A DNA stretch of 34,984 bases from a virus. Position numbers and translations under genes: made by a program. The notes under the pieces were generated by a model that did not search any database, was not told where the DNA came from, and worked only from the letters and a program-made list of their open reading frames with translations. The stretch covers positions 1-34,984 of the IMG/VR virus record IMGVR_UViG_3300044695_006119. One strand, given 5' to 3'. This document shows, piece by piece, positions 1 to 34,984 of this stretch (positions are counted from its first letter, which is position 1; the number at the start of each line of letters is the position of its first letter).

Positions 1-37
1 TATTTAAAATTTAACAATGAAAACAAAGGGTAATTTT

Positions 38-424
38 ATGGAAACGTCACAAGGTAAAATAATTGAAAACATCATGCGTGCTTACTGCACAAAAGACCTT
101 AAAAGCAGAAAGCGCTTTCAAATTAAAAAAATATCACAGTATATTTTTCATCATGATTTAACACGTTACAGGGTTGATTTTATTGACGTTGAAAATAATA
201 AAAAATACCCGAATTGGCTAGATACATTTACATTTTTTTATTCTCCAGGTTGCAAGGATTTGGAGTATAGGGTGGTATGCCCCAACCGTAATTATACCAA
301 AAGAGCTGAAATAGGGGTTTCACGTCAACCGCTTTCAGAAGGGAAAACTGAAAGTGAAGTGGAGGAAGAGATTCTTGATGAGTTTAAAAAATTTATAGGT
401 TTTAACCAAGGACGCAAGGGTTAA
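38..424 (+). CDS. Hypothetical protein, 128 aa
   Basis: I do not recognise this protein. It is charged and soluble-looking, with a Lys/Arg-rich first third and an acidic C-terminal helix. The ATG at 38 is preferred over the in-frame ATG at 17 because AAGGG lies about 8 nt before it. It is the first gene visible on the plus strand and is followed by a promoter at 435-463, so it probably ends an operon that begins outside the window. Confidence 0.6.
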   Translation: METSQGKIIENIMRAYCTKDLKSRKRFQIKKISQYIFHHDLTRYRVDFIDVENNKKYPNWLDTFTFFYSPGCKDLEYRVVCPNRNYTKRAEIGVSRQPLSEGKTESEVEEEILDEFKKFIGFNQGRKG

Positions 425-434
425 AGTTTAAGGC

Positions 435-463
435 TTGACGGTGGTGTGTGTTTGTGTTATGCA
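435..463 (+). promoter_or_regulatory. Sigma70-like promoter
   Basis: TTGACG, a 17-nt spacer, then TATGCA, lying 25 nt before the gene at 488. Its -10 surroundings (TATGCATACA) resemble those of the candidate late promoter before terS (CATACGTATACA). Confidence 0.6.
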
Positions 464-487
464 TACACAACAACAAGGGAGTGAATC

Positions 488-769
488 ATGAGTTGGACTG
501 ATCCGCAGCGTAACGATTTGTTTTACCACATAAACCGTATTTGTCGTGTGATGGATATGTATGGCATTGGCACACGTGATCCGAAAAGGGTGTGTGATGC
601 CTTGGAGGATATGTTATCCAGCCGTTTTTCTGGGGATGATGTTGTTGTTGCGGTGAAGGCGATTATTCATGAAAAGGGCAGGATTCCTTTGCCTTCGGAG
701 ATTGAGAGTTTTATCGGACAAAAGGAGGAAAATCATGACCCCGCTAAAACCCACCAAAATTATTGTTGA
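488..769 (+). CDS. Hypothetical protein, 93 aa
   Basis: Small protein beginning MSWTDPQRND, with AAGGGAG 7-8 nt before the ATG. The segment RIPLPSEIESFI near residues 66-77 recalls short helical domains in some phage replication accessory proteins, but this is not enough to assign a function. It overlaps the phosphatase gene at 735 by 35 nt, which suggests cotranscription and translational coupling. Confidence 0.6.
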   Translation: MSWTDPQRNDLFYHINRICRVMDMYGIGTRDPKRVCDALEDMLSSRFSGDDVVVAVKAIIHEKGRIPLPSEIESFIGQKEENHDPAKTHQNYC

Positions 770-1181
770 CTTGGATGGAACTTTTTCCAACCCAGAACAT
801 AGACGCCACTTCGTTACCCAATTCCCCAAGGACCATAAACGCTTTTACGAGGCTCTTTGCCAAGATGGAGCGAATGAATGGTGTGTTTGGCTTTTGGGGC
901 GTTTCAGAAAAGATGAAATCCTGTTCGTAAGTGGACGGCCTGAACAATACCGCGATAAAACGGTGGTATGGTTGAGGGATTATGGTTACGAACAATGCCC
1001 ACTTTTTATGCGAAAAGAGGGTGATTATCGGATGGACTCAGTAATCAAGGTAGAAATCTATAGAGAGGACATTGAGCCTTTTTATAATATCATGTTTTGT
1101 TTGGATGACCGGACTCAAGTCGTAAAGGCTTGGCGTGCTCTTGGTTTGATTTGTCTGCAATGCGACGATGGAGATTTTTAG
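735..1181 (+). CDS. Polynucleotide 3'-phosphatase (HAD superfamily, T4 Pnk C-domain-like)
   Basis: A 148-residue protein with the HAD motifs in order: motif I DLDGT (residues 13-17, nucleophile Asp and acid/base Asp), motif II FVSGRPE (about 64-70, Ser/Gly/Arg as in the T4 PseT phosphatase domain), the K of SVIKVEI (about 102-108), and motif III CLDDR (about 122-126, Mg2+-binding Asp pair). The family removes 3'-phosphate ends from DNA or RNA so that they can be ligated or extended. The N-terminal kinase domain of T4 Pnk is absent, and the start is fixed by a strong AGGAGG just before ATG 735, so this is a stand-alone phosphatase. No ligase or kinase is seen in the window. Likely roles are end repair during recombination or answering host nucleases; this is inferred. 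Confidence 0.8.
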   Translation: MTPLKPTKIIVDLDGTFSNPEHRRHFVTQFPKDHKRFYEALCQDGANEWCVWLLGRFRKDEILFVSGRPEQYRDKTVVWLRDYGYEQCPLFMRKEGDYRMDSVIKVEIYREDIEPFYNIMFCLDDRTQVVKAWRALGLICLQCDDGDF

Positions 1182-1305
1182 ATGAGTAAAGACGACAGTA
1201 AAAAACCGCGAGGCCGTGATATTTGACCGAGGGCAACCAGAAACATGAGCAAACCACCAACTAAAGCTATTATGATTATTCAAATTTGGAAAAAGGAGGA
1301 AAGCC

Positions 1306-1746
1306 ATGGGAATGACGGTTCAATTTATACTTGATAGGGACATGATGCAATGCGAATCGTGGGGATTGCAAAAGATATGCGATGATTTAAATGCAGAAAT
1401 AGAAAAGTTAACGGATTTAAGATGGGAATTTTATCAAAAACGAAGAGAATCAGAAGAAGAAATGGAAGACCCAAAGGATGGTGATGGTTTAGACGGATCA
1501 CTTTTGGTTAAGTTTCACCCAACCCCATTAGGGGTTATTATGGGGAAAATGTCTAAAACAGAAATACCAGAAACTGTAAGGTTTTTAAGAAAAAAATTTG
1601 ATACAGTTTTGTGGAAATGCCATGATTTTTATGATGATACATGGTTTGATGGAAATAAGGCTTTATGCAGGGATGAAAAAAAATACGGACCTATAATAGT
1701 TAGGCATTGGTCTGAATTGGAAGAGGAGGAAAGCCATGACGCATAA
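1306..1746 (+). CDS. Hypothetical protein, 146 aa
   Basis: Unrecognised acidic protein. Residues 20-55 look helical and possibly coiled-coil (Glu/Lys/Arg-rich), and the tail ends in a run of Glu. AAAGGAGGAAAGCC precedes the ATG. A nearly identical AGGAGGAAAGCC sequence lies inside its 3' end and serves as the ribosome binding site of the next gene, which overlaps it by 11 nt. Confidence 0.65.
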   Translation: MGMTVQFILDRDMMQCESWGLQKICDDLNAEIEKLTDLRWEFYQKRRESEEEMEDPKDGDGLDGSLLVKFHPTPLGVIMGKMSKTEIPETVRFLRKKFDTVLWKCHDFYDDTWFDGNKALCRDEKKYGPIIVRHWSELEEEESHDA

Positions 1747-1897
1747 ATACGAAAGAATCTCAAAGGTTATCAAGGAATTTTTGGTTGAGGATTATGAGGG
1801 CCTTAATATCAGAATTGGATTAAAACATGGGGATCTTGTGCGTTTGTGTTATGCGGTTTTAGAAGAATTTGGTGATAAAGATGAATTGCAAGATTAA
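1736..1897 (+). CDS. Hypothetical small protein, 53 aa
   Basis: Begins MTHKYERISKVIKEFLVEDY and ends FGDKDELQD. AGGAGGAAAGCC immediately precedes the ATG, a strong ribosome binding site embedded in the end of the previous gene. It overlaps the next small membrane-protein gene by 17 nt. It is predicted to be mainly helical; I cannot assign a function. Confidence 0.6.
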   Translation: MTHKYERISKVIKEFLVEDYEGLNIRIGLKHGDLVRLCYAVLEEFGDKDELQD

Positions 1898-2036
1898 AGA
1901 ATTGTTTGTTTTTATTGAAAAAATGTTTATGTTCCTTTGGTTCGGGGTTACGGTTTTGTATTTTGCGGGTATTCTTTTTGGTTTTGAGAATCGTTCCCTA
2001 GTAGATTTTTATGTTTTGGGCGAGGCACCAATATGA
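1881..2036 (+). CDS. Small single-pass membrane protein, 51 aa
   Basis: Short protein with one clear hydrophobic segment (about residues 15-35, FMFLWFGVTVLYFAGILFGF) after a Lys-containing N-terminus. It overlaps the gene before by 17 nt and the gene after by ATGA, which supports translation as part of the operon, although its own ribosome binding site is weak. The role is unknown. Confidence 0.5.
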   Translation: MNCKIKELFVFIEKMFMFLWFGVTVLYFAGILFGFENRSLVDFYVLGEAPI

Positions 2037-2335
2037 ATCGCGCTGAAGTGATAAGGCGATTAAAGGATGTCTTGCCAAAAACAGAGGCGGGGTTTGTGGA
2101 TATCTTTTTAAAGACGCTTGAGGTTGAATCGCGTCCGTCGGAAGGCTTGGTGGTTTTAAGGCTCCCTGGGCGGCATTTGGGGAGTGTGATGCAGCTTTAT
2201 GGGTCGGCCCTAGAGAGATGCTTTGAAGAGCCTAACGTGTGCATGATGAAGGGAAGTAAGGTTGAGTGGATCAAAAAAGAAAGGGATTATGTCTTGCCAA
2301 GGAAAGAAACGAAGGCAATGTGGTGGCAAAATTGA
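2033..2335 (+). CDS. Hypothetical protein, 100 aa
   Basis: Begins MNRAEVIRRLKDVLPKTEAG. Mixed helix/strand composition without a motif I recognise. The ATG overlaps the stop of the upstream membrane peptide (ATGA), so translational coupling is likely. Confidence 0.6.
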   Translation: MNRAEVIRRLKDVLPKTEAGFVDIFLKTLEVESRPSEGLVVLRLPGRHLGSVMQLYGSALERCFEEPNVCMMKGSKVEWIKKERDYVLPRKETKAMWWQN

Positions 2336-2364
2336 TTATTAAAAATTTAACAAAGAGGAACACA

Positions 2365-2652
2365 ATGACTAAAAAACCTATCCCATTTCAAGAATGGTAT
2401 GAAGAAAATGAAATCAATGGCATTGCTACTTTTGATTTAAAATATCGTGTTGATATTTCGTCAGAAGTGGAAAGTGAGCTTGACGAAGATGCAGCAATAG
2501 CTTTAACAAAAGAAGGTATATCTGATATTCCATTTCACACTATAGAGTCGGAATATAAAGATTTTCTTATGGATATAACCGTAGAGATAGCAATCAAAAA
2601 ATTATCTGATGGCAAAATAAAAGTTTTTGTTAATTCTGTAGAAGCGGCTTAG
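2365..2652 (+). CDS. Hypothetical protein, 95 aa
   Basis: Start at ATG 2365 is chosen because AGAGGAAC lies 4-9 nt before it; the open frame continues upstream only through the preceding gene. The protein is acidic, with alternating hydrophobic/charged strands near the C-terminus (MDITVEIAIKKL, KIKVFVNSV). No family is recognised. Confidence 0.6.
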   Translation: MTKKPIPFQEWYEENEINGIATFDLKYRVDISSEVESELDEDAAIALTKEGISDIPFHTIESEYKDFLMDITVEIAIKKLSDGKIKVFVNSVEAA

Positions 2653-2665
2653 GAATTTAAAATTG

Positions 2666-2911
2666 ATGGAACCTTTAGAAGACAGAATTGTCAATGTGAT
2701 TGATGATTTGTTTGGTCATCGTCGCACAAGATTTGGGTATCTATCACCTATGGCTGATGATGATGATTTGCTGGTTTTGGGATTAGAGATTCTTAGGGAA
2801 TTTGGTGTTAGGAATCCTGAAGAGGACACGCCATGGATAAAGGAATTTATGCATGGAGAACAAGCCAGATTGGGAAAAGAAGCCTTGCAATCTGAGAAGA
2901 AAAGTGATTAA
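2666..2911 (+). CDS. Hypothetical acidic protein, 81 aa
   Basis: ATG 2666 follows AGGAA at about 10 nt; a TTG directly before it is a less likely start. The protein is strongly acidic, with four consecutive Asp at about residues 31-34 (MADDDDLL). The function is unknown. Confidence 0.55.
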   Translation: MEPLEDRIVNVIDDLFGHRRTRFGYLSPMADDDDLLVLGLEILREFGVRNPEEDTPWIKEFMHGEQARLGKEALQSEKKSD

Positions 2912-3050
2912 GTTTTTGGTGTATAAGGCAAGTGAAAGGCCGCATCATGCGGGGTGTTTTGAAAAAAACCTAGCTTGCTTTAAAGTGGCTGATAAAGATT
3001 TTGGATTGGGAATGCTCGGTCGGTCTTATTGGTTACTCTGGTTGTCTTGA
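2853..3050 (+). CDS. Possible small protein, 65 aa
   Basis: Overlaps the preceding gene by 59 nt in another frame. AAGGA lies 8-9 nt before the ATG. The unique part reads as a plausible small basic/aromatic protein ending YWLLWLS. It is the last open frame before the terminators at 3080-3134. It could be chance, because the overlap is long for this genome. Confidence 0.35.
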   Translation: MENKPDWEKKPCNLRRKVIKFLVYKASERPHHAGCFEKNLACFKVADKDFGLGMLGRSYWLLWLS

Positions 3051-3079
3051 GAGGATGCAATACAGACAGCCTTAACAAG

Positions 3080-3105
3080 CCCTAAGCACCTTAGGGGTTT
3101 GTTTA
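3080..3105 (+). terminator. Rho-independent terminator, plus strand
   Basis: Perfect 7-bp stem CCCTAAG / CTTAGGG with a 3-nt loop, followed by GTTTGTTT. It ends the plus-strand block 38-3050. Confidence 0.75.
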
Positions 3106-3134
3106 AAAGGGACGATTAAACACCGTCCCTTTTT
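3105..3134. terminator. Bidirectional terminator
   Basis: Ten-bp stem AAAAGGGACG / CGTCCCTTTT around a 9-nt loop, with a T run on the plus strand and a T run on the minus strand. It sits between convergent blocks and can stop transcription from both sides. Confidence 0.8.
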
Positions 3135-3137
3135 CCT

Positions 3138-3437
3138 TTAGTATTTTCCCAAGCGTTTGATGTCACGGTCAAGGTCATCTGGCCCGAAGGTGTCCATAGG
3201 CTTGATACGGGCAGTGTTGTTTTCGCGCAGCACGGCTTGCGATGGTTCAAGGTACTTCAGAGGCTTCTCAGGCTCGAATTGAGGGATGGTGATAACGCCT
3301 GTGATGGTCATGCCGATCATCATCATGATAAGCGCAGAGGTGCTTTGCATTTTGATTTGGATGTGGTTGGCGGGGATCATTTGTGATAGTCCCCACATAG
3401 CAGCGGCGGCAATAAAGAGGTATTGAAACGGTAGCAT
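3138..3437 (-). CDS. Membrane protein, 99 aa
   Basis: The first half holds two hydrophobic segments (about residues 4-20 and 34-52), with a charged soluble C-terminal half of about 45 residues ending DIKRLGKY. AAAGGAG lies about 9 nt before the ATG. It is the last gene of the 7458-3138 minus-strand block. A holin-like role is possible from the topology, but a holin candidate exists near the lysozyme gene, so I leave it unassigned. Confidence 0.65.
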   Translation of the reverse strand: MLPFQYLFIAAAAMWGLSQMIPANHIQIKMQSTSALIMMMIGMTITGVITIPQFEPEKPLKYLEPSQAVLRENNTARIKPMDTFGPDDLDRDIKRLGKY

Positions 3438-3499
3438 GGTAGTGGTCTCCTTTGTTGTTGATGTATAAGCACCATACCAACAAAAGGTTAAGAAATGGT

Positions 3500-3949
3500 T
3501 TAGTATTTTGAATTTATGTCGGTTATTTCTTGCAACAAATCAATGACTTCCTTGGGTATGCCGTTTGAAAAGTCGTGAGATGTTCCGATAAGTTTTTGGT
3601 GTTCTCCAAATGCGCTGCCTTTGATAGTTATTGTTTGTTCCTTTGCATGTACGTGCATTGAAATATAGTGTTCTTTTCTGTGTTTTATGCGGTGCGCTAG
3701 AGATGTTTGCCACGTCAAATGTATGTTTTCGTCACAGGATATAAAAATTGGAAGTGGACTTTCTATATCTTTTGGTAGTTCCGCCAAAAAAAGCATTGTA
3801 TTTACGGCGGATTTTGGGTTTACAAATTCCCTATTAAAATCAGTCCATTCTTTTTTTTCATAATCACTGCCACACCATCCTTTTTTTGATTCATAGATAA
3901 AAATCGACCAAAGTTTTTCATAGCATTCTTTTCTTGTAAAAAGGCGCAT
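3500..3949 (-). CDS. Hypothetical protein, 149 aa
   Basis: Soluble protein without a motif I recognise. It has a strand-rich middle (HYISMHVHAKEQTITIKGSAF) and a Trp/Tyr/Lys-rich N-terminal third. Start and upstream stop overlap as TAATG, so it is coupled to the small gene upstream. Confidence 0.65.
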   Translation of the reverse strand: MRLFTRKECYEKLWSIFIYESKKGWCGSDYEKKEWTDFNREFVNPKSAVNTMLFLAELPKDIESPLPIFISCDENIHLTWQTSLAHRIKHRKEHYISMHVHAKEQTITIKGSAFGEHQKLIGTSHDFSNGIPKEVIDLLQEITDINSKY

Positions 3950-4080
3950 TATTGATTTTCCAGTTCTTTTTTTAGTTTTAAAATCAAAGGTTTTGCTGCA
4001 TCTGGTAAAGGTTTTCCTGTCATGGATTTAAGGATTGCTCCTTTGAGGAGGTAAATCAGGGTGTAGATTTCGTAAGTCAT
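3949..4080 (-). CDS. Hypothetical small protein, 43 aa
   Basis: Starts MTYEIYTLIYLLKGAILKSM. ATG 4080 is chosen because it overlaps the stop of the upstream gene as ATGA; a longer frame from 4140 would run deep inside that gene. The N-terminal half is hydrophobic and the C-terminal half Lys-rich. The role is unknown. Confidence 0.5.
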   Translation of the reverse strand: MTYEIYTLIYLLKGAILKSMTGKPLPDAAKPLILKLKKELENQ

Positions 4081-4268
4081 GGGAGTATTCCTGCATTCCA
4101 TTTTCTTTCCATTTCCCGTCTGTAGTCTGCGGTTCCACAAATTGCTGCCCCTGTATGAAAATCTACCGTAATAAGGGCTCCATGTTCGTTATGGAAAGTT
4201 TTTCGGATTACAGGGCCTTTAATTATTAGCGTTTGCCATTCTTCTTCGGGTTTCATTTCGTATTGCAT
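4077..4268 (-). CDS. Hypothetical protein, 63 aa
   Basis: Small protein with a strand-rich centre. The start context GGACTAAACCCATG is almost the same as that of the next upstream gene (GGATTAAACCCATG), so the two share a leader sequence. It overlaps the downstream gene by ATGA. No family is recognised. Confidence 0.55.
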   Translation of the reverse strand: MQYEMKPEEEWQTLIIKGPVIRKTFHNEHGALITVDFHTGAAICGTADYRREMERKWNAGILP

Positions 4269-4272
4269 GGGT

Positions 4273-4668
4273 TTAGTCCAATGTTATGTTAATGGGGTTT
4301 GTTTGGAGATATTCGTTCACCATTTCATCCACCAGAGGCTTTAGGCGGTTGTATTCATCGTTGCGTATTTGTTGAATTTGGCCGCTTTTCATACCAATGG
4401 TGCAAACGCTATGTTCGTAAGCCACGGCCATAGATGTGGCATAGTCTTTTTTCAATGTTTCAATAAAATACTGTTTTGAAAAGTATTTTTTATGCTGTGG
4501 GTTTGGTGGTTGGTAAAATAAATCTGTAGGTTTTTGTTTTATATGTTTTTTGTAAAGCTCTTGATGAAACAAAAAATGATCTTCCACGTTTTTAACGTAC
4601 TTACAAAAGCATACGGTAAACTTATGTTTAAGTTTAAAATCAATAATTTTGCATAGATTGACGTACAT
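4273..4668 (-). CDS. Hypothetical protein, 131 aa
   Basis: Lys/Tyr/Phe-rich soluble protein with no recognised domain. The ATG lies in the context GGATTAAACCCATG, which contains the stop of the upstream membrane-protein gene. The C-terminal third (residues 88-131) is predicted helical. Confidence 0.6.
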   Translation of the reverse strand: MYVNLCKIIDFKLKHKFTVCFCKYVKNVEDHFLFHQELYKKHIKQKPTDLFYQPPNPQHKKYFSKQYFIETLKKDYATSMAVAYEHSVCTIGMKSGQIQQIRNDEYNRLKPLVDEMVNEYLQTNPINITLD

Positions 4669-4672
4669 GGGT

Positions 4673-4939
4673 TTAATCCAAGATTGAGTAAACGTTTTTT
4701 TCGTCGGGTTGTTTTTTGCGTTTCCGTTTCATGAAGAAGTGGATCGAATCGGCAAGGGAGGCTAGGGCAATGCAAAGGCATAGGCTGGCTAGGCCAACGC
4801 CCACAGGGGCTAAGATCACGGGCAAAGGCAAGGACGTGCCGTCGTCATTTTTAAGCAGGTACAAAAAGCCTGAGCATAGCAGCAAAGACAAAAGGATAAA
4901 AAACAGATCAAGGATGATGTAAAAGGATGGGCTTTTCAT
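4673..4939 (-). CDS. Two-pass membrane protein, 88 aa
   Basis: Two strong hydrophobic stretches (about residues 5-28 and 38-66) separated by a short acidic loop, then a very basic segment KRKRKK (about 71-76), consistent with a cytoplasmic C-terminus. AAAGGAAAC lies before the ATG. It overlaps the next upstream gene by ATGA. The function is unknown. Confidence 0.65.
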   Translation of the reverse strand: MKSPSFYIILDLFFILLSLLLCSGFLYLLKNDDGTSLPLPVILAPVGVGLASLCLCIALASLADSIHFFMKRKRKKQPDEKNVYSILD

Positions 4940-5166
4940 AGTGTTTCCTTTAATCGGTTAAGTGTGCGGTTACAGAAAAACCTGAAAGCATGGCACAGGA
5001 TCGGAAACGGCAAAACTTTGATAATTTTTTCTGCGTCTTCGGTCATGCCAGCGAGAGAGTACAGTGCCAAGATGGGCAAAAGGATTATCAGGAAAAAGTT
5101 TCCTATGTTTTTCAAGAAGTAGCTTGTCAAAAACAGGGCTTTTTTAAGGTGTTCTTTGTTGTTCAT
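4936..5166 (-). CDS. Membrane protein, 76 aa
   Basis: Start at the ATG beginning MNNKEHL is favoured, with GAGGGA just upstream; the frame extends 14 codons further but without a ribosome binding site. A hydrophobic segment (about residues 19-42, including NFFLIILLPILALYSLAG) is followed by a basic tail. It belongs with the adjacent membrane-protein gene. Confidence 0.55.
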   Translation of the reverse strand: MNNKEHLKKALFLTSYFLKNIGNFFLIILLPILALYSLAGMTEDAEKIIKVLPFPILCHAFRFFCNRTLNRLKETL

Positions 5167-5173
5167 GATTCCC

Positions 5174-5404
5174 TCACGATACGATTTTGTAGTGTTCTGT
5201 CCATTCACGTGGCATGGACGCTTTAAGCAGCATTAGGTCATAGTTGATGTTCTTGATCTCTGTTCTGCATTCTGCCAGCGTTACGGTTGCCCTGCGGCCT
5301 TCTTCATGGACAAAGAGGGCTTTGTGGCCGTGCTCTTCCATTTGGTCCATGCAGCGCGTGTAAAAGCCGAGGTCGCGTAGTTTTTGGATGTAAAGGGTGT
5401 TCAT
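5174..5404 (-). CDS. Hypothetical protein, 76 aa
   Basis: Begins MNTLYIQKLRDLGFYTRCMD. AAAGGAGC lies 7 nt before the ATG. It is a soluble helical protein with no motif I can name. Confidence 0.6.
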   Translation of the reverse strand: MNTLYIQKLRDLGFYTRCMDQMEEHGHKALFVHEEGRRATVTLAECRTEIKNINYDLMLLKASMPREWTEHYKIVS

Positions 5405-5406
5405 GG

Positions 5407-5661
5407 TTATGCTCCTTTGATTTGGTGGGTCATGATGGGGAATTTAAAGAGACTATAGGGGTTGTATTCTGGCGAGCCGTAGGACGTTTCGGCGTGTTCT
5501 TTGCCAAATTTGTTGGTTAGGCATGGGCTGTTGAGTTTCTGTTGCTCTAACAAAATACGAGCGGCGAAGGCTTGCAGTTTTTCGCGTTCGTCGGTTTGTC
5601 CAAAGATTTGATTGATGAGATTGTCAATCATTTGGTAGGAAAGGATGTTATTTTGGATCAT
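5407..5661 (-). CDS. Hypothetical protein, 84 aa
   Basis: Starts MIQNNILSYQMIDNLINQIF, with AAAAGGA about 10 nt upstream inside the end of the XRE-type gene, which it overlaps by 14 nt. A helical N-terminal half is followed by a Pro/Tyr-rich C-terminus. Because it is coupled to a regulator gene it may act with it, but nothing in the sequence proves that. Confidence 0.55.
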   Translation of the reverse strand: MIQNNILSYQMIDNLINQIFGQTDEREKLQAFAARILLEQQKLNSPCLTNKFGKEHAETSYGSPEYNPYSLFKFPIMTHQIKGA

Positions 5662-5839
5662 TGGATTGGTCCTTTTGTTTGATAAGGTGTTTGATGAGGA
5701 GTTCCATGGATTTAGGAATGGGGTATTCACCGGATTCGTAGGATCGGATCGTGCGAACGCATTTCCCCACAAGGGCGCATAGTTTTGTTTGGCTAACACC
5801 TAACTGTAACCTTGCTTGTTTAAAATGTTCGGGTGTCAT
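5648..5839 (-). CDS. XRE/Cro-type helix-turn-helix regulator, 63 aa
   Basis: Single HTH domain. The scaffold helix QARLQLGVSQTKLCALVG is followed by the recognition region VRTIRSYESGEYPIPKSMELLIKHL, the usual Cro/CI and HigA pattern (LGVSQ..LA..VG....TI..YE.G..P). At 63 aa it is only a DNA-binding domain, as in Cro. It lies downstream of the promoter at 6303-6331 that carries an inverted repeat, so it is a natural candidate for binding that repeat; this is an inference. AAAGGAACC precedes the ATG. Confidence 0.8.
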   Translation of the reverse strand: MTPEHFKQARLQLGVSQTKLCALVGKCVRTIRSYESGEYPIPKSMELLIKHLIKQKDQSNDPK

Positions 5840-6273
5840 TTGTGGTGGTTCCTTTGGGGCTTTGGTTCATAGTCGGGATCGAGGAAAAAGTCGGTGTAGG
5901 CTTTATATAGGCCCGACAAAAAGGCTGGTTCCATTTCCTTTCTTTTATCGGGTTCTATGTAGTATAAGTGGCTTTTTTGGTACACTTCTTTGACTTCGTG
6001 TGGTAATTTAATGACATAGTTTATTCCGGTTTCATCACTAAAATGTATTGTAAATGAATTGTAAACAATACTAGGCAAGGTCCATGTCAAGTGAAATTCA
6101 AAACCCCAACAGATTTTAGGATAAAGGGGTTCCCCCGTGCGACTGTGATAATACAGAGGCAAAAGATTGCAGATCACGTTTAGGGTTTCACGTTCTGTCT
6201 CAAGAAGATTGCGATTAAGTTGTGCCTCTAGTGCGTCAAAGCAATAAGTTTTTAAGGGGTTTTCGTCGGTCAT
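5836..6273 (-). CDS. Hypothetical protein, 145 aa
   Basis: First gene after the promoter at 6303-6331. ATG 6273 has AAAGGAAACG at 7 nt; the upstream ATG at 6306 lies within the promoter's -10 element and can be excluded. It is a soluble protein with many aromatics in the middle (FEFHLTWTLPSIVYNSFTIH) and a basic C-terminus. It overlaps the XRE gene by ATGA. No family is recognised. Confidence 0.65.
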   Translation of the reverse strand: MTDENPLKTYCFDALEAQLNRNLLETERETLNVICNLLPLYYHSRTGEPLYPKICWGFEFHLTWTLPSIVYNSFTIHFSDETGINYVIKLPHEVKEVYQKSHLYYIEPDKRKEMEPAFLSGLYKAYTDFFLDPDYEPKPQRNHHK

Positions 6274-6302
6274 AAACGTTTCCTTTTGTTGATGATAGAT
6301 AT

Positions 6303-6331
6303 ACAATACGGCAATACTTGCAGGATGTCAA
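6303..6331 (-). promoter_or_regulatory. Promoter with imperfect palindrome in spacer
   Basis: On the minus strand TTGACA, 17 nt, TATTGT. The spacer contains, in plus-strand orientation, CGGCAATACTTGCAG at 6309-6323, which matches 13 of 15 positions of the palindrome at 7516-7530 and sits in the same register next to the -10. It drives 6273 to about 3138. Confidence 0.7.
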
Positions 6332-6348
6332 GGAAGAAATTGCATCTT

Positions 6349-6543
6349 TCAAACGGGGAAATACCCCAGTTGGTTTGCTTCTTTGATGATGCATTGCCCG
6401 TAGTATTGGGCGGCCTGTCTGCTGACAAATTCCACGCGCTCCATTTTGGTGAACAACGTTTTGCCTTGTGACTTCACGATATAGGCGGGAACGTATCCGC
6501 CTTTGTTGCCTTTGATGATTCGGAGGATGATTTTGGGGTTCAT
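6349..6543 (-). CDS. Hypothetical protein, 64 aa
   Basis: Begins MNPKIILRIIKGNKGGYVPA. The start is set by AAAGGAAACC 8 nt upstream. The first half is strand-like (KIILRIIKGN, YVPAYIVKSQ) and the second half is a helix with paired Gln/Ala. It ends shortly before the promoter at 6303-6331. The function is unknown. Confidence 0.6.
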   Translation of the reverse strand: MNPKIILRIIKGNKGGYVPAYIVKSQGKTLFTKMERVEFVSRQAAQYYGQCIIKEANQLGYFPV

Positions 6544-6556
6544 GGTTTGGTTTCCT

Positions 6557-6880
6557 TTAAATAAAGTTTTTGGCAAGAAAGCGCTCACCGGAGAGCGGGA
6601 CGATTTGGGTTAAGCAGTTTATGTCTTTGACGTTCTCAAAGGTGGTGTTGTGGTCTTTGTTAAAGGCCTCAAGGTCATCATAAACGGCCCAGTTGTTTGT
6701 AAGCTCCACCACGTCAAAATTGAACGGCGTGCCACGTTCTCCGATTTCTTCGGATTGATCCCAAAGATATTCAGCAATCGCAAGGCATGCCTCAGGGTAA
6801 CAATTCCAAGGATAGAGACGAGATGCGAAAAGTTGCAAAGCGGCTTCGTATTGAGAGAGTTGGATGGTTTGGATAAACAT
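6557..6880 (-). CDS. Hypothetical protein, 107 aa
   Basis: ATG 6880 (MFIQTIQLSQYEAALQL) is used because CAAAGGAACC lies just upstream. It is an acidic soluble protein, with helices in the first 45 residues and a mixed C-terminal half. No family is recognised. Confidence 0.6.
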   Translation of the reverse strand: MFIQTIQLSQYEAALQLFASRLYPWNCYPEACLAIAEYLWDQSEEIGERGTPFNFDVVELTNNWAVYDDLEAFNKDHNTTFENVKDINCLTQIVPLSGERFLAKNFI

Positions 6881-6908
6881 GGTTAAGGTTCCTTTGTGTT
6901 GTGTTGGT

Positions 6909-6971
6909 TTAGTGGCTGCCCCAGACAAAAAAGGCTAGGGCAATCACGGATAGGGTTTCAAGAAAAGACAT
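6909..6971 (-). CDS. Possible 20-aa membrane peptide
   Basis: MSFLETLSVIALAFFVWGSH, with AAAAGGAT about 8 nt before the ATG and a hydrophobic core at residues 7-17. Its ribosome binding site matches the local style, and it fills an otherwise empty gap in the block. It may be a true micropeptide. Confidence 0.4.
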   Translation of the reverse strand: MSFLETLSVIALAFFVWGSH

Positions 6972-7092
6972 AGTAACAATCCTTTTGTTGTGTGTGTTTA
7001 GACACAATACACAAAAGGGGTTAAGGAAAGGTTAGGGTTAGGTTTATTTAATTTGTGGTTTCGGTTGTCATAGTCTTGGTTTCCTTTGTTGG

Positions 7093-7458
7093 TTACGCTG
7101 TTTGTTTTAAAAGTTTAAGGGCAATGATTTGTCCTTTTAAAAGTGGGCGGTAGTAAGCAGAAAAATTGCTTTTTTCGTGGCGATTTTTCCATAAATATCT
7201 AAAATATGAACTAATATGAAGGGTTACTGTTGTAAACGTTTCCTCTGTTACGTCGATTCTTGCCTGATAGCTAAAATCTTCCCCTTTGTATTTGCCCGTT
7301 AAAATAACGTCCGTTTTGTAGTATCCACCTTTAAATTGATCGCGGGACTTTTTTTTGTGAATATAAAACAAAGTTGCATTGCAAAGATTTATACTTACGG
7401 GTGTTTTGTGTTGGTAAATTTCTCCCGCTTCGGTGAAAGTAATTTGGGCTTTTAACAT
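7093..7458 (-). CDS. Hypothetical protein, 121 aa
   Basis: First gene after the promoter at 7510-7538. AAGGAAACC lies before the ATG. Alternating strands dominate (AQITFTEAG, VSINLCNATLFYIH, TVTLHISSYF), which suggests a small beta-sandwich or barrel. No family is recognised. The late operon starts on the opposite strand about 180 bp away. Confidence 0.65.
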   Translation of the reverse strand: MLKAQITFTEAGEIYQHKTPVSINLCNATLFYIHKKKSRDQFKGGYYKTDVILTGKYKGEDFSYQARIDVTEETFTTVTLHISSYFRYLWKNRHEKSNFSAYYRPLLKGQIIALKLLKQTA

Positions 7459-7509
7459 AGCTTGGTTTCCTTGTTAGTGTTGAACGCTTGTGTTGTTGTT
7501 GTTAAGATC

Positions 7510-7538
7510 ACAATACTGCAATAATTGCAGCCTGTCAA
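7510..7538 (-). promoter_or_regulatory. Promoter with perfect palindromic operator in spacer
   Basis: On the minus strand TTGACA, 17 nt, TATTGT. The spacer holds the perfect 15-bp palindrome CTGCAATAATTGCAG at 7516-7530 (7-bp arms, 1-bp centre). Bound protein here would block RNA polymerase, so this is a likely repressor operator. It drives 7458 and the genes after it. Confidence 0.75.
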
Positions 7539-7586
7539 CAAGAAAATGCAAGAAAATGAAAAAAAAATAGGAAAAAAAGAAAGGGC

Positions 7587-7616
7587 TTGATTTTATGGGG
7601 TTTTGTTGTCATACGT
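7587..7616 (+). promoter_or_regulatory. Candidate late promoter
   Basis: TTGATT followed after 16-18 nt by a poorly matched -10 (TCATAC/ATACGT). The GTCATACGTATACAAAAGGGAGG stretch resembles the -10 to ribosome-binding-site region of the promoter at 435-463. It lies just before terS and would start the late operon. The weak -10 may reflect dependence on an activator or antiterminator. Confidence 0.45.
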
Positions 7617-7635
7617 ATACAAAAGGGAGGATTTT

Positions 7636-8067
7636 ATGGATGATGATAAAAAGCCGACGAAAAGCAAAAAGAAGAAGCTAACACCTAAGCAAGAGAAATT
7701 TGCGAGAAACGTTGCAAGCGGAATGAAACAAGTAGACGCTTATAGAGACGCATACGATACACAAACCACAAATAAAAATTCCCAAAGAGTGAGAGCATAC
7801 GTAGAAAGCACTAAGAGTAACGTCGCTGATATGATAGCTGACCTCAAGGCAAGAGCCGAGCAAGGCGTTGTTTGGACCCGTGAGATGGCCATGACGGCAC
7901 TGTTGGACACATACAAGCTAGCTAGGGACCAAAACCATGCACAAGGTGCCACAGGGGCCTTAAAAGAGCTTAACGCGATGTATGGCTATAATGAAGCAAC
8001 AAAAATCAATATTGGTGGTCAGAAAGGCAACCCTATTATCATAGCACCGGATGAAAAGGACCTCTAA
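7636..8067 (+). CDS. terS: Terminase small subunit
   Basis: A 143-aa protein with a Lys-rich leader, then LTPKQEKFARNVASGMKQVD, the start of the Terminase_2 type DNA-binding helix-turn-helix, a long coiled region (residues 50-85) and a C-terminal part ending in the TerL-binding tail. It recognises the packaging site on concatemeric DNA and feeds the large subunit. ATG 7636 has GGGAGG 6 nt upstream; an in-frame ATG at 7603 lies within the promoter region. It overlaps terL as TAATG, the usual coupled arrangement. Confidence 0.85.
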   Translation: MDDDKKPTKSKKKKLTPKQEKFARNVASGMKQVDAYRDAYDTQTTNKNSQRVRAYVESTKSNVADMIADLKARAEQGVVWTREMAMTALLDTYKLARDQNHAQGATGALKELNAMYGYNEATKINIGGQKGNPIIIAPDEKDL

Positions 8068-10298
8068 TGCTTATCAAGTGGACCGATAAGCAAAAGGAAG
8101 CCTTAAAACTACTCAGTGGCGATGCAAAGCATGTCATGCTCTATGGTGGCTCACGTTCTGGTAAGACGTATCTCTTGACCCATGTGGTGTTTATCCGTGC
8201 TTTAAAGTATGACAAAACGCGTCACGCTATTATCAGACAGACACAGACAGCGGCTAGGCGTTCGTTATGGCTTGGCACCATTCAGGATGTGATCGCCAGT
8301 AGGTATCCTGAAGCCGATTTAAAGATCAACAAGACAGAGATGACAGTGACCTTTCCCAACGGGTCGATGATTGAGATTATGGGCGTGGATGAAGGCGCAA
8401 AGGAAAAGATGTTGGGGAATGAATACACCACCATATACTTTAATGAGTGCAGCGAGATGATGTTTAGCACTGTTTCCTTTATGTATTCACGGCTGAGCCA
8501 AAAGAGTGCAGCAAAAAACAAGTTTTTTTATGATCAGAATCCCCCGCATATCTCGCATTGGTCCTTTCCTATGTTTGTGCAAGGCATAAACTACTACAGC
8601 AAGGAAAAGCACGCTAACCCTGCCGATTATGTATCGCTTGTGCTAAACCCTGCCGATAACGTGCAGAACATATCCAGCGATTATATCCAGCAGCTTATGG
8701 AGAACATGAATGAACAGCAAAAACAACGGTTTATCTTTGGTCAGTTTGCAAGTGATCCAGACGAAAAGACAGTCTTTACCAACTGGACTATCAAGGCGTT
8801 TGATACTGATCCTGATGCTGTCTTTCAGTTTGGGTGTGACTTTGGCTTTAGTGTAGATCCCACGGTCCTGATACGCTGTTACCTCAAAGAGCGAACGTTA
8901 TACATAGACCAAGAGCTTGTTCTTAAGCAGTGTGAGACGATAGATATGCCTAAGATGTTCTTAAGCATACCAGAGAGCCAGAGGTATATCATCGTGGCGG
9001 ATTCATCACGTCCTGAGACGATATCGCATCTAAAGCGGCATGGATTCCCTAGGGTGATGCCAAGCCTCAAGGGCAAGAATAGCGTGATTGAGGGTATAGA
9101 GTTGCTGAAAGGATACAGGATTGTTGTGCATCCACGATGCGAAGAGACGATAAACGAATTGTCTTTCTATAGCTATGCCACGGATAAAGACAGTGGGAAG
9201 GTGTTGCCAGAGCTTGAGAAGAATCAGGCAGATCATTGTTTGATTGCCGGAACAATGGTGACAACAAAGGATGGTTTAAAACCCATTGAAACTATAACCA
9301 CGAATGATTTGGTGTTGACTCGTGAAGGATATAAGCCCGTGTTGTTTTCAGGGCGTACGGGTGTAAATCGTCGCGTGTTAAAGGTTGAGACAAGCGGTGG
9401 ATCGTTTACTTGCACGCCAAACCATGAAGTGTTTACGGCGAATAGGGGCTTTGTCCGTGCCGATGCTTTGTGTTATGATGATGACTTGCTTATTGATAGT
9501 GAGACATTGGAATGCCTGAAACGCTTGAATACAACGGGAAGACTTATAGACGATATCCAAACAGTACGCGCAGGAGTGACAGGGTTTACTTCAAGAGCGG
9601 GACAGTTTGGTTACACCGTCAAGTATGGATTGATGCAAATGGTGCAATCCCTGATGGGCATCACATCCACCATAGGGATGAAAACCCAGCCAACAATAGC
9701 TTGTGCAACCTTGAGTGCTTATCACCAGCCCAACACTTTAGCGAAGCCCACATTTGGGATGATGAAAGGCGTGCAAAGCAAAAAGAGCATTTACATAAAA
9801 TCAGGCATCTTACAAAGTCTTGGCACTCAAGTCCTGAAGGCATTGCAAAGCACCGTGAGATTGGTGCCATGGCTTACAAAAAGTATGTTCCTAAAGACAA
9901 GCACTGTGAGCATTGCCAAGTTGTGTTTACGCCAAGAAAAATCGGGGATGCAGACAAGTTTTGCTCTAACAGGTGCAAATCAGGGTGGAGACGGGACTCA
10001 GGGATTGATAATGTCCAGCGAAAATGCGAATGCTGCAATACGGCCTTTGTGTGCAACAAATACAGCAAACAAAAATTTTGTTCGTCAGCGTGTTCTAACC
10101 GTTACCGATGCGGGAATAGCGTCTGAGGTTTTTGATTTAACCATTCAAGATGCACATGAGTTTTTTGCAAACGGTGTTCTTGTTCACAATTGCATTGATG
10201 CGCTACGGTATGCCTGTGAGGGCTTTAAAAACCTAAGACGCGAAGAGCCTAGGCCTCTAAGGCTTGTGGATACGTTTGGCAACTGGAGCGCAGGTTAA
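8067..10298 (+). CDS. terL: Terminase large subunit interrupted by an intein (743 aa precursor, 425 aa mature)
   Basis: DNA-packaging motor. The ATPase domain carries Walker A GGSRSGKT (residues 27-34) and Walker B TTIYFNE (about 121-127; E127 catalytic). The RNase H-like nuclease domain carries the first Asp in FGCDFG (D258) and the second in VADSSRPE (D312). The third Asp motif is split: residues 389-390 (DH) are followed by a 318-residue intein and the chain resumes with CIDALRYA, whose Asp is D711 of the precursor and D393 after splicing. Mature length 425 is normal for the family. Without splicing the nuclease site would be broken, so phage viability should depend on intein activity. It is preceded by terS; a minus-strand gene overlaps its last three bases. 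Confidence 0.93.
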   Translation: MLIKWTDKQKEALKLLSGDAKHVMLYGGSRSGKTYLLTHVVFIRALKYDKTRHAIIRQTQTAARRSLWLGTIQDVIASRYPEADLKINKTEMTVTFPNGSMIEIMGVDEGAKEKMLGNEYTTIYFNECSEMMFSTVSFMYSRLSQKSAAKNKFFYDQNPPHISHWSFPMFVQGINYYSKEKHANPADYVSLVLNPADNVQNISSDYIQQLMENMNEQQKQRFIFGQFASDPDEKTVFTNWTIKAFDTDPDAVFQFGCDFGFSVDPTVLIRCYLKERTLYIDQELVLKQCETIDMPKMFLSIPESQRYIIVADSSRPETISHLKRHGFPRVMPSLKGKNSVIEGIELLKGYRIVVHPRCEETINELSFYSYATDKDSGKVLPELEKNQADHCLIAGTMVTTKDGLKPIETITTNDLVLTREGYKPVLFSGRTGVNRRVLKVETSGGSFTCTPNHEVFTANRGFVRADALCYDDDLLIDSETLECLKRLNTTGRLIDDIQTVRAGVTGFTSRAGQFGYTVKYGLMQMVQSLMGITSTIGMKTQPTIACATLSAYHQPNTLAKPTFGMMKGVQSKKSIYIKSGILQSLGTQVLKALQSTVRLVPWLTKSMFLKTSTVSIAKLCLRQEKSGMQTSFALTGANQGGDGTQGLIMSSENANAAIRPLCATNTANKNFVRQRVLTVTDAGIASEVFDLTIQDAHEFFANGVLVHNCIDALRYACEGFKNLRREEPRPLRLVDTFGNWSAG
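9237..10190 (+). mobile_element. Intein in terL with an out-of-frame nested homing endonuclease gene
   Basis: 318 residues from Cys1 to Asn318, followed by extein Cys. Block A is CLIAGTMVTTKDG. Block B holds the TPNH motif (T60, H63). Block F is EVFDLTIQDAHEFFANG (297-313). Block G is VLVHN with penultimate His317 and terminal Asn318. All residues needed for standard protein splicing are present. The splicing parts are residues 1 to about 91 and 297-318; the roughly 205 residues between them show no endonuclease motif in this frame and are rich in Ser/Thr/Leu/Gln. That segment coincides with the HNH gene in another frame (9512-10126). Boundaries follow from rejoining DH to CIDALRYA, a typical terminase sequence. 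Confidence 0.93.
9512..10126 (+). CDS. HNH homing endonuclease nested out of frame inside the terL intein
   Basis: A 204-aa protein in the -1 (+2) frame relative to terL. The N-terminal NGKTYRRYP... VYF / LHRQVWI segment and the HNH core GHHIHHRDENPANNSLCNLE...QH (residues 49-75; H53, H54, D56, N62, N66, H75) match the HNH_3-type homing nucleases of phages. Two zinc ribbons follow: C132/C135 with C151/C155, and C172/C175 with C190/C194. It has its own ATG with GTGAG 8 nt upstream, and TGA at 9500-9502 closes the frame just before, so internal initiation is the only evident route to expression. The stop is at the first codon of splicing block F. It would cut intein-less terL alleles and drive homing. 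Confidence in the domain is high; expression is inferred. Confidence 0.88.
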   Translation: MPETLEYNGKTYRRYPNSTRRSDRVYFKSGTVWLHRQVWIDANGAIPDGHHIHHRDENPANNSLCNLECLSPAQHFSEAHIWDDERRAKQKEHLHKIRHLTKSWHSSPEGIAKHREIGAMAYKKYVPKDKHCEHCQVVFTPRKIGDADKFCSNRCKSGWRRDSGIDNVQRKCECCNTAFVCNKYSKQKFCSSACSNRYRCGNSV

Positions 10299-10687
10299 AT
10301 CATGTCTAACAATAAGAGTAAGACCAGCAATTCGTCTTCTTCCTTGATGACAAAGTTTAGGTAAATCTTTAAGAGTATCTCTAGGGCTTTTGTTTCTTTT
10401 AAGAGTGATGGCCTGTCTATCTTGGCAATGTCTTGGGGTTTTTTGATTGAGACGTTAAACAGGGCGGAAAGCTGTTTTAGGTCTTGTTTGATCTTCTTTT
10501 TAGGGATTTGCTTTGTGATGATTTGTGTGACAATGGTGTCGATGTGGACTTTGTGTTTCTTTTGGTGTGCAGGAATGTATACATAGCCACCGCCGCCTAA
10601 CAGTTCCACGTCTTGCGTTGTGGTGGTGTTGGGTGTCCAGTAGTTGCCTGCCCAGTATGTTTTAGCCCAGTATCGGTTAGACCACAT
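10295..10687 (-). CDS. Minus-strand phage protein with N-terminal YW repeats, 130 aa
   Basis: The N-terminus repeats a RYW/TYW/NYW pattern (MWSNRYWAKTYWAGNYWTPN), a signature of small phage proteins often found near head genes. A Gly run (about residues 31-34), a Lys-rich helical part and an extremely hydrophobic Leu-rich end (LLVLLLLLDMI) follow. It is transcribed against the late operon and fills the whole gap between terL and the portal gene, overlapping the terL stop by 3 nt. I see no good ribosome binding site, so expression is uncertain. The conserved-looking N-terminus argues that it is real. The function is unknown. Confidence 0.6.
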   Translation of the reverse strand: MWSNRYWAKTYWAGNYWTPNTTTTQDVELLGGGGYVYIPAHQKKHKVHIDTIVTQIITKQIPKKKIKQDLKQLSALFNVSIKKPQDIAKIDRPSLLKETKALEILLKIYLNFVIKEEDELLVLLLLLDMI

Positions 10688-10693
10688 TTTTGT

Positions 10694-10721
10694 TTGACTT
10701 TAAGGTTTTTTTAACTATAGC
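10694..10721 (+). promoter_or_regulatory. Candidate promoter before the portal gene
   Basis: TTGACT, 16-nt spacer, TATAGC, 27 nt before the portal start. It would restart late transcription after the reversed gene. Confidence 0.5.
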
Positions 10722-10748
10722 CTATAAACAAAATAAAGGAAAAACTTT

Positions 10749-12902
10749 GTGAAAGACGAAGATTTAGTCCAAAAAATTAAGGATAAGTTTGACAGAGATC
10801 AAGGCTATTGGTCATCAATATACGATGAAGCCAAGCGTGATATGATGTTTTTGTCTGGTGAACCGGATGCGCAGTGGGTTGGTCTTAAGAAGCCCATAGG
10901 CACAGCACTTACCATTGACAGGCTTTCGTCTGTGGTGAATCAGATTGCGAATGACATACGCATGAACACGCCGGCGATTAAGGTGATTCCAGGGGACCGT
11001 GAATCTAGCGAGGATGTGGCGGAAATACTGTCTGGTTTGATTAAGAACATAGAATATGAATCCATGGCGGATTCTGTGTATGATTCTGCTGCTTTGTCGT
11101 CTGTGCGCTGTGGCATTGGCTTTATGCGTATTGAGACGGAATACGAAGATGATACGTCTTTTAATCAAAAGATATGCATAAAGAGGGTGGCTAACCCGCT
11201 GAGTGTTTATATTGATTGCACGTCTGTTGAGGCAGATGGGTCGGATATGAAGCATGCGACAATCTTGCAAGAGATATTGGTTTCAGATTTTAAAGAGGAT
11301 TATCCTGAGTTTGATCCTTCATCATTTAAAGAAGGCGGCATAGAGCGGCAATATAAAGACGAAGATAGTATTTTTATTGCCGAGCATTTTTATATTGAGA
11401 ATAAAAAGGAAGAGCTTGTATCGCCGGATGATGAAACGATGCGCCGTCCTGTTGTTAGGAAGGTGATTCACAGGGTATTGGTGTCTGGCAAGGATATTTT
11501 AGAAAAGACAACGTTTCCAGGGGATTATATTCCTGTTGTTCCTGTATTTGGGGAAGAGTATTGGGTTGAGGGCAAGCGGTATTTGGCAAGTGCCATTCGT
11601 CGGGCAAAGGACCCGCAAAGGATGTATAACTACTGGCGTTCTGTTGAAACGTCATTGCTGATGAAACAGCAAGTTGCCCCTACTATGGTGGCTGAGGGTC
11701 AAATTTCTGGCTTTGAAGACGAATGGAAAAACCCAAATTCTTTAGTTGTGCAATACAAGCTTTTGGATGCGACTGGAAATGCTTATCCTTCCCCGCAAAG
11801 ATTGCCACCGCCTCAGATACCTTCTGGCATTGTGAATGCTGCCTTAACGATGGCAGAGGACATTAAGGCCACAACGGGCATCTTTGATGCGTCTTTGGGG
11901 AATAAATCTAACGAGACCAGCGGTGTTGCGATTCAGAGACGGCAGCAAGAAGGTGACACGGCCACGTTTCACTTTGCTGATAACCTAACGAAAGCAATAT
12001 CTTACGCAGGAAGGGTGATTGTATCTGCTATTCCTAAAATTTACGACACGGCCCGTATTTTGAACGTTATGGACCTTGAGGGGAACGTTAAGAAGGTTGG
12101 GGTTAATGGTGAGATAACGGAAGACCAGCAAGAGGATGTTGACCTGACAAGGGGACGCTACACTGTGAAGGTGACAACGGGTCCATCCTTTACGACAAAG
12201 CGGCAAGAGTCGGCGGATTTCTTTGGAAAGATTGCGCAATCTCAGCCTGAGATGATGCAGATTGTTGGTGATTTGGTGTTTAAGTACATGGATTTACCAG
12301 GTGCGGAGGCTTTATCAGAAAGAATTAAGAAAACCATGGATCCGAGGCTTTTGGACGAAGAAAACGATCCCATGGCGGCGCAATATCAGCAGCAGATGGA
12401 AGCCATGCAGCAGCAGCTACAGGCGGCAGCGCAAGAAATGCAGGCTATGCAGCAGCAGCTTGATAACAAACAAGCTGACACGCAGATAAAGGCTCAGAGC
12501 GAACAAAACAAGGTTGAAATTGAAAGCGCAAAGTTGACGTTGCAGCAGTCTGAAATGGAAACAGATGCTCAGTTAAAACAGCAAGAACTTGAGATAAAGT
12601 TTAAAGAACTTGAGATTAAAGAACAGGAATTGATGATCCGTTTGGAAGAATTGCGGATGCAGAAAGAATTAAAAGAACTTGAGATTATGACGAATAACTT
12701 TAATGCCCAAAACCAAGAAGATGAGTCTGGTGAGATGGAAAAAGAGAATGAAAATGATAATGGATCAAGGGATTTAGAGCTTGCTCTTTTGCAGGGTAAC
12801 AGTGCCGCAATTCAGGGGATAACCAACCTGATGCAGAGCAAAAAGAACATCACGATCAACAGAGATGCCAACGGATTGATGGAATCCCTGACCGTTATGT
12901 AA
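10749..12902 (+). CDS. Portal protein (P22 gp1-like)
   Basis: 717 aa, close to the 725 aa of P22 gp1. The N-terminal third has the P22_portal pattern: the DRDQGYWSSIYDEAKRDMMF helix, then DRLSSVVNQIANDIRMNTP and the wing/stem regions. Residues 530-680 form a long Gln/Glu/Met/Lys-rich coiled coil, a barrel-like extension. The dodecameric ring at the capsid vertex is the channel for packaging and ejection. It starts at GTG, with AAAGGA 8 nt upstream. A basic/Asn-rich tail follows the coiled coil. Confidence 0.9.
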   Translation: MKDEDLVQKIKDKFDRDQGYWSSIYDEAKRDMMFLSGEPDAQWVGLKKPIGTALTIDRLSSVVNQIANDIRMNTPAIKVIPGDRESSEDVAEILSGLIKNIEYESMADSVYDSAALSSVRCGIGFMRIETEYEDDTSFNQKICIKRVANPLSVYIDCTSVEADGSDMKHATILQEILVSDFKEDYPEFDPSSFKEGGIERQYKDEDSIFIAEHFYIENKKEELVSPDDETMRRPVVRKVIHRVLVSGKDILEKTTFPGDYIPVVPVFGEEYWVEGKRYLASAIRRAKDPQRMYNYWRSVETSLLMKQQVAPTMVAEGQISGFEDEWKNPNSLVVQYKLLDATGNAYPSPQRLPPPQIPSGIVNAALTMAEDIKATTGIFDASLGNKSNETSGVAIQRRQQEGDTATFHFADNLTKAISYAGRVIVSAIPKIYDTARILNVMDLEGNVKKVGVNGEITEDQQEDVDLTRGRYTVKVTTGPSFTTKRQESADFFGKIAQSQPEMMQIVGDLVFKYMDLPGAEALSERIKKTMDPRLLDEENDPMAAQYQQQMEAMQQQLQAAAQEMQAMQQQLDNKQADTQIKAQSEQNKVEIESAKLTLQQSEMETDAQLKQQELEIKFKELEIKEQELMIRLEELRMQKELKELEIMTNNFNAQNQEDESGEMEKENENDNGSRDLELALLQGNSAAIQGITNLMQSKKNITINRDANGLMESLTVM

Positions 12903-12933
12903 AAGTGTATTGAAATTTTAAAAAAGGTGCTGT

Positions 12934-13758
12934 ATGAATGAAGAAAATGTCGTTGTAAATGAAGAGGAAGTTTCCTCTGATGTTGCAACAGATGAAGGCC
13001 AGATTGAAGAAAGTAAGGTTGAGAGTCCCGAGGTTCAGGAAGAAATTGCCGAGCCTGAAGATGATACGCCCTTTCCTAAGAAGGCTGTAAACGCTATTTC
13101 GAGGCGTGAAAAGAAGATCGAAAAACTGCGTGCGGAAAACGAGCAGCTTAAGGCTCAGTTGCAGCAGGTGCCCTCTAAAGAACAGGTTTCACAGGTAAAA
13201 GAACCTGAGGTTTCAAAATCTGATTCTGCTCCTAATCCTGATGATTATGAGACTTGGGATCAGTATCTTGAGGCTAAGGTTGAGCATAATGTGAAAACGG
13301 CTTTAGAGAAAAGAACATCGCAAGAAAAACAATCTGAGGTTTCTCGAAAAGAGCAAGAATACTTTAGCCAGAGAATTAAAGACTTTGGTGCGAGTGTTGA
13401 CAAGCATTCTGAGAGAATTTCTGATTTTGAGGTTATTGGTGATCGTATTGAAAAAGACGTTTTGCCTAATCTATCTGCGGATGTTCAAAAAGCCATTTTG
13501 GAATCAGAGGATGGGGCTTTGGCTCTTTACACTTTGATGAAGGAAGGTCGCATTGAGGATTTAGAGGACATGGACGGGCGAGAGGCCTTGAGATTTCTTG
13601 CTAAAGCTGAGGTGCGAGGTCAAAAATTTATTGAGAATTCAAGGAAAGTTTCTGCTGCTCCCAAGCCTATTCAGGCGGTTAAGGGCACGGGAACTTTTAA
13701 AAAAGACGTTTATGACATGACCCCTGATGAGATCAGGAAAAAATATAACCTTAGATAA
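12934..13758 (+). CDS. Scaffolding protein
   Basis: 274 aa, very acidic and helical: Glu/Val-rich residues 1-50, a coiled coil at about 55-75 (ISRREKKIEKLRAENEQLKA), further helices, and a short basic C-terminal end (TPDEIRKKYNLR) like the coat-binding HTH of P22 scaffold. Its position directly between portal and coat genes and its composition support the role. It directs procapsid assembly and is then released. No protease is visible nearby, as in P22. Confidence 0.8.
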   Translation: MNEENVVVNEEEVSSDVATDEGQIEESKVESPEVQEEIAEPEDDTPFPKKAVNAISRREKKIEKLRAENEQLKAQLQQVPSKEQVSQVKEPEVSKSDSAPNPDDYETWDQYLEAKVEHNVKTALEKRTSQEKQSEVSRKEQEYFSQRIKDFGASVDKHSERISDFEVIGDRIEKDVLPNLSADVQKAILESEDGALALYTLMKEGRIEDLEDMDGREALRFLAKAEVRGQKFIENSRKVSAAPKPIQAVKGTGTFKKDVYDMTPDEIRKKYNLR

Positions 13759-13769
13759 AGGAAAAACTG

Positions 13770-15026
13770 ATGCCTAATACAATTAACACAAATAAATCGG
13801 CTCCTGGTCGGATTGCCAAAGTGGCAGCGACCATGTTTGCTGATGATATGCAGTTTGTAAAAACCATTGCGCGGGAAGATTCGGTAGATTTTGCCCCGCA
13901 AGCTGGTGGTTACAAGCCTGGTGACACGATTTTTATCAATAAGCCTCCTCGGTTTACGACAGGAACGAACAGAGATATTACCTCTGGTGGTATCCAGGAC
14001 ATTACGGAAGAAAAGGTTGCAATGACGTTAAATCAGTCGTTTACGGCGGCTGTATCTTTGACATCGAATGAGTTTGCAACAGATATGGCGTTTGATTCGT
14101 TTGCCGTGCGTGTTTTAAAGCCTTTGGTGTCGCAAATGGCCCAGCGCATTGAATCAACGTTTATTCAGTTGGCGTGTCAATCTACGGCTAACGTTATTGG
14201 TACTGCTGGTTCAACGGTGTTTAACACCTTGACCATGATGCAAGCTAACCAGCGTATGTCTGAGTTGCTGGCAACAGGTAGTGAAAACGAGTGGATTGCT
14301 TTGTTGTCTCCTAGTGCTAAAACTTCGGCTGTGGATGCGAGAAAAGGTTTGTTTCAGTCTTCTGACGAAATCTCTAAGCAATACAAGCGCGGTGTAATGG
14401 GTCAGGCGGATGGTTTTACTTACTTGAGTAACAACCTGATGTATACTCACACAACGGGTACGGGAACGCAAACAGATGGTTCGGTTACCACAACGGCAAA
14501 CATGACCAACGGTGCTTCAACCATTGCTGTGACGGGTTTAACGGGCTCTGGGACAATCACTGCTGGTACTGTGTTTACGGTGGCAGGTGCGTTTGCGGTT
14601 CACCCTATTACCAAAGCAACTTTGCCGTTTTTGCAGCCTTTTGTTGTAACGACAACGGCAACGGCGTCTTCTGGTGCGGCCACGCTTTCTGTTTCCCCAA
14701 CCATTTACAGTTCTACGGGTGTTGGATTGCAGAACGTTTCTGCTTTGCCAAGTTCTGGTGCGGCTGTGGTGTTTTTAACGGGTAAGACTACAAGTACGAA
14801 CTTTCAAAACTCTTTGACGTATTGTAAGGATGCGTTTCGTTTTGCGTCTGTGCCCTTGATTTTGCCAGGTGGTATGGACAAGGCGGCGCAAGAGACTGTG
14901 GATGGATTGACCATTCGTGTCTTGGCGGATCACGACATTAAAACCGATCAATACATCCTTCGATTGGATTTCTTGGGTGGGTTTGTTCCTGTTCGTCCTG
15001 AGTGGGCTGTACGGGTTACGGCGTAG
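13770..15026 (+). CDS. Major capsid protein (P22 coat-like)
   Basis: 418 aa, near P22 gp5 length (430). The N-terminal part has the P22 coat pattern: a helix with FVKTIARED, PGDTIFINKPPRF and SFTAAVSLTSNEFATD. Residues of about 228-320 are rich in Thr, Gly, Ala and Ser and probably form the inserted I-domain of P22-type HK97 folds. The C-terminus (DHDIKTDQYILRLDFLGGF) resembles the P-domain end. It starts 11 nt after the scaffold gene with AAAGGAAAA upstream. Confidence 0.9.
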   Translation: MPNTINTNKSAPGRIAKVAATMFADDMQFVKTIAREDSVDFAPQAGGYKPGDTIFINKPPRFTTGTNRDITSGGIQDITEEKVAMTLNQSFTAAVSLTSNEFATDMAFDSFAVRVLKPLVSQMAQRIESTFIQLACQSTANVIGTAGSTVFNTLTMMQANQRMSELLATGSENEWIALLSPSAKTSAVDARKGLFQSSDEISKQYKRGVMGQADGFTYLSNNLMYTHTTGTGTQTDGSVTTTANMTNGASTIAVTGLTGSGTITAGTVFTVAGAFAVHPITKATLPFLQPFVVTTTATASSGAATLSVSPTIYSSTGVGLQNVSALPSSGAAVVFLTGKTTSTNFQNSLTYCKDAFRFASVPLILPGGMDKAAQETVDGLTIRVLADHDIKTDQYILRLDFLGGFVPVRPEWAVRVTA

Positions 15027-15079
15027 TTTATCTGGGGGGTTGGCGACGGCCCCCCTTCCCTATCATTTGAGAGGTTTTT

Positions 15080-15403
15080 ATGAGTTCAGGAATTATCGGA
15101 GGCAACACGTTTGCCATTTGTGCGGTAGTGGTCAACTTTAACCCTGCGTCTATAGCGGCGGCAACAGTAGCGGCGCAATCAATTACCGTTCCAGGTGTGT
15201 TGCTTGGGGACATTGTTGTTGTGGTGCCTCCTTCAACGCTAAACGCTGGTTTGGGCATTGCTGGGGCTCTTGTAACGGCAGCGGACACCGTTTCTGTGCG
15301 TTTTGTCAATGCCACGGCAGGTGCCCTTGACCCTGCGGCTGCTGATTATGTGTTTTTGGTTACGCGCCCTGAGAGCATCGCGGGTCGTGTAACAACGGGG
15401 TAA
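15080..15403 (+). CDS. Probable head decoration or small structural protein, 107 aa
   Basis: Small strand-rich protein high in Ala, Val and Thr (SITVPGVLLGDIVVVVPP, VSVRFVNATAG). Such proteins commonly follow the coat gene and are annotated as hypothetical or decoration proteins. GAGAGG precedes the ATG. The next gene starts 3 nt after its stop. Assignment to a decoration role is by context only. Confidence 0.6.
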   Translation: MSSGIIGGNTFAICAVVVNFNPASIAAATVAAQSITVPGVLLGDIVVVVPPSTLNAGLGIAGALVTAADTVSVRFVNATAGALDPAAADYVFLVTRPESIAGRVTTG

Positions 15404-15406
15404 TGT

Positions 15407-16108
15407 ATGGCAACGGCGCGTGATCTTATCACAAGGGCGTTAAAAGCATGTAGGGTTCTTGCCCCTGGTGAGAATCCTAGTGCTTCTGAGGCAGCCGATG
15501 CCTTAATGATTTTAAATATGATGCTGTCCAGTTGGAGTACAGATAACTTAAACGTTTTTGCTCAAACTTTAGAAAGTTTTTCTCTTGTTAGCAATGTTTC
15601 GTCCTACACGATTGGCGCAGGACAAACGTTCAATACGGTTAAGCCTATCGCCATACAGACAATGTATGTAAGAACTGGATCAGTGGATTACACTGTCAAA
15701 GAAATCAGCGATCGTGATTATGCTAACGAAATATCAATGAAATCAATCGTTGGTGTTCCATATTGTTATAATTTTAACAATGATTATCCTTCTTCTGTGA
15801 TTAAGTTTTACCCTGTTCCCGATCAAAATTATCAGTTGTTTATTCTGTCTGAGAAGGCTTTAACGTCCATTGCGTCTTTAGACACGGTGATTTCGTTCCC
15901 TGAGGGCTGGGAGTTGGCCATTGCGTATAATTTGGCTGTGATGTTGTTTCCTGAGTATCAGCAAGCGGTTGACCCTGCTATTGTGAAGATTGCGGATGAT
16001 GCCAAAATGGGGATTCGTCGGGCAATCAATCGGAATCGCAAGTTTGTGTTTGGCGATGATGAGGATTTTAGACAAACAGATAATATTTACGCTGGGTGGT
16101 TTCGATGA
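15407..16108 (+). CDS. Tail accessory factor / head completion protein (P22 gp4-like)
   Basis: 233 aa, versus 166 for P22 gp4 and about 200-240 for many homologues. The N-terminal pattern DLITRALKACRVLAPGENPS then ALMILNMMLSSWSTDNL is diagnostic of the gp4 packaged-DNA stabilisation family. It binds below the portal and closes the channel after packaging. It overlaps the gp10-like gene by ATGA. Confidence 0.85.
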   Translation: MATARDLITRALKACRVLAPGENPSASEAADALMILNMMLSSWSTDNLNVFAQTLESFSLVSNVSSYTIGAGQTFNTVKPIAIQTMYVRTGSVDYTVKEISDRDYANEISMKSIVGVPYCYNFNNDYPSSVIKFYPVPDQNYQLFILSEKALTSIASLDTVISFPEGWELAIAYNLAVMLFPEYQQAVDPAIVKIADDAKMGIRRAINRNRKFVFGDDEDFRQTDNIYAGWFR

Positions 16109-17511
16109 AAACGGGTCTTGTTGGTCCGTCATATTCTGAAAGAAGTTTGTCTTTCGACGCCCAAAGAACAATCAATTTTTATCCTGAATTGAATCAATCT
16201 GGCAAAGAAATTTCAGCTTTGTATGGCACTCCTGGGCTTTCTGTCTTTTGCGATACGGGATTAAGCAAAAGCAGGGGATTGTTTGCTTCATACAATGGTA
16301 GGGTTTTTTATGTTGCTGGGTCTGTTTTGTATGAAATTTCTTTTTTGGGTGTTGCCACGGTTTTGGGAACGTTGGCATCGTCTTTGGGTTTGGTGTCGTT
16401 TGCTGAAAATCCTACGCAGTTGATGCTTGTGGATGGGACAAAGGGTTACATCTTTACGTATTCTAGCAATACGTTTGTTCAGATTTCAGATTTAGATTTT
16501 CCTGTTGCAAACAATGTCACGTTTTTGGATAGCTATTTTATCGTCAATTCTTCTGGCACGACTCAGTTTTTTGTTAGTGCGGTTAATGACGGAACGGTGT
16601 GGTCTGCTTTAGATTTTGCATCGGCGGAATCGTCACCAGACAAGATTTTAAAGGTAATTGCCGTTAATGGGGAATTGTGGCTCTTAGGGGAAAGAACAAC
16701 AGAGGTTTGGTCTAACACGGGCGACCCTTTGTTTCCTTTTCAAAGAGCATCTGGTGGTAAAATTGATATTGGTATTTTTGCCCCAGAAACGGCTGTTTCC
16801 AGTGCTTTTGGGGTTATTTTTGTCTCTCGGAATGCGCAAGGTGATGGCATTGTTTACCAGATGAACAATCTTTCTCCCAAAAGGATTAGTAACCCCTTTA
16901 TAGAGCGTCAGATTCACAAGGTGATGAATCCAAGCCTTATGTCTGCGTATATGTATCAAGAAGACGGACACACGTTTTATGTGCTTACGGGCGGTGATTT
17001 AGAGACAAGCCTTGTTTATGACCTTACAACGGATGAATGGCATGAAAGAGCGTATTCTAGCCCTGTAACGGGCTTGTTTGAGCAGCATTTAGGGGTTTTT
17101 GGGATTACTGGATTCAACAAAACGCTTGTGGCGCACAAAGACTACGGAAAAATCTATGATATGTCCTTAGAATATACCATGGATGACACGTTTGAATTGA
17201 TTGGGGAGCGTGTTTTTAGGCACCTTAACGAAGAAAACAAGCCCTTTTCGGCGGATAGTTTAGAGATTGCTTTTGAGGCGGGTGTAGGCACGCAAACGGG
17301 CCAAGGATTGAATCCAAGAATGCTTTTGTATGTCAGCAAAGACGATGGCCGCACGTGGTTTGGTCCTTTGGAAGGCTTTATGGGAAAAGTCGGTGAATAC
17401 AAAAAACGTGTGATATTTAGGCGGCTGGGAACAGCATCCACATTCACATTTCGCGTGAGAATTGCGGACCCTGTCAAGCGGTGTTTGATTGGAGGGTATC
17501 TTAACGCATGA
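16105..17511 (+). CDS. Tail accessory factor (P22 gp10-like)
   Basis: 468 aa, near the 472 of P22 gp10. The start TGLVGPSYSERSLSFDAQRT, followed by NFYPE and YGTPGL, is characteristic of the gp10 packaged-DNA stabilisation family; the body is repetitive beta structure. It forms the hexameric tail hub that binds gp4 and carries the spike or needle. ATG 16105 overlaps the upstream stop. It overlaps the next gene by ATGA. Confidence 0.87.
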   Translation: MKTGLVGPSYSERSLSFDAQRTINFYPELNQSGKEISALYGTPGLSVFCDTGLSKSRGLFASYNGRVFYVAGSVLYEISFLGVATVLGTLASSLGLVSFAENPTQLMLVDGTKGYIFTYSSNTFVQISDLDFPVANNVTFLDSYFIVNSSGTTQFFVSAVNDGTVWSALDFASAESSPDKILKVIAVNGELWLLGERTTEVWSNTGDPLFPFQRASGGKIDIGIFAPETAVSSAFGVIFVSRNAQGDGIVYQMNNLSPKRISNPFIERQIHKVMNPSLMSAYMYQEDGHTFYVLTGGDLETSLVYDLTTDEWHERAYSSPVTGLFEQHLGVFGITGFNKTLVAHKDYGKIYDMSLEYTMDDTFELIGERVFRHLNEENKPFSADSLEIAFEAGVGTQTGQGLNPRMLLYVSKDDGRTWFGPLEGFMGKVGEYKKRVIFRRLGTASTFTFRVRIADPVKRCLIGGYLNA

Positions 17512-17933
17512 GTGGTGTTGTTCCTCAGCCTCCGATTCGTGAAATGCTCGTGGATGGCTCGGGCCATGCCTCGTTACCATGGCGGGACTATTTTAACAAA
17601 GACTGGAGGGGTGACTCAGGCACACCATGGACCCCTGTTTGGACAAACTTTAGCCATCCTATGACGGTCACAGCAAAATTCTATAGAATTTCTCAGTATT
17701 TGTGCTATTTTAATATCGTGATTGTTCCTGTTACGCACACAACAACGTCAGGTCATTCAAGTTACGCTACGTTTCCATTAAGGATTTTGGCATCGAGTGG
17801 CTTTAATGCGGCGATTAGTGATCGGAGCATTGGAACGGGAATATCGCAAAGCAGTCCTGATCGTTTGATCTTGCCGCACTGGACAAACGAAACGCAAACG
17901 ATAACGCTAAGCGGTGTTTTAGAGGCAACATGA
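17508..17933 (+). CDS. Small virion-associated protein, 141 aa
   Basis: Begins MSGVVPQPPIREMLVDGSG, then a conserved WRDYF and GTPWTPVWTNFSH motif followed by strands (AKFYRISQYLCYFNIVIVPV). Many podoviruses encode such a protein right after gp10; it is presumed to be a tail component, possibly trimeric. The function is inferred from position. Confidence 0.6.
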   Translation: MSGVVPQPPIREMLVDGSGHASLPWRDYFNKDWRGDSGTPWTPVWTNFSHPMTVTAKFYRISQYLCYFNIVIVPVTHTTTSGHSSYATFPLRILASSGFNAAISDRSIGTGISQSSPDRLILPHWTNETQTITLSGVLEAT

Positions 17934-17948
17934 TAGGGAGAACATACA

Positions 17949-18962
17949 ATGGGTTGGGGTAAAATAGTTAAAAAAATAGGCAACGTTGCCAAAAAAGTGG
18001 CCCCCATTGCGGGTGCTGCTGCTGGAATGTATTTTGGTGGTCCTGCTGGTGCTTCTTTGGGTGCTTCTTTAGGAGGCTCTTTATCCGGAAAAAAAGGTGG
18101 TGGTGGGTTTGATTTTTTAGGTGGAATGCTTGGTGGTGGTGGTGGCGGCAATGATATTTATGGAGGCATTGGTCAGGTTGGTGGTGGTTTATACAATTAT
18201 TATAACAACCGGACCGTTGATAAAGGCATTTTAGAGGCGCAATTAAAGGCTGGAGAGCAAGCCTCTCAGCTTTTGAACCCATACTACCAAACGGGCACAC
18301 AAGCTAACCAGAGGCTCTCTGATCGCCTTATGGGGGGCTTTAATTTCAATCAGGCAGATTTGTATAACGATCCAGGGTATCAGTTTGCAGTAGAACAAGG
18401 TCAACGTGGCTTGAATACGCAAGCAGCAAAATCTGGTTTGCTTGGCAGTGGCCGTGCATTAAAAGAAGCTACTCAGTATGGCCAAGGTATGGCTGAGGGT
18501 CAGTTTAACAATGTTTACAATAGGAATTTAAATAAATTTAACATTGAAAACGCGGCCTTGCAAAATTTAGCAGGACAAGGTCAAACGGCTGGTACTCGCA
18601 TGGGCAATTTGATGTTGGGTATGGGTGCTAATCGAGCAGATTATCGTGCAAGCAGAGGGGAAGAAAGATCAAATTTAACAGGAAATTTGATTGGTGGTGC
18701 CGCCCCGATTTTGGGTGGCATAGGGGATTATTTAATGGGAGATCAAAGCCAACAACAGGCCCAACCTAGTGGATTTGGCAGTTACTTTGCTAAAAATGTT
18801 CCTAAAACAGGCGCGTTTGGAAATTATTTTGCAAAATCAGCAGACATGCCATTAAGGACTGGTGCAAGAAGGCCTATGACTGGATTTGGCAGGCAAAACG
18901 CTGCTCAGAACATGCGTTTGAGTAAAGGCATGGGTGGAAGTAACTGGAAGGTTATCGGGTGA
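17949..18962 (+). CDS. DNA ejection / internal virion protein candidate
   Basis: 337 aa. The N-terminus is basic, then Gly/Ala-rich and membrane-active-looking (residues 15-75, with Gly runs). The central NDPGYQFAVEQGQRGLNTQA...SGLLGSGRALKEATQYGQ pattern is common in phage 'DNA transfer/injection' proteins. The tail is Gly/Gln/Arg-rich. Together with the next two genes it matches the P22 gp7/gp20/gp16 trio by position. It should be packaged in the head and leave with DNA to form a channel across the envelope. Confidence 0.7.
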   Translation: MGWGKIVKKIGNVAKKVAPIAGAAAGMYFGGPAGASLGASLGGSLSGKKGGGGFDFLGGMLGGGGGGNDIYGGIGQVGGGLYNYYNNRTVDKGILEAQLKAGEQASQLLNPYYQTGTQANQRLSDRLMGGFNFNQADLYNDPGYQFAVEQGQRGLNTQAAKSGLLGSGRALKEATQYGQGMAEGQFNNVYNRNLNKFNIENAALQNLAGQGQTAGTRMGNLMLGMGANRADYRASRGEERSNLTGNLIGGAAPILGGIGDYLMGDQSQQQAQPSGFGSYFAKNVPKTGAFGNYFAKSADMPLRTGARRPMTGFGRQNAAQNMRLSKGMGGSNWKVIG

Positions 18963-18965
18963 TTT

Positions 18966-20198
18966 ATGGCAACCGTTGAGAGTTTTAGAAATAAGCCGTT
19001 TGATATTTTAGAAAAGATGCGCAACGACGCAATGATGCGTCAGCAGTTGCAGGATCAAGCCATTGCGCGTCAATATAACCAACAAAAGAATGCGTTGGAT
19101 TTAGCGCAAGCGCAGCAGGATTTGGAATTTTCTCGGCAAGGATTGGGGAAAAATGTTCCAGCTACTGTTGCTCAAATGATGTATCGTGAGAAGCTAAATC
19201 CAAGCCAACGTGAATTGTTTGATAAAACAATAGTTCGTGGATCATCGGGTTTTAAGCAAATCAATCTTGGTGATAGCATTGGTTTGTATGATGCAAATAC
19301 TGGGGATATAGTGGCTCGATATCCTAAAGGTGCTGGGCCTAAATATATAACAGATGCTTTAGGAAATCCTGTATTATTAGGTGGTGGTGGCGGCGGCGGA
19401 AATTTTAATATGGGCAATGCTCCCACTGCGCCTACACAAGGAAGCATTGATGACCAATTAAATAATTTAGGATCAATGAATCCCCCAGCTGCGCCTACGC
19501 AAGGCAATCCGTTAACGCCACCTACGCAAGGAAATGTTCCTGCACCTGCGACACAAGGTCCAAATCAAAGGACTTTAATGGGGCCTCGGCGACTTGCCAA
19601 TGGTGATATTGAATATAATGGTAAAATTTTTGCAAGTCCTGTTGCGGCAAAATCTGCTTATGAAACAGACCAAAACATTGCTCAAAAAGTAGGGGAAACA
19701 ACAGCTTTAAACCAAATTGAGGCTCAAAGCAATTTAGGAAAAGTTATTGATGATACTAATTTTGCTTTACAAACAGTCCAATCTTTAAAAAATTCTTCTG
19801 GTTTGCCTGCTATTGTTGGTCAGCCTTTTTCAATATCAAAAATTCAAAAAGGTGGATTGGGATTATTAGGCGCAGCTCCTGGAACTAATGCGGCAGATGC
19901 CACTGCTCTTTGGAAACAAATACAAGGTCAGGCGTTTCTTGATGCTTTTGAAAGGCTAAGAGGCGGTGGTCAAATTACAGTAATAGAAGGTGAAAAAGCC
20001 ACGGCTGCAAAAGCACGTTTAGATAGGGCGCAATCAATAGAAGCCATTACAAGTGCCTTGAATGATTTAGAAGGAATTTTCTTAAATGCTCAACAAAGGG
20101 CTTACCAAAAAGCTAGTGGTCAACCTCAGGGTCAAAATGCTGCACAGCCTATGATGCCTACTGCTGGCTCTCAAAAAGAAATTGTGGTGGATTGGTAA
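18966..20198 (+). CDS. Second ejection protein candidate
   Basis: 410 aa, helical and Gln-rich. Residues 20-60 are coiled-coil like; a Gly run (about 138-145) leads into a Pro/Thr/Gln repeat region with several copies of (A/T)PTQG (about 150-200). The C-terminal helical domain contains LRGGGQITVIEGEKATAAKARL, a motif seen in phage internal proteins. Its position suggests a role in genome ejection. Starts 4 nt after the previous gene. Confidence 0.65.
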   Translation: MATVESFRNKPFDILEKMRNDAMMRQQLQDQAIARQYNQQKNALDLAQAQQDLEFSRQGLGKNVPATVAQMMYREKLNPSQRELFDKTIVRGSSGFKQINLGDSIGLYDANTGDIVARYPKGAGPKYITDALGNPVLLGGGGGGGNFNMGNAPTAPTQGSIDDQLNNLGSMNPPAAPTQGNPLTPPTQGNVPAPATQGPNQRTLMGPRRLANGDIEYNGKIFASPVAAKSAYETDQNIAQKVGETTALNQIEAQSNLGKVIDDTNFALQTVQSLKNSSGLPAIVGQPFSISKIQKGGLGLLGAAPGTNAADATALWKQIQGQAFLDAFERLRGGGQITVIEGEKATAAKARLDRAQSIEAITSALNDLEGIFLNAQQRAYQKASGQPQGQNAAQPMMPTAGSQKEIVVDW

Positions 20199-20199
20199 T

Positions 20200-22167
20200 A
20201 TGCCTTACACAATCCGAACTAAAGATGGAATTACCATTAACAATGTTCCCGATGATATTGATCCCAATTCTCAGGAAGTGAAAGATCGTGTTTTAAAAAT
20301 TCGTTTAGGACAACAACCCACGCAACAGCAAGCCCCACAACAGCAGCAACCCGCAAAAGAACCCAGAACGACGGCATCTGGTTTGTTAGCGGCTGCTGGT
20401 CGTGGTGCTGCTCCTTATGCGGCTGCGGCTACCTTGGGTGCTGTTACTGCGGGTCCCTTAGGAGCTGCCGCTGCACCCACAGCGTTACTTGCGGCGGATG
20501 TTCTAACGCCTGTTGCAAATTATGCTTTAGGAACAAATTATCCCAGTCCATCTGATTCATTTCAGAATTTACTTACTCGTGCGGGAACGCCACAACCCAA
20601 AACAGAAACCGAGCGCGTTGTTCAAGCGGCATCTGGTGGTGCTAGTGGTCAAAAAGCATTTATAGGACTTGGAAAAACACTTGCGGGCTCAGCCAATCCC
20701 CTTTCTCAAAGGGTGGGGCAAGTGTTGTCTGAATCGCCTTTAGCGCAGTATTTTAGTGGTGGTGCTGCTGGTGGTGCCTCTCAATTTGCCGCAGAAGAAG
20801 GAGCAAGTCCTTTACAGCAAACCATAGCGGGCTTTGGTGCCGGTTTGCTTCCAAACGCAAGAAGTTTATTAAAAAGTGGCGTTAGGGCTATTGGTGAGGC
20901 TGTAACACCAAGCGCTTCTCCTGTTGTTCCACCAAAAACAATAAAAGAGATTTACAGAGGGGCAAAATTAGGGGCTTCTCCATCTAAACAAAAAGATATT
21001 GCACAGGTGTTAACAGAGGATCCACTATCTGCGGATGCAGCGCGATATAAATTATACAATGGTAAGCCTGTTGTAGATAATCAAGCAATCAATGCCATCA
21101 ATCAAGGATGGCAAGATAGTGCTGTTTCTGCCATTAAAGCATCGTCTCTTGAAGACAAAATAGCAATGAAACAAATGCTTGATGTTTTTAAAACAGGTGA
21201 AAAAAACGTAAAATATAGAGCTTTTAATAGGCCTTCTGATACTATTGGGCAAACCGTAGAAAACCAAATTAATTATTTATTAAAATTAAAAGAGCAAGCC
21301 GGAACATCTATAGATGACATTGCTAGAAAAGAATTAAAAGGAAAAACTGTTGATGTTAAGCCTGCAATAGATTCTTTTTTGAAAGAATTAGACGATATTG
21401 GTGTTTCTTTGAAAACAAATAAATCAGGAATTCTTGAGGCAAATTTAAGAAATTCTGAAATTCAAGGTGATAAACAATCTCAAAGTCTTTTAAACGGTGT
21501 TTTAGAAAGGCTTTATGATGTAAACGTTCCAGATGGTCTTGGTGTTCATCGCGCAAAACGATTTCTTGATACGCAAATTTCTTATGGAAAAAAAGTTTCA
21601 AATCCTTTATCGGAAAGATCTGAGATGATTGTAAAAAATCTTAGAAGAAATTTAAATGAAGCACTTGGAAAGTCATCTAAAAATTACAAAAAAATGAATA
21701 CTCAGTATTCTGAAACAAAAAAGGCCTTAACGGATTTACAAAAATCTATTGGTTCTAACATTGATTTAGACTCACCTAATGCAAACAAGGCTTTGGGAAC
21801 ATTTACCAGAAAAACATTGAGTAATCAAACAGGTCGCGTTAATGCTATAGATGCTTTAGATTTAATAAAAGAAACAGCAAAATCGTATGGGTACAAGTCT
21901 AACGCTGATGTAACCAATCAAATTATTTTTGCTAATGAATTAGAAAAAATGTTTGGATCTTCCGCAGATACATCATTAAAAGGTCAAATGGAGCAAGTGG
22001 GCCAGACTGTGCAAATAGGGGCAAACCTTGCAAGAGGAAATCTTGCACAGACCGCTATAAACCTTGCATCAAAAGGTATCAATAAATTGCAAGGTGTAAA
22101 TAGAGAAAACGCTGTAAAAACAATGGAATCTCTATTGCAACAAGAAACGTTAAAAACCAAAAAATAA
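20200..22167 (+). CDS. Third ejection protein candidate (655 aa)
   Basis: Begins MPYTIRTKDGITINNVPDD, a short domain frequent at the start of large phage internal virion proteins, then a Gln/Pro linker, an Ala/Gly-rich hydrophobic stretch (residues 55-105) that could insert in membranes, and a long helical remainder. The length resembles P22 gp16 (609 aa). No lytic transglycosylase motif was found. ATG 20200 directly follows the previous stop. An upstream in-frame TTG is not needed. Confidence 0.65.
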   Translation: MPYTIRTKDGITINNVPDDIDPNSQEVKDRVLKIRLGQQPTQQQAPQQQQPAKEPRTTASGLLAAAGRGAAPYAAAATLGAVTAGPLGAAAAPTALLAADVLTPVANYALGTNYPSPSDSFQNLLTRAGTPQPKTETERVVQAASGGASGQKAFIGLGKTLAGSANPLSQRVGQVLSESPLAQYFSGGAAGGASQFAAEEGASPLQQTIAGFGAGLLPNARSLLKSGVRAIGEAVTPSASPVVPPKTIKEIYRGAKLGASPSKQKDIAQVLTEDPLSADAARYKLYNGKPVVDNQAINAINQGWQDSAVSAIKASSLEDKIAMKQMLDVFKTGEKNVKYRAFNRPSDTIGQTVENQINYLLKLKEQAGTSIDDIARKELKGKTVDVKPAIDSFLKELDDIGVSLKTNKSGILEANLRNSEIQGDKQSQSLLNGVLERLYDVNVPDGLGVHRAKRFLDTQISYGKKVSNPLSERSEMIVKNLRRNLNEALGKSSKNYKKMNTQYSETKKALTDLQKSIGSNIDLDSPNANKALGTFTRKTLSNQTGRVNAIDALDLIKETAKSYGYKSNADVTNQIIFANELEKMFGSSADTSLKGQMEQVGQTVQIGANLARGNLAQTAINLASKGINKLQGVNRENAVKTMESLLQQETLKTKK

Positions 22168-22189
22168 CATTTCTATGGATGAAAAATAA

Positions 22190-23500
22190 ATGGCCGTCTT
22201 ATACACCCAGCATTTTGTTCAATTCTTTGACGATAACGGCAATCCTTTATCGGGTGGTCGGCTTTACACCTATGATGCAGGTGGCACAACACCGAAAGCA
22301 ACCTACACGGATGCGGCGGGTTTAACAGCAAATGCCAACCCTGTTGTTTTAGACGCTGCTGGACGCGCCACGGTGTTTTTGGATGGGACAACGTATCGGT
22401 TTGACCTAAAGACGTCTGGTGACGTTCTGGTGAGAAGTACGGACAACATTCAGTCGTTTGGTGTGGTTCAATCAAACATTCAAAATTCAAACTTGGCTTT
22501 GATGCCAGCGACTACGGTAAAGGCAAACGCATTGATTTCCAGTGCAACGCCAACGGATGTTTCTTTTGGAACGTTTGCTTACCTTTTGCATCTTCCCAGC
22601 GGAATGCAAAACATGTTTCGCAATCCATTTATGGAGGTTGCGCAAAGAGGAACGTCAGGAACCATTACGCCACCAGGAGGAACTTACACCTTGGACGGAT
22701 GGGCTGTAGGGATTACTGGAGGCAGCGTGTCTTGGCAGCAAGCTGGGTCCGTTTTAAGTGGCTCTACGTATAGTACAACCTCACTTGGCCTTTTGGGGTC
22801 ATCGGGATTGACTGGATGCACCGTGAATCAACGTATTGAAAGCAATATGGCGGGGCAGATTTCTGGAAGACGGGTAACGGTTCAGTTTGTAATTTCAAAC
22901 CAAACAGGGGCATCTATAACGCCCACAATAGCCACTTATTACCCAACGGCAACGGATAATTATACCTCAGTCGTTTCTGATCTTGGTGTTACATCGTTGC
23001 AAACCATTGCCTCTGGTGCAACGGCAACCGTTGCTTATACGTTTGTTACAAACAGTCTCGGGAGCCGTGGGTATGGCTTTGATCTTAATTTTGGCTCTCA
23101 ACTTAATGGTGCGGGGAAAAACGTTTACATTTCAGCGGCGGACATTCGTGTCACGCCAGATGCGCCTTTGGGCTTAAACAATGCGCCGCCACGTCCTGAA
23201 TACCGACCAATAGCTACAGAAATTGGTTTGTGTGAATGGTATCTTGAAACTGGAAGGGTTTATGGTTATAACAGTGCAGGTGGCGCAGGAAATTCTAGGG
23301 CTGCTTATCGTCCTTTTCGAAGTCGCAAAAGGACTGCGTCACCCGCGGTGATTGTGTCAAACATCACTTATGGAGGAGCAGGTGCAAATTCATTGGTCGT
23401 CGAACAAGTAGATTCTACTTTTTTTGGTGCTCGCGTTACAACGACAACATCAGGAAGTTTTGTTGTTGATTTTGATTTTCTAGCATCATCGGAGCTTTAA
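22190..23500 (+). CDS. Tail fibre/spike with P22-type head-binding start
   Basis: 436 aa. Residues 1-80 (FVQFFDDNGNPLSGGRLYTYD...PKATYTDAAG...NPVVLDAAGRA) match the N-terminal adaptor repeated in phage fibres that attach to the tail hub. The rest is Ser/Thr/Gly-rich beta structure, including PFMEVAQRGTSGT, a motif common in phage fibre mid-regions. It would bind the host surface. No endoglycosidase motif is obvious. Confidence 0.8.
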   Translation: MAVLYTQHFVQFFDDNGNPLSGGRLYTYDAGGTTPKATYTDAAGLTANANPVVLDAAGRATVFLDGTTYRFDLKTSGDVLVRSTDNIQSFGVVQSNIQNSNLALMPATTVKANALISSATPTDVSFGTFAYLLHLPSGMQNMFRNPFMEVAQRGTSGTITPPGGTYTLDGWAVGITGGSVSWQQAGSVLSGSTYSTTSLGLLGSSGLTGCTVNQRIESNMAGQISGRRVTVQFVISNQTGASITPTIATYYPTATDNYTSVVSDLGVTSLQTIASGATATVAYTFVTNSLGSRGYGFDLNFGSQLNGAGKNVYISAADIRVTPDAPLGLNNAPPRPEYRPIATEIGLCEWYLETGRVYGYNSAGGAGNSRAAYRPFRSRKRTASPAVIVSNITYGGAGANSLVVEQVDSTFFGARVTTTTSGSFVVDFDFLASSEL

Positions 23501-23502
23501 TT

Positions 23503-23919
23503 ATGACGTACACTTACGCCAACCCACAAAACACCCGTATCACAGACGGCCAAGGTTCGTCCATTCCTGTTGATGAAACCATCGCGGAATACCAAAAATT
23601 GATTGCGGACAATGTCATTATCGGCCCTTACGTTGCCCCACCGACACCCATTCCCACCATCACAGCCACGCAGATGCTGATTGTGTTACAGGCTATGGGC
23701 TTTATAACGGAGGCAGAGGCCACGGATAGAACGATATTCCCAACGGCGTTTAGTGCTTTGCTTAGTGGCACGGCGGCTCAGAATGCGGCCATTAAGATAC
23801 GCTGGGCAAACTTGACGATTGTGGAAAGAAACGATCCTCTTGTTTCGGCTTTTGGGTCTTTGCTTTCTCTGACAAGTGAACAAATTGACGGCATGTTTAT
23901 CCAGGCATCTCAAGTATGA
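23503..23919 (+). CDS. Fibre-associated hypothetical protein, 138 aa
   Basis: Follows the fibre gene after 2 nt. Begins with a Tyr/Asn/Thr-rich part and a Pro-rich linker (APPTPIPTITATQ), then a helical C-terminal domain. Such proteins sit beside fibre genes as assembly or accessory factors. Overlaps the next gene by ATGA. The function is not proved. Confidence 0.55.
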   Translation: MTYTYANPQNTRITDGQGSSIPVDETIAEYQKLIADNVIIGPYVAPPTPIPTITATQMLIVLQAMGFITEAEATDRTIFPTAFSALLSGTAAQNAAIKIRWANLTIVERNDPLVSAFGSLLSLTSEQIDGMFIQASQV

Positions 23920-24305
23920 GTTTATTGTCCCTTATCCTTGAGACATTAAAAACACCGGACGCGCAAAAAAGAGACTGGTATGGTTGGGTGACAAACCAAA
24001 CAGGACATTTTACCATCGGTGTTCTTATCACTTGTATTGCCATACAAGTATTGCCTTTGTATTTTAGTATTCTTCCTGCTGTTGTTTTTGCTGGATTAAA
24101 AGAAAGCGCGGATTTGCTGCGTGGTGGTGCGTTTAAAGATTCTTTTGTGGACTGGACATTTCAGTGTGTTGGGGCTTTTTTTTGTATTGTGTTATCAATC
24201 AAAAACTTTGATCTTGTAAATCTTTCTGTAGGTTTTATTATTCTTTCGTTGGCTTTTGGTTTGATACCAAGAGTTAAAAAATTATTTGTTGTCAATCGTA
24301 AATAG
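23916..24305 (+). CDS. Polytopic membrane protein, 129 aa (VanZ-like pattern)
   Basis: Four predicted membrane segments (about residues 30-48, 50-67, 86-100, 105-122). Conserved-looking polar residues sit at or between them: TGHF (H31), LKESADLLRGG (about 67-77) and DSFVDWTFQ...GA (about 81-93). The spacing of His, Glu, Arg and Asp is reminiscent of VanZ-like proteins, but I cannot confirm this. It lies among fibre genes, not with the lysis genes. Alternatives are a holin or an envelope-modifying superinfection-exclusion factor. Confidence 0.55.
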   Translation: MSLLSLILETLKTPDAQKRDWYGWVTNQTGHFTIGVLITCIAIQVLPLYFSILPAVVFAGLKESADLLRGGAFKDSFVDWTFQCVGAFFCIVLSIKNFDLVNLSVGFIILSLAFGLIPRVKKLFVVNRK

Positions 24306-24311
24306 GTTTTC

Positions 24312-24451
24312 ATGGCCAATCAGACCATCACAACGGGAACAAAACAACGGGTGACGTGACAATTTATAAACTGGATGGTACAACTGTATTTGCACAAGCC
24401 TCAACGTCTCCCACAGGGGATCTCAACACACCAACCGTAGATTGGACATGA
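24312..24451 (+). pseudogene. Small phage protein split by a -1 frameshift (46 aa if joined)
   Basis: The ATG opens MANQTITTGTK and would stop after 15 codons. In the -1 frame the sequence continues TTGDVTIYKLDGTTVFAQAS and ends TPTVDWT with TGA at 24449-24451, 1 nt before the next start. The joined product looks like a known kind of small late phage protein. The shift point is AAA at 24342-24344, in a run of four A that allows a Lys-tRNA to slip back to 24341-24343. Either one A has been lost (pseudogene or sequencing error) or ribosomes frameshift here. Confidence 0.6.
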
Positions 24452-24452
24452 T

Positions 24453-24587
24453 ATGCCATTAAAAAAAGGTTCTTCGGATAAAACCATTTCTGCTAACATC
24501 AAAAAAGAGATGAAAGCAGGAAAGCCACAAAAGCAAGCGGTGGCGATTGCCTTGTCTGAGGCTGGAAAATCCAAAAAGAAAAAATAG
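24453..24587 (+). CDS. Small basic phage protein, 44 aa
   Basis: Begins [20 protein letters not shown] and contains [18 protein letters not shown] with a poly-Lys end. This pattern recurs in many phages of proteobacteria near fibre or head genes and resembles the Q-A-(I/V)-A-I-(A/G)-L-S motif of DUF6496-like proteins. It is probably nucleic-acid- or virion-associated; the function is unknown. Confidence 0.7.
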
Positions 24588-24594
24588 GTGATTT

Positions 24595-24636
24595 ATGAAA
24601 AAGAAAAAAGGAAAAGGCGGCGGAAAAGGTTGCTAG
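24595..24636 (+). CDS. Possible 13-aa Lys/Gly peptide
   Basis: MKKKKGKGGGKGC follows the previous gene at 7 nt, with AGGTG upstream. It resembles the extreme basic C-terminus of the neighbour and may be a tiny gene or chance. Confidence 0.25.
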   Translation: MKKKKGKGGGKGC

Positions 24637-24651
24637 TCAATCGTTTTTGCT

Positions 24652-24714
24652 GTATAAAAACAGTGCGGGTCGTTGGCTTTCTAAGGCTAGACTGAACCAG
24701 ACCCGCTTTTATAC
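24652..24714 (+). promoter_or_regulatory. Two-part inverted repeat (RNA hairpin)
   Basis: Outer stem GTATAAAA / TTTTATAC (8 bp), a 5-nt bulge ACAGT on the 5' side only, inner stem GCGGGTC / GACCCGC (7 bp), with a further TGG/CCA pairing inside. The GC stem followed by TTTTATAC makes it terminator-like. It separates two groups of late genes and could reduce read-through into the distal fibre genes. Confidence 0.6.
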
Positions 24715-24754
24715 AGGTTCACTAATTTTTTTAAAAAAAAGAAATAGGTTATTT

Positions 24755-25063
24755 ATGGGTGCTTTTGATACAGAAACAAGACTAACCGCAAATGGCTCTA
24801 CAGAAGTAATGGATTATGTGGCTTTTGAACGTGCTACATTTTGGGCTTCTGGGACATTTGGCGGTGGTACTTTAACGCTTGAATGTTCACGCGACAATGG
24901 TGCAACTTGGCTATCTTGCGATAGGGGTGGCACAACAATTACAACGTTTACAAGTAGTGGCGTGGGAAATTTTCAATTAAATGCTAGGTATAAAGTTAGG
25001 GCAACCTTAACTGGTGCAACATCGCCAAACATTTATATAGCCATTGATGGTGTAACAAGTTAG
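24755..25063 (+). CDS. Small beta-rich structural protein, 102 aa
   Basis: Begins MGAFDTETRLTANGSTEVMD, then strands with many Thr/Gly (TFGGGTLTLECSRDNGATWL). The SRDNGATW motif resembles Asp-box-like or bacterial neuraminidase-repeat hairpins, often part of phage fibres. ATG 24755 is chosen because the upstream frame covers the hairpin at 24652-24714. Confidence 0.55.
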   Translation: MGAFDTETRLTANGSTEVMDYVAFERATFWASGTFGGGTLTLECSRDNGATWLSCDRGGTTITTFTSSGVGNFQLNARYKVRATLTGATSPNIYIAIDGVTS

Positions 25064-25069
25064 CGATTT

Positions 25070-25954
25070 ATGACATCTAAACCTATTACGTATTCTGTTA
25101 GTTACCCAGTAACAAAAAGTAATGTGTATACTGTTGCGTCACAATCAGGAACGACTCCTGTTTTAAATAATTTATCTGTATCAGCTACTGCTGCTTATGG
25201 TTTGCGTAAATTAAGGCAGGCTTACAGTGGCAGTGCTATTCGTGTTCGCCGTTCATCTGATAACCAAGAATTAAATATCGGATTTACGGCTAGTGGTGCT
25301 ATTGACAGATCAGCACTCACTACGTTTGTTGGTGCAAATAACGGATTTATCACCACATGGTATGACCAAGTTGGAAGCAATAATTTTACGCAAACAACGG
25401 CGTCCTCTCAGCCAGAAATAGTAAATGCTGGAACGGTACGTGTGGACGTTGCTGGAAATCCACAATTATATTTTAATGGCACATCTCATTCTATGGCCGC
25501 TACTTATACTATACCATATCCATTTTCTCAAAATTTTGTAGCAAATCCTTCATCAACTCAACAAGCATTTGGGATGTTATTGGTGGCCGGACCTTCTATT
25601 ACAGAATACAGGGCGTCGGGTGTATTTAATTTTTTTGAAAACGTTGTTGGAGCCATTTCAAATTTACAAGATACTGGAAATTCACTTGGCATTAGAAGAA
25701 TTTCAACAACTTTTGCCTCAACTTCAGCACAATCAACTTATACAAATGGAGTTAATGTTGGAGTAAATACTTTTTTAACTTTATCTGGCAATGCAGTTTC
25801 CAATCCATCTATCGGCCAACGTGGAACAGCAGGAGGTTTTTTTTACACAGGTGGCATAAGTGAAGTTATGTTTTTTGGTTCAATTCTTTCAACAGCTAAT
25901 CGACAAACACTTGAACGCAATCAAGGTCAATACTATGGTATAGTGGTTGCGTAA
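25070..25954 (+). CDS. Distal fibre / lectin-like protein, 294 aa
   Basis: Contains AAYGLRKLRQAYSGSAIRVRR, then IGFTASG and FVGANNGFITTWYDQVGSNN. This is the pattern of arabinofuranosidase-B-like / concanavalin-like domains that phages use in receptor-binding proteins. The end (NRQTLERNQGQYYGI) is also typical of this family. It most likely binds host glycans; catalytic residues are not evident. Starts 6 nt after the previous gene. Confidence 0.7.
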   Translation: MTSKPITYSVSYPVTKSNVYTVASQSGTTPVLNNLSVSATAAYGLRKLRQAYSGSAIRVRRSSDNQELNIGFTASGAIDRSALTTFVGANNGFITTWYDQVGSNNFTQTTASSQPEIVNAGTVRVDVAGNPQLYFNGTSHSMAATYTIPYPFSQNFVANPSSTQQAFGMLLVAGPSITEYRASGVFNFFENVVGAISNLQDTGNSLGIRRISTTFASTSAQSTYTNGVNVGVNTFLTLSGNAVSNPSIGQRGTAGGFFYTGGISEVMFFGSILSTANRQTLERNQGQYYGIVVA

Positions 25955-26000
25955 AGCCTAACAATTAAACCATATAAAAATAAAAAAAAGGTGGTTAAAA

Positions 26001-26297
26001 ATGAAATACTACATTACCACGCCTGAAATTGCAAAAGGTGTATCTGCCATAAAAGCCCAACAAATGGGTTGTTCTGGCGTAACATCGTTTTGGTGGAATG
26101 TCATAAATCATCCAACAAACGGGAAGGCTGCAATTTGTTTTGACGATGAAGAATGCGCTTTAAATCCACCTGAAACTGTTAAGATTTTGTATAGAAACCC
26201 GCCAGATGCTCCTACATTGACGATTACAACAAATGATATAAAAACTTATGCTTTTTTAGATGCTGCGGGTTGGTTTCCTGCTCCTGAAGGATTTTAA
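26001..26297 (+). CDS. Hypothetical protein, 98 aa
   Basis: Last plus-strand gene of the late operon, following the lectin-like protein. Begins MKYYITTPEIAKGVSAIKAQ; it has Cys residues at about 24, 46 and 52 and two Trp. AAAAGGTGG lies before the ATG. Probably a fibre accessory protein by position only. Confidence 0.55.
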   Translation: MKYYITTPEIAKGVSAIKAQQMGCSGVTSFWWNVINHPTNGKAAICFDDEECALNPPETVKILYRNPPDAPTLTITTNDIKTYAFLDAAGWFPAPEGF

Positions 26298-26302
26298 TGG
26301 AC

Positions 26303-26334
26303 AATAAGCATAATTTGCACAACTTGCTTTTATT
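26303..26334. terminator. Weak convergent terminator
   Basis: Imperfect AT-rich stem AATAAGCA / TGCTT(TT)ATT between the late operon and the minus-strand lysis block, overlapping the last codon of the holin gene. No strong T run, so its efficiency is doubtful. Confidence 0.35.
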
Positions 26335-26845
26335 GCTTTGCTCTCAATGCCGAAAGTTTATCAAATGTTCTCAGCCCCATGTAAATGTAGGGAAGCATCA
26401 TAAGCCCATCAAATACCTTTTCGTTGGGGCTGGGCATAAGAATAACATAGGCGATGCTTCCTAATAGTCCTAGCCACGCCATACCAGGGCGGGTAGAGCG
26501 CACAAAAATATCATCTGCTTTGTCCCCTGCCCTAATGGTGTCTTGCGTTTCCTTTTGCTCTAGCTGGGCATCTTGTAGTCGGATGCGTTCCATTTCCAGC
26601 AGGTGAGAGCGAATAGAGGCTTCATTCTCATAAGCCATCTTTTTAAGCCGTTCTAGGGCCTGTGGATCGTTTTGCAGGACGGATAGTGCTTGGTCAGGCG
26701 TTGCATAGTGTGTTGCCCCTGAAACCAGCTTTACGCCAGCCTCTACAGCATTTCCAAGGTTTCCAGTTAAAAGTGAACCGACAAGGTTTGCGCCTTCCGT
26801 GCCGTTTCTGCTTAGCCATGCGCCTACGTCCTTCCATGTACTCAT
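26330..26845 (-). CDS. Holin (3TM, gene-transfer-release type)
   Basis: 171 aa. Residues 15-45 are a weakly hydrophobic Gly/Ala-rich segment, followed by a coiled region (QALERLKKMAYENEASIRSHL) and, after the typical STRP motif (about 116-119), two membrane segments near WLGLLGSIAYVILM and GLMMLPYIYMGLRTF. This order is that of the 'Holin of 3TMs' family. It permits the cytoplasmic lysozyme to reach the wall. It is the last gene of the lysis operon and overlaps the previous gene by ATGA. Confidence 0.75.
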   Translation of the reverse strand: MSTWKDVGAWLSRNGTEGANLVGSLLTGNLGNAVEAGVKLVSGATHYATPDQALSVLQNDPQALERLKKMAYENEASIRSHLLEMERIRLQDAQLEQKETQDTIRAGDKADDIFVRSTRPGMAWLGLLGSIAYVILMPSPNEKVFDGLMMLPYIYMGLRTFDKLSALRAKQ

Positions 26846-27273
26846 AGTTTCATGCCTTTCCCGTATTCCCTTAACCCTGAAAACTCTCTCATTTTATCAA
26901 TGTTTCTTTCTTGTTCACGGCGGATATATTGGGCAAGATCATCTGTAAATTCAATAATATCCTCTAAGGTTTCCCTCTTTTCTTTGTCCACATCCTCCAA
27001 ATTAAGACGCATAGCATGGGCAATTTCTGGCAAAATATAGTGCATTGCTTTTAGCATTTTATTCAAATCCACGCACAGCCAATGCACATTTGTTTCGCCC
27101 ATAAAGTTGTCTCTTTTTTCATATTCATTTAAATTAGTTCTCGCCATGCTTGCTTTTTGTCTTTGTTTTTTAATAATATATTCATGCTCTTCATGAGATA
27201 CCTCTATAAATCCAGATTCTTCAATTTCTAAAAGTGCATCAATGTTTTCTCTTATACCAGTAAGTTTATTCAT
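26842..27273 (-). CDS. Hypothetical helical protein, 143 aa
   Basis: Between lysozyme and holin genes and overlapping both by 4 nt. Predicted nearly all helix, acidic and Lys/Glu-rich, with no signal peptide or membrane segment, so a spanin role is unlikely. ATG 27273 overlaps the lysozyme stop; an ATG 5 codons earlier is inside lysozyme. The function is unknown. Confidence 0.6.
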   Translation of the reverse strand: MNKLTGIRENIDALLEIEESGFIEVSHEEHEYIIKKQRQKASMARTNLNEYEKRDNFMGETNVHWLCVDLNKMLKAMHYILPEIAHAMRLNLEDVDKEKRETLEDIIEFTDDLAQYIRREQERNIDKMREFSGLREYGKGMKL

Positions 27274-27737
27274 AGCAATTCTTTCCATTTTTCATTGCCT
27301 AAAAACATCAAAGATTCCGCCTGTCTGCGTCTACGGAGGCCGTTAGAGGGTTGACCTTTAATATAAATCCATCGTTTAAATTCTGCGGATGCTTCTTGTA
27401 TTCTGCCTTCGTTCAACAGGCGGCGTATGGTTGAACTAGAAACTTTCCCTCTCCCAAGGTTGAAAACAAAAGAAACCATAGCATCAAACTGGTTTTGGTT
27501 TAGAGGAAAATGGACCAAATCGTGGATGTGGTTTTCTGCTTTTTTTTTATCTACTAGAAAAAGTGCGTCTGCCTCTTCTTGGGTAAGACCATTTTTAAAA
27601 CGCTCTGTTTCCTCTGGCCATATTCTGTGCCCCCATCCGATAGTGGGATACTTTGCCCCATCATCGTATGCTCTTAATCGGCACCCTTCAAAAGCATGGA
27701 TCAGGTCAATTCCATCTTGAGAAAGAGAAAGCATCAT
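27270..27737 (-). CDS. Endolysin, phage lysozyme (GH24)
   Basis: 155 aa. The catalytic triad has the T4/P22-type spacing E-8-D-5-T: Glu17 in HAFEGC, Asp26 and Thr32 in YPTIGWGH. FNLG and the C-terminal GLRRRRQAE pattern are also typical. It hydrolyses peptidoglycan glycosidic bonds. There is no signal or SAR segment, so it needs the holin for release. Start ATG overlaps the stop of the preceding gene (ATGA); a second ATG directly follows. Confidence 0.92.
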   Translation of the reverse strand: MMLSLSQDGIDLIHAFEGCRLRAYDDGAKYPTIGWGHRIWPEETERFKNGLTQEEADALFLVDKKKAENHIHDLVHFPLNQNQFDAMVSFVFNLGRGKVSSSTIRRLLNEGRIQEASAEFKRWIYIKGQPSNGLRRRRQAESLMFLGNEKWKELL

Positions 27738-27970
27738 TTATCACCTTGGGTAATTAAAGAAGGGATTGCGTTTTCAACGTTGGTCAAGCGACCTTCCAGC
27801 TTTTCAAAATCTTTTTCAGACTTCTGTTGCAAGGCTACCATTACGGCCAAGTTTTTATCAATGGCGGCTTGTGTCTGCAAAAAATACGGACCAGCCCCCG
27901 CAATGGTAGCGATAACAATACCAAGCAACGTCACAAGCAACTTGGTATTTGTGTTGCTGCTGTTATCCAC
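27734..27970 (-). CDS. Single-pass membrane protein with coiled coil, 78 aa
   Basis: One hydrophobic segment (about residues 11-31, LLVTLLGIVIATIAGAGPYF) followed by a helical, coiled-coil-like part (AVMVALQQKSEKDFEKLEGRL). Encoded directly before lysozyme, as i-spanins or holin-like proteins often are. The topology suits an i-spanin (short cytoplasmic end, periplasmic coil), but no o-spanin is evident; a pinholin or other lysis accessory is possible. Confidence 0.6.
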   Translation of the reverse strand: MDNSSNTNTKLLVTLLGIVIATIAGAGPYFLQTQAAIDKNLAVMVALQQKSEKDFEKLEGRLTNVENAIPSLITQGDK

Positions 27971-27981
27971 AACAGGGGCCC

Positions 27982-28263
27982 TTAGTTTCCCCGTTGTTGC
28001 ACGTGTGCAACAGTGGTGCGAACTTGGTTTTGAAAGTTAGGAAAGTCATTAAGAGCAGACAGAATCAGTTGCTCGCCTTCCACTTTCGTGATTTTAGCAA
28101 CAATTTCAGGGCTGCGGATAATACGAAAAGCAATAGCAGCAAGATCAAAAGAAGCCACTTTGTAAATTTCATCAATAGCGGCTAAGTGTTGTTGGACTTC
28201 AGACATAGGGTCTTCCTTTATTTGGGGTTTTTTAGATTTAGAGAGTGAAAAAAAGAACCTCAT
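27982..28263 (-). CDS. Hypothetical protein, 93 aa (or 74 aa from a second start)
   Basis: Two starts look usable. ATG 28263 has AAAGGAG 7 nt upstream; ATG 28206 (MSEVQQHLAAIDE) has AAAGGAAG about 7 nt upstream. The longer form adds a basic leader MRFFFSLSKSKKPQ. The body is helical with no known domain. It opens the lysis group after the ERF gene. Confidence 0.55.
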   Translation of the reverse strand: MRFFFSLSKSKKPQIKEDPMSEVQQHLAAIDEIYKVASFDLAAIAFRIIRSPEIVAKITKVEGEQLILSALNDFPNFQNQVRTTVAHVQQRGN

Positions 28264-28333
28264 TTCATCTCTCCTTTGGCAGGTTTTACATCACCTTATA
28301 GACATTTTTTGCAATTTCAAAGCATTTTTGCCC

Positions 28334-29011
28334 CTAATAAGGAATTTCATCATCTAAAACGTGTTCTTGTGGCGACTTTTCCGCATTTTGCAAAGCCTCA
28401 ATAATTTTAGACGCTGTGAATGATGTCATAGAATTCCACTGATCGTTTGTCATAATTTTAAAATCTGATTTGATTTTAGCCGCTACATCTGGATTCAGCT
28501 TTTTCCCAAGAACAGTTATCATGCCTTTTTGCTTATCACTTGCCAGTTTTGGTCCTGTTCCTTGGTCAGCCACTGGCGTAGAAGGCGCGTAGGTTTTTGC
28601 AGGGGCAGTTTTCGTTCTTGTGTCTGTTTCGTGCTTGTTGGTAACGTCAAGGTCAGCGGAACTATCGTCAAGGGCAAACAAGCCTTGCAAAGCATACTTA
28701 CGAGCATAGGACGATGAAGCCCCTGTGATTTGCGAAAAATCCATTCCCTTTTTATCCAAAGGATGCCCAGCAAAACCAAAAGATTCAGCAATAACGTCAC
28801 TCCCTGATTTTAAGGTTGCTTTTGCCTTCACAAAAACATGCCCCGCAATCTCGATAACATCGTCACTAAGCACAATGCTTACGCCCTCAGGCATCACAGA
28901 CTTAGCCACCGCAAGGATGCCCTCAGCGGTCCTATAATTGTAGTTTCCAAAGGTGTTTTTTTTGTCCTTTGGCGCATGAATGTTTTTCTGTAATTCGTAC
29001 AAGATATTCAT
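28334..29011 (-). CDS. erf: ERF-family single-strand annealing protein
   Basis: 225 aa, close to P22 Erf (204). The core NTFGNYNYRTAEGILAVAKS and the signature ITGASSSYARKYALQGLFAL are those of the ERF superfamily. A Thr/Lys/Pro-rich linker leads to a separate C-terminal helical part (KGMITVLGKKL ... IIEALQ) and an acidic tip (DDEIPY). It anneals complementary strands in phage recombination and genome circularisation. ATG 29011 has AGAGGAAC upstream, and the promoter at 29040-29068 excludes the earlier start. Confidence 0.9.
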   Translation of the reverse strand: MNILYELQKNIHAPKDKKNTFGNYNYRTAEGILAVAKSVMPEGVSIVLSDDVIEIAGHVFVKAKATLKSGSDVIAESFGFAGHPLDKKGMDFSQITGASSSYARKYALQGLFALDDSSADLDVTNKHETDTRTKTAPAKTYAPSTPVADQGTGPKLASDKQKGMITVLGKKLNPDVAAKIKSDFKIMTNDQWNSMTSFTASKIIEALQNAEKSPQEHVLDDEIPY

Positions 29012-29039
29012 AAAAGTTCCTCTGTGTTGATGTTTGTAT

Positions 29040-29068
29040 ACAATACACAACAAAGCAAACCAAGTCAA
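29040..29068 (-). promoter_or_regulatory. Promoter of the erf / lysis block
   Basis: On the minus strand TTGACT, 17 nt, TATTGT, ending about 29 nt before the erf ATG. Same spacing and -10 as the two promoters at 6303 and 7510, but without the palindrome. Confidence 0.75.
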
Positions 29069-29071
29069 CGT

Positions 29072-29455
29072 TTATTTTATCTGGTTATTGACAAACAGAA
29101 TCCAGTCTTCGGTTATCATGACTTGTGTAAAGCGGTAGACTTTCCAGCCCATAAACTGCGCTTGATTATATTTCTCACAGTCCTTTGAGTATCCCACAAG
29201 CGTTTGGTGGCGGCCCATTTTGTGCGGGTTAATCCCCTCAATCTCGATGGCAATTTTGCTTTTTGGGTGGGCGTAGTCAAACCGCCATTTTCTCACAGGG
29301 TGAAACTTGTATTCCTTTTCCAGCTTGTGCTTTGAAAGCATTTCCCAGAGATAAAGGAACTTGCATTCAAGGCCAGAGGATTCCTCAATGCTTTTGACTT
29401 TAGCTGCTTTAGGTGGCTTCTTGCCTTTAAAAAAGGCTTTTGGCAGTCGGATCAT
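29072..29455 (-). CDS. DUF559/Vsr-like PD-(D/E)xK nuclease, 127 aa
   Basis: Basic leader (residues 1-22), then the nuclease core: RKWRFDYAHP (catalytic-type Asp at about 60), IAIEIEG (Glu at about 71-73), the GRHQTLVGYSKDCEKYNQAQ helix and GWKVYRFT at the end. This matches small phage endonucleases of the DUF559/Vsr fold, often beside ERF or RecT genes, where they may act as an Exo- or resolvase-like partner. Its ATG overlaps the upstream stop as ATGA. Confidence 0.75.
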   Translation of the reverse strand: MIRLPKAFFKGKKPPKAAKVKSIEESSGLECKFLYLWEMLSKHKLEKEYKFHPVRKWRFDYAHPKSKIAIEIEGINPHKMGRHQTLVGYSKDCEKYNQAQFMGWKVYRFTQVMITEDWILFVNNQIK

Positions 29456-29610
29456 TCCACAGGCACCGTTTCAGAATCCACCACCATGGACACCATTTTA
29501 TCCTTGAGGCGGCCATAATCAAAACACACCTTTTGATCGTCCAGCACAATCAGAGACACCAAAGCCAGAACCGTGACAATCAAGACAAAACAGGCGGCTT
29601 TAAGAATCAT
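29452..29610 (-). CDS. Small membrane-anchored protein, 52 aa
   Basis: Begins MILKAACFVLIVTVLALVSL, one membrane segment (about residues 5-24), then an acidic outer part ending ETVPVE. It overlaps the nuclease gene and the next small gene by 4 nt each, which supports real translation. The role is unknown. Confidence 0.55.
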   Translation of the reverse strand: MILKAACFVLIVTVLALVSLIVLDDQKVCFDYGRLKDKMVSMVVDSETVPVE

Positions 29611-29753
29611 TGTTTTTTATTGAAAGATTTTAAGGCTTTGAAAAAAAAGTAAACACTAATCGGTGCAAGAAAGGCAAGAAACGCCTCATACAACTTAAAC
29701 TCTACGTCGATGCTTACAACGGCGTTTCCATAATAATTAAAAAAATCAATCAT
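29607..29753 (-). CDS. Small membrane protein, 48 aa
   Basis: Begins MIDFFNYYGNAVVSIDVEFK. A hydrophobic part (about residues 22-38, AFLAFLAPISVYFFF) is followed by a basic end. ATG overlaps the stop of the upstream gene by 8 nt, and its stop overlaps the next start by 4 nt. The function is unknown. Confidence 0.5.
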   Translation of the reverse strand: MIDFFNYYGNAVVSIDVEFKLYEAFLAFLAPISVYFFFKALKSFNKKQ

Positions 29754-29994
29754 CACACGCTCCATCTATTTCGCTTGCCAACATTCTCAGGTAATTTGAG
29801 ATTGTCTTTGGGTTTTCCTTGTTTTCAATTCTTTGCGATACCGCCTCCCAAATCAAATCCACAAGGGTGCATTCAAAATGGGCATCAGATTCGTCTGGGA
29901 AGGGATGGAACGTGATGACAAAGCTGGTCGTGGGAAGAACATTAAAATCAACATCCACTTCAGCATCGTCTAAAAAATTCTCATCCCTTATCAT
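29746..29994 (-). CDS. Hypothetical acidic protein, 82 aa
   Basis: Asp/Glu-rich at both ends (DDAEVDVDF; DGACDD). The middle holds strands (TSFVITFHPFPD) and a helix. Directly abuts the gene upstream. No family is recognised. Confidence 0.6.
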   Translation of the reverse strand: MIRDENFLDDAEVDVDFNVLPTTSFVITFHPFPDESDAHFECTLVDLIWEAVSQRIENKENPKTISNYLRMLASEIDGACDD

Positions 29995-30228
29995 CTAATG
30001 ATTGCCAAACGTGTCCACCAAAGAGTCTTCCTTTTGATCCTTTTTGCGCTTCTTGTGAACAAACGTCTGAACAACGCGCTCAGAATCAAGAGCAAGATTC
30101 GTGCTGTATAAAGACCAGCCCTCACTGGCAGCCTTGTTAAGGTACTGGGTTACCTCTTCATCACTAATTTCGTCAACCTCAAAGGGAAAGCTCTTAAACA
30201 CAAACTCAGACTTTAATTTTCCAATCAT
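29995..30228 (-). CDS. Hypothetical protein, 77 aa
   Basis: Start ATG 30228 is taken because the promoter at 30262-30291 lies upstream of it and an in-frame ATG at 30279 falls inside that promoter. The protein has an AASEGWSLYST segment and a basic KKRKKDQK patch. The phrase 'LNKAASEGW' resembles short DUF4177-like domains. Not assigned. Confidence 0.55.
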   Translation of the reverse strand: MIGKLKSEFVFKSFPFEVDEISDEEVTQYLNKAASEGWSLYSTNLALDSERVVQTFVHKKRKKDQKEDSLVDTFGNH

Positions 30229-30261
30229 AAAAACACTTTCTTTTTGTGTGGGTGTGTGATA

Positions 30262-30291
30262 TACATACCAAATAGACAAAGATTAAGTCAA
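30262..30291 (-). promoter_or_regulatory. Promoter of 30228-29072
   Basis: On the minus strand TTGACT, 18 nt, TATGTA. It lies in the divergent interval with the HTH gene at 30308, whose product could control it. Confidence 0.55.
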
Positions 30292-30307
30292 GAAGAAAAA
30301 GGATGTT

Positions 30308-30586
30308 ATGCACAAAACGCTTTTAAGAAGTCGCAGGGAATCGTTGGGTTGGTCAAGAGGTCATGTTCTTGATTTGATGAAAGACTATGGTTTTTCAGGA
30401 TCGGGTCATAAGATTCTTTTTATCGAGGACCGACGCACAAAAAGTCAGGACGAAGCATTTTTACGTTGCCTTTGTAAAGTATTGGATTTAAATTTCGATG
30501 ATGTGGCTAGAGAACTTGAGATCGTGCCGGAGAAGATTAAAAAAGCATACTTTGAGGGCAAGATTCAGTATGAGGAAGGTCATTAA
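30308..30586 (+). CDS. Small HTH-like regulator, 92 aa
   Basis: The segment LLRSRRESLGWSRGHVLDLM (residues 5-24) and LFIEDRRTKSQDEAFLRCLCKVLDL resemble an XRE-type HTH with its fifth helix (R..R..LGWS...V......I....R....). Divergent from the minus-strand operon starting at 30228, as expected for a local regulator. AAAAAGGA precedes the ATG. Confidence 0.6.
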   Translation: MHKTLLRSRRESLGWSRGHVLDLMKDYGFSGSGHKILFIEDRRTKSQDEAFLRCLCKVLDLNFDDVARELEIVPEKIKKAYFEGKIQYEEGH

Positions 30587-30827
30587 TCTTTTTGAGTATA
30601 AAAAGAAAAAGCAAGAGCCTTTGAGAAACGTTCAGGACATAATCCTGAAAAACAACCATCTAAAAACGATAGAGTGTTTATGCCGTGTTGCGCGTTTCCA
30701 TGCCAACACGGTTGACGATTACAACATCAACGCATCTGTGCATTGCCTAGAGAGCATCAGGCAAGAGATTGACGACTTGCTGGATAGGGTTAAAGAGCAA
30801 GGTGGGTGTCTGGTGTTTGACCAGTAA
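30570..30827 (+). CDS. Hypothetical protein, 85 aa
   Basis: Begins MRKVINLFEYKKKKQEPLRN and overlaps the HTH gene by 17 nt. It has a basic N-terminus, a helical middle, and a final acidic helix (IRQEIDDLLDRVKEQGG). GAGGG lies about 10 nt upstream. Likely cotranscribed with the HTH gene. The role is unknown. Confidence 0.6.
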   Translation: MRKVINLFEYKKKKQEPLRNVQDIILKNNHLKTIECLCRVARFHANTVDDYNINASVHCLESIRQEIDDLLDRVKEQGGCLVFDQ

Positions 30828-30829
30828 TC

Positions 30830-31225
30830 TTATAAAACAAAAGATTTTAAATACTTATTATTTTCAAAACGGTTTTTTATAGTTTGTTTGTCTGAAACCA
30901 GTGCCTCTCCTGTGCGCTCTTTTATTTGATCCATCATTCTTTGTGCAAACTCTATCCTATTATCGTAAATCTCTAAATCTTCTATATGTTGTATATCTAA
31001 AAGCACTCGATTTTGGTGCCAAAATGGGTCGTATTGGGCCACCCATCTGTTTTTTTGTTCATCAAATTCCCAAAGAGCAGGGTAAATCCACCCATGCCAT
31101 AAAGTTTTTTCTCCAAGAGAATCGTAATCTAAATCAGTGATAGCTACAAAATCATTGTTTGGATTGTTTATTCCATCCTGTAAAAGACAGAGTATTTTAT
31201 TTGTATAAGATAATTCCATAATCAT
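30830..31225 (-). CDS. Hypothetical protein, 131 aa
   Basis: Convergent with the previous gene; the stops are 2 nt apart. Trp-rich middle (WHGWIYPALWEFDEQKNRW). ATG overlaps the upstream stop. No domain is recognised. Confidence 0.6.
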   Translation of the reverse strand: MIMELSYTNKILCLLQDGINNPNNDFVAITDLDYDSLGEKTLWHGWIYPALWEFDEQKNRWVAQYDPFWHQNRVLLDIQHIEDLEIYDNRIEFAQRMMDQIKERTGEALVSDKQTIKNRFENNKYLKSFVL

Positions 31226-31653
31226 TCCTCATCAATGCCTAGTTCTTTTATTTCTTTTTCCAAAAGGTCCATTCCGTTTTCTAGATCACGCAAAGCCTCT
31301 TTGGCTGAAGATAATGCTTGTTGGCAATTTCTTACTCGATCCTCGTAAAAACCCAAAGATTGTCTGTACGCCTCTAATTTTGCCTCACGCATGGTGGGCC
31401 AAAAGTACGTTTTATCATTGTGCCAATAGTCCTCTTTTCCATATTCATCATTTAGAACTTGGATAAAAACCAATTTTGGTCTTCCTCCGACTAAAACCAA
31501 GCAATGCTCCCCATGAGTGCAACTTAAACATTTCAATTCATATTGATTTCCCTCTGCATATTCCCTGATACCAACCACTTCATATTTTAAAATGTAAGGC
31601 TTTGCGGATTTAAATAAGTTTTGCCCTATAGATAAATTTTGGATTTTTTTCAT
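31222..31653 (-). CDS. Hypothetical protein with C-terminal coiled coil, 143 aa
   Basis: ATG 31653 has AAAGGAG 7 nt upstream. The first half has strands with a CLSCTHGEHC cluster (about residues 43-52), a possible zinc or redox site. The second half is a long helix (residues 88-140). Just downstream of the tRNA gene. The function is unknown. Confidence 0.6.
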   Translation of the reverse strand: MKKIQNLSIGQNLFKSAKPYILKYEVVGIREYAEGNQYELKCLSCTHGEHCLVLVGGRPKLVFIQVLNDEYGKEDYWHNDKTYFWPTMREAKLEAYRQSLGFYEDRVRNCQQALSSAKEALRDLENGMDLLEKEIKELGIDEE

Positions 31654-31673
31654 AATCACTCTCCTTTGCTTGT

Positions 31674-31749
31674 TGGTAGTCCATCAGGGAGTCGAACCCC
31701 ATCCTCATGCGTTATGAGCGCAGTGTGCTAACCCGTACACTAATGGACC
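31674..31749 (-). tRNA. tRNA with anticodon CAT (elongator Met or Ile2)
   Basis: 76 nt with all arms: acceptor GGTCCAT / ATGGACT (first pair G-U), D stem GTGT / GCAC with GG in the loop, anticodon stem with CTCATAA loop (anticodon CAT), 5-nt variable loop, T stem TGGGG / CCCTG with TTCGACT loop, A73 and an encoded CCA. The 1-72 pair and anticodon stem are not of the initiator type. If Ile2, host TilS would modify the C34. One mismatch (C27-U43). It lies between two minus-strand genes. Confidence 0.92.
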
Positions 31750-31753
31750 ATGC

Positions 31754-31969
31754 TTAATTGTTTTGTTTTTCCGCTGCTTCTTTTCGTTCTAATTTTATGC
31801 GCTCCATCCCAAGTACGGCTTCCATCCAAAACAAATCTTTTTTTAAATCTTCTCCCTTTGTCTCAAAAATACGGCTGTTTCCTCCAGTAAAAGAACACCT
31901 TTGGTCATACCAAAGGACCTTAATGTCGGCCTTGCCGTTTTCGCTTTCTATGCCTAAAAACTGCACCAT
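31754..31969 (-). CDS. Hypothetical protein, 71 aa
   Basis: Begins MVQFLGIESENGKADIKVLW. ATG 31969 is preferred, with AAAGGAG 7 nt upstream. An open frame extends to 32182 but only by reading through the terminator repeats. Ends in a charged helix (MERIKLERKEAAEKQ). Upstream of the tRNA. Confidence 0.6.
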   Translation of the reverse strand: MVQFLGIESENGKADIKVLWYDQRCSFTGGNSRIFETKGEDLKKDLFWMEAVLGMERIKLERKEAAEKQNN

Positions 31970-32002
31970 AACTACTCCTTTGCTTGTTGGTATTCGATCA
32001 AT

Positions 32003-32038
32003 AAAAAAACGGGGCTTCCCATCAACAAAGAAACCCCG
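32003..32038 (-). terminator. Terminator copy 2 (distal)
   Basis: On the minus strand CGGGGTTTC ... GAAGCCCCG (9-bp stem with one mismatch, 11-nt loop), then seven T. It terminates transcripts from the gene at 32188-32583. Confidence 0.85.
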
Positions 32039-32068
32039 CCAAGTTTTAAGTGGCAAGAAACCAACAAT

Positions 32069-32104
32069 AAAAAAACGGGGCTTCCCATCAACAAAGAAAC
32101 CCCG
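32069..32104 (-). terminator. Terminator copy 1 (proximal)
   Basis: Same hairpin and T7 run as at 32003-32038, 66 bp upstream in the direction of transcription. Confidence 0.85.
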
Positions 32105-32187
32105 CCAAGTTTTAAGTGGCAAGAAACCAAAACCACTTAGGAGCGTTGATGTTGTTATGACACACACACCAACCATTGTCAACGAGT

Positions 32188-32583
32188 TTATAAATCTCTG
32201 TATTCTGGGTCATAAAGAAGCCCGTCTGTTTTTTCAATTTCCTCTGTGGACCAAACGTATTTGATATAGTTAGACCTGCGTGGCTCTTCTACGGAAAAAT
32301 CCATGCAAACATCTAGCAACCCGCCTAAAAAGGCTTCATACTCATCGCGGGTCAAAAGAAACTCTAATGCCCCCAAACAGACTGCGCCTTCTTGATCTTT
32401 CGTTTTAATACGAAAAAGACTTTTAGAAAGATTGTTTGGATAAAAAACATAACCAATTAAGGTAACATCATTCCCGATCAATTCTTCATCATCGGAAAAT
32501 GCCACATATTCCAACGTATATTTTTCTCTTTCGTACACGTCTGTGCATTCAAAAGGTCTTTTAAAGTCTGTTAATGATACCAT
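32188..32583 (-). CDS. Hypothetical protein, 131 aa
   Basis: Monocistronic: promoter at 32614-32642 and two terminators after it. Strand-rich with acidic loops (EYVAFSDDEELIG) and a helical segment LLTRDEYEAFLGGLLDVC. AAGGAAACC precedes the ATG. The strong insulation suggests early or independent expression. No family is recognised. Confidence 0.65.
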   Translation of the reverse strand: MVSLTDFKRPFECTDVYEREKYTLEYVAFSDDEELIGNDVTLIGYVFYPNNLSKSLFRIKTKDQEGAVCLGALEFLLTRDEYEAFLGGLLDVCMDFSVEEPRRSNYIKYVWSTEEIEKTDGLLYDPEYRDL

Positions 32584-32613
32584 AAGGGTTTCCTTGTTTG
32601 TTGTTGTTTGTAC

Positions 32614-32642
32614 ACACTACACAACAAAAGGACTTGTGTCAA
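32614..32642 (-). promoter_or_regulatory. Promoter of 32583-32188
   Basis: On the minus strand TTGACA, 17 nt, TAGTGT. Its -35 overlaps the -35 region of the opposite promoter. Confidence 0.7.
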
Positions 32643-32660
32643 GGGGTTTTTTTGTATAGT
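32634..32660 (+). promoter_or_regulatory. Divergent promoter, plus strand
   Basis: TTGTGT, 15 nt, TATAGT. The spacing is short and the -35 weak, but the -10 is good. Transcription would start near 32667, just before the structured element. Confidence 0.5.
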
Positions 32661-32669
32661 ATATGCAAG

Positions 32670-32717
32670 CACCGTGACTACGTCGTTTTGTAGGATTTGG
32701 CTTGGCCAGACACGGTG
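32670..32717 (+). promoter_or_regulatory. Three-way-junction leader
   Basis: Outer stem CACCGTG / CACGGTG (7 bp) enclosing two short hairpins, CTAC-8 nt-GTAG and TGGC-TTG-GCCA. It starts at the likely transcript 5' end and precedes the gene at 32759 by about 40 nt. A cis-regulatory RNA or a transcript-stabilising cap is likely. Confidence 0.45.
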
Positions 32718-32758
32718 TCGTTTTATTCTGTAAGTTACAATTAAGAAAAGTAATGATT

Positions 32759-32986
32759 ATGACCGATACTTCATCAGTTTTTGCAGCCGCTCTAAATGCG
32801 CTTTTGATTAAGCGATACGATAAAATGACATCTTTTTTTGATGAAACCGTTATCAATGGCTGCATTGAGGATGCCAGAAAAATAGTTGCCCTTTCTGAGG
32901 GTGGCAATAAAGAGGATAAAATTATTATTCTACCCTCTTTGGAAGAAAAAAAACCACGCGGCCGCCGACCAAAAGCAAAAATCTAA
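32759..32986 (+). CDS. Small protein with AT-hook-like tail, 75 aa
   Basis: Begins MTDTSSVFAAALNALLIKRY. The end is KKPRGRRPKAKI, close to the AT-hook core (P-R-G-R-P) that binds the minor groove of AT-rich DNA. GAAAAG lies about 10 nt upstream; an in-frame ATG two codons earlier is possible. Convergent with the next gene, overlapping stops by 4 nt. Possibly a DNA-binding or nucleoid-type regulator. Confidence 0.6.
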   Translation: MTDTSSVFAAALNALLIKRYDKMTSFFDETVINGCIEDARKIVALSEGGNKEDKIIILPSLEEKKPRGRRPKAKI

Positions 32987-33225
32987 TCAAGATTTCTCCA
33001 TTGAAAAGCCCTTTTTTCCTGATCTGCTTGCTGTTGCAGGATTCGGTTCTGCCGTTTCATTTCCTCTAGCATTTGTTCTCTGTGTGCCCGCTCTTCTTCC
33101 ATTTTCAACCGCTCACAGTGAAGTGTCCATTCGTAAAGGCATTCCACGCTGTAGTAGGGCGTTTGCGCCATAGCCGCACTCGAAAGGGCAGCCATGAGAA
33201 CAAAAATTGCTGTACATTTAATCAT
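32983..33225 (-). CDS. Secreted coiled-coil protein, 80 aa
   Basis: Signal peptide MIKCTAIFVLMAALSSAAMAQ with a likely cleavage AMA^Q at about residue 20, a Cys pair (C29, C37), then a charged coiled coil (residues 38-75). No lipobox, so periplasmic rather than lipoprotein. AAGGAGATAACC precedes the ATG. Could modify the envelope or act in superinfection immunity; unproved. Confidence 0.65.
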   Translation of the reverse strand: MIKCTAIFVLMAALSSAAMAQTPYYSVECLYEWTLHCERLKMEEERAHREQMLEEMKRQNRILQQQADQEKRAFQWRNLD

Positions 33226-33243
33226 TTGGTTATCTCCTTAATT

Positions 33244-34062
33244 TTAATAGGTTATTTCTTGCAAACGCGCCCCATTGGTTTTCGTTCCGACAAGGGTTAC
33301 GCCTTTAAAATCAGGGTTTTTTAATGGCACCCATTGAAAGTTTGCCCCCGATAAATCTGCATAAGCAAAATAACCAGCATGAATGTATGCGTGTCGAAAA
33401 TTTGATCCCCTAAGTTTTGCGTGTAAGAAGTTACAATGCATCAGAGTGGCTTGGAAAAAAGAAACCCCATCCAGTTGGCACGAAAAAAAATTAGCTCTGG
33501 CAAGGCTTGCCTCTCTAAAGCAGCACCCTAGTAAATTAGACCTGCAAAATTTTATTTCTTTACTTTTATCTAACGTCCATTTTTTACCAAAAAGAGCATC
33601 GATGGTTTCATTCGTTTTTGCATTATCTGTAAACGTTACAACGTGAGAAAAATCTGATCCCATTATTTCAATATGAGAAAAATCTGAACCATAAAGACAA
33701 GAACCTGAAAAATTTGACCCGTGAATAATTGTTTTTTTTACTTTTCGTTCTTTGTCTACAATCGCAACGTGTGGCGTAAAATCGCAAAACAAAATCTGGC
33801 ATTTTTTCAGTTTGGATCCATTAAACGTTGAGCCATTAAATTTGGATTCCGTGATATAGGAACCCGTTAAATCTGCACCGTCAAAATTAGAGCATGAAAA
33901 GTCACAAGTCACTATTTCTGTTGAAATCATATCCGACCCAACAAAGTTGGCCGCGCAAAGGCTTAATCCTATAAACTTTAAGCCCGATAGATCACATCCC
34001 GAAAAATCCTTGATTCCGTCACTTAGTGCATCATCTAGTTCGTCTTGTGTGTATTTTTTCAT
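33244..34062 (-). CDS. Pentapeptide-repeat protein, 272 aa
   Basis: Many A(D/N)(L/F)xG-type repeats (SGCDLSGLKF, CSNFDGADLTGSYI, GSNFRHAYIHAGYFAYADLSGANF), giving a right-handed quadrilateral beta-helix. Two interruptions lie at about residues 98-110 and 146-166. The N-terminal KKYTQDELDDALSDGIKDFSGCDL is shared with the upstream neighbour, so the two are duplicates. Overlaps it by ATGA. Some family members mimic DNA to inhibit gyrase; that role is only a possibility here. Confidence 0.8.
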   Translation of the reverse strand: MKKYTQDELDDALSDGIKDFSGCDLSGLKFIGLSLCAANFVGSDMISTEIVTCDFSCSNFDGADLTGSYITESKFNGSTFNGSKLKKCQILFCDFTPHVAIVDKERKVKKTIIHGSNFSGSCLYGSDFSHIEIMGSDFSHVVTFTDNAKTNETIDALFGKKWTLDKSKEIKFCRSNLLGCCFREASLARANFFSCQLDGVSFFQATLMHCNFLHAKLRGSNFRHAYIHAGYFAYADLSGANFQWVPLKNPDFKGVTLVGTKTNGARLQEITY

Positions 34063-34490
34063 AGTAAATTATCCAAAGATTTTACACCAAACGTATAATT
34101 AGATGTTTTGGATTTATCAAATTTTGCTCCTCTAAGGTCCGCGCCCAACAAACTTGTTTTTGTAAGGTCCACACCCGTCAAATCTGCAAACCACATTCTT
34201 GCACAACCAAAACTTGCCCCCTCAAGGTTTGCATTTGTAAAGTTTGCGCCTACAAGGCTGGCACAGTTAAAATCAGCCCCACTGAGGTCCGCCCCAGAAA
34301 GGTTTGCGAAAATAAAATTTGACCAATAAAGTTTGGAATTTTTAAACGTGCTATTTTCAAGATTTGCTTCCTCAAAATTAGCGCCAAATAAATCACAATT
34401 AGAAAAATCCCTTACCCCGTCCTTAATGGCATTTTTTAATTCATCCCATCCATATTGTGTGTATTTTTTTATCTTATTTCTCTCGACCAT
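34059..34490 (-). CDS. Pentapeptide-repeat protein, 143 aa
   Basis: Same N-terminal module (KKYTQYGWDELKNAIKDGVR) followed by regular repeats (ANFEEANLENSTF, ANLSGADLSGADF, ANLEGASF, ADLTGVDLTKTSLLGADL). AAAGGAG 9 nt before the ATG. Acidic and uninterrupted, and closer to the canonical family than its downstream neighbour. Confidence 0.8.
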   Translation of the reverse strand: MVERNKIKKYTQYGWDELKNAIKDGVRDFSNCDLFGANFEEANLENSTFKNSKLYWSNFIFANLSGADLSGADFNCASLVGANFTNANLEGASFGCARMWFADLTGVDLTKTSLLGADLRGAKFDKSKTSNYTFGVKSLDNLL

Positions 34491-34705
34491 GGCCCAATCT
34501 CCTTTTTATTTGCATAAACCTTACGAAAAACAGATGCCTTTTTCTCACACTCGGTTAAATCATCACCCGTGAAATGAACCCGCATTGTTCTCTCGATACC
34601 GCCGACCACGAACGATTTATAATCAGCCTGTAGTTTCTTTGCCTTTTTTTCAAAGGCCGGCAATTCATCTTTGTGAATCCCTGTGTAGTAGTATGATAAA
34701 ATCAT
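34469..34705 (-). CDS. Hypothetical protein, 78 aa
   Basis: Starts MILSYYYTGIHKDELPAFEK and overlaps the upstream stop (ATGA) and the downstream pentapeptide gene by 22 nt. A Lys-rich helix is followed by strands. No family is recognised. Confidence 0.55.
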   Translation of the reverse strand: MILSYYYTGIHKDELPAFEKKAKKLQADYKSFVVGGIERTMRVHFTGDDLTECEKKASVFRKVYANKKEIGPWSREIR

Positions 34706-34984
34706 GGCTTGCAATACCCTTCATATTTATTAAAAAATTCACTAACTTCTAAAATTTCATCAATTCTTGGGTGGATTTTTTTTATTATTTTTACACTTTC
34801 ACAAAGTTCTTTTTTAGCGGCTTGCACAAAAAAAGAACACAAATCAGGCGTAACCTTAAAAGGATCAGAAAAACCGTAAGTTTTTTCTTGATTTGTAAAA
34901 TGCCCTCGCCCTGGGTTTGTAAAAACAATGGCTTTAATGTAATTAAAGGATGTTCCGTGGCTAACTTCTTCAGATTTAAGAACA
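34702..34984 (-). CDS. Hypothetical protein, C-terminal 93 aa (partial)
   Basis: Open frame reaching the window edge, ending FFNKYEGYCKP. Visible segments include VFTNPGRGHFTNQEKTYGF and a helical C-terminal half. The start lies outside the window. No family is recognised. Confidence 0.6.
   Translation of the reverse strand, partial: VLKSEEVSHGTSFNYIKAIVFTNPGRGHFTNQEKTYGFSDPFKVTPDLCSFFVQAAKKELCESVKIIKKIHPRIDEILEVSEFFNKYEGYCKP

Follow-up and report, generated by a model that had tools for sequence, protein, structure and literature searches.

The large terminase (terL) gene of the window, by which we mean the whole 34,984-base virus sequence analyzed (IMG/VR record IMGVR_UViG_3300044695_006119), is interrupted by an intein whose linker also encodes a complete HNH nuclease in another reading frame. 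Together, these very probably form a mobile homing intein with its homing endonuclease gene entangled in a different reading frame. The two-frame arrangement is widespread and conserved, recurring in dozens of phages unrelated to one another, and is no artefact.

The terL intein and the HNH gene in its linker

The features of the locus are given below by window position and strand.

8067..10298, +: terL (large terminase) ORF with intein; a continuous 743-aa ORF matching Pfam Terminase_3, Terminase_3C and Terminase_6N
8067-9236 and 10191-10295, +: N- and C-exteins, predicted to give a 425-aa TerL once spliced
9237..10190, +: intein of 318 aa, Cys1 to Asn318, with a +1 Cys; Pfam Intein_splicing E 9e-12; Hint fold
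9237..9512, +: N-terminal splicing half (IntN), blocks A and B, residues 1-92; pLDDT >90
9494..9511, +: possible weak Shine-Dalgarno (SD) region (GTGAG...) for the HNH start; anti-SD energy -3.5
9500..9502, +: TGA stop in the HNH frame, 9 bases upstream of the HNH ATG (from the sequence)
9512..10126, +: HNH_3 endonuclease gene, 204 aa, ATG start, phase 2 relative to terL, with two CxxC...C zinc ribbons; Pfam HNH_3 E 2e-12
9513..10076, +: linker in the terL frame, disordered, with no amino-acid conservation and stop-free (pLDDT, dN/dS, 0 stops)
10077..10190, +: C-terminal splicing half (IntC), blocks F and G, residues 281-318; pLDDT ~95 or more; TIGR01443

By its domain matches, the terL product comprises the ATPase and nuclease domains of a terminase. 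The intein occupies residues 391-708 of the ORF and interrupts terL between ...NQADH and CIDALRYA. Its block B reads T60xxH63 and its C-terminus ...FFANGVLVHN, followed by the +1 C; with Cys1, block B TxxH, a C-terminal Asn and a +1 Cys, it belongs to the class 1 Hint inteins, and C1, T60, H63 and N318 are invariant across 52 relatives. IntN and IntC lie on one ORF (8067-10298), which is not the split-intein layout. In AlphaFold runs with 52-sequence alignments for both the intein and the HNH protein, the two splicing halves are modelled at the confidence listed above and linker residues 100-275 at a pLDDT of about 46. The intein model is closest to the gp41-1 intein (TM 0.87 of the target, rmsd 1.7 Å), a Hint fold, and the HNH model is fully folded, with an average pLDDT of 95.8. 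An earlier note on this DNA had described a 318-aa terL intein with complete splicing blocks and no endonuclease in its own frame; its coordinates are correct, its boundaries of the intein parts hold (the N part is modelled confidently to about residue 92 and the C part from about 281), and in the AlphaFold model block F falls within the region it gave. Its complete 204-codon HNH gene with two zinc ribbons at 9512-10126, in a frame other than that of terL, is confirmed by ORF and Pfam analysis.

The phase of the HNH gene is defined as HNH start minus host frame, modulo 3, which here equals 2. Residues H53, H54, D56, N61, N62, N66 and H75 and most of the zinc cysteines are invariant in HNH relatives, and the Pfam HNH_3 family profile is matched by the window protein and by 52 of 52 relatives. 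A PDB sequence search with the window HNH gave no match; the nearest solved homing HNH by Foldseek is I-HmuI, a weak match (E 0.58). Elsewhere in the window, an antisense ORF of 130 aa (10295-10687, minus strand, start MWSNRYWAKTYWAGNYWTPN) lies directly after terL, and a tRNA-Met gene (anticodon cat) is found at 31674-31749 (minus strand).

We propose that one mRNA would be read twice, in the terL frame and in the internal HNH frame. Translation of terL would yield TerL with the intein, in which a long disordered loop takes the place usually occupied by the endonuclease, and the Hint domain would splice out to leave the 425-aa TerL. Other ribosomes would initiate at the internal ATG within the intein coding sequence and produce a free 204-aa HNH nuclease. 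In co-infecting phages whose terL has no intein, this enzyme would cut the gene close to the conserved (D)H.DALRY codons; with the intein-bearing copy as template for repair, intein and nuclease would be inserted together. Comparative evidence gives this mechanism good support.

Conservation of the layout and its neighboring states

When IMG/VR was searched with the HNH protein, six relatives were returned (35-43% identity), each of them nested within a terL intein in the phase seen in the window, and a profile search raised the relatives to 82 HNH loci, or 83 with the window. Phase-2 nesting inside a longer stop-free host frame is found at 65 of the 83, and 64 of these 65 have intein blocks in the host frame, on one side only where some of the 64 meet a contig end. 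The sole exception is L030 (1567-3706), where an HNH ORF without intein blocks lies between two copies of the terL 3' end (TYYRNIWR and TYYKNIWR); it seems to be a free-standing insertion carrying a replacement gene end. Since the nested class among the 83 loci is partly defined by the absence of stops, a set of 70 loci picked by the N-splicing half alone, with HNH not used, served as an independent check; a small number of loci are common to both sets. Fifty-two of these inteins carry HNH, every one in phase 2: 49 with an open host frame, and 3 near-identical ones with stops. The remainder are 15 mini-inteins, 2 cut by contig ends and 1 (L162) with a different nuclease. The search of terL inteins for the same layout that the earlier note had suggested thus yields many cases (65/83 and 52/70), and in-frame HNH homologues, which it had named as counter-evidence, number 0 among the 83 HNH loci and 0 among the 70 independently chosen inteins. 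In 52 host proteins Pfam finds Intein_splicing in 48 and an in-frame HNH in none, with HNH_3 in all 52 nested ORFs.

The layout is present in isolated or complete phages (Acinetobacter phage Highwayman, Tetrasphaera phage TJE1 and Rhodobacteraceae phage LS06-2018-MD07), whose records carry terL as the sole annotation at the nested locus. In GTDB genomes, the 52-sequence profile found 13 loci, 7 of them (one truncated) with an open phase-2 host frame; a first scan of genome contigs, before this profile, had found 0 loci. A single-sequence viral search with the whole intein returned no matches because the linker is not conserved, and the HNH and IntN profiles succeeded. One of these loci, L166 (CP070724.1, 2574-4769), has the nested layout in a terL-like gene, possibly of a provirus, in a chromosome-level MAG of an archaeon (Thermoplasmatales).

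Relatives occur in other states. Free-standing HNH genes lie directly after intein-less terL (L021-L025, L057, L064 and others, and Exiguobacterium phage EauM-23) or, in Acinetobacter BP10, ahead of terS. In split forms, terL-IntN, HNH and IntC-terL are separate ORFs; these forms are found only in L072, L082 and L090 (Vibrio phage 1.238); in L090 (Vibrio phage 1.238.B, 149-3877) the HNH between the halves is unannotated, and the same terL ORF has an upstream LAGLIDADG-like intein. At L102 (4001-5000), and also at L103 and L104, the phase-2 HNH is intact and IntC is still in frame, with many host-frame stops; this type is a broken or nascent split intein. In the mini-intein L106 (4241-4390), the short linker retains the ACSRSCG codons of the last HNH zinc knuckle, within a 106-base stretch that is 88% identical to L014/L099 and preserves the host frame; nuclease loss by deletion therefore also occurs. 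The entry of an HNH gene into a mini-intein out of frame, as put forward in the earlier note, is plausible in that free-standing relatives adjoin intein-less terL, but at least one mini-intein (L106) derives from the nested form by deletion, so the direction has to be read case by case. Furthermore, L162 holds a DNA polymerase A intein with a nested phase-1 HNH of another family (phrog_374, E 7e-55) at 970-1668 (+), inside an ORF at 3-1940, apparently an independent second case of the layout at a single locus.

Mobility, translation and selection

No DNA relative of the window terL was found in the phage collection searched, and the exact empty site with co-conversion is therefore drawn from one Acinetobacter phage pair, other than the window. 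The terL genes of Highwayman and Acba_21 are 99.4% identical over the 5' 1214 bp, and after codon 405 Highwayman has exactly 981 extra bases, which are the intein and its phase-2 HNH. To the right of the insertion there are seven mismatches, all within 13 bases, and then none over ~590 bases; among their effects, Leu is replaced with the Cys needed at +1. Copying across a nearby break would produce such a flank pattern, and the mismatches mark a short co-conversion tract. Judged from sequence, the shared insertion sites and the recent empty site show that the element is mobile, whichever enzyme makes the cut. The distances correlate (Mantel r 0.62 for HNH vs terL and 0.48 for HNH vs IntN), which indicates that HNH, terL and IntN have for the most part moved together over long periods.

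The Highwayman terL is matched by about 40 close relatives among Acinetobacter phages, but the HNH by only 2 Acinetobacter phages; mini-inteins survive without HNH, one intein (L106) has had its HNH deleted, and a DNA polymerase gene shows this layout with an HNH of a different family (L162). These observations argue against the HNH being a DNA-packaging cofactor of the terminase, similar to HK97 gp74, that resides in terL for co-expression and not for homing. We regard such a role as unlikely, although HNH is nearly always linked to terL, its free-standing relatives adjoin terL or terS, and HNH genes next to a terminase have a known part in packaging (Kala et al., 2014, as cited in PMC12613952).

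A homing nuclease made from its own start is consistent with the translation signals. The anti-SD energy at HNH starts has a mean of -4.5 kcal/mol, vs -2.2 kcal/mol in control windows (p = 3e-8) and -1.4 at internal ATGs (p = 6e-11), and it reaches -6 at 42% of HNH starts vs 6.5% of control windows and 3% of internal ATGs. At 28% of HNH starts the SD is weaker than -3, so about a quarter of loci are without a convincing one, and the SD of the window HNH is itself weak (-3.5). For the family as a whole, the enrichment supports independent initiation of HNH, and nuclease production would presumably be uncoupled from splicing. Followed upstream from its ATG, the HNH frame meets a stop after a median of 5 codons (within 10 codons in 40/54 loci), and a slippery heptamer precedes the ATG in only 2/54 loci; internal initiation is therefore preferred over a programmed -1 frameshift from IntN, which would give an intein-nuclease fusion instead of a free protein. 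Phase 2 does equal a -1 shift, and some phage genes use such shifts, but with HNH starts being ATGs with SD enrichment we consider this route very unlikely, and internal initiation of HNH the probable one.

Selection acts on the two frames in different ways. Synonymous HNH codons were shuffled, with protein and codon usage preserved, at 59 non-redundant loci: 0 linker-frame stops are observed vs 140.6 expected, and hence the host frame is actively kept open. The joint probability of an open linker frame over the 59 loci is ~10^-95, as a product of P values with loci treated as independent; for the window by itself, a linker frame open by chance, given the HNH protein and its codons, has P = 0.05. 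In the same test, ten free-standing HNH relatives have 65 stops vs 63.5 expected, and the nested genes read in phase 1 have 1014, matching chance expectation. Approximately 2 stops per gene need to be removed in phase 2 vs ~17 in phase 1. Phase 2, the cheap phase, would be used because the fewest stop codons need removal; this is enough to explain the uniform phase, and common descent may contribute.

For eleven related pairs, simple Nei-Gojobori counts, which include no overlap model and are indicative, give a dN/dS of 0.12-0.28 for the HNH frame of the overlap where estimable, 0.74-1.75 (about 1) when this DNA is read in the host frame, and 0.03-0.27 for the upstream terL and IntN. Thus the linker is unconstrained except for stops, whereas the HNH protein is constrained, and the purifying selection on the HNH frame that the earlier note had named as a test is found. 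The lack of amino-acid constraint on the host-frame linker and the weak SD in the window would fit an HNH that is a passing parasite, untranslated in the linker in most phages, with the open linker merely tolerated; however, such strong selection on HNH codons (dN/dS well below 1), the invariant catalytic and zinc residues and HNH ORFs that remain intact at 34-54% identity to the window HNH make this scarcely credible. That the HNH is truly in frame and was displaced by two indels, through assembly or otherwise, can be practically dismissed: no support for it was found, the same phase recurs in 65 loci, isolates and MAGs alike, and the linker frame is open against the shuffle expectation.

Comparison with known homing systems

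In textbooks, an intein is a single polypeptide that contains a splicing domain, to which mobile forms add a nuclease in the same frame. In the loci described here, from many phages and some MAGs of prokaryotes (prophages, or phage contigs that were binned), the two selfish functions are encoded by shared DNA in separate frames; with the nuclease in another frame, annotation misses it and the inteins resemble mini-inteins with a nonsense linker. We think it likely that these loci represent a large undescribed class of homing inteins, with the nuclease entangled out of frame with the linker. Such a class would have more than one origin (phase-2 HNH_3 in terL; a phase-1 HNH of another family in DNA polymerase) and would be an evolutionarily stable state intermediate between two others, the free-standing endonuclease next to its target and the split intein whose halves flank the nuclease. 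The class would then provide a possible missing step linking free-standing endonucleases, inteins and split inteins, and each frame of this long, naturally occurring overlap can be tested clearly. The small phage inteins, with their long disordered loops, are possible engineering scaffolds, and the Highwayman/Acba_21 pair makes homing directly testable.

Fractured genes, as reportedly described by Dassa et al. in 2009, are split inteins whose two halves flank a free-standing endonuclease. The window likewise has a free nuclease gene between IntN and IntC, but its intein is unbroken; the split version, with an HNH of this family, occurs in L072, L082 and Vibrio phage 1.238. Group I introns can carry endonuclease ORFs, such as that of I-HmuI. 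There too an endonuclease gene of HNH type stands apart from the host frame, whereas in the window no RNA intron was found (a group I intron was rejected, with no Rfam match at E <= 1 across 8000-10800) and removal would be by protein splicing.

Inteins with in-frame endonucleases (LAGLIDADG TerL inteins, PI-SceI type) share with the two-frame inteins a Hint domain, a nuclease in the B-F loop, insertion in a conserved host motif and empty sites, but the two-frame nuclease would be made as a protein of its own from another frame. All intein endonuclease domains are found at one conserved loop site (PMC6801210), and the hidden HNH gene occupies the same loop region in a different frame. Mycobacteriophage TerL inteins have an in-frame LAGLIDADG and all lie in the ATPase domain (PMC5050341), whereas the window insertion is in the C-terminal DALRY region of TerL.

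In the ShiLan domain and Pacc40 gp60, an out-of-frame HNH lies in methylase insertions, explicitly without a splicing domain, and in the authors' proposal the methylase retains the insertion (Arsenault, Gosselin and Gogarten, 2025; PMC11855218); another out-of-frame HNH insertion of the ShiLan kind is reported in PMC12613952. ShiLan resembles the window in its zinc-finger HNH out of frame, its insertion open in the host frame, its occurrence in phages and its mobile distribution. The window differs in that a complete Hint domain brackets the HNH and the host is terL, and HNH starts in its relatives are SD-enriched ATGs, unlike the GTG without a ribosome binding site in ShiLan. Inspected by eye only, the other intein of Pacc40 appears to be of the ordinary kind, its in-frame content being LAGLIDADG-like, and shows no convincing nuclease in another frame. 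The novelty suspected in the earlier note would thus stand for the splicing intein, as no description of an out-of-frame endonuclease in one was found in the searchable literature (most subscription papers and bioRxiv lie outside it), but not for the out-of-frame HNH as such, which ShiLan has without splicing domains.

In STALEMATE, a synthetic entangled meganuclease with a +2 frame overlap, mutating one gene tends to break the other (PMC12455656). Entanglement may protect the nuclease described here, in that frameshifts and some nonsense mutations that kill HNH would also break an essential host gene; STALEMATE is engineered, whereas the nuclease overlap in the window is natural.
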